From assembly GCF_002259415.1 (NCBI RefSeq), contig NZ_NPFY01000003.1:1-64000 (forward strand): 64,000 nucleotides of DNA. The letters are read 5' to 3'. A program made the translations under genes and the position numbers. Source of the stretch: Rhodococcus sp. 14-2470-1b (GTDB lineage Bacteria > Actinomycetota > Actinomycetes > Mycobacteriales > Mycobacteriaceae). Shown one piece after another: positions 1-64,000 of this stretch. The stretch's first letter is position 1. Each line of letters opens with the position of its first letter. The notes under the pieces are model-generated. The model was not told the DNA's origin. It searched no databases and was given only the letters and a program-made list of their open reading frames with translations.

Positions 1-1
1 G

Positions 2-202
<201 letters not shown>

Positions 203-231
203 ACCGGCAGCGCCGAATCACAGGTGCCGAA

Positions 232-1533
232 TCACAGGTACTGCCCCGTCAATTCGGCTGCGCGCCAGCGTCCGTCGGCGATAGTGCGGAGCAGTACCTG
301 TGTCGTCACTGCAGTTCCGTGCTCCAACACTGCGCGTCGCACCGTTTCTCGCACGTCCGCCCCGGAGACCGCAGAAGCGAAGGACCGCGCCACGGTATGG
401 CAGTCCACAGCGTCGGCGCCGGGTATCGACGTCAGTATCCGACGCAGGATCTCGGCTGTCGCGGCGGTGTCCGGGTAGTCGATCTCGATGATCGCATCGA
501 ACCGAGCCGATCGCGTTGCGGCGGAATCGAGAGGCTTCGGATCGTTGGTCGACGCGATGGTCAGAACGTCGTCGTACTGCCGGGTGCCGTCGAGGACGGT
601 CAGAAATTCCGCCAACAGCTCGTTCCGACCGCCGCTTCCCCTCGTGCCGATGATCAGATCGAGATCCTCGAGGATGACGACGGTGCGTCCGAGATATCTG
701 GTCTCCTCGTAGATGGACCTCAGCGCACGAGATCCAGCGAGGGCGTCGACGATGATGACGGTGGCGTCTCCCATCAGCTCCCCGGCCACGACACGGCTGA
801 CGGCACTCTTGCCCACACCGGGAGGACCGGTCAGAAGCACTCCTCGGCTGGTTCCCAGGCCGAGCTGACGCATCAGGTCGGCGCGAGTGGTCACTGCCGC
901 GATATTGGTGTCCAGTTCGTTCCACACTTCAGCAGGCAACACCAGATTCGAGCGGTCCTGACGGGGTAGGTCGACGATCGCCAGGCCGAGTACAGGTTTC
1001 GCGGTCGCCTGAAGAACACGTCCTCGGAAAAAGTTTCGAGGACCGCGCGCTGCGGTCATCGTCTGCGCGAGCAGTGCCCTGCCCGCCTCGGCGTCGACCG
1101 TGCGGGTGTAGATGCGAAGCTCGAATTGGTCGTTCATGAACGACGCTTCCCTCAGGCACACCACGACGTCGATCGGTGCGAACGAGCCACCGACGAAGAA
1201 CACGGCAAGTTCCTTGGGCAGCGAAACCGACGTGCCGTCGATTTCCGTTCGCTCCCACGTCGGAGGACACGAATCCTCTGCGGGACCGACCGGAGGATTC
1301 CATGTCGACATGTCGTCCGCGAGGATCGCAGCCACTGCCGGACGCGTGGAGACCGTGAGGAGTTCGGTGGCGCAGACGACGTCGCCGCTCGACACTCCCA
1401 GTGAGGTCGAGACGAATGCGTCTGCCGTAGTAGCCGAGCGCGAGGCGCCGAGGAGCAGGTGTGCAATCGCGGCGACGGTGCGACGGACGGATTCCGGTTC
1501 ACCGGACAGGCTTTCGTGCACTTCTGATGTCAT
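232..1533 (-). CDS. AAA-family ATPase
   Basis: 433 residues from an ATG at 1533. The C-terminal half is a classical AAA ATPase module: Walker A GPPGVGKS at about residues 236-243, Walker B VVILEDLD at 285-292, a sensor-1 type stretch IASTND near 326-331 and an arginine-finger-like RSARFD near 341. The N-terminal 200 residues have no motif I can name and probably form a substrate or adaptor domain. This resembles the CDC48/FtsH/proteasome type of AAA domain, but there is no protease domain, no membrane segment and no second ATPase ring. The gene is divergent from the truncated sensor protein, with 170 bases between them. Substrate unknown. Confidence 0.85.
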   Translation of the reverse strand: MTSEVHESLSGEPESVRRTVAAIAHLLLGASRSATTADAFVSTSLGVSSGDVVCATELLTVSTRPAVAAILADDMSTWNPPVGPAEDSCPPTWERTEIDGTSVSLPKELAVFFVGGSFAPIDVVVCLREASFMNDQFELRIYTRTVDAEAGRALLAQTMTAARGPRNFFRGRVLQATAKPVLGLAIVDLPRQDRSNLVLPAEVWNELDTNIAAVTTRADLMRQLGLGTSRGVLLTGPPGVGKSAVSRVVAGELMGDATVIIVDALAGSRALRSIYEETRYLGRTVVILEDLDLIIGTRGSGGRNELLAEFLTVLDGTRQYDDVLTIASTNDPKPLDSAATRSARFDAIIEIDYPDTAATAEILRRILTSIPGADAVDCHTVARSFASAVSGADVRETVRRAVLEHGTAVTTQVLLRTIADGRWRAAELTGQYL

Positions 1534-1703
1534 GTGGGAGTCACGATTCTTTCACCACGCCGAGTACGTGGACTACTCCGCGTGCGCGAAGATCGCCAGA
1601 GTACTACATCGACAACACGGTCGCCCAGCCCATTTCCACGCGTCACCGACCGAGTAATCCCGTTTCTCAGAACGCTCTCAGCAGTCACGGTCATACTCGT
1701 GCA

Positions 1704-2657
1704 GTGATCCCCCGCGCAGCCCATCGCCCCACAGCGTTGACGCTGCACGGCCGTATCCGTGTTCTCACGATCAGTGTTGCGGCTCTCGCCGTCGCGGTCA
1801 GTGCGCTCGCCATCTACGTCGTCGCGGACCAGGCTCTTCGTGATCAGCTCGGTGACCGAGTGTCTCGCAACGCCAAAGCACTCATCACCGGAGCACAGTT
1901 GGGCGTCCCGCCGAACGCGTACGGTTTCGGCGTCAGCAGCCCCGACGGTCCGGCGATCAAAGTAGCTCTGGTCTCGTCGACCGGGGAACTCGTCACGTTC
2001 AACACCGAGTCCAAGCCGTTCACGAACTCGGCGGGTGTGCTCGACGCCCAGGAGCAGGCTGTCGTCGACGGGACGGCGCCTGATTCCCTCCGCGAGGTGC
2101 GCGGATACATGGTCGCGGCCGAGCGGACGACCACCGGCGAAACCGTCATGGTCGCCGAGTCACTCGAGTCCAACGATCCGCTGCTGGGGAAGTTGACGCT
2201 CGCTCTCGTGATGATCGGAGCATTCTTGGTCGCCCTGGCCGGAATCGCCGGTTCTGCTGTGGCTCGAACAGGGCTGAGACCGGTCAAACGTCTGCGCAAC
2301 GCCACCGAGCAGGTGGCGCGCACCGGCGACTTGGAACCCATCGTCGTCAGCGGAGACGACGAACTCGCGTCGCTGGCCACCAGCTACAACGAGATGCTCG
2401 CCGCGCTCACCGTCTCCGGCCGCCGGCAGAACAAGCTCGTCACCGACGCCGGCGAGGAGTTGATGGAACCGTTGCAGACATTGCGAGCGAAGATCGACAC
2501 CGTGATGGCACTGGACTCGGACGACCCGCCCGCGCTGTCCCCCGAGGAGCAGGACGAGCTTCGCGCGGGTGTCATGACCGACATGGACGTGATCATTCGG
2601 CTGGTCCACGATCTGGTCGATCAGGCCCGCGTCCAGTCGGAGGCGTCGCACTCCTGA
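1704..2657 (+). CDS. Truncated MprB-like sensor protein lacking phospho-acceptor His and kinase domain
   Basis: 317 residues from a GTG at 1704. The frame is open further upstream, but that extension is Arg-rich and unlike the rest. Order: short cytoplasmic tail; TM1 about residues 17-40; an extracytoplasmic domain of about 120 residues; TM2 about 165-188; a HAMP domain about 189-240 (TGLRPVKRLRNATEQV, then GDDELASLATSYNEML); and a DHp-like hairpin. Where MprB-type kinases have the pattern DASHELRTPL, this protein reads DAGEELMEPL, so Glu251 replaces the phospho-accepting His. The protein ends 66 residues later, with no ATPase domain before the next gene. It cannot autophosphorylate. It may be a signal-modulating partner of a real kinase, or a decayed paralogue that keeps an intact frame. 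Cell membrane. Confidence 0.8.
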   Translation: MIPRAAHRPTALTLHGRIRVLTISVAALAVAVSALAIYVVADQALRDQLGDRVSRNAKALITGAQLGVPPNAYGFGVSSPDGPAIKVALVSSTGELVTFNTESKPFTNSAGVLDAQEQAVVDGTAPDSLREVRGYMVAAERTTTGETVMVAESLESNDPLLGKLTLALVMIGAFLVALAGIAGSAVARTGLRPVKRLRNATEQVARTGDLEPIVVSGDDELASLATSYNEMLAALTVSGRRQNKLVTDAGEELMEPLQTLRAKIDTVMALDSDDPPALSPEEQDELRAGVMTDMDVIIRLVHDLVDQARVQSEASHS

Positions 2658-2666
2658 TCGACGCCG

Positions 2667-3164
2667 CTACCGTTCGATTCGATGCAGTCGAACGTTTCCG
2701 AGCGTCGAATCCTCGATGTCGGCGGTCATGTACGTACAGAACGGTTGCCGACGGCGGTCCGTGGGAGATCCTGGATTGAGCAGGCGCAGCCCGTTGTCGG
2801 CCGTGGTGTCCCATGGAATGTGACTGTGCCCGAACACGAGTACATCCGTGTCGGGATAGGCCGCCGCCATGCGTTTCTCACGTCCAGCGGCCTGACCTGT
2901 CTCGTGGACGACGGTGAGTCGGACGCCGTCGAATGTGACGTCTGCCCGCTCGGGCATGCGTGCGCGTAGGTCTTCGCCGTCGTTGTTCCCCCAGCATGCG
3001 ATCAGCCGTGTCGACGCGGCCTTCAGCGCGTCGAACAGGTCGACCTCGACCCAGTCGCCGGCGTGGACGACGACATCCGCATCTCGGACGGCATCCCAGA
3101 CTTGCTGGGGCAGAGCCCTCGCCCGCTTCGGCACATGAGTGTCTGCCAGCAACAGAAGTTTCAC
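2667..3164 (-). CDS. YfcE/MJ0936-type metallophosphoesterase
   Basis: 165 residues from a GTG at 3164. It has the full calcineurin-like metal-binding set: DTH near residue 8, GDW near 36, GNND near 58, a His in VVHETG near 88, and GHSH near 114. The size fits the single-domain YfcE family of cytoplasmic phosphodiesterases. Members hydrolyse phosphodiesters such as bis-p-nitrophenyl phosphate in vitro; the natural substrate is usually unknown and cannot be read here. It lies 67 bases downstream of dnaE2 on the same strand, so it may share transcripts with it, and it is convergent with the truncated sensor gene. Confidence 0.88.
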   Translation of the reverse strand: MKLLLLADTHVPKRARALPQQVWDAVRDADVVVHAGDWVEVDLFDALKAASTRLIACWGNNDGEDLRARMPERADVTFDGVRLTVVHETGQAAGREKRMAAAYPDTDVLVFGHSHIPWDTTADNGLRLLNPGSPTDRRRQPFCTYMTADIEDSTLGNVRLHRIER

Positions 3165-3231
3165 GCACTCCAGTGTGCACGCTCGGCGGTCGCGGGCGGG
3201 GAATCGTTATCGGACGATGCACGGTGGGTGT

Positions 3232-6200
3232 TCACCGGAAGTCCCTCGACTTGGATTGCACCCGCAGATCCAGAAGCTGCAGATGATCCGCCACCACGGT
3301 GGCTGCCCCTTCGGCGTTCTGTACCTTGCCTCGGATCAGCAATGCAGGAGCGGTGAGCGCAAGCTTTCGATACTTCGCCCACAGTCCGACCGAACACACG
3401 ACATTGACCATTCCGGTCTCGTCCTCCAGATTGACGAACGTGACTCCACCCGCTGTCGCAGGCCGTTGCCGATGCGTCACCGCTCCCCCGACGAGTACCC
3501 GGTCCCCATCGGGAATTGCCAACAGCCGATGCGCCGGAACCACCCCGAGGCGGTCGAGTCGATCTCGAAAGAACTGAGTGGGATACGAATTCGGCGATAC
3601 CCCCGTTGCCCATACGTCCGCGGACGCCAGATCGAGATCGCTCATACCGGGAAGCACTGGCGCGTGGGTCGATGCCCCGAGACCGGGAAGCAGATGCGGA
3701 CGCTCCCCTGCCGCAGCGCCGGCAGCCCACAATGCTTGACGACGAGTGGTCCCGAAACAGCCGAGAGCGCCTGCTGTCGCCAATGATTCGGCCTGGGCGG
3801 TGGACAGCTCCACCCGTCCGGTCAGATCGAGGAACGAGGTGTACGGGCCACCCAGTACCCGAGCTTCGACGATCTTCTCCGCGAGCGCCTGACCGATGTG
3901 GCGAACATCGGCCAGACCCATACGAATTTCGAGTCCACCACCGCACAAGTCCGCGTACCAGGAACTGGCGTTGACATCCGGTCCGTGCACCTGGACACCG
4001 TGACGCCGTGCATCGGCGACCAACGATTGAGGGGAGTAGAAGCCCATCGGCTGTGCCCGCAGCAGTCCCGCGCAGAACGCTGCCGGATGGTGCAGTTTGA
4101 ACCACGACGAATAGAACACGAGCGATGCGAAACTCTGCGAATGACTCTCGGGAAAACCGAAGTTGGCGAAGGCGGACAGTTTCTCGTAGATACGATCGGC
4201 AGCATCCCCGACGATTCCGTGCAGCTCACGCATACCGTCGTAGAACTTTCCGCGCAGTTCGTTCATGCGTTCCGGGGACCGTTTGGAACCCATGGCTCGG
4301 CGGAGTTGATCGGCATCCGCAGCACTGAAACCCGCGACATCGATCGCCATCTGCATGAGCTGTTCCTGGAACAGCGGAACTCCGAGCGTCCGATCCAGAG
4401 CCTTCTTCAACGACGGATGATCGAACGTGACCGGTTCGAGCCCGTTGCGGCGCTTGATGTACGGGTGAACGGATCCACCCTGAATGGGCCCCGGCCTGAT
4501 CAGTGCCACTTCCACGACCAAGTCGTAGAACTCACTCGGCTTCAGGCGAGGCAACGTCGCCATCTGCGCGCGCGACTCCACCTGGAACACGCCGATGGAA
4601 TCCGCTCGCTGCAGCATGTCGTAGACAGCCTTCTCGCTCAGGTCGATGTCCGCGAGGTCGATCCGGATGCCTTTGTGCTCGTCGATCAGATCGATCATGT
4701 AATGCAAGGCCGACAACATCCCGAGTCCCAGCATGTCGAACTTGACCAAACCCACCGCAGCGCAATCGTCCTTGTCCCACTGGAGAACACTGCGGTCGGC
4801 CATCGTCGCCCATTCCACCGGACACACGTCCGCAATGGGGCGATCGCAGATCACCATGCCGCCCGAGTGAATACCGAGATGACGCGGAAATCCTTCGATC
4901 TGCCGCGCCAGATCCAGTACCGGAGCAGGTATGTCGCTTCCCTCCTGATCACCGATGTTGGACCAACGGGTGACCTGCTTGCTCCACGCATCCTGTTGCC
5001 CCTGAGAGAATCCCAGCGCGCGAGCCATGTCACGCACCGAGGATTTACCTCGGTAGGTGATCACGTTCGCGACCTGCGCGGCGTACGTGCGCCCGTACTT
5101 GGAGTAGACATGCTGAATCGCTTCCTCACGCCTGTCCGATTCGATGTCGACGTCGATATCCGGCGGCCCGTCCCGCTCGGGTGCGAGGAATCGCTCGAAG
5201 AGCAGCTTGTTGGCAACAGGGTCCACGTTGGTGATGCCGATGGCATAACAGACAGCGGAGTTGGCTGCCGAACCTCGCCCCTGGCACAGAATGTCGTTGT
5301 CCTTGCAGAATTTCACGATGTCATGGACGACGAGAAAGTACCCGGGAAAACCCAACCGCTCGATGATGTCCAGTTCGTACTCGATCTGAGCGTGCGCCGC
5401 AGGATGTTCCGTCGGCGAGCCGTACCTGAGGCGCGCACCACGCAGCGCGAGATCACGCAGGTGACTGATCTCGGTATGTCCGGGAGGCACGTCGAACGGC
5501 GGAAGCTTCGGCGCGATCAAGTGAAGATCGAACGCGCACTCGCGACCGAGCCGGGCTGCGGCGTCGACCACACCGGGATGATGACGGAACAGCGCAGCCA
5601 TCTCCGCACCGGACCGAAGATGGGTACCACCGGTCGGTGCAAGCCATCCCGACGCCTCGTCCAAGCTGCTTCTGGCGCGCACCGCAGCCATCGCCATGGC
5701 AAGACGACGGTTCTCCGGCGTCGCGTAATGGGCCGCTGTCGTGGCGATCACCGGAAGGCGAAAGCGGGCGGCGGCGTCGAACAGCGCGTCGTTGCGCTCG
5801 TCGTCCTCCGGCAATCCGTGATGAGTGAGCTCGACGGTGACACGGTCGGCACCGAATCTGTCGACCAGGTCCCGCACGGCAACATCCATCGCGTCCCGCC
5901 CGCCGTCGTGCAGGGCGCGCCGCACGTGCCCCTTTCTGCACCCGGTGAGGATCTGCCAATGCCCACCCGCGGCATCGGACAACGCGTCGAAGTCGTATCG
6001 AGGCTTTCCCTTGACGCCACCGGCCAGATGCGCCGCCGCGATCTCCCTCGACAATCTGCGATACCCCTCCTGGCCGCGAGCGAGCACCAGAAGATGCGTA
6101 CCGTCCGGGTCGAGCTCACCTGCCCGCGACTTGTCCGTTCCCAACGACAGTTCGGCACCGAAGACAGTCCCCACACCCAGCGCCTTGGCGGCCTCGGCGA

Positions 6201-6519
6201 ACCTCACGACCCCGTAGAGACCGTCGTGATCGGTGAGGGCGATCGACTCCAGCCCGAGCCTCGCGGCCTCCTCCACCATCGTTTCCGGCTGGCTCGCCCC
6301 GTCGAGGAAACTGAACGCGGAATGCGCATGCAACTCCGCATACGGAGTTCCAGTCACGGGTGCCGAAGTGACCGACCCTTCGTACGCCGCACGTTTACGC
6401 GACCAGGCAGGGCTGTCACCGCCGTCGCCGACGATCTCGGGCTTGTCCGGCCGCGCAGGACGCCCCGACAGCACCCTCTCCATCTCCGACCACGTCGGTG
6501 GACCATCGTTCCAGCCCAT
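3232..6519 (-). CDS. dnaE2: Error-prone DNA polymerase III alpha subunit DnaE2
   Basis: 1095 residues. I chose the ATG at 6519 (MGWNDGPPTW). It matches the usual DnaE2 N-terminus and has a GAGGGG Shine-Dalgarno about 7 bases upstream; the longest frame (to 6612) would run through the LexA box. Domains: PHP domain (YAELHAHSAFSFLDGAS, LTDHDGLYG), polymerase catalytic core with PDIDVDIESDRREE, helix-hairpin-helix region, and a C-terminal OB fold (GGVTFVNLEDETGMVNVV). Family role: with ImuA' and ImuB it carries out SOS-induced mutagenic lesion bypass. Both partners are encoded at 11.5-14 kb of this window. The LexA box at 6581-6596 predicts DNA-damage induction. Confidence 0.95.
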   Translation of the reverse strand: MGWNDGPPTWSEMERVLSGRPARPDKPEIVGDGGDSPAWSRKRAAYEGSVTSAPVTGTPYAELHAHSAFSFLDGASQPETMVEEAARLGLESIALTDHDGLYGVVRFAEAAKALGVGTVFGAELSLGTDKSRAGELDPDGTHLLVLARGQEGYRRLSREIAAAHLAGGVKGKPRYDFDALSDAAGGHWQILTGCRKGHVRRALHDGGRDAMDVAVRDLVDRFGADRVTVELTHHGLPEDDERNDALFDAAARFRLPVIATTAAHYATPENRRLAMAMAAVRARSSLDEASGWLAPTGGTHLRSGAEMAALFRHHPGVVDAAARLGRECAFDLHLIAPKLPPFDVPPGHTEISHLRDLALRGARLRYGSPTEHPAAHAQIEYELDIIERLGFPGYFLVVHDIVKFCKDNDILCQGRGSAANSAVCYAIGITNVDPVANKLLFERFLAPERDGPPDIDVDIESDRREEAIQHVYSKYGRTYAAQVANVITYRGKSSVRDMARALGFSQGQQDAWSKQVTRWSNIGDQEGSDIPAPVLDLARQIEGFPRHLGIHSGGMVICDRPIADVCPVEWATMADRSVLQWDKDDCAAVGLVKFDMLGLGMLSALHYMIDLIDEHKGIRIDLADIDLSEKAVYDMLQRADSIGVFQVESRAQMATLPRLKPSEFYDLVVEVALIRPGPIQGGSVHPYIKRRNGLEPVTFDHPSLKKALDRTLGVPLFQEQLMQMAIDVAGFSAADADQLRRAMGSKRSPERMNELRGKFYDGMRELHGIVGDAADRIYEKLSAFANFGFPESHSQSFASLVFYSSWFKLHHPAAFCAGLLRAQPMGFYSPQSLVADARRHGVQVHGPDVNASSWYADLCGGGLEIRMGLADVRHIGQALAEKIVEARVLGGPYTSFLDLTGRVELSTAQAESLATAGALGCFGTTRRQALWAAGAAAGERPHLLPGLGASTHAPVLPGMSDLDLASADVWATGVSPNSYPTQFFRDRLDRLGVVPAHRLLAIPDGDRVLVGGAVTHRQRPATAGGVTFVNLEDETGMVNVVCSVGLWAKYRKLALTAPALLIRGKVQNAEGAATVVADHLQLLDLRVQSKSRDFR

Positions 6520-6580
6520 GACCATCCCCTCGTTCATCGAGAACTCGAACAGCACGTCCGAACAGAGGGGAAGACACCGT

Positions 6581-6596
6581 TCGAACGTGTGTTCTA
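6581..6596 (-). promoter_or_regulatory. LexA (SOS) box of dnaE2
   Basis: TCGAACGTGTGTTCTA matches the actinobacterial LexA consensus TCGAAC-N4-GTTCGA at 11 of 12 positions. It lies 61 bases upstream of the chosen dnaE2 start, between dnaE2 and the divergent transporter gene. This predicts damage-inducible transcription of dnaE2 and supports the shorter dnaE2 start. Confidence 0.9.
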
Positions 6597-6690
6597 TTAG
6601 AGCGCACGACACCGACAGAAATCAACGTGTCGTCTCCAGCCACTAGGCTCGCTCTGCGATCGCATGTAACTAGAGAGCTGGAGTGAGAAC

Positions 6691-8820
6691 GTGACACGTT
6701 GGGCTTCGTTCGTCGTTTCCCGTAAACGCTGGGTGCTCACCATCGCCATCGTGGCGGTGGCCCTCAGCGGGGTATGGGGAATCGGCGTGTTCTCCAAGCT
6801 CAGCGAAGGCGGCTTCATCGACCCGGGAAGCGAGGCCGCCGAAGTCAGCACACTCGTCGCCGGTCTCGGGCAACCGACACCGGACATCGTCGCCATCTAC
6901 ACCGCACCCGAAGGCAAGACGATCGACGACATCGCACCCGACGTCACAGCCGTGCTCGACGAGTTCCAGAACGAATACTCCGTCGAGAACGTCACGTCCT
7001 ATTGGACGGCGAACGCCGCAGCCAAGCAGTTCCTTCTGTCGAACGACGGCACCAAGGCGCTCGCCACCGTCACTCTCGGCCCCGACTCGGGCGTCACGTT
7101 CTCGACGTTCGGTGACCTGCCGCCGAAGCTCGTCGTTCCCGGTGTGACTTCGCAATTCGCCGGCGGATCGGTGGTGGGAGTATCTTTCAGCACCACGCTG
7201 CAGAGCGACCTCGTGCGATCCGAGGCGATCGCGATCCCCATCACCCTGGTGCTGTTGATCTTCATCTTCGGTGGCGTGGTCGCGGCCGCGGTGCCGGTGT
7301 TCGTGGGCATCCTCAGCGTCATCAGCGCTTTGGCAATTCTGCGTGTACTGACGGTGGTCACCGAGGTCAGCTCGTTCTCCATCAACGTCGCCTCACTTCT
7401 CGGACTCGGCCTGGCCATCGACTACGGACTGTTCATCGTCAGTAGATTTCGAGAGGAGATGCGCGCAGGCGTCGACCCGCAGAACGCCGCAGTTCGCACC
7501 GTGCTGACCGCAGGCCGAACCATCGTCTTCTCGGGGCTGCTGCTGATCTGCGCATTCGCGGGAATGCTGGTGTTTCCGCAACCGGTCGTCAAATCACTCG
7601 GATTCGGGGCCATGGCCGCCGTCGCCAGCGCGGCAATCCTGTCGCTGACGGCTGTTCCCGCCCTGCTCGCGATACTCGGTCATCGCATCAACTCGCTCAC
7701 CTGGAGCCGAAGCGCATCCGACCGCGGCGACGCGCGCGCACAGAAATTCTGGGGAGCCGTCGTCACCCGGGTGATGCGCACCCCCGGAATCGTCGCCGTC
7801 GTCATCGTCGCCGCACTACTCGTACTGTCCGCACCGATCCTCAAGGTCACGCTGGGAGAAGTCGACTACACCGCACTGCCTCAGAACGATCCGGCCCGCG
7901 TCGCCGTCGAGACACTGAACTCGGAATTCCCCACCACAGGCGAAGGCGCGACAGTAGTTCTCCGCGGCACCGATGGACAGAAACCCCAGGGCGCCCCGAT
8001 CGCGGACATCACCCGCCAAGCAGAAGCCGTCGACGGAATTGCCCGGGTCCAGTTCACCGGCTCCGCGGACGACTTCGTCGTCGTCCAAGCAACATTCAGC
8101 GAACCCAGCGAAGGCAAGAGCGAAGTCGAATCGACCAGTGACGCCGTCGCTTCCCTACGTCAGATGACACCGCCGGACGGCACCGAGATCCTCGTCGGAG
8201 GCTCGAGAGCTCTCGTCGACGACGGCAACGCAGCGATCGCCAAGTGGCTGCCGGCGATGATCGCGATCATGGTCATCTCGACGCTCATCCTGTTGTTCCT
8301 CGCCTTCGGCTCGATCGTCCTCCCCATCAAAGCGGTCCTGATGGCAGGGCTGAGCCTCGGAGCCACCTTCGGTGTGCTGACCTGGGTCTTCCAGGAAGGA
8401 CACGGCGCCGAACTGCTCGGCGTCACCCCGGCACCACTCGAAGCGACATTCGTCGTCCTCATCCTCGCCGTCGTCTTCGGCCTGTCCACCGACTACGAGG
8501 TCTTCCTGATGTCCCGAATGGTAGAAGCCAGAGCCGGCGGCGCCACAACGGAAGAAGCAGTGACCGTCGGCGCACAACGAACAGGACGCATCGTCACCGC
8601 CGCTGCCCTCATCCTCATCGTCGTCACCGGAGCATTCACCATCTCCGATCTGTCGATCATGAGATTCCTCGGCGTCGGAATGATCCTCGCCTTGATCGTC
8701 GACGCCACCATCATCAGAATGCTGCTCGTCCCGTCGCTGGTGAAACTGATGGGGGAAGTCAACTGGTGGGCGCCGGCATGGATGAAGAAAGTGCACGACA
8801 AAGTCGGTATCGGTCACTGA
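6691..8820 (+). CDS. MmpL-family RND transporter
   Basis: 709 residues from a GTG at 6691 with GGAGTGAGAAC just upstream. The architecture is two RND halves, each with one leading membrane helix, an extracytoplasmic porter region and a cluster of five or six helices. TM1 is about residues 14-34, the first cluster about 175-340 and the second about 525-690. Both halves carry the MMPL proton-relay type motif with an Asp-Tyr pair, GLAIDYGLFIVSRFREE and FGLSTDYEVFLMSRMVEA. The family exports lipids, siderophores or drugs across the inner membrane of mycolic-acid bacteria. The substrate cannot be told. No MmpS partner is next to it. It is divergent from dnaE2 and followed by the acrA1-like reductase on the same strand, but the 93-base gap holds a palindrome and a likely separate promoter. 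Confidence 0.9.
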   Translation: MTRWASFVVSRKRWVLTIAIVAVALSGVWGIGVFSKLSEGGFIDPGSEAAEVSTLVAGLGQPTPDIVAIYTAPEGKTIDDIAPDVTAVLDEFQNEYSVENVTSYWTANAAAKQFLLSNDGTKALATVTLGPDSGVTFSTFGDLPPKLVVPGVTSQFAGGSVVGVSFSTTLQSDLVRSEAIAIPITLVLLIFIFGGVVAAAVPVFVGILSVISALAILRVLTVVTEVSSFSINVASLLGLGLAIDYGLFIVSRFREEMRAGVDPQNAAVRTVLTAGRTIVFSGLLLICAFAGMLVFPQPVVKSLGFGAMAAVASAAILSLTAVPALLAILGHRINSLTWSRSASDRGDARAQKFWGAVVTRVMRTPGIVAVVIVAALLVLSAPILKVTLGEVDYTALPQNDPARVAVETLNSEFPTTGEGATVVLRGTDGQKPQGAPIADITRQAEAVDGIARVQFTGSADDFVVVQATFSEPSEGKSEVESTSDAVASLRQMTPPDGTEILVGGSRALVDDGNAAIAKWLPAMIAIMVISTLILLFLAFGSIVLPIKAVLMAGLSLGATFGVLTWVFQEGHGAELLGVTPAPLEATFVVLILAVVFGLSTDYEVFLMSRMVEARAGGATTEEAVTVGAQRTGRIVTAAALILIVVTGAFTISDLSIMRFLGVGMILALIVDATIIRMLLVPSLVKLMGEVNWWAPAWMKKVHDKVGIGH

Positions 8821-8844
8821 CCTCGCCCGCATCCCTGTCTTCGT

Positions 8845-8867
8845 GGACCGAACGTGACGTTCGGTCC
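8845..8867. repeat. Perfect 23-bp palindrome, copy 1 of a dispersed intergenic motif
   Basis: Arms of 11 bases (GGACCGAACGT and its complement) flank a single central G. The core GACCGAACGTnACGTTCG recurs twice at 24.8-24.9 kb. It lies in the gap between the transporter and the acrA1-like gene. It could be a protein-binding site or a short interspersed repeat. The one-base loop and lack of a T-run argue against a simple terminator. Confidence 0.7.
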
Positions 8868-8886
8868 GAAAGCAAGGGTGGCCGAG

Positions 8887-8908
8887 GAACTTACTATGAA
8901 GTAAGTTC
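8887..8908 (+). promoter_or_regulatory. Inverted repeat overlapping a likely -10 box of the acrA1-like gene
   Basis: Arms GAACTTACT and AGTAAGTTC (9 bases each, perfect) flank ATGA and end five bases before the ATG at 8914. The left arm and loop contain TACTAT (8892-8897), a fair -10 hexamer that would start transcription within about 10 bases of the start codon. An A/T-rich palindrome over a promoter core in GC-rich DNA looks like a repressor operator. The regulator is unknown. Confidence 0.55.
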
Positions 8909-8913
8909 GGGGG

Positions 8914-10914
8914 ATGGCGAAGTACATCGTTACCGGCGGTACGGGTTTTCTCGGGCAGAATGTGCTGCCCCTGATACTGAAGCGCGACGTGTCTGCGGAG
9001 GTGCATGTTCTGGTTCGGCAACAGTCGGTTGCCAAGCTCGAACAGCAGGTGGCCGGGCTGCCCGGTAACGACAGGGTTCATCCGCTCGTGGGAGACCTCA
9101 CCGAACCGGGACTCGGGGTGAAGGAGGTGCCGTCGGATGTCGATCACATCGTTCATCTCGGCGCTGTCTACGACCTGACCGCCGGCGACGAGCAGTCCGG
9201 GGCGAATGTGGACGGCACTCGGGCCGTGGTCGATCTGGCGATGGCGACGGGGGCGAGGCTGCACCACGTGTCGTCCATCGCCATTGCCGGTGACCATGTG
9301 GGGACGTTCAGCGAGAACGATTTCGACAAGGGACAGGGATTCCCGACGGCGTATCACCGGACCAAGTTCGAGGCGGAGGCGATCGTCCGCGATTCGGCTA
9401 CCGATTGGCGCGTGTACAGGCCGTCCGCGGTTGTCGGCCATTCCGAGACCGGCGCGATCGACAAGATCGACGGGCCGTACTTCTTCTTTCCGTTCTTCGC
9501 CGAACTTGCCAAGTTGCCGTCGATCCTGCCTGTCACGGTGCCTGATATCGGTGCGACCAATCTGGTACCGGTGGACTACGTTGCCACTGCCATCGTCGAC
9601 CTGATCGTGCGGAACCCTCTGGGTCAGAGGGTGTTCCACCTCGTCAACCCCGAGCCTCAGTCGATGGTCGAGGTGTATTCCGCGTTCGGCGCGGCCGCGG
9701 GTTCGACGGCCAAGGTCGTGGGGATACCGGGGGCGGTTGCTGCTCCTGTCGTCTCGCCGCGGACGAAGATGGTCAAGAACGGTCGCGACGCCGTGCTCAC
9801 ACGGTTCGGTGTTCCACCCGTCATGCTCGATCATCTGACGCTGCCGACGGTGTTCACGTCCACTGCCACCCAGGCTGCGTTGAACGGACTCGTTCCGCCG
9901 CCGTTGAAGTCCTATGCCGACAAGCTGTGGACGCATTGGCAGAGCAACCTCGACCCGGACCGCGCGCGCAAGCAGGATCCGCGCGGACCGCTGGTCGGCC
10001 GTCACATCGTCATCACCGGGGGTTCCTCCGGAATCGGACAGGCGAGTGCCGTGTCCGCAGCCCGCAAGGGCGCAACGGTTCTTCTACTGGCGCGCGGCGC
10101 CGAGCAGCTGGAAAGCGTTGTCGCGGACATCCGTTCCTCCGGCGGGGATGCGTACGGGTATCCCTGCGACGTCACGGACACCGAGTCGGTGGAGCAGACG
10201 GTCAAGGCCATTCTCGGTGAGCACGGGCACGTGGACATGCTCGTCAACAACGCCGGGCGATCCATCCGGCGTTCGCTCTACCGATCGACGGACAGGCTGC
10301 ACGATTACGAAAGAACGATGGCCGTCAACTACTTCGGCGCCGTCCGACTCGTGTTGGCGCTACTTCCGCACATGCGTGAGCGCCGCTTCGGTCATGTCGT
10401 GAACGTCAGTAGCGCAGCAGTGCAGGGCCACACACCACGTTTCTCCGCGTACGTGGCGAGCAAGGCCGCTCTCGACGCGTTCTCCGACGTCGCTGCGGCC
10501 GAAACGCTGTCCGACGGAATAACGTTCACGACCATTCATATGCCGCTCGTCGCGACGCCGATGATCACACCCACCGGCGACAAGAACGTCGGCCCGGTGG
10601 TATCACCGGAGAAAGCCGCGGCAATGGTGATCAGGGCGTTGACCGACAAGCCGAAGCGCATCGACACCCCTCTCGGCACTCTCGGCCAGTTCGGCAGCAT
10701 CTTCACGCCGAAGGGCAAGGACCGGACGATGCATCAGTTCTACCGGCGGTTCCCCGATTCGGCTGCTGCCAAAGGTGAAGTGACGGAGGGCAAGGGCGAA
10801 TCTCAGCCGACCCCCATACCTCCGACCTCGACATACGACGCGTCCAGCGCATCGGCGCGGGTCGGCAAGCTGGCGAGGCGACTCGGGAGGCTGGTCCCCG
10901 GAGCCAACTGGTGA
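8914..10914 (+). CDS. acrA1: Two-domain SDR acyl-CoA reductase, AcrA1-like
   Basis: 666 residues from an ATG at 8914. The N-terminal half is an extended SDR/fatty-acyl reductase-like domain, with nucleotide-binding TGGTGFLG at residues 8-15 and a YHRTK active-site pair near 147-151. The C-terminal half, from about residue 360, is a classical SDR, with ITGGSSGIG near 367, NNAG near 447 and YVASK near 510. This fused architecture is that of M. tuberculosis Rv3391 (AcrA1), which reduces fatty acyl-CoA towards aldehyde or alcohol in lipid or wax metabolism. Both domains keep their cofactor and catalytic motifs. It is convergent with the small membrane protein behind imuB, 15 bases apart. Position next to imuB matches the mycobacterial order. 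Confidence 0.85.
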   Translation: MAKYIVTGGTGFLGQNVLPLILKRDVSAEVHVLVRQQSVAKLEQQVAGLPGNDRVHPLVGDLTEPGLGVKEVPSDVDHIVHLGAVYDLTAGDEQSGANVDGTRAVVDLAMATGARLHHVSSIAIAGDHVGTFSENDFDKGQGFPTAYHRTKFEAEAIVRDSATDWRVYRPSAVVGHSETGAIDKIDGPYFFFPFFAELAKLPSILPVTVPDIGATNLVPVDYVATAIVDLIVRNPLGQRVFHLVNPEPQSMVEVYSAFGAAAGSTAKVVGIPGAVAAPVVSPRTKMVKNGRDAVLTRFGVPPVMLDHLTLPTVFTSTATQAALNGLVPPPLKSYADKLWTHWQSNLDPDRARKQDPRGPLVGRHIVITGGSSGIGQASAVSAARKGATVLLLARGAEQLESVVADIRSSGGDAYGYPCDVTDTESVEQTVKAILGEHGHVDMLVNNAGRSIRRSLYRSTDRLHDYERTMAVNYFGAVRLVLALLPHMRERRFGHVVNVSSAAVQGHTPRFSAYVASKAALDAFSDVAAAETLSDGITFTTIHMPLVATPMITPTGDKNVGPVVSPEKAAAMVIRALTDKPKRIDTPLGTLGQFGSIFTPKGKDRTMHQFYRRFPDSAAAKGEVTEGKGESQPTPIPPTSTYDASSASARVGKLARRLGRLVPGANW

Positions 10915-10929
10915 CGAAGCCGGTGCCGA

Positions 10930-11460
10930 TCACCTGCGTATCGAGCGCACCAGCACCGAACCGAAGCCGGCGGTCAGATACCCCAGAGAGCCCAGCGCCA
11001 GAGTCCATTTGGCGATACTGACGGCTGAGGTGGCTCGCACGACCGAATCGGTGATGTGCTCGGGCCGATCCAGCAGGTGCAGGCCGACGATGTTCTCGAC
11101 GTAGTCTCCTGCTGCCGAGAGAACAGGAGCGAGCGCAAGCGCACGTGCGGTGGCGGGTGGTATCGGCGTCAGCTCACCCAACCGCTCGGCACCGGCACGA
11201 AGGGCGACGGCGTAGATCGCAGGATGGACGAAATCCGGGTAATAGTGGCTTCGAAAACGCGCGGTCTCTCGAACGTCCATTTTCTCGAGAATCGCTCGAT
11301 ATCGTCGTGCCGACCACGCCGTCTGCACTTCGAGGACGCGGGGCCCGGCCGGACCGAGCAGCCGAACGATATTCGCTTGCGAGACAACGAAAAGCGCTGC
11401 ACTGGCAATCAAGGGAACATCTCGTTTCGACAGTCTCATGCACTGATGGTAGATCCTCAT
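10930..11460 (-). CDS. Small membrane protein immediately downstream of imuB
   Basis: 176 residues from an ATG at 11460, or 169 from a more natural ATG at 11439 (MRLSKRDVPL). Three or four hydrophobic segments can be seen: about 15-35, 84-94, 105-130 and 143-170 of the longer form. A polar stretch rich in Arg and Tyr (SARRYRAILEK, FRSHYYPDFVHP) lies between the first and second. I do not recognise the family. It starts 6 bases after the imuB stop on the same strand, so it is almost certainly transcribed with imuA'-imuB from the SOS promoter. Confidence 0.75.
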   Translation of the reverse strand: MRIYHQCMRLSKRDVPLIASAALFVVSQANIVRLLGPAGPRVLEVQTAWSARRYRAILEKMDVRETARFRSHYYPDFVHPAIYAVALRAGAERLGELTPIPPATARALALAPVLSAAGDYVENIVGLHLLDRPEHITDSVVRATSAVSIAKWTLALGSLGYLTAGFGSVLVRSIRR

Positions 11461-11466
11461 GCAGGA

Positions 11467-13020
11467 TCATTCGTAGATCCCTTCCACTCGCCACCCGTCG
11501 TCGCCGTAGAGAAGCAGCAGGGCACGGGTCTCCTCGAACAGCACCTGAACGCGCGCGCCCTGTGTACCTACGGTGGGATCCCACCAGCGTTCGTCGATCG
11601 GCCATGGTCCGGCCCACCCTCGTAGTGGCCACGCCTTGCTCCCCCACCGCAGTGTGACCGGGCGGGTGTCGAAACTTCCGCGCAGGCCGACGTGCACGTC
11701 GTTGCCGTTCGCGTCCTCCAGCGTCACCCGAGGAGACGTGTCCATCACTGCTGCCGGTGCGGGCGCGGGGAGCCTGCCGGGCCACGGAGCAGCCGGATCC
11801 GACAGGGGGACCAACTCGTCGCCCAGACTGCGCAGAGTCACTCGGTCGCCGGGGCCACGCCCCCCGCTCAGCACGCCGATCTTCACCGAGTCGCCGCCGA
11901 GAAGTCCCTGCACACGGACCAAGGCACGTCTGGCGCGTTCCTCCTCGTCGCCGACGCTTCCCCAGAGGCCGAGTTGGAGCTCACCGGCCGCGACCACCTC
12001 GACCGGTTCCAATCGCAGCATCGTGATGCCCGACGTCGGTTTGGCGACGCTACGCCCGGTGAGCCAGCCGTCGAGTTGCCACCGCACGCGGTCTGCGGTT
12101 CCTTCCGGGGTCAGCGGCTCGGCGCATCGCCATGTTCGCGAGAGGTTCTCGCCGTTGCCGGTCGATGCATGGACGAGGAGCCGAGTGCAGGCAACGGCAG
12201 CGGCCGCCAATTTCGTGTGCAGTTTCTCCGCCATTCCCCTGCCCGCGAAGGCCGCTGCGTCCACGCGATCGATCGGCGGATCGCACTGGTATTCCACGTT
12301 CAGGTCCGGTGGCAGGGCGCGAGCCGACGGTGGACGCTCCGCCTCACCCCTCGCGCTCCGATGGGCGAGCACGGCGTCGGTCCCGAAACGGGACGCCACA
12401 TCACCGGGAGTGAGGGCTGCGAAATCACCGACGGTGCGCAGACCCAGACGTCGGAGGAGATCGATCAGGTCTTCCCTGCCCGCCGCGGCCAGACTGGGTT
12501 CTGCCGCCAGTTCCGATACCGGCAGCGGCGCGAGATAACGAGCCCCACCGCCCCGGGGAACGATCACGGCATGCCTGGCTGCGATAACCGCCGTCGACAA
12601 CTCGTCGGCGATCCCTATCTGACATTCGACGCCGGCCGCGGCCGCCTGATCGATCAACCGCTCGGCTGCGTTGTGCTCGGATCCGAAGTACCTGCTGACG
12701 CCTCGGGCGCCGAGGATCAGCAACCCCGGCCGCAGTACCTCCACACCCGGCGCAACCATGTCGACGGCTGCGGCAACCGGCTCGAACATCCGGCCGTCTC
12801 GATCCGAATCAGCCGTCACCACATGCACATCGGGACAGCGAGCCTGGGCCTCACGTTTGCGCAGGCCCCGCCGTACACCGTGTGCGCGGGCAGGTGCCGA
12901 ACATGCGATCACACGATTGGCGGACACCACCGCCACCGGGCTGGTCGCCGGAAGATCGGCGACGGCAGCAGCCGCGACCGCGGGCCAGTCCGGGCACCAC
13001 AGCGCCAGCACCCGGCTCAT
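11467..13020 (-). CDS. imuB: Inactive Y-family polymerase homologue ImuB
   Basis: 517 residues from an ATG at 13020. The Y-family fold is recognisable, but the catalytic motifs are gone. The N-terminus reads LALWCPDWPAVA where active enzymes have an Asp-x-Asp near aromatic residues, and EVLRPGLLILGARG stands where S-x-D-E is expected. A beta-clamp motif QLGLWG is at residues 349-354, close to the QLPLWG of M. tuberculosis ImuB. Established role: scaffold joining the sliding clamp, ImuA' and DnaE2 in the mutasome. A helix-hairpin-helix region (LIDLLRRLGLRTVGDFAAL) is near 185-203. Its start is coupled to imuA' through three 17-bp minicistrons. The protein after about residue 360 is less conserved. 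Confidence 0.93.
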   Translation of the reverse strand: MSRVLALWCPDWPAVAAAAVADLPATSPVAVVSANRVIACSAPARAHGVRRGLRKREAQARCPDVHVVTADSDRDGRMFEPVAAAVDMVAPGVEVLRPGLLILGARGVSRYFGSEHNAAERLIDQAAAAGVECQIGIADELSTAVIAARHAVIVPRGGGARYLAPLPVSELAAEPSLAAAGREDLIDLLRRLGLRTVGDFAALTPGDVASRFGTDAVLAHRSARGEAERPPSARALPPDLNVEYQCDPPIDRVDAAAFAGRGMAEKLHTKLAAAAVACTRLLVHASTGNGENLSRTWRCAEPLTPEGTADRVRWQLDGWLTGRSVAKPTSGITMLRLEPVEVVAAGELQLGLWGSVGDEEERARRALVRVQGLLGGDSVKIGVLSGGRGPGDRVTLRSLGDELVPLSDPAAPWPGRLPAPAPAAVMDTSPRVTLEDANGNDVHVGLRGSFDTRPVTLRWGSKAWPLRGWAGPWPIDERWWDPTVGTQGARVQVLFEETRALLLLYGDDGWRVEGIYE

Positions 13021-13071
13021 GCCTGTGCCCGATTCATGTCTGCGCCCGATTCATGTCTGCGCCCGATTCAT
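13017..13071 (-). repeat. Three 17-bp tandem repeats forming ATGA-coupled 6-residue minicistrons
   Basis: On the minus strand the unit ATGAATCGGGCGCAGAC occurs twice and then ATGAATCGGGCACAGGC once, directly before the imuB ATG. Each unit's ATG opens a 6-codon frame that stops at a TGA overlapping the next ATG. The peptides are MNRAQT (13051-13071), MNRAQT (13034-13054) and MNRAQA (13017-13037). The imuA' stop overlaps the first ATG and the last TGA overlaps the imuB ATG. The unit resembles the first 17 bases of imuB (12 of 17 identical), so it may have arisen by duplication of that start. Confidence 0.9.
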
Positions 13072-13988
13072 GCCAGCACCGCCACTCTGTCGGCACCGAC
13101 GGACGCAACGGACGGGACCTCGAACCACTCGACGCGTCCGCGCTCGGAACGTAGGTCGAATCGAGTGGAACGAGTGCGCATCGCCTTCCCCTGCGCGCGT
13201 ACTTCCAGCCGGAGACCACGAAGCCGCCCACGGCCTGCACCGTCTCCGGTTCCGACACCGTCGACGCCGGCCACGGACGCATCGAGCCTCAGGTCCACCC
13301 CGTCCCAGTGCCCGTCCGTCACCAGAAGCGAAGCACCCTTGCTTCGAGCGCGTGCAACGACGGCACGTGCTCGCGACGGCGGCACCGACCTACCACCGAG
13401 ACCGAGCACGACCAGGTCCACTCCGTCGAGCAGGATCGCGGCCACTTCCACCGGGTCCTCTCCCGGATCGGGAACCATGGCCAGTCTGTGCAACTGCGCT
13501 CCCATCTCGGACGCTGCGAGCAACCCGAAGCGCGGTTGACCGACCACTGCCACGTGACCGCCTGCAGCCGTGACCGACGCGACCATGCCGAGCATCAGAG
13601 AACCCGCGCCGGACACTGCGGTCACCGACCCTCGAACCAGGCCTCCGTGAGGGAGGACAGCCGCAAGCGCCTCCGGGACACTCAACACCTCTTTTGCAGG
13701 TGCGCGTGTGCTTTTCTGCTGTTCGAGGCGGTTGTCGGGCGCCGATGGCTCGGCCGACACAGGGGCACTCGACCGTGAAACCGAGGGACGGGCGACCGAG
13801 CGTGTTTCGCCCTTGGACGGCACAGCGGCCATGCGGCGCCGAAGATGTTCCACCCTCTCCGGCAACGACATGCTCTCCAGCGCAACACTGCCGTCATGAA
13901 CAACACTGCCGTCATGAACAACACCGCCGTCATGAGCAACACTGTTGTCGCGGGAGATATCGTGCCGAGAGTCGGCGGAAACAGACAT
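13068..13988 (-). CDS. imuA': Mutasome accessory protein ImuA'
   Basis: 306 residues from an ATG at 13988, preceded by a strong GGGGAGG. The RecA-like core begins near residue 95 (VLPHGGLVRGSVTAVSGAGS). The loop SGAGSLML stands where RecA has a GKT P-loop, so ATP binding is doubtful, as in this family. Three 6-residue repeats, V-[AV]-H-D-G-[GS], occupy residues 17-34. A second Met at residue 40 (MSLPERVEHLRRR) is the likely ancestral start, so the first 39 residues look like an added tail. The C-terminus is Arg-rich and ends in an ATGA overlap with the minicistron chain before imuB. In mycobacteria ImuA' binds ImuB and is needed for DnaE2-dependent mutagenesis. Confidence 0.88.
   Translation of the reverse strand: MSVSADSRHDISRDNSVAHDGGVVHDGSVVHDGSVALESMSLPERVEHLRRRMAAVPSKGETRSVARPSVSRSSAPVSAEPSAPDNRLEQQKSTRAPAKEVLSVPEALAAVLPHGGLVRGSVTAVSGAGSLMLGMVASVTAAGGHVAVVGQPRFGLLAASEMGAQLHRLAMVPDPGEDPVEVAAILLDGVDLVVLGLGGRSVPPSRARAVVARARSKGASLLVTDGHWDGVDLRLDASVAGVDGVGTGDGAGRGRLRGLRLEVRAQGKAMRTRSTRFDLRSERGRVEWFEVPSVASVGADRVAVLA
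13887..13940 (-). repeat. 18-bp tandem repeat in the imuA' N-terminus
   Basis: Three in-frame 18-bp units on the minus strand encode the peptides VAHDGG, VVHDGS and VVHDGS. Most of the length variation between these units is at single bases. Because the unit is a multiple of three, copy-number change would alter only tail length. Confidence 0.8.
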
Positions 13989-14059
13989 GCTTACCTCCCC
14001 ATGGGTGATGGAATCGTGGAACTCGGCCCGCTTCCGAAGACGATGGGGAAGTCCCGTCT

Positions 14060-14075
14060 TCGAACAGACTTTCGA
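14060..14075 (-). promoter_or_regulatory. LexA (SOS) box of imuA'-imuB
   Basis: TCGAACAGACTTTCGA matches TCGAAC-N4-GTTCGA except for one base (T for G). It lies 72 bases upstream of the imuA' ATG and 129 bases before the divergent kinase start. This predicts SOS induction of imuA', imuB and probably the membrane protein after imuB. Confidence 0.85.
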
Positions 14076-14203
14076 ACACCCTCAAGTTAAGCCGTTCCGG
14101 CGACCTCCGTCAAGGCAGCGCCGAACCGGCTGGTGACGGCCGGGGCGGCGCGTCACGCCGGACGTCGCGGGCAGCGATGCTCGCTGTCAACTAACCTGTG
14201 GGC

Positions 14204-15418
14204 GTGACCGAGCAGCAACGCACCGCACGGGTCGTCGGACCCGATTATCTCCTCGCCGGCAGATACCGCCTCGCCTACAAGCTCGGCGGTGGCGGAATGG
14301 GTGCCGTGTGGCTTGCGCAGGACACGCTGATGGGAAGAAAAGTTGCCGTCAAACAGGTCACCTCGACGATCGATCTGAGCGAGAAGGCCGCGCGCGAAGT
14401 CCGCAATCGCGCCATGCGTGAGGGCCGGATCGCCGCGCGGCTGTCCAGCCCACATGCCATCGCCATGCACGACGTCGCGATCGAGGACGGAGAACCGTGG
14501 CTCGTCATGGAGTACATGCCGTCACGGTCGCTGGCGCAGGCACTGAACATCGCCGAGACGCTGCCACCGTACGAGGTAGCGCAGGTGGGCGCCCAAGTTG
14601 CCGACGCGCTCACCGAGGCACACGAGGCGGGTATCGTCCACCGCGACATCAAACCGGGCAACATCCTCATCGCTGACCGTGGCCGGACGCTCGGGATCGT
14701 CAAGATCAGCGACTTCGGGATCTCGCGTGCGAAAGGTGATGTGGAGGAGTCGGATTCGAGCGTCATCACCGGCACTCCCGCCTACTTCGCTCCCGAGGTC
14801 GCACGCGGACAGGATCCGACCGAGGCAAGCGACGTCTTCTCCCTCGGCGCGACGCTGTACACCGCGATCGAGGGCAGACCGCCGTTCGACATCGACGAGG
14901 ACTCCATCGCACTGCTGCACCGAGTCGCTCGCGGCCAGATCATCTCGCCCAGCAGATCAGGAGATCTCACTCCGGCGTTGCTGCACATGCTCGAGCCGGA
15001 CCCGTCTCGCAGGCCGACCATGGCACAGGCCAGAGACGAGATCATCCGGAGCGCGGTCAGCAGCAAAGGATCCATTGCGTCGCTTCGCGGTGTTCCACTC
15101 ACCACATCGGACGGCGTCGTACCGGGGTGGGCACACCGATCCACGCCCGTCGCGGAAACCCGTCGCCCCTCACGCGAATTCGGCAACACCGTCGCGGGGC
15201 TTCCCGCAGTGCGCTCGACCGGCCTGTCGGACACCACACCCAAGCCCTACTCCCCGCCCCCGTTCGACGTGCCCAAGAAGAAGAATTCGTTGGACAAGGT
15301 GCTCGATGCAGTCGACGACGCCGTGGGAGACAAGGTCGACATCCCACCTGCGGTGATTCTGGGTGTGGGAGTGGCTGTCGTCCTACTGTTTGTCGTGCTG
15401 CTGATCGCCCTCCTCTGA
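14204..15418 (+). CDS. Membrane-anchored Ser/Thr protein kinase without a sensor domain
   Basis: 404 residues from a GTG at 14204; another GTG lies two codons upstream. TAACCT at 14192-14197 is a good -10 box placed so that the transcript could be leaderless. The Hanks kinase domain covers about residues 20-285: glycine loop LGGGGMGAVW, Lys50, HRDIKPGN with Asp148, DFG at 170-172 and TPAYFAPE. A Pro/Ser/Thr-rich linker follows, then one membrane segment at about 383-403 that ends the protein, so there is no extracellular ligand-binding domain. Other kinases of the order usually carry PASTA or other sensors. Cytoplasmic face of the membrane; substrates unknown. Divergent from imuA'. Confidence 0.9.
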   Translation: MTEQQRTARVVGPDYLLAGRYRLAYKLGGGGMGAVWLAQDTLMGRKVAVKQVTSTIDLSEKAAREVRNRAMREGRIAARLSSPHAIAMHDVAIEDGEPWLVMEYMPSRSLAQALNIAETLPPYEVAQVGAQVADALTEAHEAGIVHRDIKPGNILIADRGRTLGIVKISDFGISRAKGDVEESDSSVITGTPAYFAPEVARGQDPTEASDVFSLGATLYTAIEGRPPFDIDEDSIALLHRVARGQIISPSRSGDLTPALLHMLEPDPSRRPTMAQARDEIIRSAVSSKGSIASLRGVPLTTSDGVVPGWAHRSTPVAETRRPSREFGNTVAGLPAVRSTGLSDTTPKPYSPPPFDVPKKKNSLDKVLDAVDDAVGDKVDIPPAVILGVGVAVVLLFVVLLIALL

Positions 15419-15481
15419 ATCTCCGTCCAGGAATACGAAGAACTGCGCAAGAACGCTCGGCGAATGACCGAGGCCGGAGAG

Positions 15482-15934
15482 CTATCGGCTCTCGAACACG
15501 GCAATGGCGATCTGCACTCGGTTGGTGCATCCGAGCTTGGCCAGCACTCTCGACACGTAGGTCTTGACGGTGGCGACGCTCATGAAGAGCGTTCCACTGA
15601 TCTCGGCATTCGACAGTCCCTGCGCCACCGCGATTGCCACTTCACGTTCCCGATCGGTCAGCACCGATGCCACGGTGTAGATCGCCACCAACTCCGCGCC
15701 GCCCGCAGCGTCGGAGAACACCGTCAAGGCTGCGAGAACGAGCGCGATACCGACCGGCCGGCGCTGACGCCACCACAGCAAAGCAGTCGCGACGGCTCCG
15801 ATCGCAATCGCGGTCGCCACACGCAAGTCCGAGAAATCGGCGGCGGTCACCCCGTCGAAGACAACCATTGCTGCGATGAACAGCGAGAACGTCATTGCGC
15901 CGAGATCGCCGGTACGCCGACGCGACACGGTCAT
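15482..15934 (-). CDS. Membrane-tethered LuxR-type DNA-binding protein, apparent kinase-regulator fusion
   Basis: 150 residues from an ATG at 15934. Residues 12-90 are hydrophobic, with three or four segments and a WWRQRRP turn at 54-60. This is how the membrane-input region of NarL-type sensor kinases looks. Residues 91-150 are a complete LuxR/NarL helix-turn-helix (LTDREREVAIAVAQGLSNAE, then ATVKTYVSRVLAKLG). The kinase core, and the receiver domain that normally precedes such a helix-turn-helix, are absent. The arrangement is what an in-frame deletion across a kinase-regulator gene pair would leave. It overlaps the upstream YqeB-like gene by ATGA and is presumably co-translated. It may act as a membrane-bound transcription factor. 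Confidence 0.8.
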   Translation of the reverse strand: MTVSRRRTGDLGAMTFSLFIAAMVVFDGVTAADFSDLRVATAIAIGAVATALLWWRQRRPVGIALVLAALTVFSDAAGGAELVAIYTVASVLTDREREVAIAVAQGLSNAEISGTLFMSVATVKTYVSRVLAKLGCTNRVQIAIAVFESR

Positions 15935-16617
15935 CCGCGCACCAGCGGTCGCCAGTACTGCGTGCTCTTGCGTTCACGAACAACGATTCCCAACCGGTCC
16001 AGCGCCTCACGTAGCTCGGACGCATCCTCGCGAGACTTCTTCTGCAACGCCATTTCTCGGGCGCGCATCACGGCGTCGACCTCGGCGGGAAGCGTCGGCG
16101 ATCCCGGAATCCAACGCTGATACAGGCTTTCGTACGGATCGCCCTCCACGAAGGAGTAGCCGTGTTCGACGAACGCACGCTCCACCGCGGGTTCCTTCTC
16201 CTCGATCGGTGCGCGAACGACCTGACGCGACGCCGCGTCGAGGACGACGAGTTCCTTGCCGTCGACGAACACCGTCGACGCATCGGCCCGAGCGACCGAC
16301 GTCGTCCTGCCCTCCTCGGTCAGACGCAAGCCCGACGCGGAGACGACGACGCGGAGACTGTCGTGAAATGCGAAGGCGACGAACACAGCTCCCAGTGCGA
16401 CACCGATCCCGGTGGTCAGATACTGCACCCACCAGTGCGACCACGAAGCAACGAACTCGAACACCCCCTGGAACGGGATCCACTTCTGCGACGCTGCCCA
16501 CGGCGCCCAGCGTGGGAGAAAGAATCCCACGGCGCCACCGACTGCGGGCGCGACCACCGCCAGAAACACTCGGTCGGCGGCGGGAAGCCACAGCACCGAT
16601 TCGCTCTCGTCCTTCAT
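15931..16617 (-). CDS. YqeB-like membrane protein
   Basis: 228 residues from an ATG at 16617 (MKDESESVLW). The frame is open to 17400, but the upstream part is antisense to the response regulator and reads as low-complexity Arg/Gly. Two membrane segments are visible at about 15-35 and 62-90. They are followed by a beta-rich cytoplasmic part (SLRVVVSASGLRLTEEGRTT, FVDGKELVVLDA) that looks like a PH/YdbT-type domain, and a charged helical tail. Overall it resembles YqeB-family proteins, whose function is unknown. It is the first gene of a two-gene unit with the membrane-LuxR fusion (ATGA overlap) and lies just after the response regulator. Confidence 0.72.
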   Translation of the reverse strand: MKDESESVLWLPAADRVFLAVVAPAVGGAVGFFLPRWAPWAASQKWIPFQGVFEFVASWSHWWVQYLTTGIGVALGAVFVAFAFHDSLRVVVSASGLRLTEEGRTTSVARADASTVFVDGKELVVLDAASRQVVRAPIEEKEPAVERAFVEHGYSFVEGDPYESLYQRWIPGSPTLPAEVDAVMRAREMALQKKSREDASELREALDRLGIVVRERKSTQYWRPLVRG

Positions 16618-16685
16618 GCCTGCGACGCTAATGGCACCGACGGTCGATCCGACAGTCTCCGAAAGTCTATTCGTGCACCCAGCCG

Positions 16686-17333
16686 TCAATCGATCCGACG
16701 CTTGTGTGCCCACCTGGTCAGGGCATTGCGGTTGGATTGCTGAGTCTTCCGCAGCACGTTCGACGCGTGGGTCTCGACGGTCTTGACAGAGATGAACAGA
16801 TCCTCCGCGATCTCTCGATACGTGTAACCGCGCGCCAACAACCTCAACACTTCGAGTTCGCGCGGTGTCAGCGAATCCAGCTCCGGATCCAGCGGCGGCT
16901 CCGGAACGGCCGAATTGCCGGTGAAGGAGTCGAGAACGAACCCGGCGAGTCGAGGCGAGAACACCGCGTCCCCGCCTGCCACCCGCCGCACGCCGTCGGC
17001 CAGTTCGGCTCCTGAAATGGTCTTGGTGACGTAGCCGCGTGCGCCGGCTCGGATCACGGCGATGACGTCCTCGGCGGCGTCGGACACCGACAACGCCAGA
17101 CACACCGGACCGGACGATATCCGTCCCAGTACCGCCACACCACCGCCGTCGGGCATGTGTACGTCCAACAGGACCACGTCGGGCTTGGTCGAGTCGATTC
17201 CCGCTACCGCGTCGGCAACCCCGCCTGCCTCGCCGACCACCTCGATATCGCCTTCGCGCGCCAGTTCGGCTCTGACTCCGGAGCGGAACACTGCATGGTC
17301 GTCGACGAGAAAGACACGGAAGGTGTCGGTCAC
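16686..17333 (-). CDS. NarL/FixJ-family response regulator
   Basis: 215 residues from a GTG at 17333 that overlaps the stop of the sensor kinase (GTGA). The receiver domain has the acidic pair Asp11-Asp12, phospho-acceptor Asp57 in VVLLDVHMP, and the switch Lys in YVTKTISG. A LuxR helix-turn-helix covers about 148-212 (LTPRELEVLRLLARGYTYRE). All key residues are present. It forms a two-component system with the PspC-type histidine kinase. The set resembles LiaSR of Firmicutes and EsrSR of Corynebacterium, which respond to cell-envelope stress; that assignment is inference. Confidence 0.92.
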   Translation of the reverse strand: MTDTFRVFLVDDHAVFRSGVRAELAREGDIEVVGEAGGVADAVAGIDSTKPDVVLLDVHMPDGGGVAVLGRISSGPVCLALSVSDAAEDVIAVIRAGARGYVTKTISGAELADGVRRVAGGDAVFSPRLAGFVLDSFTGNSAVPEPPLDPELDSLTPRELEVLRLLARGYTYREIAEDLFISVKTVETHASNVLRKTQQSNRNALTRWAHKRRID

Positions 17334-18649
17334 CGGGGCTGCTCCTGCGGTAGTGGTTGTTCGGACGTCTGTGACTCGGGGGATGGGATGTTGTCGGCAA
17401 CGTGAATCTGCCTGTCGGGAGCCCAGTCCTGCCGGGGCATCAGGATGCGCACTTCGGTTCCTCTGCCCACGGTGGAGCGTACCGACACCTGACCACCTCG
17501 ACGTTCGATTCTGCCGTGGATGGATTTGGCGAGTCCTTGCCGATCCGTCGGCACCAGGTTCTCGTCGAAACCGCTGCCGCGATCGCGCACGAAGACCGTC
17601 ACCTTGTCCGCCTCGGTCTCGGCGAAGAGGTCGATGTTGGTCTCGCCGGAGTGCTTGGCAGCGTTGACGAGCGCTTCCCGCGTCGCGCCGAGCAGCGCGG
17701 TGAAGTGCTCACGAGGAAGACCGGAGTCGGAGTTCTCGGCCGAGAGCTGCACGTCCCCGACGGTGATCGGCCGAACCGTGACGCCGTGCTGATCCTCGAC
17801 CTCGCCTGCGATGGTCTTCAGTGCCTCGGACAGGGACGAATGATCGGTGTCCCCGCCCTCGAACAGCCACTTCCGCAGCTCTCGCTCCTGCCCACGGGCC
17901 AGACGCATCACTTCCTGCGGCTGATCCGACTGCTTCTGGATGAGCGCCAGCGTCTGAAGCACGGAATCGTGCAGATGGGAGGCGATCTCCTCGCGCTCGT
18001 CGTTACGAATCCGAGCCGACCGCTCGGCGTTCAAGGTGCGCCACAGACGCAACCAGACCGGGACCGTCAGCAGACCGGCCCCGACCAGCGTCACGATGAC
18101 CGCGAGCAACGAGGACCTGATCGACGCGATGTCCACCCTGGCCAGCACGACGACGCAGAGTCCGAGGATGATCAACGTCGCGCCGCCGACGACGCGAGCC
18201 CAGCTGAGGACGGTCGGCTTCTTCGGCATCCCGAGCAGAGACCGCGGACCTTCGGAATCGAACTCCCGCCAGACGAGCGCCGCACCGACGATCACCACGA
18301 CGATGGGAACGAGCACGGACGCCGCAGTGCCGTTCAGCAACCATGCCAGACCGGCGGCGAGCCCGAGACCGAGCGCCGCGAGACCCAGTGCTCGCTGGCG
18401 CTCGGCCGAACTCGGCCGTTCCATGTCATCGCCTGCCGGGGTGAACACCCACAGCAACCCATAGGCGAAGATTCCGGCGCCCGCCATGACTGCGAGCAAC
18501 GCAAAAGCGACTCGGACCTTGAAGACGTCGACGCCCAGATGATCGGAGAGTCCACCTGCGACGCCGCCCACGATCCGCCCGCCGCCGCGCCGGTAGTACT
18601 TCACCGGCTCGGCGCCCGGGGACGAGGACGCAGTATCGACAGGGAGCAC
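17330..18649 (-). CDS. PspC-domain sensor histidine kinase
   Basis: 439 residues from a GTG at 18649. An N-terminal PspC domain (GGRIVGGVAGGLSDHLGVDV) is followed by several membrane segments up to about residue 200. Then comes a HisKA_3-type dimerisation domain with the acceptor His in ASHLHDSVLQTLALIQ, and an HATPase domain (REALVNAAKHSGETN; the G box DRGSGFD; a final GRGTEVRI). The active-site motifs are intact. It is the partner of the regulator downstream (4-base overlap). Kinases with PspC modules are typical of envelope-stress systems in actinobacteria. A second PspC protein is encoded on the opposite strand one gene away. Confidence 0.92.
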   Translation of the reverse strand: MLPVDTASSSPGAEPVKYYRRGGGRIVGGVAGGLSDHLGVDVFKVRVAFALLAVMAGAGIFAYGLLWVFTPAGDDMERPSSAERQRALGLAALGLGLAAGLAWLLNGTAASVLVPIVVVIVGAALVWREFDSEGPRSLLGMPKKPTVLSWARVVGGATLIILGLCVVVLARVDIASIRSSLLAVIVTLVGAGLLTVPVWLRLWRTLNAERSARIRNDEREEIASHLHDSVLQTLALIQKQSDQPQEVMRLARGQERELRKWLFEGGDTDHSSLSEALKTIAGEVEDQHGVTVRPITVGDVQLSAENSDSGLPREHFTALLGATREALVNAAKHSGETNIDLFAETEADKVTVFVRDRGSGFDENLVPTDRQGLAKSIHGRIERRGGQVSVRSTVGRGTEVRILMPRQDWAPDRQIHVADNIPSPESQTSEQPLPQEQPR

Positions 18650-18720
18650 GTCATCGATCCTGGCACGAATCGAGCCGCACCCGCATCAGGGAGTCCCCTG
18701 ATTTCCGCATCGGACCGATG

Positions 18721-19413
18721 TCAGGACGGAATCGCGCGCCACTCCTCGGTTCTGTCGGTGGTCGCCTCGGCAAGAGCCTTCTTCGTGGCGTCGGCGTCGT
18801 AGTCCTTGCCGTACACCGGCGTGCCAGGCTGCTGACGCCACGATTCTTCGAGCGTCCCGGCGTCCACCGGCTCGAATCCCAGAGCGTCGACGATGTCGAA
18901 GACGAGCTTCTTGCCCGGCCCGTCGGCACCCGCGACGGGAAGCGCAATTCTCGTCCGGGTCGATGCAACGTCGGTTCCAGCGGAAACGCCCTTCTCGAGC
19001 AGATGCTTCCACCAGATCCCGTTGAACACCTTGAACACATCCGACGATCGGTCACCGAAATGCTCGGCAACCCAGACGCTTTCGGGCTTGCCGTTCTCGA
19101 TGTCGGCGATCAGGCCGTCGCGCTGCTGCGGGTAGTAGTTGTTGGTCTCGATGATCGGCGCGCCCGGCTTGGCCGCATCGAGGATGTCCGACGCCAGATC
19201 CGGGGTGTTCTTCTGCGGGATGCTCACGATGACGAGATCGGCGTCGGTGGCTGCGTCCTTGCTCCAGACTGCCTGGGCGCCGGTGTCGGCAGCCAACTCG
19301 GCCAACGTCTCCGGTGCACGCGAATTCGACACGCGTACCTCGTGTCCGAGTTCGGCCAGCTTGCGGGTCAGAGTGCCGCCGATGAGCCCGGCCCCGATGA
19401 TTCCGATCTTCAC
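18721..19413 (-). CDS. F420/NADP-oxidoreductase-like NAD(P)-binding protein
   Basis: 230 residues from a GTG at 19413 with AAGGAG upstream. The open frame to 19512 lacks such a site. A Rossmann motif GIIGAGLIGG is at residues 3-12 and a phosphate-binding NSRAPE at 33-38, which fits NADP preference. The rest matches COG2085-type proteins related to F420-dependent NADP reductase, ending with the common Q-P-G-T-P-V-Y-x-K-D-Y stretch. Cytoplasmic; substrate not known. It sits between the PspC kinase (same strand, 71 bases downstream) and the divergent PspC membrane protein, so it may share regulation with them. Confidence 0.8.
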   Translation of the reverse strand: MKIGIIGAGLIGGTLTRKLAELGHEVRVSNSRAPETLAELAADTGAQAVWSKDAATDADLVIVSIPQKNTPDLASDILDAAKPGAPIIETNNYYPQQRDGLIADIENGKPESVWVAEHFGDRSSDVFKVFNGIWWKHLLEKGVSAGTDVASTRTRIALPVAGADGPGKKLVFDIVDALGFEPVDAGTLEESWRQQPGTPVYGKDYDADATKKALAEATTDRTEEWRAIPS

Positions 19414-19562
19414 GCGTTTCTCCTTCGTGATTCGAATGGTCGTTCTCGAAGTAGCAAGCCATGGGGTCCCGAGAACATTCCTGCAACTCGCGTGTGGAGG
19501 TAGGGAAAACATCAGGGCGATCCCCGATGGTCTCCGTGCACCCGACGGGCCACGATGGTTTC

Positions 19563-20963
19563 ATGAGCAACTTGGCCGTCTCCGAACAGCTACAGCAGAT
19601 GTGGCGTACGCGCCCGTATCGGTTGCCACAGCGTGGCCATGTCGCGGGTGTCGCCGCCGGCATCGGCTACCGCTACGGCGTCGATCCCGTCCTCGTTCGT
19701 GTCGCGCTCGTCGTCGGCACCATCTTCGGCGGAGCAGGGATTGTCCTGTACCTCGCCGCCTGGCTGCTCTTCAGCAAGGCAGGAGATGCAGCCTCTCCCG
19801 CCGAGTCGCTGATGGGCAGAGGCACCAGCTCGGAGTCCAACACCAAGATCGTCGTCCTGATCGTGGCGCTGATCATCGCGGTCTCCACCCTGGGTCCCGT
19901 CGGTGTCGGATTGGGCGGATCCGGCGCCATCAGCATGGTTGCGCTGCTCGCCGGACTGTGGCTACTGCACCAGAGGCAGCCGCAACCACCCGAGTTCCTG
20001 CCCGGCGGTGCACAGGTCTACGCGCAACAGGATTTCCCGATCTCGTTCAACACGCCGTACACCCCGGCGCCGTGGGCAGGTGCCAACTACCGCCCGCCCA
20101 ACTATCGACCCGCGGGCTACACACCACCCGCGTACTCGCCGTACACGACACTGCCCACGACTTACATTCCGTCCACACCCCCACCCACCGACCGGTCGAC
20201 GGGTTCCGAGGTGAACCTGAACAAATCCGAGTCCGCCGCAGCGGTGCCGGCCCAGCCGACGACGGACACGACCACCGGCCCGACACCACCGTCGTGGGAT
20301 CCGTTGGGCGTCGCCCCCTTCGCCTGGGACCTACCCGAACCGACGACTGTTCACCGTCCGGCGTCGACCACTCCGAAGAAGCGGCGCTCACGGTGGACGT
20401 CGAGTTTCATCGGGTTGGCCCTGCTCGCCGCAGCCGTCACCGGCGGCATCGCGGCGGCAACGGGGTCGGAGTGGCTCTCCCCCGCACGCATCGGGGCCGT
20501 AGCTCTCGGTGTCCTCGCCGTCGGACTGATCCTCGGCGCATTCCTACGCAAGGGGTACGGCCTGCTGGTCGTCGCATTCCCTGTACTCGGTTTCGTGATC
20601 CTCGCATCCATCGTGGGACCGGTGAACTTCGACGACGCAACCAGCGGGTCGGTCGATGCACGGCCGACGACGGTCGCGCAACTCCAACCGTCGTACAGCA
20701 TCGCCGGCGGTGACCTCCAACTCGACTTGCGCGGCCTCGCCCTCACCGACAACCGAACTGTCGCAATCGATGTCACCGGAGGAAACGCGACCATCTGGGT
20801 ACCGTCGACGATGACCATCGACCCGACCTGCGTGGCAGTCATGGGATCGGCTGCCTGCGGATCCGGTGGCCTGCAGCGCGGCACCGACGCGGCCGAGGAC
20901 GCCCCTTTTCTCACCATCGACGGAGACGTCCGTCTCGGAAACTTGGAGATCATCCATGAATAG
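19563..20963 (+). CDS. PspC-domain membrane protein, LiaF/EsrI-like
   Basis: 466 residues from an ATG at 19563. A PspC module is at about residues 20-70 (GHVAGVAAGIGYRYGVDPVL). Two more membrane segments come near 95-140, then a Pro/Thr-rich linker of about 130 residues and further membrane segments near 280-345. The last 120 residues look like the extracytoplasmic beta domain of LiaF-type proteins (DLQLDLRGLALTDNRTVAID, ending GDVRLGNLEIIHE). By analogy with LiaF and EsrI it may restrain the PspC kinase in the absence of stress. The downstream small membrane gene overlaps its stop by 8 bases. Confidence 0.8.
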   Translation: MSNLAVSEQLQQMWRTRPYRLPQRGHVAGVAAGIGYRYGVDPVLVRVALVVGTIFGGAGIVLYLAAWLLFSKAGDAASPAESLMGRGTSSESNTKIVVLIVALIIAVSTLGPVGVGLGGSGAISMVALLAGLWLLHQRQPQPPEFLPGGAQVYAQQDFPISFNTPYTPAPWAGANYRPPNYRPAGYTPPAYSPYTTLPTTYIPSTPPPTDRSTGSEVNLNKSESAAAVPAQPTTDTTTGPTPPSWDPLGVAPFAWDLPEPTTVHRPASTTPKKRRSRWTSSFIGLALLAAAVTGGIAAATGSEWLSPARIGAVALGVLAVGLILGAFLRKGYGLLVVAFPVLGFVILASIVGPVNFDDATSGSVDARPTTVAQLQPSYSIAGGDLQLDLRGLALTDNRTVAIDVTGGNATIWVPSTMTIDPTCVAVMGSAACGSGGLQRGTDAAEDAPFLTIDGDVRLGNLEIIHE

Positions 20964-21204
20964 CAGCGAGTACGGAGACAGTGACACCGACACGGCCGAA
21001 GAACGAAACGCGCGCACCCGACCCTCGGCGTTGCTGTTTCTCTCCGGACTCGTGGCCCTGCTGGTCAGCGTCAGCGCTCTGATAGGGCCGTCGGCCCTCG
21101 AGTCCCTCGGCAACGTTCAGTTCCGCTGGGTGTTCGTCGTCGCGGCGATCGTCGTCGGACTGGCTCTTCTCCTCGCCCCAGGCCGGGGCGGGAAGAAGAA
21201 CTAG
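20956..21204 (+). CDS. Small two-helix membrane protein
   Basis: 82 residues from an ATG at 20956 that overlaps the end of the PspC protein gene (ATGAATAG), with GGAGA nine bases upstream. An acidic N-terminus of about 20 residues is followed by two membrane helices (about 24-44 and 55-75) and a short Gly/Lys tail. Translational coupling points to a shared role with the PspC protein. No family recognised. Convergent with guaA, 7 bases away. Confidence 0.75.
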   Translation: MNSSEYGDSDTDTAEERNARTRPSALLFLSGLVALLVSVSALIGPSALESLGNVQFRWVFVVAAIVVGLALLLAPGRGGKKN

Positions 21205-21210
21205 AGAATT

Positions 21211-22801
<1,591 letters not shown>

Positions 22802-22849
22802 CGGGTCAGTCTAGTGGCGCGCGACAGGCCGGTTCCACGCAGCATCTTC

Positions 22850-24607
22850 TTACGCGGCACCCGTGGTGGCGGGCTTCGGAGAGCGGATCTCGACGATGGG
22901 CAGACGCAACGCTGCGGGCGCCGACACCGGAACCACAGGAGCATTGGGAGCGATCGGCTCGATCCGCTCGTAGGCGAGACCCTGACGCGGCCGCAGATCC
23001 TGCTCACCCTTGTTGGGCCACAGCGCCGCTGCACGCTCTGCCTGAGCACTGATGGTCAGCGACGGGTTCACGCCGAGGTTGGCCGACACGGACGACCCGT
23101 CGACGACGAACATCGTCGGGTACCCGTGGACGCGGTGATACGGGTCGATGACGCCGTGCTCGGCGTCGGATGCGATGGCGCAGCCACCGAGGAAGTGAGC
23201 GGTCAACGGGATGTTGAACAGCTCACCCCACGTTCCACCTGCGACCCCCCCGATCTTCTTCGCGATACGCCGGGTCGCGTCGTTGCCCTCGGGGATCCAC
23301 GTCGGGTTCGGTTCGCCGTGTCCCTGCTTGCTGGACACCTTGCGACCGAACAGCCCACGCTTGGTGAAGGTGGTGATCGAGTTGTCGAGGTTCTGCATCA
23401 CGAGCGCGATGATGGTGCGCTCGCTCCAGTTCTTGGTGTTCACCACACGCAGGAAGTCGAGCGGATGAGCCAGCAGCGCGAAGACGAACTTGAGCCATCG
23501 AGGAATGCGCCCACCCCCGTCGGTCATCAGCGTCTGCAACAGGCCCATCGCGTTGGAACCCTTGCCGTAGCGGCACGGTTCGATGTGGGTGTTCGACGAC
23601 GGGTGGAACGAGGACGTGATCGCCACTCCCCTGGTCAGATCCATTTCCGGGTCGACCTTCAACTTGGCGGCACCGACGATGGATTCGGAGTTGGTACGCG
23701 TCAATTCACCGAGCTTGTCCGACAGACGCGGCAATGCGCCGGTGTCCTTCATCTTGTGCAGCAGATTCTGCGTACCCCACGTGCCTGCGGCCAGAACGAC
23801 GTGCGACGCGGTGTAGGTCTTGGGGTGCTTGCGAACCCACGCGCCGGTTCGCTCGGTGGCGACGTCCCACGTGCCGTCGGGCAGAGCACGAAGATTTGTC
23901 ACCGTCGTCATCGGGACGATCTCGGCTCCGGCGCGCTCGGCAAGGGCGAGGTAGTTCTTCAGCAGTGTGTTCTTGGCGCCGTGTCGACACCCGGTCATGC
24001 ACTCACCGCATTCGATGCACCCGGTGCGCTCGGGTCCGACGCCGCCGAAATACGGGTCGCCGACCTTCTTGCCCGGCTCGTCGCCGAAGAACACGCCGAC
24101 AGGAGTCTGAATGAACGTGTCTCCGACGCCCATGTCCTCGGCGACGGACTTCATGACCTCGTCGGCGGGAGTCATGTGCGGGTTACGAACGACCCCGAGC
24201 ATGCGCGTCGCCTGGTCGTAGAACGGACCGAGCTCGCTACTCCAGTCGGTGATGTGCGCCCACTGCTTGTCCTTGAAGAACGGCTCCGGCGGCTGGTACA
24301 GCGTGTTCGCGTAGTTCAGCGAACCGCCGCCCACGCCTGCACCGGCCAGAATGAGGCAGTCACGCAGCAGGTGGACACGCTGGATGCCGTAGCACCCGAG
24401 CTTGGGCGCCCACAGGAACCGCTTCAGGTCCCAGCTCGTCTTGGCGAAATCCTTGTCCTCGTAGCGCCGTCCGGCCTCAAGGATGCCGACCTTGTAGCCC
24501 TTCTCCACCAAGCGCAGCGCCGTGACGCTTCCGCCGAAACCGGACCCGACGATCAGAACGTCGTAATCGGTCGTGCGAGCCTGTGTCCCAGCTGTCCGTG
24601 TCTCCAC
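22850..24607 (-). CDS. choD: ChoD-type GMC oxidoreductase (cholesterol oxidase-like)
   Basis: 585 residues from a GTG at 24607. An FAD-binding Rossmann motif VGSGFGGSVTALRL is near residue 20. A GAGVGGGSLNYANTLY flavin-contact loop is near 90. A cysteine cluster C-x2-C-x3-C-x3-C (CIECGECMTGC) is near 195. The GMC C-terminal block (FVVDGSSVSANLGVNPSLTI) carries the Asn region of the active site. It matches M. tuberculosis ChoD (Rv3409c). Despite the name, whether ChoD acts on cholesterol in vivo is disputed. No signal peptide is seen, so it is probably cytoplasmic. The 400-base upstream gap holds a repeated palindrome. Confidence 0.9.
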   Translation of the reverse strand: METRTAGTQARTTDYDVLIVGSGFGGSVTALRLVEKGYKVGILEAGRRYEDKDFAKTSWDLKRFLWAPKLGCYGIQRVHLLRDCLILAGAGVGGGSLNYANTLYQPPEPFFKDKQWAHITDWSSELGPFYDQATRMLGVVRNPHMTPADEVMKSVAEDMGVGDTFIQTPVGVFFGDEPGKKVGDPYFGGVGPERTGCIECGECMTGCRHGAKNTLLKNYLALAERAGAEIVPMTTVTNLRALPDGTWDVATERTGAWVRKHPKTYTASHVVLAAGTWGTQNLLHKMKDTGALPRLSDKLGELTRTNSESIVGAAKLKVDPEMDLTRGVAITSSFHPSSNTHIEPCRYGKGSNAMGLLQTLMTDGGGRIPRWLKFVFALLAHPLDFLRVVNTKNWSERTIIALVMQNLDNSITTFTKRGLFGRKVSSKQGHGEPNPTWIPEGNDATRRIAKKIGGVAGGTWGELFNIPLTAHFLGGCAIASDAEHGVIDPYHRVHGYPTMFVVDGSSVSANLGVNPSLTISAQAERAAALWPNKGEQDLRPRQGLAYERIEPIAPNAPVVPVSAPAALRLPIVEIRSPKPATTGAA

Positions 24608-24794
24608 TGTTGACCTCCGCGCCTCGTGCGTTTACTCAGCCAGCTCCGCGCCCCGTGCACCCACTCGATGTGACTGCGAACACACTGTAGATGACAACAG
24701 CGGCGAACTGACAACAACCCTGTGACAGTTGACACAAGCCACTGTAGCTGTAACTCCAAGTATCACCAACTGAGGTAAGGCTCACCCCGCGCTG

Positions 24795-24823
24795 CCCCAG
24801 GTGACCGAACGTCACGTTCGCTC
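24795..24823. repeat. Dispersed intergenic motif, copy 2
   Basis: A 29-base copy beginning CCCCAGGTGACCGAACGT and continuing into CACGTTCGCTC. It contains the inverted repeat CGAACGT-C-ACGTTCG shared with the palindrome at 8845-8867. An identical 29-base copy lies 108 bases further on. Confidence 0.75.
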
Positions 24824-24902
24824 GCTCTCGGCCCCCGAACGCGCGGCTTTCAGCCCACGCGCGCACTGCAACCCGCGCACTCGCTGCAACCCGCGCTCCC
24901 GG

Positions 24903-24931
24903 CCCCAGGTGACCGAACGTCACGTTCGCTC
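24903..24931. repeat. Dispersed intergenic motif, copy 3
   Basis: Identical over 29 bases to the copy at 24795-24823, in the same orientation. The sequence between the two copies is GC-rich and not coding. Recent duplication or recurrent insertion of a short element would explain it. Confidence 0.75.
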
Positions 24932-24965
24932 CCCACCCGGCACTCGTTGCCCCTGCGAACGACGA

Positions 24966-24994
24966 AGCGCGCACCCCGATTCGGGGTGCGCGCT
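24966..24994 (-). terminator. Hairpin terminator of guaB3
   Basis: AGCGCGCACCCCGA and its exact complement are separated by one T (functionally 12-base arms with a 5-base loop). The hairpin starts 22 bases beyond the guaB3 stop. There is no long T-run, as is common in actinobacteria. Confidence 0.75.
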
Positions 24995-25016
24995 GTCGAA
25001 CGTGGGACAGGGAGGG

Positions 25017-26156
25017 TCAGGCGCGGACGTTCAGGCCGACTTTCTGGAATTCCTTGAGATCCGAGTAACCCGACTTCGCCATGGACCTCCGCAGACCTCC
25101 GACGAGGTTGATCGAACCGTAGGGCTCGCTCGACGGCCCGTGCAGAACCTGGTCGAGGCTCGGGCGCTCACCGGCTGCGACGGGCAGGAGCGCGCCGCGC
25201 GGCATCGACGGGTGCGCCGCCGCGGAGGGCCAGTACCAACCGCCACCGGGCGCCTCGGCTGCCGCCGCGAGAGGAGCACCGAGCACGGCGGCGTCCGCAC
25301 CGCACGCGATTGCCTTGGCCAGGCCGCCGGACGTGGTGATGTCGCCGTCGGCGATGACGTGAACATAGCGGCCGCCGGTCTCGTCGAGGTAGTCCCGACG
25401 AGCTGCCGCGGCGTCCGCGATGGCCGTTGCCATGGGTACACCGATGCCGAGAACTTCACCGGTGGTGGTGCCTCCCTCGACCGACCCGTAGCCGACGATG
25501 ACTCCGGCAGCGCCGGTGCGCATCAGATGCAACGCGGTGCGGTGATCGCTGACGCCACCGGCGATGACCGGTACGTCGAGCTCGGCGATGAACGTCTTGA
25601 GGTTCAGCGGCTCCTCGTCACCGTGCGCCACGTGCTCCGCGGAGATGATGGTGCCCTGGATGACAAGCAGATCGATACCGGCTGCGACCAGCGCGGGCGT
25701 CAGGTTCTTCGCACTCTGCGGGCTGACGCGGACCGCGACGGTGACGCCGGCCGCGCGGACCTGCGCGACAGCGGCTGCGAGGAGATCCGGTTGCAGCGGT
25801 GCTGCGTGCAGCTTCTGCAGGAAGGCGACGGGAGCGTCGGCGTCGAAGTCGTTCTCGGCGATCGCGACCAGCTCGTCGAGCTTGGCCTGGACGTCCGTGT
25901 GGCGAGCCCACAACCCCTCGCCGTTGATGACCCCGAGGCCACCCTGCTTGCCGAGCTCGATCGCGAATTCCGGCGACACCAAAGCGTCGGTCGGATGAGC
26001 CAGGACCGGAATGTCGAATCGGTAGGCGTCGAGCTGCCAGGCCGTGGACACCTCCTTCGACGACCGAGTACGGCGCGAGGGCACGATGTCGATGTCGTCG
26101 AGCTGGTAGGTGCGACGGGCTTCTCTGCCCATGCCGATTTCAACGAGGTCGCGCAC
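25017..26156 (-). CDS. guaB3: GuaB3, IMP dehydrogenase/GMP reductase family protein
   Basis: 379 residues from a GTG at 26156. It has the (beta/alpha)8 barrel of the IMPDH/GMP reductase family (YQLDDIDIVPSRRTR, LGVINGEGLW, phosphate-binding region GDITTSGGLAKA). The two CBS domains of IMPDH are absent, and I do not see the catalytic loop GSICTTR that GuaB2 has. M. tuberculosis Rv3410c is the counterpart. Whether it works as GMP reductase, regulator or something else cannot be decided from sequence; similar GuaB3 proteins elsewhere have been proposed to be GMP reductases. It follows guaB2 after 53 bases on the same strand. Confidence 0.9.
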   Translation of the reverse strand: MRDLVEIGMGREARRTYQLDDIDIVPSRRTRSSKEVSTAWQLDAYRFDIPVLAHPTDALVSPEFAIELGKQGGLGVINGEGLWARHTDVQAKLDELVAIAENDFDADAPVAFLQKLHAAPLQPDLLAAAVAQVRAAGVTVAVRVSPQSAKNLTPALVAAGIDLLVIQGTIISAEHVAHGDEEPLNLKTFIAELDVPVIAGGVSDHRTALHLMRTGAAGVIVGYGSVEGGTTTGEVLGIGVPMATAIADAAAARRDYLDETGGRYVHVIADGDITTSGGLAKAIACGADAAVLGAPLAAAAEAPGGGWYWPSAAAHPSMPRGALLPVAAGERPSLDQVLHGPSSEPYGSINLVGGLRRSMAKSGYSDLKEFQKVGLNVRA

Positions 26157-26209
26157 GCGCGCCCCTTTCCCTAGGAGTTCGTCTTGAGTTCAGGCCGATG
26201 CGAGCGAAG

Positions 26210-28070
<1,861 letters not shown>

Positions 28071-28475
28071 GTGCGCGATCAACTGCCTCCAGGTTTACCG
28101 CCGGATCCCTTCGCCGGTGACCCCGCCGACCCCTCGGCCGCCCTCGATGCAATCGAGCCCGGCCAGCCTCTGGACCCCCAGGAGCGGCTCGCCGTCGAGG
28201 AAGACCTCGCCGATCTCGCGGTGTACGAGGCACTCCTCGGACACCGCGGTATTCGCGGACTCGTGGTCTGCTGCGAGGACTGCCAGCAGGATCACTACCA
28301 CGACTGGGACATGCTGCGAGCCAACCTTCTCCAACTCCTGGTCGACGGCACTGTTCGTCCCCACGAGCCTGCGTACGACCCTGTTCCCGATGCGTACGTC
28401 ACATGGGACTACTGCCGCGGATACGCGGACGCGTCCATGAACGACGCTCTACACGGCGACGGTTTCGAGAACTAG
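28071..28475 (+). CDS. DUF5319 family protein (Rv3412-like)
   Basis: 134 residues from a GTG at 28071. GGAGG sits only one base before the GTG, so initiation may be leaderless. The protein is acidic and ends with a conserved-looking block: CCEDCQQDHYHDWDMLRANL near 83-102 and TWDYCRGYADA near 121. The cysteines and histidines in this block suggest a metal site, but this is not proven. Gene position between guaB2 and sigD matches M. tuberculosis Rv3412. Function unknown. Soluble. Confidence 0.82.
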   Translation: MRDQLPPGLPPDPFAGDPADPSAALDAIEPGQPLDPQERLAVEEDLADLAVYEALLGHRGIRGLVVCCEDCQQDHYHDWDMLRANLLQLLVDGTVRPHEPAYDPVPDAYVTWDYCRGYADASMNDALHGDGFEN

Positions 28476-28484
28476 TCACCCGAA

Positions 28485-28533
28485 CATACGACTGATGCCC
28501 TACACGATTTTCGTGTAGGGCATCAGTCGTATG
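28485..28533. terminator. Strong bidirectional terminator
   Basis: A perfect inverted repeat with 23-base arms (starting CATACGACTGATGCCC) and a TTT loop lies between the convergent DUF5319 and rsdA genes, 9 and 21 bases from their ends. The A/T-containing arms and central location suit termination from both sides. Confidence 0.9.
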
Positions 28534-28554
28534 CGGTGCAGGGCCGGAGGGCGA

Positions 28555-29547
28555 TCAGCCTCCGTTGGTGTCCAGCGTGTCGATCCGGGGAGCAGATGTA
28601 CCGTCACTCGAACCGCTTGCCGTAGCCGTCGTCTCACCGGTCTGATTCAGAATCGTCGGCCCGGGAGGCGTCGTGGTGACTGCAGGCGGCTCGGTCGTCG
28701 GGAGAACCGGATCGCTGGTAGTAGGAACCTGCGACGGATCGACCGTGCCGGAGACCGGCGGCGGCAGCGGATCGGTGGTGACCGGAACCGTGCCCAACTC
28801 GGGTGCACTCTCCACCGGCGCCGGCAACGTCGGATCGACCGGTAGCGGTACCAGCGGAGGAATCGTCGGGATGATCGTCTGCAGTTGCTCGATCAACCGC
28901 TGCAGCCAGATCTCCAGATCCGTGCGCTGCGCATCGTCGGTGACAGCACCGGCTGCACCCGACGCACCGTCGAGCAGCGCCTGCGCACCTTCGACGTCGC
29001 CTGCCGCGATCAGTTGTTCTGCCTGCTCCAGCTTCGACGTCGTGTCGATCTGCGCGACGGTCGAATCTGCTTGCTGCGAGAACACCACGGACTTGACGCT
29101 CCACAACGCGTCGCCCGGGGAAGAGTTGTAGGAGAAGACGACCAGGCCGCCCATCACCAGCGCGATCGCGGCCGCGGCGCCCGCTACCGGGCGGAGCAGA
29201 CGTTGGCGTCCGCGGCTCGACGCCTTCCGGCGTAGCCCCGTCGCGGCAATCTCTTGATCGACGGCTGCCGCCACTTCGTCGAGGTCGGGACCTGCCGGGA
29301 GCGCGGGGTGGACGATTTCTGCTCGCCAGTTGGCAAGGAGCAGAGCGAGCTGGTACTCGTCCGCGTCGTCCGTCGCGATCGGTCCGTCACCACGGATCGC
29401 CTCGATGAATTCCTCGTCTCGGCGTACCGCTGCGATGTCCACCGGACTCGAACCCACGAGGGTGCTGTCGAGAGAATCCTCGGACGGCGTGACACCGTCC
29501 GGGCGGCCGATACGGGGAATGCCATCACGGCCGTTGTTCCTAGCCAT
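28555..29547 (-). CDS. rsdA: Anti-sigma-D factor RsdA
   Basis: 330 residues from an ATG at 29547 (MARNNGRDG), which overlaps the sigD end by 8 bases; another ATG is three codons upstream. The cytoplasmic N-terminus contains the sigma-binding region (DIAAVRRDEEFIEAIRGD, then DEYQLALLLANWRAE). One membrane helix is at about 122-143. The extracytoplasmic part is a short helical domain (LEQAEQLIAAGDVEGAQALL) followed by a long Pro/Thr/Val-rich tail. In M. tuberculosis RsdA holds SigD until it is degraded by ClpXP. Gene order sigD-rsdA is the same here. Confidence 0.9.
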   Translation of the reverse strand: MARNNGRDGIPRIGRPDGVTPSEDSLDSTLVGSSPVDIAAVRRDEEFIEAIRGDGPIATDDADEYQLALLLANWRAEIVHPALPAGPDLDEVAAAVDQEIAATGLRRKASSRGRQRLLRPVAGAAAAIALVMGGLVVFSYNSSPGDALWSVKSVVFSQQADSTVAQIDTTSKLEQAEQLIAAGDVEGAQALLDGASGAAGAVTDDAQRTDLEIWLQRLIEQLQTIIPTIPPLVPLPVDPTLPAPVESAPELGTVPVTTDPLPPPVSGTVDPSQVPTTSDPVLPTTEPPAVTTTPPGPTILNQTGETTATASGSSDGTSAPRIDTLDTNGG

Positions 29548-30118
29548 ACATTTCACCCGCTTTCACAACTTCGTTCTTCAGTTTCGCGATGGCTCGGTGT
29601 TGAGCCACGCGGATGGCACCTGCGGTACTACCCACTGCCGCTGCTGTCTCCTCGGCCGACAGTCCGACGACGAGTCGGAGCACCAGAATCTCTCGGTGCT
29701 TGGCGGGCAAGGTGTCCAGCAGGGCGGTCATCTGTCTACTCGACTCGGAATCCAGAGCACGCTGCTCCGGTCCGTGTTCCGTGGACACGACATCTGGTAC
29801 TTCGGCGGCCGGGTCCGATTTGTTACGGGAGGCGCTTCGATGTGCGTCGGCGACCTTGTGGGCGGCAATGCCGTAGACGAATGCCATGAACGGTCGGCCC
29901 TGGTCCTGATAACGCGGCAGGGCGGTCATGACTGCCAAGCAGACCTCCTGAGCCACGTCGTCCGCCGAGAGCTGACCACGCTCGGCGGAGCCCACACGTG
30001 CGCGGCAATACCGCACCACGAGCGGACGGATGATTTCCAGAACTCGGGAGAGTGCGGCTCGCTCGCCCTGCGCTGCGGCAGCGACGAAGGAGTCCAACTC
30101 CTCACCCGTGTTGTTCAT
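29540..30118 (-). CDS. sigD: ECF sigma factor SigD
   Basis: 192 residues from an ATG at 30118. Region 2 includes YCRARVG and a DVAQEVCLAVMTALPRYQD stretch followed by PFMAFVYGIAAHKVAD, the usual -10 recognition area. Region 4 has the helix-turn-helix (LPAKHREILVLRLVVGLSAE, then VGSTAGAIRVAQHRAIAKL). The length is typical of an ECF factor. It is co-translated with its anti-sigma factor. In mycobacteria SigD drives stationary-phase and starvation genes. A 122-base gap upstream separates it from the Rv3415c-like gene. Confidence 0.95.
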   Translation of the reverse strand: MNNTGEELDSFVAAAAQGERAALSRVLEIIRPLVVRYCRARVGSAERGQLSADDVAQEVCLAVMTALPRYQDQGRPFMAFVYGIAAHKVADAHRSASRNKSDPAAEVPDVVSTEHGPEQRALDSESSRQMTALLDTLPAKHREILVLRLVVGLSAEETAAAVGSTAGAIRVAQHRAIAKLKNEVVKAGEMYG

Positions 30119-30240
30119 CGCTCAAGGATTCCCCGCGTTACAGTGACGCCGCCGCATCTCGACAGCGCTTCCACCCGAAGTGGAACCTAGTAAGGATAGC
30201 GACCTACACCCCGCTCTATCGAACCACTCGGTCCGTGACT

Positions 30241-31071
30241 TCACACTGACGTGAACCGACCACCGCGCCGAGCCAGCTCCATCTCGCACTCCCGCGCGAC
30301 CGACCGCGCGGGAGCTCCTCCCCCGACGCCGCTCCACAACATCGCTGCCGCCCAGCGCAACGGTAGGAGTCCGTGCACCTCGCAGGCATCGAGCACACGC
30401 TGCGCGCCGTCACCACTTCGTGACAGATCTCCCACGGAGCTGTAGGCGGCCGCCAACACGAGGTCGGTCTTGACGGTGTGGCGTAACGAATCGATCTCGT
30501 CGGCACGCCCGCGCGCGTCGAGCGCGTATCGGACCGCGTCGGGCCCTCTTCCCGAGAACATTGCGAGTTCCGCGCGGACCCACCCGAGCCTCAGGTGTTG
30601 ACGCCACAGCACGTCCTTGCGCCCATCTCGCGCCATCATGTGCTCGCATCGAGCCAGCAGCGCGTCCGCGGTGCCGAATCTGCCTACGCCGAGGGCGTCC
30701 GCGGCGAGGCCGACGAGAGCATCCGCTCGCGCCCGAACGACAGCGGGATCATCGCCGGTCTCACCCGACGGAGATCTGCGCTCGTCGAGCCCGACCGCGG
30801 CGATCGCCGTCCCGTCCACCCGCGCTGCTGCACCGTGCGCTCCCATCTGTCGTATCCAGGATGCGCGAGTCGAGTGCATCTGCGACCGCAGAGAAGGAGG
30901 AACAGGGCCGGACATCACGGCCGCATCGAGCTCGGCCGACGCGGCGAGGTACCTACCCTGTCCACCGAGCGCGACGGCGCGGTTCCATCGCCCGCGGACG
31001 GTCGATGCCGCGGGCAACGGCCACATACCGGGTTCGGTGCCCCAGGCAGCGCGGTGAAGCCGATCGTCCAT
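30241..31071 (-). CDS. Rv3415c-like helical-repeat protein
   Basis: 276 residues from an ATG at 31071. The protein is Ala/Arg-rich and almost entirely helical, with repeated short hairpins such as RWNRAVALGGQGRYLAASAE, ADALVGLAADALG and LRLGWVRAELAMFSG, which resemble TPR units. No signal peptide or membrane segment. The position between sigD and whiB3 matches M. tuberculosis Rv3415c, a conserved protein of unknown function. A role as a protein-interaction scaffold is only a guess. Confidence 0.8.
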   Translation of the reverse strand: MDDRLHRAAWGTEPGMWPLPAASTVRGRWNRAVALGGQGRYLAASAELDAAVMSGPVPPSLRSQMHSTRASWIRQMGAHGAAARVDGTAIAAVGLDERRSPSGETGDDPAVVRARADALVGLAADALGVGRFGTADALLARCEHMMARDGRKDVLWRQHLRLGWVRAELAMFSGRGPDAVRYALDARGRADEIDSLRHTVKTDLVLAAAYSSVGDLSRSGDGAQRVLDACEVHGLLPLRWAAAMLWSGVGGGAPARSVARECEMELARRGGRFTSV

Positions 31072-31753
31072 GGTGTCGACGCTACGACCGGTAGTGGAGA
31101 CTGCGAGCGCCAGGCTCGGCCTTTCGTCGGTTCTCCGTCGAACGGATGGTTACTCGGGGCCGACCCGTGCCCTTCGCCGACTATCTTCGAAATAGCCGAG
31201 ACACATTCTCGTTTGTTTCACGGAATTAACATGCGCTCTGAGGGTGCAATTGATGAGCAATTTCTGACGAGAATGTAGCCGCGAGGTTAATCGCGGGATT
31301 CGGAGCGCGCGGACGGCGGTTGCTCGCGACATGATCGGGTCGTTCGAATCCAGCAGAGGAATCCCGGGATCCTCCTGTCGATACGACCACGGACCTGCTG
31401 GCCGGCGTCCTGCACTTGCGTCCGACACCGAATCCGTTCGCTTGCCGTTCATCCCGCGATCGAGGTCTTTGCAACGAATCGACCCATGCAATTGTGTCGA
31501 AGTAAATGTCGCCCGCGTTAACTTCTCGAGATACGAGTATGCACCTCGCCACGACGGTGGCCTATTGACTCGATTTCATTGCCCCGAATAACGTTGGCGT
31601 TGTTCACGACATCCGCGATTGGAGTATCTCGCGGAACGAGTTCACCACAAGTTCGGCGCCGCCGCCGGACGAAACCACGAATTCGCATTTCTTCTGTCTT
31701 CCACAGGAGCGTCGCCGCATCCGTTGCGGCGAGCAGACACCCTAGGAGTTCTC
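31072..31753. other. 682-base divergent region upstream of whiB3
   Basis: No credible gene. The stretch 31190-31290 and the part from 31480 on are clearly more AT-rich than the surroundings. A promoter for whiB3 is proposed near 31565-31594, which would give a leader of about 150 bases. No riboswitch or strong hairpin recognised. The long gap suggests multiple regulatory inputs. Confidence 0.55.
31565..31594 (+). promoter_or_regulatory. Candidate whiB3 promoter
   Basis: TTGACT (31565-31570) and TAACGT (31589-31594) are separated by 18 bases. This fits a primary-sigma-type promoter, with a start near 31601 and an untranslated leader of about 150 bases before the whiB3 ATG. Confidence 0.45.
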
Positions 31754-32047
31754 ATGCCGCAGCCGAATCACCTCCCTGGGCCCAATGCAGATATCTGGGA
31801 TTGGCAGATGCACGGTTTGTGCCGTGGCGTCGACTCGTCGATGTTCTTCCATCCGGACGGCGAACGCGGCCGAGCACGTGCTCAGCGTGAGATGCGTGCC
31901 AAGGAGATGTGCCGAACCTGCCCGGTTCTCGCACAGTGCAGGTCCCACGCGCTCAGCGTCTCGGAACCCTATGGAATCTGGGGCGGAATGTCCGAGACCG
32001 AGCGGGAGATGTACGCACGCCACAACCGTCGTCGAATCGCGGTTTAG
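31754..32047 (+). CDS. whiB3: WhiB-family iron-sulfur regulator WhiB3
   Basis: 97 residues from an ATG at 31754 with AGGAG six bases upstream. Four cysteines at 23, 53, 56 and 62 (C-x29-C-x2-C-x5-C) ligate a [4Fe-4S] cluster. The G-I-W-G-G turn at 74-78 and the basic tail RHNRRR are the WhiB signature for sigma-factor and DNA contact. In mycobacteria WhiB3 is a redox sensor that controls lipid metabolism. The gene position between Rv3415c-like and groEL1 genes supports WhiB3 rather than another paralogue. The long 5' region suggests complex control. Confidence 0.92.
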   Translation: MPQPNHLPGPNADIWDWQMHGLCRGVDSSMFFHPDGERGRARAQREMRAKEMCRTCPVLAQCRSHALSVSEPYGIWGGMSETEREMYARHNRRRIAV

Positions 32048-32057
32048 CAGGACCGAC

Positions 32058-32103
32058 ACGAGAAGCGGGGCCTTTCCTTGGAAGGAAAGGCCCCGCTTCT
32101 CGT
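32058..32103. terminator. Bidirectional terminator, whiB3/groEL1
   Basis: A 22-base perfect inverted repeat with a GG loop (arm ACGAGAAGCGGGGCCTTTCC followed by TT) lies between the convergent whiB3 and groEL1 genes, 11 and 18 bases from their stops. Confidence 0.9.
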
Positions 32104-32120
32104 CCTGCGAGTTACCGAAA

Positions 32121-33743
<1,623 letters not shown>

Positions 33744-33832
33744 TTACTCCTTCGAGTCAGTGAACTCGATTGAACGCACTCCGCCCCGGGACCGAATCGA
33801 AATCGGGTACCGGGGCGGGAAGCGTTTACGGC

Positions 33833-34132
33833 CTACTTGGCGATGACAGCCAGCACGTCACGTGCCGACAGGATCAGGTACTCCTCGCCGGCGTACTTGA
33901 TCTCGGTGCCGCCGTACTTGCTGTAGATGACGGTGTCGCCTTCTTTGACGTCGACCGGGATCCGGTTGCCCTTCTCGGTGACACGGCCTTCGCCGACAGC
34001 GACGACGGTGCCTTCCTGAGGCTTCTCCTTGGCTGTGTCGGGGATGACCAGACCGGAGGCGGTCGTCGTCTCGGCCTCGTTGGCCTGGACGAGGATCTTG
34101 TCCTCGAGCGGCTTGATTTTCACGCTCGCCAC
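33833..34132 (-). CDS. groES: Co-chaperonin GroES
   Basis: 99 residues from a GTG at 34132. It is a typical 10-kDa chaperonin: [13 protein letters not shown], mobile loop around [16 protein letters not shown], and the dome segment [14 protein letters not shown]. It caps GroEL rings in the cytoplasm. It is the first gene of the groES-groEL1 unit, 130 bases downstream of the CIRCE element, so heat-inducible control through HrcA is expected. Confidence 0.96.
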
Positions 34133-34573
34133 GTTGAGCCCTCCATTGTTATGGGGTACGCGTCCGGGGTCGGATCCCCGGACTGCTGTGTTTGTACTGC
34201 ACGTTCACTGCTCTGCACTTGATCCCGTCGTCGCGGGTTCCGGGACTTCGCGCATCGCTGTCTAGCACTCTATACACGCGAGTGCCAGCACTCAACCCCT
34301 ATGGGTGCAAGGCCGTCAGCGAGCCGTACGCCTGCAGCGAAACCCCCGTCGACCACGGCACTTACCCGCCCCTGTGAGCGGAAATGCAGGCCGTGGCAAA
34401 CATTTGTACGCACGTGCGGGGCCCAGCAGCGCACCCGACGCCCAGGCGGTGCCGCGTTTCACATTCGCACGGGAGCTTCTGTAACGTTAAGATAACGAGA
34501 CTCCGATATGTCCACCGGACGTACGAAGCGAACGCGGGGTACAGCACAGGACCGACAGGGCGGGAGGTGGACG
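34133..34573. other. 441-base divergent region, groES to Hsp70-like gene
   Basis: No gene is seen. The groES-proximal half contains the CIRCE operator. The last 70 bases before the Hsp70-like gene include TAAGATAACGAGA (34488-34500), a likely promoter element of that gene. Other frames are low-quality shadows. Confidence 0.55.
34263..34287 (-). promoter_or_regulatory. CIRCE operator (HrcA site)
   Basis: TAGCACTC, a nine-base spacer and GAGTGC followed by CA match the CIRCE consensus (TTAGCACTC-N9-GAGTGCTAA) with small deviations at the outer ends. It lies about 130 bases upstream of groES. This predicts repression by HrcA and heat induction. Confidence 0.88.
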
Positions 34574-36163
34574 GTGAGAACTGCCATCGGCGTATCCACC
34601 GGCACCGAGGTCGTCTGCGCCGCTCTGATCATCGAAGAGGACAACGGTTCCCGCACGGTCGAGTACCGCACCGTATCCGCCGACAGTGAGGTCAACACCG
34701 ATGTCGGTGACCTCGTCGCGTCGGCCATCGATGTCGTCCTGGCCCTTGCTCCGCCGCCCGACGGCGTCGGGGCTCACGCGGGTGAGCGGGTTCGTCCGGA
34801 GGTCATCGCGGTCACCCATCGCACCGAGGACCACGCCGCATCCATCAGGTCGGCGTGCGGACGCTCCACCCACGCCATCGTTCTCGTACCCGAGACTGCC
34901 GCCGCGCATGCATTTCTCGACGATGCGGGCTCGATCGCGCGTTACCGGACGGTGACCGTCGTCGATGTCGGCGCCACCGGGACCACCGTGTCGGTCATCG
35001 ACACAGCTTCCGGTGAGGTCCGCCATGCAGAACGCACGTCGCAATTCGGTGGTGACCTCGCGGATCGGCTGGAGTGGGATCTGCTCGAGCGCGGTGGAAG
35101 CGACGACGGCCGGGACGAGTACGAGACCGCGCTGCGCCCGCACGTGGTGAAAGTCGGGCACTTCGCACGCCGAGTCGCGGCGTCGGCGGGTTTCGATGCG
35201 GAGGCAGTGGTACTCATCGGCGGAGGGGCCCGCATCCCGTCCATCCGCGCCGTTCTCGGTTCGGTACTGGATCTTCCGGTGATCCTTCCGTCCGATCCGG
35301 ACACCGTCCTCGCGCAGGGCGCGGCCTTGCTTGCATTGCACGGGGCCCCCGGGCGTTTTCCTACCGTCGCCGACGGCAGAGGTTCGGGCGCGCGCTCGTT
35401 CGGCCGCTACGGCAGTGCGCTCGCTGGGGCCTTGCTCGTCGGCGGAATCGTGTTGGCGTACGGCATCCAGACTCTCACCCCCAGCAACGATTCCGGAGTT
35501 TCACCCGCGGGTTCGGCCGGAACGACGTCCGAGGACGTCGAGGCCGTGAACGTTCCCGCCGGAGACGACAACCCGATCGGCGCGCCGTCGACCAGCACCC
35601 GCGGCTCCTCGGCCGCGCCCAGCACCGGTTTTCCTCGACCGCCTGTCGTCGACTCGACGGAGTACACGTCGGGCAGCACCACCCGACCATCGACGACGCC
35701 GTCGTTGCGTCCGGCTCCCGATCTCCCGGTCATTCCGTGGCCGGCCAGCCCACCGGAGCAGCCGACGACCCGGCCCGCGCCGCAGTCTCCTACATCACCG
35801 CCCGGCGGCGGAGTGGACTCACCTCCGACCGACGACCCGGGCGAGACGGTGACCACCCCGCCGGTGACGACCCCTCCGGTGACGACCCCGCCGGTGACGT
35901 CGCCGGAGCCGCCCACCTCGGCACCGGGCGGGTCCACCGAGCTCAGCCCTCCTCCGTCGACTCCGGGGAGTATCCCGACCACCGACGTCAACGGAACACC
36001 GACGACCCCAGGGTTGAGCCCTCCCACGACGGTATGGTCGCCTCCGCCGAGCGCAGGAGCTTCGGACGTGGACACGGTGCAACCGACGCCGTCGAACGCG
36101 CCGACCACGTCGTCGACCACACCATCGGAACCGGCAGGCGGAGCGACCACGCCGACTGCGTGA
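34574..36163 (+). CDS. Membrane Hsp70/actin-fold protein with Pro/Thr-rich exterior tail
   Basis: 529 residues from a GTG at 34574, five bases after GGGAGGTGG; the upstream open frame lacks a ribosome site. Residues 1-265 look like an Hsp70/actin ATPase fold: VVDVGATGTTVSVID near 135-150, FGGDLADRLEWDL near 160-175, and an adenosine-type motif VLIGGGARIPSIRAVL near 215-230. There is no substrate-binding domain. One membrane helix follows (about 280-300). The remaining 225 residues are Pro/Thr/Ser-rich, with TTPPV units repeated, as expected for a wall-spanning tail. Such Hsp70-like membrane proteins are common in the order but uncharacterised. Convergent with tsaD. Confidence 0.82.
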   Translation: MRTAIGVSTGTEVVCAALIIEEDNGSRTVEYRTVSADSEVNTDVGDLVASAIDVVLALAPPPDGVGAHAGERVRPEVIAVTHRTEDHAASIRSACGRSTHAIVLVPETAAAHAFLDDAGSIARYRTVTVVDVGATGTTVSVIDTASGEVRHAERTSQFGGDLADRLEWDLLERGGSDDGRDEYETALRPHVVKVGHFARRVAASAGFDAEAVVLIGGGARIPSIRAVLGSVLDLPVILPSDPDTVLAQGAALLALHGAPGRFPTVADGRGSGARSFGRYGSALAGALLVGGIVLAYGIQTLTPSNDSGVSPAGSAGTTSEDVEAVNVPAGDDNPIGAPSTSTRGSSAAPSTGFPRPPVVDSTEYTSGSTTRPSTTPSLRPAPDLPVIPWPASPPEQPTTRPAPQSPTSPPGGGVDSPPTDDPGETVTTPPVTTPPVTTPPVTSPEPPTSAPGGSTELSPPPSTPGSIPTTDVNGTPTTPGLSPPTTVWSPPPSAGASDVDTVQPTPSNAPTTSSTTPSEPAGGATTPTA

Positions 36164-36175
36164 CCGAACAGTTCG

Positions 36176-37219
36176 CTACCGGGCAGCGGTGATCTGGCTG
36201 GTGGACACCGGCAGTCCCGGATCGGTGGCTGCTCGCAGATCCGACGGCTCGGCTCCTCTCGCGATCAGGTGGGCTCCGAGCGCCGCGATCATGACACCGT
36301 TGTCGGTGCACAGCCGCGGTCGTGGAATCCTGAGCGTCAAACCTGCTTGCTCACATCGTGATTCGATGAGCGATCGAATACGAGAGTTGGCCGTGGCGCC
36401 ACCGCCGAGGACGATGGTGTCGACACCGACGTCGGTCGCTGCGCGCACGGCCTTCATCGTCAACACATCGGCGACCGACTCCTGGAACGAGGCGGCGACA
36501 TCGGCGACGGGAACGACGTCTCCCGCTCGCTGCCTGGCTTCGACGAACCGTGCCACGGCCGTCTTGACTCCGGAGAACGAGAAGTCGTAGCGGGCATCGC
36601 GTGGTCCGGTCATGCCCCGAGGGAACGCAATGGCGGTTGGGTCCCCTTGTCGCGCAGCATCGTCCAGCGCCGGACCACCCGGGTAGCCCAGTCCCAACAG
36701 TCTGGCCACCTTGTCGAACGCCTCCCCTGCCGCGTCGTCGACCGTCGTCCCCAACTCGACGATGGGCTCGCCCAGATCGTTCACGTGCAAAAGATGTGTG
36801 TGGCCACCGGAGACCAGAAGCGCCACGCAGGACGGCATCGGCCCGTGTTCGAGCGTGTCGACGGCGACATGTCCACCGAGATGATTCACCGCGTAGAACG
36901 GCACACCCCAGGCAGCCGCATACGCTTTCGCTGCGGCGACTCCCACCAGAAGCGCTCCGGCGAGGCCGGGTCCGATGGTCACGGCCACCGCGTCCGGTCG
37001 ATCCAGGTCCGCCGCGGCGAGCGCGCGCCGCATCGTCGGAACGATTGCTTCCAGATGGGCGCGGGACGCCACCTCTGGGACGACGCCGCCGTAGCGTGCG
37101 TGCTCGTCGACACTGGAGGCGACCTCGTCGGCGAGCAGCTCGCACACTCCCGAGTCTCGCCAGCGAACGATGCCGACTCCCGTTTCGTCACACGAGCTTT
37201 CGATACCCATCACGTTCAT
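36176..37219 (-). CDS. tsaD: tRNA t6A threonylcarbamoyltransferase TsaD
   Basis: 347 residues from an ATG at 37219, overlapping the rimI stop (ATGA). The N-terminus reads [15 protein letters not shown]. It has the ASKHA fold, a metal site in [16 protein letters not shown] near 110-125, SGGHTHLL near 135, and the nucleotide loop [14 protein letters not shown] near 270. It transfers threonylcarbamoyl to A37 of ANN-decoding tRNAs, with TsaB and TsaE, both encoded just upstream in the same unit. The upstream extension of the open frame to 37606 overlaps rimI out of frame and is not used. Confidence 0.95.
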
Positions 37220-37692
37220 GCGGTTGCACCTGCCCTCGGATCGGGCCGTTGCATCGTGTAAGCATCTGCGCCACTCGGTTGGTAATAGTTGCGGCGGGTG
37301 CCGACCACCACGAAGCCTTCTCGGACGTACAGTTCGATCGCGGGCGTATTGTCGGTGCGCACCTCGAGGAACACCGAACCGCCGTGAGCGTTCGCTTCGC
37401 TCAGCAGTCGGTCCATGAGCGCGCCTCCGATTCCGCGGCGGTGCGCAATCGGGTCGACACCGATGGTGTGAACCTCGGACTCGGCCGAGGTACCGTGCCC
37501 GAGCAACGCGATTCCGGCGTATCCCAGAAGCTCTCCGTCTTCTCGCGCCGCGAAGTAACGATTGTGCGGCGCAGCGAGTTCGGAAAGAAACGCTTGTTCG
37601 GTCCACGGATCGTCGCCCGGAAACAGGATGCCCTCGAGCTCAGCGCACCGCGGCGCATCCGCCGGGTCCATCGGGGTGATGTCGACGCTCAT
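37216..37692 (-). CDS. rimI: RimI-type N-acetyltransferase
   Basis: 158 residues from an ATG at 37692. A GNAT fold is visible with the acetyl-CoA loop [19 protein letters not shown] near 81-99 and [16 protein letters not shown] near 126-141. In M. tuberculosis RimI acetylates N-termini of proteins, including but not limited to ribosomal S18. It sits between tsaB and tsaD, with 4-base overlaps on both sides, an arrangement very common in bacteria. Confidence 0.92.
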
Positions 37693-38351
37693 CGGCCTGC
37701 TGCCTTGGCGGCCTCGCGCTCGGCGATCGTCTTGGCATCAGGCCTGCGCAAGTACAGCGGGATCAACGACTCGGGGGTGATTCCCGACGTCAAACCGTCG
37801 GCCGCCGTCATGACCAGACCCGCGGGTGTGGGCGACTCGGCTTCTGCCGCAGGGAGATCGAACAATCCGACGTGCCCCGCAGACCCGGCGATCATGGTCG
37901 CGTCACCGGGGTCGACCAGGGCAGGGGCACCCACGTCCGGGCCCGACACTCGCACGCCGGCTCGGTACCGCGCCGAATAGACTTCGCGGCGGCGTGCGTC
38001 GGTGACCACGAGCAACTCGGCTACGGTGTCGACCTGCACCGCGATGGCATCGAGACTGCACACTCCGTGCACCGGGACGCCGAGTGCGTCACCGAATGCC
38101 GCGCCGGTTGCCATTCCGACGCGCAGGCCGGTGAACGGACCAGGACCGACGCCCACGACGACGGCATCGAGATCTGCAGGCGTCAGGTCGGCCTCGGCGA
38201 GGCATTCGAGGATGTTGGGCGTCAACACCTCCGCGTGCAATCTGGCATCGACGACGACTCGGGCTGCGAGGGTGTGCGCGACACCGCCCTCGAATCGGAC
38301 GACACCGGAGGTCACAGCGGGCGTGGAGGTATCGACGGCGAGAACGAGCAC
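37689..38351 (-). CDS. tsaB: TsaB, dimerisation partner of TsaD
   Basis: 220 residues from a GTG at 38351. The N-terminus LVLAVDTSTPAVTSGVV and the DAVVVGVGPGPFTGLRVGMAT segment near 65-85 are diagnostic. It is a catalytically inactive ASKHA protein that forms the TsaB-TsaD heterodimer for t6A synthesis. The stop overlaps the rimI start by 4 bases. A gap of 33 bases separates it from tsaE. Confidence 0.93.
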   Translation of the reverse strand: MLVLAVDTSTPAVTSGVVRFEGGVAHTLAARVVVDARLHAEVLTPNILECLAEADLTPADLDAVVVGVGPGPFTGLRVGMATGAAFGDALGVPVHGVCSLDAIAVQVDTVAELLVVTDARRREVYSARYRAGVRVSGPDVGAPALVDPGDATMIAGSAGHVGLFDLPAAEAESPTPAGLVMTAADGLTSGITPESLIPLYLRRPDAKTIAEREAAKAAGR

Positions 38352-38384
38352 GGTATCTCAGAGTACCCGCACGAGCACGGCCGG

Positions 38385-38900
38385 TCAGTGCTGGGCGATC
38401 CGTCGCACCTGTACACGACGAGTGTCGGACTCCGGATCACGACGGATGCGCACGGAGATGTGGGAATCGACCAACTTCTCCACCAACCCCTCGCCCCACT
38501 CGACGACGACCACGGCGTCCGCGAGGTCGGAATCGAGGTCGAGCGCATCCAACTCGTCGAGCGCGGATTCGCCCGTCATCCCCAGTCGATACGCGTCGAC
38601 GTGAACCAACGTCACCGGATCGAGGCCCTCGCCCCGCCGGCCCGGTCGATGCTCGCGAGCGATGACGAACGTCGGTGAGCTGACACGTCCCTGGACGCCG
38701 AGACCCGCCGCGATGCCGCGTGTCATCGCGGTCTTGCCCGCACCGAGGGGGCCGTCGAGCACAACGAGGTCACCGGCCGTCAGGTGCCGGGCGAGTTGCT
38801 GCCCGAACGCTTCGGTGTCGGTTGCCGTCTCGAGAAGTCGCTCGGTGCCGTCGAACATGTCCGTGCCGGTGTCCGCTCTCGGGTCCGTGAGGTCAGACAA
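38385..38900 (-). CDS. tsaE: tRNA t6A ATPase TsaE
   Basis: 171 residues from a TTG at 38900. I accept the unusual start because GGAGGGGCA stands directly before it; the next ATG (residue 15) has no such site. The P-loop LDGPLGAGKTAMTRGIAAGL is near 49-68. VSSPTFVIAREH and LVHVDAYRLG follow, then VVVEWGEGL, all typical of the YjeE family. It powers the TsaB-TsaD cycle by ATP hydrolysis. It overlaps the end of the hydrolase gene by 8 bases. Confidence 0.92.
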   Translation of the reverse strand: MSDLTDPRADTGTDMFDGTERLLETATDTEAFGQQLARHLTAGDLVVLDGPLGAGKTAMTRGIAAGLGVQGRVSSPTFVIAREHRPGRRGEGLDPVTLVHVDAYRLGMTGESALDELDALDLDSDLADAVVVVEWGEGLVEKLVDSHISVRIRRDPESDTRRVQVRRIAQH

Positions 38901-39933
38901 TGCCCCTCCTGCCGGATCGACGCTGGGCCCTCAGCTCCATGGCGCGGGTACCGAGCCGCACCAGCGCGGCGTTCACCTTGTCCGGGAATTCCAGCTGAAC
39001 GAGGTGGCCGGCCTGACGAATCCGCACCATCTCGGCTTCCGGAAGTGCATCGGCGAGCGCAACCGAACTGTCGAACGGAATGATCCAATCGTCGTCGCCG
39101 CACACGACCGTCGTCGGAACGCGCAGAAGCTCGGCGAGTGCATCGCTCTCGTCGTGCAATTCCAGCGTCTCGAGAAAGTTCACGATGGTCACGACGGAGG
39201 TGTCGTCGATCATCTTCTGCGAGAACTCGACCAGCCGCGGACTCACCCGCGTTCCGTAGGACGCCGCACGCAGTACCGGTGCGATGAGCGTCTTCGCCGC
39301 GCCGCGGCCGAACTGGACAACACCGGGAGAGGTGCGTACGGCCAGTCGGAACGCGTCGACCACCGGGTTGTCGAGGCTGCGACCGAGCCCTGTCTCCGCC
39401 AGGCCTGCCGCCGTCGTCGAGATCAATCCGACCCCGACGACCCGCTCTCGTACCAATTCGGGTCTCTGCCTGGTCATGGACAGGACGGTCATTCCACCCA
39501 TCGAATGCCCGATCAGCATCAGGTGTCCTCGCGGCGCGACGGCGCGGATGACCGCGTCGAGATCGAGGCCGAGCTGGGCGATCGTGCAGCTCTCCGGCGT
39601 CGGGATCCCGGACTTACCGTGTCCTCGCTGGTCGTAGAACACCATGCGCACCTTCGAGCCCCACTCCTGCTCGAGCGCCTGACGCTGGAAGTGCCACGAC
39701 GCCATCCGCAGGCAGTACCCGTGCACGAACACTGCGGTGATGGGCGCGTCGGTGGGCCCGACTTCCCGCACGGCCAGCGGAACCCCGTCGTCGGCGATGA
39801 CGATCGACCCTCGGTCGGCGTCCATCAGCTCGAGGTTCTCGCCTGCGAGCGGGTCCTTGTTGGACCTCAGCAAGGTTTCGCGTAACGCGATCCCGACACT
39901 GCCGAAGATCCCGAAGCTCTCGGCCAGTTTCAC
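38893..39933 (-). CDS. Alpha/beta-hydrolase
   Basis: 346 residues from a GTG at 39933 that overlaps the alr stop (GTGA); the long upstream frame is a shadow of alr. The fold is clear: FVHGYCLRMASWHFQ (oxyanion region), YDQRGHGKSG, nucleophile elbow GHSMGG near 150, CGDDDWIIPFD carrying an acid, and GHLVQLE carrying the catalytic His. No signal peptide, although residues 1-25 are mildly hydrophobic. The substrate is unknown; lipid ester or epoxide-type substrates are possible. It is embedded between alr and tsaE in a run of overlapping genes. Confidence 0.9.
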   Translation of the reverse strand: MKLAESFGIFGSVGIALRETLLRSNKDPLAGENLELMDADRGSIVIADDGVPLAVREVGPTDAPITAVFVHGYCLRMASWHFQRQALEQEWGSKVRMVFYDQRGHGKSGIPTPESCTIAQLGLDLDAVIRAVAPRGHLMLIGHSMGGMTVLSMTRQRPELVRERVVGVGLISTTAAGLAETGLGRSLDNPVVDAFRLAVRTSPGVVQFGRGAAKTLIAPVLRAASYGTRVSPRLVEFSQKMIDDTSVVTIVNFLETLELHDESDALAELLRVPTTVVCGDDDWIIPFDSSVALADALPEAEMVRIRQAGHLVQLEFPDKVNAALVRLGTRAMELRAQRRSGRRGIV

Positions 39934-41192
39934 CGAGCAACCTCCTCGGTCGTGTCTGCGTCGCGTCGATCGGTCGACGCCGATTCGGACTCGACATAGC
40001 GTCTGCGTGCCCGTCCACCGATCCCGGTGACCACCTCGTAGTGAATCGTGTCCAGTACGTCGGCCCACTCCTGCGCGACGGGGCCGTCGTTGTCGCCGGA
40101 GCCGAACAGCACCGCCGTGTCGCCCTCGACGACGGATCCGCCGTCGGGTCCGAGATTCACGACGAACTGGTCCATACAGACTCGACCGACCGACGGATAC
40201 CGTCTGCCGTTTATGGTGACGTCGAATCGACCGCTGAGTGAGCGTCGTACACCGTCCGCATAGCCCATCGGTATCAGGGCGACGACGGTGTCCTCGGGTG
40301 ACGTCCATGTGTGACCGTAGGACACGCTGTCTCCGGCACGCACCTTCTTGATCAGCGCTACCTGCGCGGACACTGTCATCGCGGGGATCAGGCCGAACTG
40401 GCCCAGTTCGGGGATCGGCGAGAGTCCGTACATCGCAATTCCCGGCCTGACCATGTCGAAGCGGAGATCGTGCCTGGTCACGGTTGCGGCGGAGTTCGCC
40501 AGGTGCACGATCTCGGGTCGCACACCGGCCGCTGCAGCCCTGACGACGCTTTCCTGCAGCACCATCGCCTGCTGGTCGTTCAACGGATGCCCGGGCTCGT
40601 CGGCGCACGCCAGGTGCGAGAACATGCCGCGAAAGTGGACGGACCCCTCGGCGACCGCGCCGCCGAGGACGGTGAATACCTCGTCGAGCCCCTGGGGTTC
40701 GATCCCGTTGCGGTTGAGTCCGGTGTCCACCTTGAGCGTGACTGCCGCCGTGGTACCGACACGGCGTGCGGCGTCGACGACCGAGTCGAGCTGAGCGCGC
40801 GAGGACACTCCGATGCCGATCCCGGCCGTCAGCGCGGGCGCGAAATCGGTGTCCGAACGGTGCAGCCAGGACAGGATGGGCGCCGTGATTCCGGCATCAC
40901 GCAGTGCGATGCCCTCTCCCACCGTCGTGACGCCCAGCTCGGAGGCACCCGCCGCGAGTGCGGTTCGAGCCACCTGCACGGCACCGTGGTTGTATCCGTC
41001 GGCCTTCACCACAACCATCGTTGCGGCGTTCTCTGCGTGTTCGCGAAGCACACGGACGTTGTGTGTGATTGCTGCGAGGTCGATCGTCACCGACCCGCCC
41101 GCGCCGGTGTCCGCTCCCTCGGCATCCACCGTTGACGCACTCACGTTGTCCACAGCACCCGATAGTGCCACCACTGCGCGGCGATCGTGCAT
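39930..41192 (-). CDS. alr: Alanine racemase
   Basis: 420 residues from an ATG at 41192. The pyridoxal-phosphate lysine lies in MVVVKADGYNHGAV near 60-73. The second catalytic residue, a Tyr, lies in SVSYGHTWTS. The PLP-barrel features HFRGMFSHLACAD and VRPGIAMYGLSP are present. It supplies D-alanine for peptidoglycan. The N-terminal 33 residues before SVTIDLAAITHNVR are variable and include another possible start. It lies 25 bases after nnr. Confidence 0.94.
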   Translation of the reverse strand: MHDRRAVVALSGAVDNVSASTVDAEGADTGAGGSVTIDLAAITHNVRVLREHAENAATMVVVKADGYNHGAVQVARTALAAGASELGVTTVGEGIALRDAGITAPILSWLHRSDTDFAPALTAGIGIGVSSRAQLDSVVDAARRVGTTAAVTLKVDTGLNRNGIEPQGLDEVFTVLGGAVAEGSVHFRGMFSHLACADEPGHPLNDQQAMVLQESVVRAAAAGVRPEIVHLANSAATVTRHDLRFDMVRPGIAMYGLSPIPELGQFGLIPAMTVSAQVALIKKVRAGDSVSYGHTWTSPEDTVVALIPMGYADGVRRSLSGRFDVTINGRRYPSVGRVCMDQFVVNLGPDGGSVVEGDTAVLFGSGDNDGPVAQEWADVLDTIHYEVVTGIGGRARRRYVESESASTDRRDADTTEEVAR

Positions 41193-41217
41193 CGGGTCCG
41201 TGGAGATCTGTGAACGA

Positions 41218-42657
41218 TCACGCACGTCCTGTGACCGAACGAACAGTTCGGATTGCGTCCGACACTGCCCCCAGCAGCGGACTCGCGGAGATCGGAGCGG
41301 CGAACTCGCCGCCGCGGCCGTGCGCCGCCGTCGCGGCGGCCAAAGCATGGACTCGCGCCGCGCATGCTGCCGCGGTGACCGTGTCCAGTCCGGATGCCAT
41401 GAGGGCACCCAGAATCCCGGCCAGCACGTCACCCGAGCCCGCCGTCGACGCGGCCGATCCTCCGGCGTCACTCACTACAACCGCACCGTCGGGCCCCGCG
41501 ATCACGGTTGCGCGACCTTTGAGGAGAACACTCACACCCCACGTCGCCGCGAGTTCCCGCACGGCAGAGACCCGATCGGAGCCGGGAGCCGCACCGGTCA
41601 GACGCTCGAACTCACCGGCATGCGGGGTCAGCAGCGTCGGCGCGGCGCGTCCGCGGACCAGCTCCGGCGACGACGACAGGATCGTGAGAGCGTCGGCATC
41701 GACGACGACGGGCAGTTCGGACGCGAGGACGTGCGACAGTACGTCACGGGACGAGGTATCGGTGCCGAATCCTGGGCCGACTACCCAGCACTGAACACGC
41801 CCAGCCTCCTCCACCCCGGTTGCCGCGACGACTTCCGGATAATGCGACACCACCTCCGCCGCAGCGCTTCCGACGTATCTGACCATCCCGGACGTCGCAG
41901 CGACCGCGGCACCGGAGCACAGGATCGCAGCGCCCGGATACTGCGCACTTCCCGCGATGACCCCGACGACTCCCTGCGTGTACTTGTCGTCGGTCGCGGT
42001 GGGAATCGGCCATCGAGCACCGACGTCGGCCGGCTCGAATGCCCGAAGGTACGGTGGCCCGAGTTTCAGGCCCAGTTCGACGACGTCGACTCTGCCGCAG
42101 TACGGGGCGGCCAACACGTGAACCGGCTTGCGCGCACCGAACGCCACCGTCACGTCGGCTCGGACGGCCGGGCCGTCCACAGCACCGGTCGTCGGATCGA
42201 CTCCGCTCGGAATGTCGGCCGCCACTATCGGTGCCGACACGCGCGAGACCACGTCGGCGGCCTCGGGCCGCAGCGGTCCACGACCGGAGATCCCCACCAC
42301 GGCGTCGACGACGATGTCCGGCCGACCGGGGGAATCCACGATCCGCCCGCCCGCGCGGCGGAACGCGGCGAGACCGGCTTCGTGCGTGCGCTCCGGGCTG
42401 AGCAGCACAGCGCTGACAGCCACGCCCCGACGTCGCAGCATCGCACCCGCCCAGAGCCCGTCGCCGCCGTTGTCCCCCGATCCGACGAGCACACACACGT
42501 CACGCCCGACTATCCCGGAAGTCCTGCTGCGCAGTTCCGCAGCGACTACCCCGGCCAGTCCGTGCGCGGCGCGCCGCATGAGTGCGCCGTCGGGCAGTGA
42601 TTGCATCAGCGGACGCTCGGCGTCACGAACCTGGTCGGGTGTGTAGTAGCTGCGCAC
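41218..42657 (-). CDS. nnr: Bifunctional NAD(P)H-hydrate epimerase/dehydratase
   Basis: 479 residues from a GTG at 42657. The N-terminal YjeF epimerase domain has VLVGSGDNGGDGLWAGAML near 57-75 and the segment ADIPSGVDPTTGAVDG. The C-terminal ribokinase-like dehydratase domain has LLTPHAGEFERL, LKGRATVIAGPDG and the end motif GSGDVLAGILGALMA. It repairs hydrated NAD(P)H. Fusion of both activities is usual in actinobacteria. It starts 18 bases after glmS. Confidence 0.93.
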   Translation of the reverse strand: MRSYYTPDQVRDAERPLMQSLPDGALMRRAAHGLAGVVAAELRSRTSGIVGRDVCVLVGSGDNGGDGLWAGAMLRRRGVAVSAVLLSPERTHEAGLAAFRRAGGRIVDSPGRPDIVVDAVVGISGRGPLRPEAADVVSRVSAPIVAADIPSGVDPTTGAVDGPAVRADVTVAFGARKPVHVLAAPYCGRVDVVELGLKLGPPYLRAFEPADVGARWPIPTATDDKYTQGVVGVIAGSAQYPGAAILCSGAAVAATSGMVRYVGSAAAEVVSHYPEVVAATGVEEAGRVQCWVVGPGFGTDTSSRDVLSHVLASELPVVVDADALTILSSSPELVRGRAAPTLLTPHAGEFERLTGAAPGSDRVSAVRELAATWGVSVLLKGRATVIAGPDGAVVVSDAGGSAASTAGSGDVLAGILGALMASGLDTVTAAACAARVHALAAATAAHGRGGEFAAPISASPLLGAVSDAIRTVRSVTGRA

Positions 42658-42675
42658 GATGGCTTCCTGCCGGAT

Positions 42676-44538
42676 CTATTCGACGGTCACGGACTTCGCG
42701 AGGTTCCGAGGTTTGTCGACGTCGTATCCGCGAGCCTGCGCCACCTCGGCTGCGAACACCTGCAGCGGAACCGTCGAGAGCAACGGTTGCAGCAGAGTCG
42801 GAGCGGCGGGGATCTCGATGAGATGGTCTGCAAAGGGCCTGACTGCCTCGTCCCCTTCCTCTGCGATGACAACGGTGAGCGCACCGCGAGCCTGGACCTC
42901 GCGGATGTTGGACAGCAGTTTCGAGTGCAGCACCGCCCGGCCTTTCGGCGACGGCATCACGACGATGACCGGCACGCCGTCCTCGATCAGTGCAATGGGT
43001 CCGTGCTTGAGTTCACCCGCGGCGAATCCCTCTGCGTGCATGTAGGCCAGCTCTTTGAGCTTCAGCGCACCCTCGAGTGCCACGGGATATCCGACGTGAC
43101 GACCGAGGAACAGGATCGTCGGTGTGTGGGCGAGCTCGCGCGCGAGCACCCGTATGGGCTCCACGGTGTCGAGCACTCGCTGCACCAGCTCCGGCATCGA
43201 TTCGAGGTCGGCGTACTCGCGAGCGACCTCGTCGGGGTACTTGGTCCCGCGGGCCTGGGCGAGCGCGAGTCCGACGACGTAGTTCGCGGTGATCTGCGCG
43301 AGGAAGGCCTTGGTCGAGGCCACTCCGATCTCGGGTCCGGTCCGGGTGTAGACGACCGCGTCGGCCTCGCGAGGAATCTGCGATCCGTTCGTGTTGCAGA
43401 CAGCCAGCACCCTGGCGTTCTGCTCCTTCGCGTGCCGGACCGCTTCCAACGTGTCCGCAGTCTCGCCGGACTGGGAGATGGCCACCACCAGCGTCGACCT
43501 GTCCAGAACCGGATCGCGGTACCGGAACTCGCTCGCCAGTTCCACCTCGACCGGCAACCTCGTCCAATGCTCGATCGCGTATTTGGCCAACAGGCCGGAG
43601 TGGTACGAGCTTCCGCAGGCGACCACGAACACCTTGTCGACGTCGCGCAGCTCCTGATCGGACAATCGCTGCTCGTCGAGCACGATCCGACGATTCTCGA
43701 AATGACCGAGCAACGTGTCCGCGACAGCAGCGGGCTGCTCCTGGATCTCCTTGAGCATGAAGTAGTCGTAGCCGCCCTTCTCGGCGGCTGCGAGATCCCA
43801 GTCGATGTGGAAGGGCCGACCCTCTGCAGGGCTTCCGTCGAAATCGGTGATCGTGTAGCCCTCGGCGGTGATGACGACCACCTGGTCCTGACCGAGCTCC
43901 ACCGCGTCACGCGTGTGCTCGATGAACGCCGCGACATCCGATCCGAGGAACGTCTCACCCTTGCCGACACCGACGACGAGAGGAGTGGAACGGCGAGCAG
44001 CGACGATGGTGTCCGGGTGGTCGGAATGCGTGAAGACCAAGGTGAAGGCACCTTCGAGCCGACGCAGGACCGTCTTGGCGCTCTCGACGAAGTCACCCGC
44101 CGTGGGGCCACTTGCGTATGCCGCCGCGACGAGGTGCACCGCCACCTCGGTATCGGTGTCACTGGAGAACTCGACGCCGCTGGACTCCAACTCGGCCCGC
44201 AGGGGACCGAAGTTCTCGATGATGCCGTTGTGCACGACCGACACCGAGCCGCTCACGTCGCGGTGCGGATGCGCGTTCCGGTCCGTCGGTCGCCCGTGCG
44301 TTGCCCATCGCGTGTGGCCCATGCCCGTCGTTCCGACGAACTTCTCCGCACCGACCTCGTCGAGCTCCGCTTCGAGGTTGGCGAGACGACCGGCCTTGCG
44401 TTCGACTGCGGTGTTGCCGTTTCCGTCCAGAATGGCGATGCCTGCAGAGTCGTAGCCCCGGTACTCCATGCGCCTGAGCGCCTCGACGACAACACCCAAC
44501 GCCGGGCGGTGGCCGACATATCCCACGATTCCACACAT
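42676..44538 (-). CDS. glmS: Glucosamine-6-phosphate synthase
   Basis: 620 residues from an ATG at 44538; the N-terminus CGIVGYVGHR supplies Cys2 as nucleophile after Met removal. The glutaminase domain is followed by two SIS sugar-isomerase domains (ACGSSYHSGLLAKYAIEHW near 310; ISQSGETADTLEAV near 360) and a C-terminal KPRNLAKSVTVE. It makes glucosamine-6-phosphate for peptidoglycan. I see no glmS ribozyme upstream. It heads a run of eight minus-strand genes ending in tsaD. Confidence 0.96.
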   Translation of the reverse strand: MCGIVGYVGHRPALGVVVEALRRMEYRGYDSAGIAILDGNGNTAVERKAGRLANLEAELDEVGAEKFVGTTGMGHTRWATHGRPTDRNAHPHRDVSGSVSVVHNGIIENFGPLRAELESSGVEFSSDTDTEVAVHLVAAAYASGPTAGDFVESAKTVLRRLEGAFTLVFTHSDHPDTIVAARRSTPLVVGVGKGETFLGSDVAAFIEHTRDAVELGQDQVVVITAEGYTITDFDGSPAEGRPFHIDWDLAAAEKGGYDYFMLKEIQEQPAAVADTLLGHFENRRIVLDEQRLSDQELRDVDKVFVVACGSSYHSGLLAKYAIEHWTRLPVEVELASEFRYRDPVLDRSTLVVAISQSGETADTLEAVRHAKEQNARVLAVCNTNGSQIPREADAVVYTRTGPEIGVASTKAFLAQITANYVVGLALAQARGTKYPDEVAREYADLESMPELVQRVLDTVEPIRVLARELAHTPTILFLGRHVGYPVALEGALKLKELAYMHAEGFAAGELKHGPIALIEDGVPVIVVMPSPKGRAVLHSKLLSNIREVQARGALTVVIAEEGDEAVRPFADHLIEIPAAPTLLQPLLSTVPLQVFAAEVAQARGYDVDKPRNLAKSVTVE

Positions 44539-44642
44539 GGTGGTTCAGGGTACCCGCCGCCGGAGCCCGATCAGCGTGGCGCGTCGCTCCTTCTCTGCCC
44601 CATAGCCACGCCGTTCCGCTCCGATCCGATAGCGTTGCCGCT

Positions 44643-45497
44643 GTGCCGACATCGAAGAAGCTCGCCGCCCAGCTCGGGAAACGTGGTCCCCACCCAGTGC
44701 TCCGCGGCAACCTCGCCTTGGCGGGCCAGCCCGGCGTCGTGTTCACCCCGGCCACGGGCTACAACCTGCCTGCGGTGGCGTTCGGCCACGGCTGGCTGTT
44801 GAGTGCCGAACGGTACGCGGACACACTGAAGCACCTGGCGTCGTGGGGCATCGTCGCCGCCGCTCCGGACACCGAGCGCGGACCGGTTCCGTCACACCGC
44901 GGACTGGCTGCCGACCTCGCCACAACCCTCGACATCGTCACCGGAGTGCGGCTCGGAACCGGAGACATCAGCGTCCACCCGGACAAACTCGCCGTGGCCG
45001 GCCACGGCATGGGCGCCAGTATCGCGGTACTCACCGCTGCGGCGCGATCGGACGTCAAGGCCGTCGCTGCTCTGTACCCGGCGCCGTCGGCACCGAGCGC
45101 CGAGGACGCCGCCGCGACGCTCGACATCCCGAGCATCGTCCTCGGTGACGCAGCCCTGGCCGACTCGTTGAACGACAACACCGTGTCCCTCGCGGGCGCA
45201 CTGCGCGCCCCCACGACGTTCCGGCGTCTGGACAAGGCGTCGTCCGACGGAATCGTCGAGGGCCGGCGACTGCTGAGCCCCCTCGGAGTCGGCGGGACGG
45301 AGAAGTCGACCGTCCGAACCACCCGCGCTCTCCTGACCGCGTTCCTGTTGTTCCACCTCACCGGCGAAGAGAAGTACGCCGAACTCGCCGGAGCTGGTGA
45401 GCTGAAAGGAACGCGAGTCATCGATCCGCACGCACCGGTTCAGGATCAGCCGAAGCCCAACCCCTTGACCGCAATTCGCGGCGTGATCGGCCGCTGA
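44643..45497 (+). CDS. Alpha/beta-hydrolase-fold protein without the nucleophile serine
   Basis: 284 residues from a GTG at 44643. The layout resembles dienelactone-hydrolase or cutinase-like lipases: PAVAFGHGWLLSAERYADTL, GIVAAAPDTERG, and an elbow in the right place that reads VAGHGMGASIAVL. The GxSxG motif is therefore G-H-G-M-G, with Gly where the nucleophile Ser should be. IPSIVLGDAALAD sits where the acid is usual. A pseudo-enzyme or a changed chemistry is likely. Position between glmS and glmM suggests the counterpart of Rv3438. Divergent from glmS. Confidence 0.82.
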   Translation: MPTSKKLAAQLGKRGPHPVLRGNLALAGQPGVVFTPATGYNLPAVAFGHGWLLSAERYADTLKHLASWGIVAAAPDTERGPVPSHRGLAADLATTLDIVTGVRLGTGDISVHPDKLAVAGHGMGASIAVLTAAARSDVKAVAALYPAPSAPSAEDAAATLDIPSIVLGDAALADSLNDNTVSLAGALRAPTTFRRLDKASSDGIVEGRRLLSPLGVGGTEKSTVRTTRALLTAFLLFHLTGEEKYAELAGAGELKGTRVIDPHAPVQDQPKPNPLTAIRGVIGR

Positions 45498-45521
45498 ACT
45501 CGCTGCCGAACCGCGGCCGGG

Positions 45522-45914
45522 TCAGACCAACCAGCTCTTGGTCTCCGCCTGGTGCGGATCTTCCTGGCCGTCCTGGCCGTCCTGGCCGTCGCTGCGGTCC
45601 TGCTCGATCACCGGCCGGACGGTTCGGTCGTGCTGGGCTGGTGTCAGGAACGACGCTGTGCGGTACTCGTCCTCCTCCCACGACGCGGGCCGATGTACGT
45701 CCGACCACGGCGCGGGCCGATGCACGTCGGACCACGGCGAGCGCTCTGTATCCGCCGCCGAGACGGGACCCGACTCTGCGTCACGCGTCAGGACACGTCT
45801 GACGAGGTCCTCGTATCCTCGGCCCGCGGCCTCGATCGATTCCGCACATTCCAGCGATGCGCGGTCCATTCGTTCCCTCCACCACCGACCCGAATCCCCG
45901 GAGGGCTGATTCAT
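45522..45914 (-). CDS. Hypothetical protein with short internal repeats
   Basis: 130 residues from an ATG at 45914, very polar and probably disordered. Two 9-residue repeats (SDVHRPAPW, SDVHRPASW) and a D-G-Q repeat near the C-terminus are visible. No membrane segment and no known family. It begins 16 bases after the large WxG protein gene on the same strand, so it belongs to that unit. The reading frame could be questioned, but the frame-preserving 27-bp and 9-bp repeats and the operon position support coding. Confidence 0.6.
   Translation of the reverse strand: MNQPSGDSGRWWRERMDRASLECAESIEAAGRGYEDLVRRVLTRDAESGPVSAADTERSPWSDVHRPAPWSDVHRPASWEEDEYRTASFLTPAQHDRTVRPVIEQDRSDGQDGQDGQEDPHQAETKSWLV
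45684..45737. repeat. 27-bp tandem repeat, two units
   Basis: Units at 45684-45710 and 45711-45737 differ at two bases and encode the two 9-residue repeats of the hypothetical protein. A run of four CTGGCCGTC-like 9-mers lies nearby at about 45565-45595. Confidence 0.8.
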
Positions 45915-45930
45915 GACGGATCCGCCTGGC

Positions 45931-47790
45931 TCATAGCGGGCCCGCCTGGGTCAGACGAGCACCGGAACCGGCCGGTGCGGGTGCGGGCATGTCCGGCTCA
46001 GGAACAGCCGGTGGTTCGGCGGTCGGCGGTTCTGCTGTCGGTAGCTCTGCCGTCGGTAGCTCTGCCGTCGGTAGCTCTGCCGCGGGAACCTCCGGTTCAG
46101 GCGCCTGCTCGGGTCCGGACGCGATGGGTTCCGTTGGGAGCGCAGGGGACTCCGGTGCGGGAGCTGGGGGCGACGGTGCGGGAGCGGGGGGCTCCGGACT
46201 TGTCGTGCACTCGACGATCGGAAGGCCGAACGGTCCTGGCTTCAGTTCGAATCGACGATTCTCCCCGTCGGGAGTCCCGAGCTGCAATGCCACATTCCCA
46301 TTGTGTGCCAACGACAATCGGGCACTGTGCCCGTCGAACGCAGCCTCGACATGTCCGCGTTCGGCGTCGCCGTCTGCAACGGGTGGCGGCGTGACGAACG
46401 GTCCGGGAACGGATGGGGAGACCGGATGATTCTGTGCGACGGCTTGGTCCGGCCGTTCGTCGGGCCGATTCCGCTCTGTAGTGTCGGCTGGGTCGCCCGC
46501 ATCGGACGGCCCCGGACTGCGCGGTGCGTCGTTCGATTCCGCTGGCGGCACCAGGTTTTCACCGACGCCGTCAGGTGAGCTCAGACGATCGAGGAGAGCC
46601 TCGATTGCCGCTTCGGTATGTTCGACCATCTCGGCGCCGGAGCGCTCGATGGCGGCGATGATGTCCTTGCCGCTCGGAACCTCACCGAGCAGCGACTCGA
46701 GTCCTGCGCGTATCTCCGACGGGTCGATGCGGCGCTCACCGAGGGTGGCGGGATCGCCAAGAAATGCTGAGTTGCCGGGGATGACCGGAGCCGATTGCGG
46801 TTGGGTATCGACGACGTTCGGCCCGAACTCCGGCACCCGTGCCGGTGGGACCATCCCGTCGCGCCCAGAATAGGCAGGGTTCTGTGGGGCAGGAGGCAGT
46901 ATGTCCGTGCCCCCTCCCCCGCCTGCTCGTCGGTTCGTGCCGTCGGAACCCCACGTGGGCTGCGGGGCAGACGGGAACGGCTCGAACCGAACGGCCTCGG
47001 CGACCAGCGCCACGGTCGTCAGGTGATCCCGCACTGCCTGATCGATGGATGAGCAGATGTCCGTGAAGGTTCGGCACGCAGCGGACACGATGGGAACGAG
47101 AACCGTGCGCAGCCACTCGTCGCACACGTCCCGAGCGTTCTGCATCAGCTTCCGTGGTGCGGAGTCGGCAGACAGAGGTCCGTTGGTTGCAGGCCACTCG
47201 AACACCGGGAGCGTGTCCGCCAGGGCATCCGCTGCCTGTTTCGCGCGATCCAGCGACGTCGGGTCTGCCAGGTCCACCGTCGCGACGGTCTCGATACGCT
47301 CGACGGTCTCCACCAGCTTGCCGTCGATCGCTCCCCACTCGGACGCGACGGTCGGATCGAACCGGGCCGTCTCCGACGCCTTCTGCTCCACCGCTCCGCG
47401 AATCCTCTCGGCGGCCTGACCGAGCACCTGCGCCAGCTGTTCGGTCGCGAGCACACGCTGGTCGGCCAACGTGGTGTCCGAAGCGATGTCGGCCACCGCG
47501 GACTCGGCAGCGGAGCCGACCCAGGCCTGCACGAGGTCGTCGGCGAGTGCCCCTTGCTTGTCGAGCTCTCGCCGAGCCGACACGACGCCGTCGCCGAGCA
47601 GCCGCGCGTCCTCGGACAGCACTGCCAGGTCGAGCCCACGTTGTTCGTCGTACCGCGCACACAGGGCCGGGTACGTCCACGCTGAGTCGGGAGTGAGCCG
47701 GTGCAGGATCGGCAGGTATCTCTCGAAATAGAGCAGGCCAACGGCTCCCGCGTCGAGGATTTCGTCGACACTGCGTCCGGTGGGGCTCAC
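45931..47790 (-). CDS. Large WxG-containing, Pro-rich protein; putative ESX substrate
   Basis: 619 residues from a GTG at 47790, overlapping the stop of the EspC-like gene (GTGA). Residues 1-235 are mostly helical and contain a W-V-G turn at 90-92 (LVQAWVGSAAESAVADI), like WXG100 helical hairpins. From about 265 on it is Pro/Gly-rich with two short ordered stretches (IRAGLESLLGEVPSGKDIIA; DGHSARLSLAHNGNVALQLG). The tail has repeats of E-L-P-T-A. There is no signal peptide or membrane helix. The pair with an EspC-like protein, and its place between glmS and glmM (as Rv3439c/Rv3440c), suggest a partner or substrate of type VII secretion. Function unknown. Confidence 0.72.
   Translation of the reverse strand: MSPTGRSVDEILDAGAVGLLYFERYLPILHRLTPDSAWTYPALCARYDEQRGLDLAVLSEDARLLGDGVVSARRELDKQGALADDLVQAWVGSAAESAVADIASDTTLADQRVLATEQLAQVLGQAAERIRGAVEQKASETARFDPTVASEWGAIDGKLVETVERIETVATVDLADPTSLDRAKQAADALADTLPVFEWPATNGPLSADSAPRKLMQNARDVCDEWLRTVLVPIVSAACRTFTDICSSIDQAVRDHLTTVALVAEAVRFEPFPSAPQPTWGSDGTNRRAGGGGGTDILPPAPQNPAYSGRDGMVPPARVPEFGPNVVDTQPQSAPVIPGNSAFLGDPATLGERRIDPSEIRAGLESLLGEVPSGKDIIAAIERSGAEMVEHTEAAIEALLDRLSSPDGVGENLVPPAESNDAPRSPGPSDAGDPADTTERNRPDERPDQAVAQNHPVSPSVPGPFVTPPPVADGDAERGHVEAAFDGHSARLSLAHNGNVALQLGTPDGENRRFELKPGPFGLPIVECTTSPEPPAPAPSPPAPAPESPALPTEPIASGPEQAPEPEVPAAELPTAELPTAELPTAEPPTAEPPAVPEPDMPAPAPAGSGARLTQAGPL
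46037..46081. repeat. 15-bp tandem repeat in the large WxG protein gene
   Basis: Three identical units GTCGGTAGCTCTGCC on the plus strand (46037-46051, 46052-46066, 46067-46081), with degenerate units on both sides. On the coding strand they encode repeats of E-L-P-T-A. Confidence 0.85.
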
Positions 47791-48089
47791 CGCGAGCCTT
47801 CCGGGGTCGCGATCGCCCACGACGTGCGGGCGTCCGCGGCCTGGTAGGCGGCGAGGACGGCACGCAGGGACACCGCGTTGTCCTTGACGGCTTCACCCCA
47901 CCGCCGGATCCCCGCCTCCACGCCGTCGTAGCCTGCGGCGATTCGCAGCCCGACGTCGCCGTAGTTGCGACCGGCCGCCGCTGGCCCCAACCCTAGTTTC
48001 GCCGCCACCAGAGCGACATCCGCCACCGCCTGCGAGGACGCGTCCAACTCCGCCGCCACCCGACCGACCTTCTCGATGTCGATTTCCAT
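47787..48089 (-). CDS. EspC-like type VII secretion target
   Basis: 100 residues from an ATG at 48089 (MEIDIEKVGRVAAELD), with GGGGGAA about ten bases upstream; the open frame further upstream is not needed. The size, the two-helix layout and the start resemble the EspC/DUF2580 group of small ESX-associated proteins. Near the C-terminus there is Y82-Q-A-A-D86, which fits the YxxxD/E export signal of type VII substrates. It has RRWG near residue 62 but no classical WxG turn. It is co-translated with the large WxG-containing protein, which could be its secretion partner. Confidence 0.75.
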   Translation of the reverse strand: MEIDIEKVGRVAAELDASSQAVADVALVAAKLGLGPAAAGRNYGDVGLRIAAGYDGVEAGIRRWGEAVKDNAVSLRAVLAAYQAADARTSWAIATPEGSR

Positions 48090-48275
48090 ACTCGGACGTT
48101 CCCCCATGTCGACGACCCGCTCGGCACCAGTTCGGTGCTCCTTCTCTGTTCGACGCAGCCCGAGAACATTCGGTTCCACCGTGCCCAGGTATCGTCCGAT
48201 AACAAGAACCCGCCGGGTCACAACGAGCCAGCGGAAAGACTCGACATCGGATAGCACCTACCTGCGAGGAGTCCC

Positions 48276-49316
48276 ATGCACATCGGAACCATGTTGAATT
48301 ATTCGGGCGGGTTCAACGAGACCGTCGCGGAGGTCGCGGAGCTCGAGAAGGCCGGAGTCGACATCATCTTCGTCCCCGAGGCGTACTCGTTCGACGCCGT
48401 CAGCCAACTCGGGTTCCTCGCCGCCAAGACATCGACAATCAAGATCGCGTCGGGCATCTTCCAGATCTACACTCGCACGCCGTCGCTGACGGCCATGACC
48501 GCAGCCGGCTTGGACTACGTCTCCGACGGCCGGTTCGTGCTCGGCCTCGGTGCCTCCGGACCTCAGGTGGTCGAGGGATTCCACGGCGTCAAATACGACG
48601 CGCCAATCGCTCGGACCAGGGAAGTGATCGACATCTGCCGCCAGGTGTGGCGCCGCGAGAAGGTCGAACATCAGGGCAAGTACTACCAGATCCCCCTTCC
48701 CGCCGAGAAGGGCACCGGTCTCGGAAAGCCACTCAAGCTGATCAATCACCCTGTGCGCGAACGCATCCCCGTGGTCATTGCCGCATTGGGACCCAAGAAC
48801 GTGGAGTTGACGGCCGAAATCGCCGAAGGCTGGCAGCCGATTTTCTACTTCCCCGAGAAGGCAGAGCAGGTCTGGGGTGACGCCCTGGCCGCAGGCAAGG
48901 CCAAGCGCGATCCGTCGCTCGGCGACCTGCAGGTGTTCGCGAGCCCGACGCTCGCCATCGGTGACGACGCCGAAAAGTTCCTGCCCTGGGTGAAGCCGCA
49001 TCTCGCCCTCTACATCGGCGGAATGGGCGCGAAGGGCAAGAACTTCTACAACGACTTGGCGCAGCGATACGGCTACGAGGCCGAGGCCGAGAAGATCCAG
49101 GACCTCTACCTCGCGGGAAAGAAGGAGGAGGCCGCGGCGGCCGTGCCCGACGAGCTGGTCCGCGCCGTCAACCTGATCGGTCCCGAAAGCTACGTCAAGG
49201 AGCGTGTCGCGGCGTTCGCCGAAGCCGGGGTCACCACGCTGAACGTGGCGCCACTTGCCGAGAACACCGCCGGCCGCGTCGCGCAACTGACGAAGCTACG
49301 GGAACTGACGGCCTGA
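48276..49316 (+). CDS. F420-dependent LLM-class oxidoreductase
   Basis: 346 residues from an ATG at 48276 with GAGGAG six bases upstream. It has a luciferase-like (beta/alpha)8 fold: MHIGTMLNYSGGFNETV, LGLGASGPQVVEGFHGVKYD near 88-107, and IPVVIAALGPKNVELTAEIA near 165-184. This subgroup generally uses coenzyme F420 in mycobacteria and rhodococci. Substrate unknown. It is an independent gene, divergent from the EspC-like gene and convergent with glmM. Confidence 0.86.
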   Translation: MHIGTMLNYSGGFNETVAEVAELEKAGVDIIFVPEAYSFDAVSQLGFLAAKTSTIKIASGIFQIYTRTPSLTAMTAAGLDYVSDGRFVLGLGASGPQVVEGFHGVKYDAPIARTREVIDICRQVWRREKVEHQGKYYQIPLPAEKGTGLGKPLKLINHPVRERIPVVIAALGPKNVELTAEIAEGWQPIFYFPEKAEQVWGDALAAGKAKRDPSLGDLQVFASPTLAIGDDAEKFLPWVKPHLALYIGGMGAKGKNFYNDLAQRYGYEAEAEKIQDLYLAGKKEEAAAAVPDELVRAVNLIGPESYVKERVAAFAEAGVTTLNVAPLAENTAGRVAQLTKLRELTA

Positions 49317-49323
49317 CCACCGG

Positions 49324-50661
49324 TCAGACCTGGCCGACCCGGCTCGCCAGATCCTCGGCGAGCCGGTTCGCCAGATCCACCTCGGCAGCTTCCACCATCA
49401 CCCGCACCAGCTGCTCGGTTCCACTGGGGCGCAGCAGGACTCGCCCGGAATCACCCAGGATCCGTTCCGCCTCGGACACCGCATCCAGAACAGCCGGGGC
49501 CGACGCGACAGCGCGCTTGTCCGACACCTTCACGTTGATCAGCACCTGAGGAAGCGTCGTCATCACCGACGCCAGGTCGGCCAAGGAACGTCCGGTCTCG
49601 GCCATCCGCCCCATCACCAGCAATGCCGTCAGAACTCCGTCGCCGGTGGTACCGAACGACGGAATCACCACGTGGCCGCTCTGTTCGCCACCGAGCGAGA
49701 ATCCGCCCGATCGCAGCTCCTCGAGAACGTACCGGTCACCGACCGCGGTGGTACGGACCGAGATCCCTGCCTCGCGCATCGCGATGTGCAGGCCCAGGTT
49801 GCTCATCACGGTGGCGACCAGCGTGTCGTCGGTGAGGACGCCCGCGTCCTTGAGGCCGACGGCAAGGACGGCCATGATCGCGTCGCCGTCGACGATCGCA
49901 CCCGACGAGTCGACGGCGAGGCACCGATCGGCGTCGCCGTCGTGTGCGATTCCCAGGTCGGCGCCGTGCTCCACGACAGCCTTCTGCAGGTCCTCCATGT
50001 GAGTCGATCCGCACCCGTCGTTGATGTTCAGACCGTCGGGGTCGGCGTTGATGGCGATCACGTCGGCACCTGCCTGCGCATAGATCGCGGGTGCAACCAC
50101 CGAGGCCGCCCCGTGCGCACAGTCGACGACAACGGTCAGCCCGTCGAGACGATGAGTCGACGCACGTCCGACGTGCGCGATGTACCGACCCGCGGCGTCC
50201 GACGATACGCGGACGCGGCCGATACCCGGCCCCGTCGGCGCGGCGCCCTGCAGGTCGCCTGCGATGTGCGCTTCGATTCGATCCTCGACATCGTCGTCGA
50301 GCTTGTGGCCGCCCGCAGCGAAGATCTTGATTCCGTTGTCCGGCATGGGATTGTGCGACGCCGAGATCATCACACCGAGTGCGGCACCGAGGTCTGCGGT
50401 GAGGAATGCGACTGCGGGCGTGGGAAGAACCCCGACGTCGACGACGTCCACTCCGGACGCCGTGAGCCCGGCAGTGACTGCAGCGGTGAGCATTTCACCG
50501 CTCGCACGAGGATCACGTCCTACCACCGCGACGGGAGTCGTACCCGGCGAGCTGGGCGCGAGAACAGCGGCCGCAGCCTTGGCCACCTTCAACGCCAACT
50601 CGGGGGTAAGCAGGTCGTTCGCCAGCCCCCGTACTCCGTCGGTACCGAACAGTCGAGTCAT
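49324..50661 (-). CDS. glmM: Phosphoglucosamine mutase
   Basis: 445 residues from an ATG at 50661 ([16 protein letters not shown]); the longer frame to 50757 runs into the rpsI terminator. The phospho-serine loop [13 protein letters not shown] near 100, the metal-binding DGDADRCL near 240, and the sugar-binding GGEQSGHVV near 325 are intact, as is the phosphate loop [14 protein letters not shown]. It converts glucosamine-6-phosphate to the 1-phosphate for UDP-GlcNAc, the step after GlmS. Confidence 0.96.
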
Positions 50662-50741
50662 GCGGGCATGTCCCCCTTCGCCGAAACGAGCATGCGGTCG
50701 CTCCGCAGGCTCCGCTCGAATGTAGAACTGTCGAACAAACG

Positions 50742-50787
50742 CCGCGAGGGCAGGCATCCGATACTTCGTGGACGCCTGCCCTCGCGG
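50742..50787 (-). terminator. Hairpin terminator of rplM-rpsI
   Basis: Perfect 14-base arms (CCGCGAGGGCAGGC) with an 18-base loop lie 19 bases beyond the rpsI stop. The hairpin separates the ribosomal pair from glmM. Confidence 0.8.
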
Positions 50788-50805
50788 GTAGAACTGTGCG
50801 GCGCG

Positions 50806-51342
50806 TCAGCGCTTGGAGTACTGCGACGCCTTACGTGCCTTCTTCAGGCCGTACTTCTTACGCTCGACTGCACGAGCATCACGCGTGAGGAAGCCGGCAG
50901 CCTTCAGCGGCGGGCGATCCTCGGGGGTGACCTCGATCAGGGCGCGAGAGATGGCCAGACGCAGCGCGCCTGCCTGTCCGGACGGTCCGCCACCGTGCAG
51001 CAGTGCAACGATGTCGAAGGACTCCGCGCGATCGACGAGCACCAGCGGAGCCTTGATGAGCTGCTGGTGAACCTTGTTCGGGAAGTAGTCCTCGAGGCTG
51101 CGGCCGTTGAGCTTGAATCCGCCGGTGCCCGGAGCGAACCGGACCCGAGCGACAGCTTCCTTACGACGGCCGACGGTCTGAACCGGGCGATCGAACAGGA
51201 TGGGCGCGGGAGCCGCGGCAGCTGCCTCGATCTCCTCGGCGACCTCGGGCTCTTCCACGGAGACGAACTCGTCCGCGGCGATCTCCACTGCCTCTTCTGG
51301 GATTTCCTGCGACGTCACGTCATTTCCCTCCGGCGCCGTCAC
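50806..51342 (-). CDS. rpsI: Ribosomal protein S9
   Basis: 178 residues from a GTG at 51342 that overlaps the rplM stop (GTGA). The C-terminal 125 residues are canonical S9 ([19 protein letters not shown], then [19 protein letters not shown], ending in [10 protein letters not shown], whose tail reaches the P-site tRNA). The first 50 residues are an acidic Glu/Ala-rich extension ([18 protein letters not shown]) found in some actinobacteria. Confidence 0.97.
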
Positions 51343-51782
51343 TGGGACACCTGCTTGATCTCGAACGGAACGGGCTGCTGAGCTGCGTGCGGGTGGTTCG
51401 GTCCCGCGTACACCTTGAGCTTGCCCGCGATTGCATTACCGAGCTTGTTCTTGGGGATCATGCCTTTGACGGCCTTCTCCACGAGACGGTCGGGGTTGTT
51501 CTCCAACACCTGACGAGTCGAACGCGACTTCAGTCCGCCCGGGTGGCCGGAGTGGTGGTGGTGGAACTTGCCGTCGAGCTTGTTACCACTGATGGCAACC
51601 TTCTCGGCGTTGACGATGATGACGAAATCGCCACCGTCGACGTTGGGTGCGTAGGTCGGCTTGTGCTTGCCGCGCAGCAGAGTCGCGGCCTGGACGGCAA
51701 GGCGTCCGAGCACGACGTCCGTGGCGTCGATCACATGCCAAGTCCGGGTGGTGTCCCCGGCCTTCGGGCTGTATGTAGACAC
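51339..51782 (-). CDS. rplM: Ribosomal protein L13
   Basis: 147 residues from an ATG at 51782. Canonical L13: [40 protein letters not shown], and [19 protein letters not shown]. First gene of the rplM-rpsI unit of the large and small ribosomal subunits. The 192 bases upstream (51783-51974) hold no gene and should contain its promoter. Confidence 0.97.
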
Positions 51783-51974
51783 GTAAAAGTCCTGTCTTCA
51801 TGATGTCGCTGCTGGCCAAGACGTATTGATGACCTCGGCGGCCAGTTGAGACCCGAGATCAAGGAGTCGACCGCGCAGCATTGTGCGCGGCGTTCCCATA
51901 CACGCCAACGAAGGACGATACCGGCTGCGTGGCCCCCAGGTCAAAACGCCCGACGACCAGGAGGCGCGCCCGAC

Positions 51975-52319
51975 TCACCGTGCACGGACACACCGGATAC
52001 AACGGCGGGCCGCGGGGAGTGCGTCCAGACGCGCGTCGGCGATGCTTTCTCCGCACCGTTCGCAGGTCCCGTAGGTGCCGGACGCCACGCGTTCCGTGGC
52101 TGCATCGAGTTCGCGCAACTCCAGTTCCGCATCGCGGGCCAGCGACGCGACCGTTGCACGCTCGAACGCGATGGTCGAACCCTCCGGGTCGTGTTCGTCG
52201 TCGTCGGTGGACCACCGTGAGCCCTCGACGATCGCGGCGAACTGAGACCGCAGCGACGCCAGCCGAGCAGCGACGACCGACCTGGCCTCCTCGATCCTCC
52301 TGCCCAGCTGATCCGTCAT
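51975..52319 (-). CDS. DksA/TraR-type zinc-finger protein
   Basis: 114 residues from an ATG at 52319. A helical N-terminus (about 65 residues) is followed by a four-cysteine zinc finger C-x2-C-x17-C-x2-C at about 89-112 (TYGTCERCGESIADAR, then RRCIRC), the DksA/TraR signature. The coiled-coil tip lacks an obvious paired-Asp motif of E. coli DksA, so RNA-polymerase secondary-channel action is uncertain. It is inserted between rplM and esxT, a position without counterpart in the M. tuberculosis order I remember. Confidence 0.85.
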   Translation of the reverse strand: MTDQLGRRIEEARSVVAARLASLRSQFAAIVEGSRWSTDDDEHDPEGSTIAFERATVASLARDAELELRELDAATERVASGTYGTCERCGESIADARLDALPAARRCIRCVRAR

Positions 52320-52437
52320 GCGGTCCAGTGAACATCGCGCGGCGTCCGATGGAAACCCCGGCGTCACCGACAGTCCGGCGCACACGCAATTCGGCCCCGA
52401 AGTCGCGAGGACGTCGGGGCCGAATGGACGACGAAGA

Positions 52438-52731
52438 TCAGGAGAAGCGCGCGCGGTTGGCCGCTTCCTGCTCCTGCATCCGCTGGTTGCCGGAGTTCAC
52501 CGCGCCGATCAGGCTCTGCAGAACGCCGTTGAGTTCGGCCTGCGCAGCGTTCCACTCGTTCTGCTTGACCTGGTACTGATCGGAGTCTGCACCCTGCCAC
52601 GTCGCGACGAGCGGCTGGATGGACGACTTGACGTCGTCGAGCTTCTCGTTGAGCTGCGACCACTTGGTGGTCATACCGCCGGCCAGATCGCCGATCGCAC
52701 CGAAGTTGTACTTGATTTCACCGCTGGTCAT
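52438..52731 (-). CDS. esxT: WXG100 protein EsxT
   Basis: 97 residues from an ATG at 52731 with GAGGAAAC upstream. A helix-turn-helix hairpin with W-Q-G at 45-47 defines the ESAT-6 family. The position after rplM and before esxU matches Rv3444c. It presumably forms a heterodimer with EsxU and is exported by ESX-4. No clear YxxxD/E signal is seen in its own tail, as expected for the non-signal partner. Confidence 0.9.
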   Translation of the reverse strand: MTSGEIKYNFGAIGDLAGGMTTKWSQLNEKLDDVKSSIQPLVATWQGADSDQYQVKQNEWNAAQAELNGVLQSLIGAVNSGNQRMQEQEAANRARFS

Positions 52732-52810
52732 CGTTTCCTCGCATTCGTGTCCATCGACTTCAGGCCGACGAGTTGATTGGTCCGTACGTTCGAGAGCCGA
52801 GCGCGAGCGA

Positions 52811-53119
52811 TCAGAGGTTCAAGCTGCTCGCGACGGAGTTGAGCTGAGACGTGTTGTCCTGCTCCGACTGGTCGTACTGCACACCACTGGTCTTGATCGA
52901 CTCCCCGATGCCGGACAGAGCGTTTTCCAGCCTGTTGGCGCTGGAATCCCAGTTGGTCATGACCTGGGCGAATGTCGTCGATGCCGAACCCTGCCAGATG
53001 CCGGACGCCGCGTGGTTCACATCGCCGCGCAGCGCGGACAGCAGATCGTGAATTTCGCCTCGCAGGCCGTCGACCTTTGCAGACACTGCGAGCATGGTCT
53101 GAATATCGGTTTGTGCCAT
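52811..53119 (-). CDS. esxU: WXG100 protein EsxU
   Basis: 102 residues from an ATG at 53119 (MAQTDIQTML); an upstream open stretch is not used. W-Q-G at 42-44 marks the hairpin turn. Y82-D-Q-S-E86 fits the YxxxD/E export signal, so this partner probably carries the secretion signal for the EsxT-EsxU pair. It corresponds to Rv3445c. The gap to esxT is 79 bases. Confidence 0.9.
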   Translation of the reverse strand: MAQTDIQTMLAVSAKVDGLRGEIHDLLSALRGDVNHAASGIWQGSASTTFAQVMTNWDSSANRLENALSGIGESIKTSGVQYDQSEQDNTSQLNSVASSLNL

Positions 53120-53283
53120 GTCGACCCCTTCGTGTTCATCGGTGTCGAGCACCCTGGTGAATGCTCGGTCGAGGCACCGGTTCGCCATGGCGTACCAGCA
53201 GATCTCCCCCTACATCTGATTGGACGCACCCGGTCGGTGGTTCGGTTCCATCGGATCCGAAGAATCTTCGAACCGGTCGCGAA

Positions 53284-55104
53284 TTACCGAGCCGGTGAAA
53301 CGGACAGGCTCGACACCGCCCGCGCACAGTCGTCGATCAACGCGTCCGCGAAACCCGCTGAACTCTGGCATCCGATGCTGACCTGCAGCCCGCCGTCGAC
53401 GAAGACGTGCCACTGCACCGTCGACCCGTCAGGCGGATTCTCCACGTACGAGATTCCCACTCGCTCACCGAAATCCGTCGCGGCGGTGAAATCCACGATC
53501 GACCCGTCGTCGCTGCGTGCGTCGAGTTGTCGCTGCAGATCCTCGGCCACCGAATCCAACGATGCACCCGGTGTCAGTTCCGTCGACGAGAGGACGATCC
53601 GCCGCTCGGGAAAGTCCGGCGGTATCAACAGAAGTCGCGTCTGCTCGCTGCGCGTCGTCCAGGTCGCAGGCCCGGCGATACTGGCTCTCCCGAACTCCGA
53701 CCGTGAGACCGGCTCCGGCGTCGACTCGGGCGTCGATTGCTCGGTGGCCCGAGCCGTCGATCCGGCTACCGGCGGCTCGGATGTCGGGGCCGCAGCCGGG
53801 ATCGGTTCGGCGGAAGCAGGCTGGGCGGAAGCAGGCTGCGCGGAAGCAGGCTGCGCGGATGCAGGCTGGGCGGGGGGCGCAGGTTTTTCCAACCGGAACA
53901 CGAAGAACACCAACCCGCCGAGAAGGAAGACGAGAGCCAGCGCGCCGAGAGCCAGCGCGGGAACACGGCGCGTCGGAGGCGGCGGCGCGGTCGCCTCGTT
54001 CAACCACGCCGCGGCTCGGCCCGACGGCACCGGCGGGTTCACCGTGGGATCCGATCGAAGGTCACCGGTCCCCACCTCCCCGCGCACCCCCGCCGCGTAG
54101 ATGTCTGCTGCGAACGGACTGGCCCAGTCGTGGGCGCCCACGGCCGGCTCGTAGTCCGAGCCCGCGTCTGCCGAACGGTACGAATCCCCTGGTGCGTCGC
54201 CCGGATCCGACAGTCCGACGGCGGACGCCATCGATCGAACGACAGTCAGCCCCGTCGCACGGTGCATCCGGTACGCGTGCAGGTCGTCCGACGCTGCCTC
54301 GCCGACACCGGGTCCGGTGAGCCCAGGCAGAATGGGTTCGTCTCCTGTCGTCGCGAGGACGAACACGTCGACTCGTCCACGCCTGGGTTCAGCCGCGACG
54401 AGAGCAGACACGCGATCGAGAACGGACCGGCTCGCGGTGGCGTCTACATCGATGTCTCTGCTTCCCACTGCGTCCCAACGCACATCCCGAACGTAACCGT
54501 GTGGCTGCCCGTGCACCCCCGCCTCGTCTCGCCGCCGATCGAGACCGATGACGACCGAGCTCAGGTCGTCGATCTCGACGACCACGGCATACTCGGGGGC
54601 ACGCTCTCCGAGCGATCGAACGACCGCCGTCGCGGAGTCGAGCACCGTGACCTCGCCGGCCGAGGAACGGACGGCTCGCCGTACCACGTCGCGGCGGACG
54701 TCACCCCACGCCGACGGACACGCGATCTCGAGCAGGTCCACGTGACCCACGACGCCGGATCGTGCGAGTGCGTCGCCCACGATTCCGCCGAACACGCGAG
54801 CGGTGGAAACTACGGTCGATCCGACGAGCAGCGCGTCGTCGTCGACGAACGACCACGGTCGCCGCTCGGTCTCGGAGACGACCCCCGCGTGCTCGGCTGC
54901 CGCGTCCTGCAGATCGGAACGCAGGAAGAGCAGGGTGCCCGCGTCCATCGTCAACGCGATGTCGAACCTGCTGCACCGCACTCCGCCCGCAGAACTCACC
55001 AGCACGGACACACAATCCTCACCCAGGTGAACCGCGGCGTAGGTTCCAGCGGACTCGGCTCGCTGCACACTCAGGCCGGGCACACTCAGGCCGGGCACAG
55101 TCAT
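53284..55104 (-). CDS. Type VII secretion-associated protein, Rv3446c family
   Basis: 606 residues from an ATG at 55104, overlapping the eccC4 stop (ATGA). Residues 20-330 form a domain of Hsp70/actin-like appearance (AAVHLGEDCVSVLVSS; YAVVVEIDDLSSVVIGLDRR). One membrane helix is at about 380-403. A repeat linker Q-P-A-S-A (about 412-432) and an extracytoplasmic C-terminal domain of about 150 residues follow (ASIAGPATWTTRSEQTRLLL). This matches the architecture of proteins found only in ESX-4-type loci. Role unknown; probably an accessory part of the secretion machine. Two V-P-G-L-S repeats directly follow the start. Confidence 0.82.
   Translation of the reverse strand: MTVPGLSVPGLSVQRAESAGTYAAVHLGEDCVSVLVSSAGGVRCSRFDIALTMDAGTLLFLRSDLQDAAAEHAGVVSETERRPWSFVDDDALLVGSTVVSTARVFGGIVGDALARSGVVGHVDLLEIACPSAWGDVRRDVVRRAVRSSAGEVTVLDSATAVVRSLGERAPEYAVVVEIDDLSSVVIGLDRRRDEAGVHGQPHGYVRDVRWDAVGSRDIDVDATASRSVLDRVSALVAAEPRRGRVDVFVLATTGDEPILPGLTGPGVGEAASDDLHAYRMHRATGLTVVRSMASAVGLSDPGDAPGDSYRSADAGSDYEPAVGAHDWASPFAADIYAAGVRGEVGTGDLRSDPTVNPPVPSGRAAAWLNEATAPPPPTRRVPALALGALALVFLLGGLVFFVFRLEKPAPPAQPASAQPASAQPASAQPASAEPIPAAAPTSEPPVAGSTARATEQSTPESTPEPVSRSEFGRASIAGPATWTTRSEQTRLLLIPPDFPERRIVLSSTELTPGASLDSVAEDLQRQLDARSDDGSIVDFTAATDFGERVGISYVENPPDGSTVQWHVFVDGGLQVSIGCQSSAGFADALIDDCARAVSSLSVSPAR
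53810..53869. repeat. 15-bp tandem repeat in the Rv3446c-like gene
   Basis: Four units of GCGGAAGCAGGCTGG or one-base variants (53810-53824, 53825-53839, 53840-53854, 53855-53869). On the coding strand they give Q-P-A-S-A repeats in the linker just outside the membrane helix. Confidence 0.9.
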
Positions 55105-58100
55105 GCCGGGGACCAGGCCAGTTGCACGAGCGACTGTCCACGCCGGTCCACCAACATCCCCCGCCCCGGCGGCATCGGCGACGGCTTGACCGTTCCGACG
55201 AGGTTGCCCTCGTCGCGAGATCCGCTCATCACCAATCCCGGTGACACGAGATCGCGTATCCGTGAGATCACCGGGTCGTACATCGTCCGCGAGGCTCCAC
55301 CGGACCGCCGCGCGACGACGAGGTGCAGGCCGATGTCTCGGGCGTGCGGAAGGTATTCCGTCAACGGCGTCAGGGGATTTCCCGACGCGGTGGCCACGAG
55401 ATCGTAATCGTCGACGATCACGAAGATTTCCGGCCCGGTCCACCACGACCGTTCGCGAAGTTGCTGTGACGTGACGTCCGGGCCTGGCATGCGTTCGGCC
55501 AGTTTTGACGCCAACTCGGTCATCATCGTGTTCAGAACCGGCTGCGACGCGGCGTATCCGGCCAGATGATCGGTGTCCACCAGTCCGAGCATCGTCCGTC
55601 GATAGTCCGCGAAGATGATCTTGACTTGCTGGGGCGTGTTCGCTTCCACGAGTGAGGAGCTGATGGACTTCAGCAACGACGTCTTTCCGCATTCGGTGTC
55701 TCCGAACACGAGGAAGTGGGCTTGCTCGGCGAAGTCGATCGCGACGGGTTTCAGTTCGGCCTCGTCGATGCCGAGCGGAACCCACAGCTCCGCGACCTCG
55801 CCGCGCGCCCGCGGCCATCGACCGACCAGTACCCGCCTGAGGTCCGCGAGGGGCAAGCTGTCCGGAAGCATGCGTACGGCAGGAGCGGCTCTGTCACCGT
55901 ATCGAGCCGAAACACTGCGCAGCGCAGCGGTGATCCCTGCGCCCAAATCCGTGGTCGACGACGCACCGTCGAGGCGCGGTAGGCCGATCAGCAGGTGCAG
56001 CCCGTCCTTCGTGATTCCACGGCCGGGCCTGTTCTCCGGCACCCTGGCCGCCTTGACCCGTCCGAACTCCGAGTCCGATGCGTCACCGAGACGGAGCTCG
56101 ATTCGAGTACCGATCAGGTCCTTCGTCGCGGGTCGGATCTCGGCCCACCGCGTCGCGGTGACGACGAGATGGACGCCGTACGACAACCCCTGCGCGGCGA
56201 CGGCGGCGAGCTGTTGCTCCAGTGGCTCGAAATCCGTTCTGATGCTTCCCCACCCGTCGATGACCAGAAACACGTCTCCGAACGAATCCTCGGGGTCGAC
56301 GGGGTGCTCGGTCCGTCGGCGTCTGAATTCGGCCATCGAATCGATACCCCGTTGGCGAAACAGACGCTCACGGCGACTGATCACCGACGTCACCTCCGCG
56401 ACCGTGCGACGAACGCGATCGACGTCGAGCCTGCTCGCCGTCGAGCCCACATGAGGGAGGTCGATCAAAGCGTTGAGGGTTCCCCCACCGAAGTCGAGGC
56501 AGTAGAACTGAACTTGCTCCGGGGTGTGCGTCGAAGCCATGGACATGATCAGAGTGCGTACCGCGGTCGACTTTCCGGTTTGCGGACCACCGACGATCGC
56601 CAGATGCCCCTGTGCCCCGGACAGGTCGACCTGCAGGAGGTCTCGGCGCTGATCGAACGGCCTGTCGACGATGCCGATCGGTGCCCGCAGCGTCGCCGGT
56701 CGCTGTGCGAGCGCCGCCGGATCCGCGGCTCCGACCAGGCTGTCGAGCGCGGGCGACCGGTCGAGCGGAGGGAGCCAGACATCGTGGGCCGGGTTACCGT
56801 GCCCGCGAACACGTTCGACGACGACGTCCAGAACCGTACGTGCGTCCTGAGCGTCGTCCACGCTCCTGGCGCCGTCCGCCTGGAGGTCCGCGGTGTCGAC
56901 GGGGTGCGTTTGCTCCAGCTCGCGCGTCCGGTCGCCGGGGGAAACCGGTACGGGGAACGCACCGAACAGCTTCGGAACGATGTCGACGTCCGAACGTCCG
57001 GTCACCTGACGTGCCGTGCGCGGACGAACGTACGGACCCGACACGTAGGACGCCGCGAACCGCATGATCTCGGCAGAGTCGCACTTGAGATACCCCGCGC
57101 CGGGTTGCGCCGGCAAATGGTACGCGTCGGGAACCCCCAGGACCGTCCGAGACTCGTTCGCCGAGAACGTCTTCAATCCGATCCGGTACGACAAGTGGCT
57201 GTCCAGCCCGCGAAGCTTGCCTTCTTCGAGTCGCTGGCTGGCCAGCAACAGGTGCATGTGCAGCGATCGACCGAGACGTCCGATGGCGACGAAGAGGTCG
57301 GCGAATTCCGGCTGCTGACTGAGCAATTCCGAGAATTCGTCGACGACGATGAACAGTGCGGGCATCGGCGCCAGGGCCGCGCCGGACGACCGAGCTTTCT
57401 CGTAGTCCGTGACGTTGGCGAAGTTACCGGCGTCTCGGAGGAGTTCCTGACGGCGGTTCATCTCACCGGCCAGCGCATCCTTCATCCGGTCCACTAGCGC
57501 CAGGTCGTCGGACAAGTTGGTGATCACGGCGGCCACGTGCGGCGCGTCCTCGAGCCCGGCGAACGTCGCGCCACCCTTGAAGTCGACGAGGACCAGGTTC
57601 AACTGATCCGGGGAGTGGGTAGCCACCAACCCCAGGACCAACGTCCGCAGAAATTCCGATTTTCCCGATCCCGTCGCACCGATGCACAGTCCGTGCGGAC
57701 CCATGCCGTTCTCCGCGGATTCCTTCAGGTCGATCTCGACCGCGCTCCCGTCGGGCGCGACGCCTATCGGCACTCGCAGCCGGTCGCGGCCACGTCTCGG
57801 CGTCCACACACGCATCGGATCGAGGTCACCGACATCGGAGATCGCGAGCAGTCGGTTCCATGTCGATATCGACTCACCCTCGTCGACGGTGACGTCGCTG
57901 TGCCGAGCTGACGTCGTACGAAAGGGGGACAGCCGGCGCGCCACCGTTTCCGCTGCTGCGACACTCAGCATGTCCGCCTGCCCGAAAACCTCGACGCCGG
58001 GTCCGCTGACCGCACCCACTGTTCCGTTCTCGGTGACGAGCCGCAGCCCTCGACTGGACGCGAGCGACGTCGCGAATCCGGAGAGATCCAGCACCGTGAC

Positions 58101-59120
58101 CGCCTCCAGCCCGGTTCGTGTCACGTCGGTGCCACTGTTGTCCAGCAGTCCCCCGTCGACGACGATCACGATGTGCGCCACACCCGATGTCGCCGGGGCT
58201 CCACGCGTGAACTTGTTCCGCAGCGAAAGCTGTTCGCCCAGCGCACCTTCGAGTTCCAGGAACGAGCCGTAGATCATCCGAGCGCTGCCGACCCCGTCTT
58301 CGAGAAGCTCGTGCTGGGCGTGCGGAAGCCACTTGATCCAATCCCAGTGCATCACCGTGTCCGGCCCGCACACCACTGCGATCCGCACCTGATCCGGGTC
58401 GTGGAAAGAGCACAGTGACGCGACCATCGCACGCACCGTCGCTCGGGCAGCGGCGCGGTCTCCGGTGAGCGAGATCGCCGCGAATCCGCGCAGCGACACT
58501 GCCGTCGGCAGATCGTTCACGACCGAATGCGCACGCACGAAGCGTCGAAGGGATACCGCCGACACCGGCTCCAGTTCCTCGACCGGGCCGGTTTCCGGTG
58601 GCACGAGCCGGGTGGCCAATCTCTGCGCGCCGCGGCCGATCCGCACGTGAACGAAATCCGGGTCCGCGGTGCGGCGTTCCCACATTCGGTGAGTTCCGGC
58701 GAACGACCAGAGGACGGAAGGATCGGGGTGTGACCACTCGAGGGCTGTACGCTGCGCGTCGGCCGTGACGCGCACGTCCTTGCGCAACTGGTCCAGGTAA
58801 CGCAGGTAATCCTTGCGATCCTCGTTCGCCTCGGCGGTCCGCGCGCCGCCGCCTTTTCCTCCGCCCGCGACCATCCCCAGCATCGATACGAGCATCATTG
58901 CCGGAAACATCAGCATCATCGGGTTCGCAGCCATGCCCGAGGTGAACATCAATGCGACCATGCCTACCATCGCCGCCACCATGACCACGGGCATGAGCTT
59001 CATCAACAGATTTCCGGGGACGATCCGAGGAATTTCCGGTGGCGCCTGCAGCGTCACCTCGCCACCCGGCGTTCTCGGCACCGGACGACGGGCACCACGA
59101 ACGAAACGAACCGTACTCAC
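55101..59120 (-). CDS. eccC4: ESX-4 ATPase EccC4 (FtsK/SpoIIIE type)
   Basis: 1339 residues from a GTG at 59120 (VSTVRFVRGARRP), with GGGGGCAGCAGC just upstream. Two membrane helices at about 38-90 are rich in Met. A DUF/stalk region is followed by three FtsK-type ATPase domains with P-loops GATGSGKSEF near 480, GGPQTGKSTA near 845 and GDTECGKTSL near 1140, all with Gly-Lys-Ser/Thr. It is the motor of the secretion machine, fused in one chain (EccCa plus EccCb), as in ESX-4 generally. Substrate recognition is expected through the third domain. Confidence 0.95.
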   Translation of the reverse strand: MSTVRFVRGARRPVPRTPGGEVTLQAPPEIPRIVPGNLLMKLMPVVMVAAMVGMVALMFTSGMAANPMMLMFPAMMLVSMLGMVAGGGKGGGARTAEANEDRKDYLRYLDQLRKDVRVTADAQRTALEWSHPDPSVLWSFAGTHRMWERRTADPDFVHVRIGRGAQRLATRLVPPETGPVEELEPVSAVSLRRFVRAHSVVNDLPTAVSLRGFAAISLTGDRAAARATVRAMVASLCSFHDPDQVRIAVVCGPDTVMHWDWIKWLPHAQHELLEDGVGSARMIYGSFLELEGALGEQLSLRNKFTRGAPATSGVAHIVIVVDGGLLDNSGTDVTRTGLEAVTVLDLSGFATSLASSRGLRLVTENGTVGAVSGPGVEVFGQADMLSVAAAETVARRLSPFRTTSARHSDVTVDEGESISTWNRLLAISDVGDLDPMRVWTPRRGRDRLRVPIGVAPDGSAVEIDLKESAENGMGPHGLCIGATGSGKSEFLRTLVLGLVATHSPDQLNLVLVDFKGGATFAGLEDAPHVAAVITNLSDDLALVDRMKDALAGEMNRRQELLRDAGNFANVTDYEKARSSGAALAPMPALFIVVDEFSELLSQQPEFADLFVAIGRLGRSLHMHLLLASQRLEEGKLRGLDSHLSYRIGLKTFSANESRTVLGVPDAYHLPAQPGAGYLKCDSAEIMRFAASYVSGPYVRPRTARQVTGRSDVDIVPKLFGAFPVPVSPGDRTRELEQTHPVDTADLQADGARSVDDAQDARTVLDVVVERVRGHGNPAHDVWLPPLDRSPALDSLVGAADPAALAQRPATLRAPIGIVDRPFDQRRDLLQVDLSGAQGHLAIVGGPQTGKSTAVRTLIMSMASTHTPEQVQFYCLDFGGGTLNALIDLPHVGSTASRLDVDRVRRTVAEVTSVISRRERLFRQRGIDSMAEFRRRRTEHPVDPEDSFGDVFLVIDGWGSIRTDFEPLEQQLAAVAAQGLSYGVHLVVTATRWAEIRPATKDLIGTRIELRLGDASDSEFGRVKAARVPENRPGRGITKDGLHLLIGLPRLDGASSTTDLGAGITAALRSVSARYGDRAAPAVRMLPDSLPLADLRRVLVGRWPRARGEVAELWVPLGIDEAELKPVAIDFAEQAHFLVFGDTECGKTSLLKSISSSLVEANTPQQVKIIFADYRRTMLGLVDTDHLAGYAASQPVLNTMMTELASKLAERMPGPDVTSQQLRERSWWTGPEIFVIVDDYDLVATASGNPLTPLTEYLPHARDIGLHLVVARRSGGASRTMYDPVISRIRDLVSPGLVMSGSRDEGNLVGTVKPSPMPPGRGMLVDRRGQSLVQLAWSPA

Positions 59121-59338
59121 GCTGCTGCCCCCACCGTCTCGCGCTGTCCCCCGACACCGAGGCCGCGCTCGTTCCCAGGCGAGAGCGACTCCGGCCCGAA
59201 GGCTAACGCATGCGCGCACCGTGAGCCAGCCCTCGCCTCGGGCTTCGGAATAGCCCGCATCCCTCGTCGGTTGTGTTCACGAGGAGCGCCCGGTCGCTCT
59301 CGAACACGATATTTCTCGTCGAAAGGCTGGCATCGAGC

Positions 59339-60373
59339 ATGTCCTCTTCCCCGTCGCAACCGTTCTCTGTACCGTTGTCGATCCTCGATCTGGCACACAT
59401 AGGTCCAGGTGAAAGCGTCAGGGACAGTTTCGATGCGAGCGTCGAACTCGCCCGACACGCGGAGAAGTGGGGTTACCGGCGAATCTGGTACGCCGAGCAC
59501 CACAACATGAGCACCATCGCGTCGTCGGCGACGAGTGTGCTGATCGGTCACGTCGCCGCCAACACATCCACCATCCGGCTCGGATCGGGCGGAGTGATGT
59601 TGCCCAACCACGCACCGCTGACGATCGCCGAGCAGTTCGGCACCCTGGCCACGCTGCACCCGGGACGCATCGATCTGGGTCTCGGCCGAGCACCGGGTAG
59701 CGACCAGCAGACAATGCGCGCGATGCGCCGAGACCCGTCGTCGGCGGACCGATTCCCGCAGGAAGTTCAGGAACTTCAGGGGTTCCTCTCCGACAATTCC
59801 CTCGTGCCGGGCGTGGTGGCCACGCCAGGCGCAGGCACGGGAGTGCCGCTGTACATTCTGGGGTCGTCGTTGTTCGGCGCGCAGCTCGCGGCCGCCCTCG
59901 GTCTTCCGTTCGCTTTCGCATCGCACTTCGCACCCGATGCGCTCGAGCAGGCCGTATCGATCTATCGCCGTGAGTTCCGCCCGTCGGACCAGCTGGACGC
60001 CCCCTATGTCATCGCGGGTGTGAACGTGATCGCGGCCGACACCGAAGCCGATGCGCAGCAACAGTTCCTCGCCACCAAACGCAGTAGGGTCAGCTTGCTG
60101 CTCGGCCGTGGGCGAACCTTCACCGACGAGGAAGCGGACATGCTTCTCGACGCGCCGCAGGGCCGACAGATCATGCAGATGACCAAGTATTCGGCGGTGG
60201 GAACACCGGCAACGGTCCGGGATTACCTCGATCGGTTCGTGCGCCACGCCGACGCCGACGAGTTGATCGTGGCGTCCGGAGTCGTCGACCGGGCATCGTG
60301 GCTGCGGTCCTACGAACTCCTCGCCGAAGCGACCGGTCTGCGGAGTGAGGAACACGCAACCAGCGCAGTCTGA
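59339..60373 (+). CDS. LLM-class flavin-dependent oxidoreductase inside the ESX-4 locus
   Basis: 344 residues from an ATG at 59339. It has a bacterial-luciferase-like fold: [35 protein letters not shown] near 42-56, [18 protein letters not shown] near 82-99, and [20 protein letters not shown] near 109-128. This is the YhbW/FMN-type subgroup. It lies between eccC4 and eccD4, which are neighbours in the M. tuberculosis order, so it looks like an insertion between the two arms of the ESX-4 locus. Metabolic role unknown. Confidence 0.88.
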
Positions 60374-60498
60374 TCGAACCGTCCTGCATATCGCCCGCAG
60401 GCACCGGTTCCGAGTATCGTGGGCCACGCTGGTTGCCAGGGGGGCACGAGCGGAGTGACTGTGCGCGACGGGGGAACATCAGTGACGAGGGACGAGCA

Positions 60499-62046
60499 GT
60501 GACGGGGGATGTTTCGCAGGCCGTGAACGGACACGGTGCGCGGTTGCAGCCGAACTCGGTGGAACCGAGCACCAGGAACGACACGCGGGGTCGAGGCGCT
60601 GCAGCGCCGCTCGATCTGTGTCGATTGACCGTGCTCGCCAAGTCCGCACAGGTGGACATGGCTCTACCCACCGACGTGCCGATCTCGTTGTTGATTCCGG
60701 GCATCGTCGACATCGTCGATTCGCGTGCGTCAGCCGGCAACGACAGGCACGGCCGGGACTGGGTGCTGTCCAAAGTCGGGATGCCGCCGATCTCGGGCAC
60801 TGCAACCCTCAACGAGGCGTCCGTCCGCGACGGCGAACTACTGGTTCTCGGTACCGCCGACGCCCCGGCGCTGCCGCCCCTGCACGACGATCTGATGTTC
60901 GCGGTGGCGTCCGTCGACAGCACGGGGGGTGGCTCGAGGGACGGCCTGTGGACAGCCGCCACCGCGCGGCGAGTGGGTTTCGTGACAAGTGCATCGGCGG
61001 TGTTGCTCGCCTGCATCGCCGCGATGCTTCCACTGCTGCAACTCGGCGGCCGCGTCGACGCCGGTCAGGTCGACGCCCGAAGCGTCACTGCAGCCGTGGC
61101 CGCGGCGACGGCTGCCGTGCTGATGATCGTTGCGGGAACCGTCGTCGGGAGATTCTATCGGGGCGACAGCACCGGTGTTTTTCTGTCCGCATGCGCGCTT
61201 CCACTTATGTTCGTGGCCGGATCTCGTTTCGTTCCCGGAGAATTCGGGGCACCGCACCTGGTGCTCGGCGGGGCTCTCGTCGGCGCCTCCGCCGTTCTTG
61301 CACTGCGTATCGGCGGCCATGGGTCCGCAGTGTTCACCGCGGCGAGTGCCGCGGCAGTCACCGTGTGTGCAGGCGCAACGGTGTCGATGTTCACCGATCT
61401 TCCGGTGAGCACCATCGGAGCGGGGACCACCGTCGTTGCGTTGGCCGGCTTGGCGGCCGCACCTCGTGTGTCGATGATGCAGGCAGGACTTCCACTACCG
61501 CCTGTACCGACGGCAGGTGCTCCGCTCGACGACGCAGGCGACGAAGACCCCACCAGTGCGGCCGAACTCGCCGATCGGGCGCGGCGAGCCCGTAGTCACC
61601 TGACCGGTCTCGTGTGTGCCGGCGGCGCGGCGGCCACGGGTGGCGCACTTCTGGCTGCGCTCGGATCGAGCGACGCCATCTATCGGCCGGGCGTGTCCCT
61701 TGCACTCGCGACGGCCTTGCTCCTGTTGTTGCGCGGGCGAACCTTCGCGCAGGTGAACCATGCGCTCCCTCTCGTCCTCGGCGGTGCTTCGATCCTTCTG
61801 GCCTTGGTTGCGGCCGTCGTGTTCACGCCGGCCGTGTCCGATTCGGACACGATTCAGCTGGCAGCCTTCGTCGCATGCGTCGCTGTGGCGCTCGTAGCGC
61901 TGTTCTTCGGTTCATCGGTGCCCACCAGGGAGTACTCCCCCGTCCTTCGGCGCACTGCAGAGCTGGTCGAGTACGCGGTGATCGCCACCGTGATCCCACT
62001 CGCGTGCTGGGTGTGTGGCCTGTACACGGCCATGCGCGCGCTGTGA
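60499..62046 (+). CDS. eccD4: ESX-4 membrane channel component EccD4
   Basis: 515 residues from a GTG at 60499 with GAGGGAC about seven bases upstream. The N-terminal ubiquitin-like domain (about 35-125: RLTVLAKSAQVDMALPTDVP, VSKVGMPP-like strand) is followed by eleven or so membrane helices from about 145 to the end. This is the standard EccD layout, which forms the inner part of the ESX membrane complex. The stop overlaps the mycP4 GTG (GTGA). Confidence 0.92.
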   Translation: MTGDVSQAVNGHGARLQPNSVEPSTRNDTRGRGAAAPLDLCRLTVLAKSAQVDMALPTDVPISLLIPGIVDIVDSRASAGNDRHGRDWVLSKVGMPPISGTATLNEASVRDGELLVLGTADAPALPPLHDDLMFAVASVDSTGGGSRDGLWTAATARRVGFVTSASAVLLACIAAMLPLLQLGGRVDAGQVDARSVTAAVAAATAAVLMIVAGTVVGRFYRGDSTGVFLSACALPLMFVAGSRFVPGEFGAPHLVLGGALVGASAVLALRIGGHGSAVFTAASAAAVTVCAGATVSMFTDLPVSTIGAGTTVVALAGLAAAPRVSMMQAGLPLPPVPTAGAPLDDAGDEDPTSAAELADRARRARSHLTGLVCAGGAAATGGALLAALGSSDAIYRPGVSLALATALLLLLRGRTFAQVNHALPLVLGGASILLALVAAVVFTPAVSDSDTIQLAAFVACVAVALVALFFGSSVPTREYSPVLRRTAELVEYAVIATVIPLACWVCGLYTAMRAL

Positions 62047-63500
62047 CGGTCCGATCGAGTCGGCGCGCCCAGGCACGAACACTGGCGGTGCCGATTGCTG
62101 CCGCGGTGATGGCGGCGACCATCGGAGCCGGTGTCGCGAGCGCGGACCGACCCGTCGTCGATCCGGGACTGCTGCCCGAACCGGGGCCTGCCGCCCCGCT
62201 CGATCCTACCGAGCAACGAAACGCTTGTGTACCGGTCTCCGAAATTGCCGACGGCAGTGCGATTCCCGCGGAACTGCAGGCACTGGACTTCGGGTCCGTG
62301 TGGCCGATTACCCGAGGCGCCGGGCAGGTCGTCGCCGTCATCGACACGGGCGTCTCACCGCACCCGAGACTGCCGGGACTGCGGCCGGGAGGCGACTACG
62401 TCCACAGGGGCGACGGACTGTCCGATTGCGACGCCCACGGAACTCTCGTTGCTGGTCTGATCGCCGCGTCTCAGGTGGAGGGCAGCGGCTTCGCCGGTGG
62501 CGCTCCGGAAGCTCAGATACTGTCGATCCGCCAGTCGAGCAACGCCTTTCGCGTCGTCCGGGAAGGCGGTGAGCCCGACACCGAGGATCCCGCTGCCGCG
62601 AACGCATCGGGCTACGGCAATGTGATGACGATGGCGATGGCCGTACGCACTGCCGCGGACCTCGGCGCGACCGTCATCAACATCTCCGAGGTCGCGTGCG
62701 TACCGGGCGGTACAGGTCCCGTCGACGGCCCCTTGGGCGCCGCGATCGAGTACGCCGTCACTGTCAAGGACGTCGTTGTGGTCGCTGCCGCAGGCAACAC
62801 CGGAGGCGGCGGGTCCGCGTGCGCCACGCAGAACCCCCTTCCCGACCCGACCGATCCGTTCGCCGATCAATGGGATCGCGTCGCCACCGTCGCGACACCG
62901 GCATGGTTCGACGATCAGGTTCTCACCGTCGGGTCGGTGAACCCCGATGGATCACCGGCAGCGTTCACCCTCGCGGGCCCGTGGGTCGACGTCGCGGCCC
63001 CGGGCACGGCGATGACGTCTCTGTCGCCGACGGGGACAGGACTCGCCGGCGGCACCATCGACAATCAGGGTGGTGTGACTCCGATCCAAGGGACGAGTTT
63101 CTCGGCTCCCCTGGTCGCCGCGGTTGCCGCATTGATCAGGGCGCACCGGCCCGACCTTCGGGCCGCCCAGGTGATCGAACGCATCGAGGCGACAGCGCAC
63201 GCACCCGCCGAGGGCTGGAATCCTCTCGTCGGTCACGGCGTCGTCGATCCGCTGGCCGCGGTTACCGGACAGGTACGCACCGACTCTGCGCAATTCCCTG
63301 CCTCGCCGGTCGACATCGCCGCGCCACTCGTGCCGGAGCCGCCCGACACCCGGCCGCGGACGGTGGCTCTGACCGGCGCGGCGGCGGTCGGTGTCGTCCT
63401 CGTTCTGGGTCTCGGATTGTCACTGCCTCTGCGGCGCCGAGTCCTCCCTCATTCGGACGGAAGCAGGGCTGCGTCCGGATCTGGTCCGACACCGTCGTGA
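62043..63500 (+). CDS. mycP4: Mycosin protease MycP4
   Basis: 485 residues from a GTG at 62043. A signal peptide covers about 1-35 (TLAVPIAAAVMAATIGAGVASA). The subtilase triad is Asp101 (AVIDTGVSPHP), His132 (DAHGTLVAGL) and Ser352 (GTSFSAPLVA). The oxyanion Asn region AAAGNTGGGG is intact. A C-terminal membrane helix (about 438-460) and a short tail complete the mycosin layout. The protease is membrane-anchored, facing outward, and needed for stability of ESX complexes. The 3' end overlaps the convergent eccB4 by 52 bases. Confidence 0.94.
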   Translation: MTVRSSRRAQARTLAVPIAAAVMAATIGAGVASADRPVVDPGLLPEPGPAAPLDPTEQRNACVPVSEIADGSAIPAELQALDFGSVWPITRGAGQVVAVIDTGVSPHPRLPGLRPGGDYVHRGDGLSDCDAHGTLVAGLIAASQVEGSGFAGGAPEAQILSIRQSSNAFRVVREGGEPDTEDPAAANASGYGNVMTMAMAVRTAADLGATVINISEVACVPGGTGPVDGPLGAAIEYAVTVKDVVVVAAAGNTGGGGSACATQNPLPDPTDPFADQWDRVATVATPAWFDDQVLTVGSVNPDGSPAAFTLAGPWVDVAAPGTAMTSLSPTGTGLAGGTIDNQGGVTPIQGTSFSAPLVAAVAALIRAHRPDLRAAQVIERIEATAHAPAEGWNPLVGHGVVDPLAAVTGQVRTDSAQFPASPVDIAAPLVPEPPDTRPRTVALTGAAAVGVVLVLGLGLSLPLRRRVLPHSDGSRAASGSGPTPS

Positions 63501-64000
63501 GCGGTCAAGGCTGCGTCTCGACTCAAAGCCGGCCCCACGCCGAGCAATTCGACTATCTGCCAGGGTGCGGACGCAGCCGCTCCGAAGCCCAGTGCCTTCG
63601 CCGCGTCCGCATCCGCGACCCCGTACCGCACGCCGGTGTCGGCCACGAAGAAGTATCCGTCTCGTCGCACGCTCGTCGGCGAGATCCCCGTGGTCTGCAC
63701 GAAACCTCCGCTACCCGGCTGCACGAACACTTCGTCGGCCGCAGGTCCCCCACCGTCGGCCTGCGCCAACGCAACGGGTCGAGCAGAGTCCGGCAGCGGA
63801 AGCACTCTGCCCGAGGAGAATTCGAGACGTGCGGTGGGGCCGCCGTCGGGCGCGTCCTGTGGGAGCCAGGCCACGCAGCCCACCGGCTCGGACTCTCGGT
63901 CGACGATCGACGGACGGGACCGCGGAAAAGTCTTCACCGCGAGCGAGTCGGCCGACGGTGCATCGCTGAGTGCGTCGGGAGTCAACGAGTCGATCTCCGG
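63449..64000 (-). CDS. eccB4: ESX-4 component EccB4, C-terminal part
   Basis: The window holds the last 183 residues; the 5' part lies beyond the right edge. Strands such as RVLPLPDSARPVALAQ and SVRRDGYFFVADTGVRYGVAD, followed by AKALGFGAAASAPWQIVELL, are typical of the periplasmic EccB repeats and central domain. EccB is a single-pass membrane subunit of the ESX core complex. Convergent overlap with mycP4 over 52 bases. Confidence 0.88.
   Translation of the reverse strand, partial: PEIDSLTPDALSDAPSADSLAVKTFPRSRPSIVDRESEPVGCVAWLPQDAPDGGPTARLEFSSGRVLPLPDSARPVALAQADGGGPAADEVFVQPGSGGFVQTTGISPTSVRRDGYFFVADTGVRYGVADADAAKALGFGAAASAPWQIVELLGVGPALSRDAALTAHDGVGPDPDAALLPSE

Follow-up and report, generated by a model that had tools for sequence, protein, structure and literature searches.

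On the minus strand of the window (the whole stretch of 64,000 nucleotides that was analysed), imuA' and imuB were linked by three 17-nt units through four successive ATGA junctions, and every unit was a full 6-codon frame whose stop lay within the ATGA opening the next frame (Table 1). The best explanation of the array, with a probability of about 0.68, is that the imuB start site was duplicated in tandem across a short direct repeat and that the units work as a passive relay. The imuA'-imuB array was one case of a wider pattern at gene starts in the genus.

Table 1. Positions of imuA', imuB, the three units and the ATGA junctions in the window
Feature	Positions	Strand	Description	Basis
imuA'	13068..13988	-	306 aa from first ATG	ORF; NCBIfam NF058630 ImuA', E 1.9e-56
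imuA' TGA	within first ATGA junction	-	3' end of imuA' reads ...GTG CTG GCA TGA, finishing at 13068	sequence
ATGA junctions, first to fourth	13071-13068, 13054-13051, 13037-13034, 13020-13017	-		
Unit 1	13055..13071	-	ATGAATCGGGCGCAGAC; minicistron MNRAQT, stop within following ATGA	sequence
Unit 2	13038..13054	-	same sequence as unit 1; minicistron MNRAQT	sequence
Unit 3	13021..13037	-	ATGAATCGGGCACAGGC; minicistron MNRAQA, stop within imuB ATGA	sequence
imuB	11467..13020	-	517 aa, start on fourth ATGA	ORF; Pfam IMS, E 4.9e-14

Anatomy of the array

The imuA' stop and the imuB start were 47 nt apart. Units 1 and 2 were identical, and unit 3 differed from both at two bases. The sequence-only reading of this DNA had described a chain of four ATGA words and three 6-residue minicistrons, and this was exact, its coordinates and frames being confirmed on the minus strand; its count of 12/17 bases shared between the unit and the imuB start was also correct (counted by eye). 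It had further argued that 17-bp units keep the coupling since each of them restarts translation, a logic that was supported.

Tandem Repeats Finder (TRF) detected the array independently (13017-13074, period 17, 3.4 copies). The 64 kb window gave 35 TRF rows, five of which scored above the imuA'-imuB array; short tandem arrays were common, and this one was unusual by its place and frame, not by being a repeat. The 5.9 Mb genome had the pattern ATGA-13N-ATGA-13N-ATGA at three sites (4 overlapping hits), all three directly preceding a gene, and the reversed-pattern control gave 1 hit. The unit plus the following ATGA, with up to 2 mismatches allowed, was found in the genome at imuA'-imuB only; a dispersed mobile repeat was ruled out by this confinement of the unit to its site. 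An assembly artefact was unlikely, as an independently sequenced relative had one unit in the same place.

The homologues of ImuA' and ImuB were neighbours on the same strand, as in the ImuA'-ImuB mutasome operon. ImuA' (by its NCBIfam name) and ImuB are parts of the DNA-damage mutagenesis machinery. The actual start of imuA' may lie further inside the ORF than the first ATG. An 18-bp tandem array with ATGA (13883-13944, minus strand, 3.4 copies) was present at the imuA' 5' end and read in frame as VVHDGS repeats, and translation of imuA' may in truth begin downstream of this array; the nearest relative had a similar array (C5:1065105-1065168).

Variation of the junction within the genus

imuB was present in all 37 genomes of the genus. 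A direct NTGA overlap of imuA' and imuB with no unit was found in 35 of them, and the nearest relative of the window genome (G004) had one unit at the junction, encoding the peptide MKWEQA, a junction common to this relative and Rhodococcoides fascians A44A (L049). Comparison of the unit number across relatives, which had been proposed from the sequence, gave a difference of 3 vs 1 at imuB, with no units in the other 35 genomes. One unit in the nearest relative and none in 35 genomes show that the site is young, the first unit having been gained recently and the copy number having changed afterwards.

Two aligned blocks covering imuA' and imuB showed 97.2% identity between the window genome and its nearest relative. 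The unit common to both differed at 3/17 bases with flanks 97% identical, so that both the peptide and the unit sequence are free to vary. In unit-less relatives (e.g., G034), the bare junction carried the same 9 bases on either side at 17-bp spacing; this 9-base direct repeat would be a ready template and would seed a 17-bp duplication. The same 5' segment of imuB was repeated in tandem and in frame in other species, as 15-bp units (e.g., G009, G014, and G022) or as 18-bp units (G035), so that the segment is a recurrent duplication site.

ATGA arrays at gene starts in the genus

The 37 genomes of the genus were scanned for three ATGA words at fixed spacing. Places with such triple words numbered 17 at period 14, 3 at period 16, 25 at period 17, 3 at period 19 and 8 at period 20. 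Places with periods 14, 17, and 20 (2 mod 3) were therefore 50 vs 6 with periods 16 and 19 (1 mod 3), counting overlapping places and including orthologues, against 20 vs 32 in the reversed-pattern controls (Fisher 2.4e-8; 6, 27, 14, 5, and 0 for periods 14, 16, 17, 19, and 20, respectively).

The context was read at 41 sites including the window, comprising all sites at periods 14, 16, 17, and 19 (overlaps merged) and, of the 8 places with period 20, two. True tandem arrays, defined as having the last two units at least 60% alike, were 33 of the 41. Arrays with periods 14, 17, and 20 ended precisely at the start ATG of a long ORF (at least 90 codons, GC3 > 0.7) in 21 of 29 cases, and arrays with periods 16 and 19 in 1 of 4. 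As a reference, 2.8% of the ATGA words were gene starts in 1.2 Mb of the nearest relative (longest-ORF starts). The 21 gene-start arrays belonged to 17 gene families by our own count, 14 of which had a Pfam domain above the curated cut-off, including a response regulator, a deaminase, two ABC-transporter proteins, a molybdopterin oxidoreductase, an MFS transporter, a 2Fe-2S subunit and a zincin. A frame open for at least 100 codons ended on the first ATGA in 13 of the 21 arrays, and no frame open for 100 codons did so in the other 8; these are counts of open frames and not gene calls.

The last unit resembled the start of its own gene (mean identity 0.51 outside ATGA) more than the starts of other genes (0.32; 23 arrays), which supported the origin by duplication proposed in the sequence-only reading. 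Units were linked in 27 of 29 arrays with a period of 2 mod 3 and in 0 of 4 with a period of 1 mod 3; this linkage follows automatically from a period of 2 mod 3 if no stop lies inside the unit, cannot arise with 1 mod 3, and adds nothing alone. Tandem arrays outside gene interiors in the nearest relative, for which gene calls were a simple GC3-based ORF choice, leaned to 2 mod 3 (19 vs 11; periods 8-50), a lean that may have a mutational origin or in which relays may already be counted. Lone relays were hardly enriched genome-wide: among 114 non-overlapping NTGA pairs in 1.2 Mb of the nearest relative, the relay frame closed in 30 and the control frames in 23 and 19, and one relay therefore proves little, as it can be due to chance.

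Two further arrays of 17-nt units were observed in the window genome. An HTH-regulator gene (Pfam HTH_31), which we take to be clgR, had 17-nt ATGA minicistrons in its leader, with 2 units in the window genome (L253, C70 ~49532) and 4 in the nearest relative (L246, C5 ~550938), followed by a 14-codon ORF overlapping the gene start. Two 17-nt minicistrons, MKDFHS and MTDSRS, preceded a 2Fe-2S subunit gene (L252, C1:327718-327755).

The imuA'-imuB junction across the family

Matches were found in 383 of 401 genomes of the family, of which 237 loci, a subset taken by listing order and genus plus 80 named loci, were examined; 7 were skipped, four with no imuA' match and three with an imuA' frame entering imuB with no stop (L196, L197, and L201, in G174, G219, and G365), the imuA' and imuB matches of these three lying in one frame in a fusion-like manner. 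There were 185 distinct junctions, 101 with a direct overlap, 36 with one to three relay cistrons and 48 others. The relay cistrons had 3-137 codons and unrelated peptides, and were found in the lineage of the window and in Antrihabitans cavernicola (11 codons); in Nocardia they were widespread. Among loci with Nocardia as the record name, relays were present in 13 of the 18 analyzed (a nineteenth was skipped). The relay state changed at least 9 times on a FastTree tree, which was a rough one as it was built from 185 short fragments. The imuB start region seemed to be duplicated over longer distances in the relay region of L101 (Nocardia colli) and L160.

A second type of chain, beginning out of frame in the last 45 nt of imuA' and ending on the imuB start, was found in 20 of the 48 other junctions; the remaining 5 named Nocardia loci were of this type. 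NTGA coupling was missing at 36 of the 185 junctions. Chains of the second type were present in 17 of these 36 junctions with no NTGA stop, and the same looser test was positive in 24 of 242 gene pairs of this kind in the nearest relative. At CTGA-type junctions (L115, L116, L117, L118, L170, L238, and others), out-of-frame ORFs ending on the imuB start often began at an ATG located 11 nt ahead of the imuA' stop and had up to 154 codons; in L225, the out-of-frame ORF reached up to 203 codons from a TTG start.

Junctions with an NTGA imuA' stop and frames not directly fused were 48, and 38 of them had an NTGA imuB start. The relay frame closed on imuB in 36 of these 38 and the other two frames in 7 and 8, in a set that was family-related and partly selected, so that the counts are not independent. 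With no NTGA stop, 25 of the 36 junctions had an NTGA imuB start, and closure occurred in 5 for the real frame and in 17 and 7 for the others, the 17 being high because of the second relay type.

The relay ORFs examined that had at least 30 codons were 26, 17 of the first type and 9 of the second type, the latter hand-picked from 20 hits with L175 omitted. Their GC contents by codon position were 0.72/0.70/0.75, flatter than the 0.76/0.61/0.82 of the adjoining imuA' ends. In pairs of related relays, pN was higher in the relay than in imuA' in 9/9 pairs and pS was higher in 7/9. Relay ORFs look uncoded: their frames are open, but nothing marks them as encoding a selected protein.

Proposed mechanism and alternative explanations

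A ribosome finishing imuA' would restart at the overlapping ATG, make an unimportant 6-residue peptide and terminate on the next ATG, and would arrive at imuB after four restarts. A duplication with a length of 2 mod 3 that carries ATGA and has no internal stop would retain the stop-start overlap by itself, and would for that reason persist at coupled gene starts; a length of 1 mod 3 would break the coupling, and such duplications would disappear. The anatomy of the array, its recent gain, the recurrence, and the frame and position bias of arrays were observed; we infer both that ribosomes pass along the whole chain of units and that the arrays are filtered by selection for coupling. In E. coli, a study of reinitiation (PMC10666635) gives the last 15 nt of the upstream gene as enough for coupling, and a 38-nt gap as cutting reinitiation by 80-90% in two gene pairs and abolishing it in a third. 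By analogy with this effect of a 38-nt gap, imuB would be expected to lose its coupling across a bare gap of 47 nt, and the chain of six-codon frames would offer a route that does not.

An unlikely alternative, if the first to be weighed, is that the copy number is a tuning knob: each restart would lose ribosomes, and the number of units would set the ImuB:ImuA' ratio and may vary fast. The sequence-only reading had suggested such tuning, with a consequence for mutagenesis. The copy numbers of 3 vs 1 between relatives with 97% identical DNA, those of 2 vs 4 in the second array, in the HTH-regulator leader, and the in-frame tandem copies of the imuB 5' segment in other species of the genus agree with it. 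Against it, 35 of the 37 genomes had no unit, the arrays preceded very different genes, and passive preservation of coupling would account for the same facts. Equally doubtful is a wider proposition for the genus, in which start sites are duplicated in tandem under a frame filter, making chains of relay cistrons of 5-7 codons generally and fast, the copy number sets the output ratio of the coupled genes, and genes like imuB have a translational counter open to resetting by slippage.

Initiation of imuB by itself, the units being neutral remains of slippage whether translated or not, is somewhat less probable again. Short tandem arrays were common in these genomes, some relatives had no NTGA overlap and lone relays were near the level of chance genome-wide, all of which would fit; on the other hand, the predicted Shine-Dalgarno was weak before imuB and units 2 and 3 (-2.3 kcal/mol; -4.3 before unit 1, with a mean of -3.9 in 101 direct junctions), and ATGA arrays clustered at the starts of genes and within a single frame class.

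The units could also be a ribosome-loading platform like synthetic bicistronic designs, with extra starts that raise imuB initiation and keep its start unfolded. This is improbable, as the Shine-Dalgarno match in the units was no better than in shuffled ones (-3.34 vs -3.46 kcal/mol; 23 arrays), by which amplification of a Shine-Dalgarno was ruled out, and the RNA fold at the window junction was not unusual (z -0.90). In its favor, the 8 of 21 arrays with no 100-codon frame ending on the first ATGA would act as leaders, and short ORFs that deliver ribosomes are among the proposals in a review (PMC12548453).

A function of the hexapeptides themselves or of a conserved RNA element, e.g., a stalling leader, is very improbable in spite of the identity of units 1 and 2, as the peptide was MKWEQA in the nearest relative with 3/17 bases changed between 97% identical flanks, the peptides were unrelated between sites, and no Rfam match was found at the site; a functional peptide was ruled out by this divergence, an RNA element by the lack of an Rfam match together with the ordinary fold, and a leader-peptide attenuator or stalling ORF by peptide, fold and Rfam results alike.

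Comparison with known systems

The imuA'-imuB array, taken as a passive relay, would be a variant of coupling by termination-reinitiation. It was like gene pairs with a -4 nt ATGA overlap in that every junction was an ATGA stop-start overlap, and differed from them in that three inserted minicistrons turned one overlap into four.

Mycobacterial interspersed repetitive units (MIRUs), which vary in copy number, were the closest described analogue, both systems having a repeat at a start codon and an ORF overlapping the downstream start at -4. A 2025 review (PMC12548453) describes MIRUs as inserting at start codons with their ORF coupled downstream at -4 spacing, and as apparently mobile. MIRUs are a dispersed family, whereas the units here were 14-20 nt, site-specific and similar to the start of their own gene; they look like local, gene-specific duplications and not like a dispersed family.

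In bicistronic design leaders, the Shine-Dalgarno of the second cistron is embedded in the first. The arrays here differed from these synthetic leaders in being natural and tandem, with 5-7 codons and no enrichment of an embedded Shine-Dalgarno. The short first cistron of a bicistronic design is described as bringing ribosomes to the gene of interest (PMC12548453; PMC5995908). In the axe-txe operon, a minigene is reported as a very short ORF that affects the translation of the downstream gene (PMC8708949); it is likewise a very short ORF within an operon, differs in belonging to a toxin-antitoxin operon, and is likened here by description only. Among the matches listed in the open-access literature, none dealt with minicistron arrays at imuA'-imuB or in Rhodococcus.

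The natural series of 0, 1, and 3 units at imuA'-imuB, and of 2 vs 4 elsewhere, is ready for measuring the efficiency of restart after very short frames, and for asking whether a ribosome restarts several times in succession. If relays keep coupling, arrays would be a sign, readable from sequence only, of gene pairs that need coupling. The arrays would represent a route by which out-of-frame duplications survive inside operons. Since both ImuA' and ImuB are components of the mutagenesis machinery, the mutation rate may depend on the ratio between them.

Other repeats in the two genomes

Pattern hits on contig C1 of the window genome were mirrored on both strands between ~483 and 614 kb, which suggests a large inverted duplication, perhaps an effect of the assembly. 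Intergenic regions at several sites on contig C5 of the nearest relative contained tandem repeats of 33-39 bp that formed one family, having in common a core of approximately GGAGTGGAGCCTGCAGGAACGACC.
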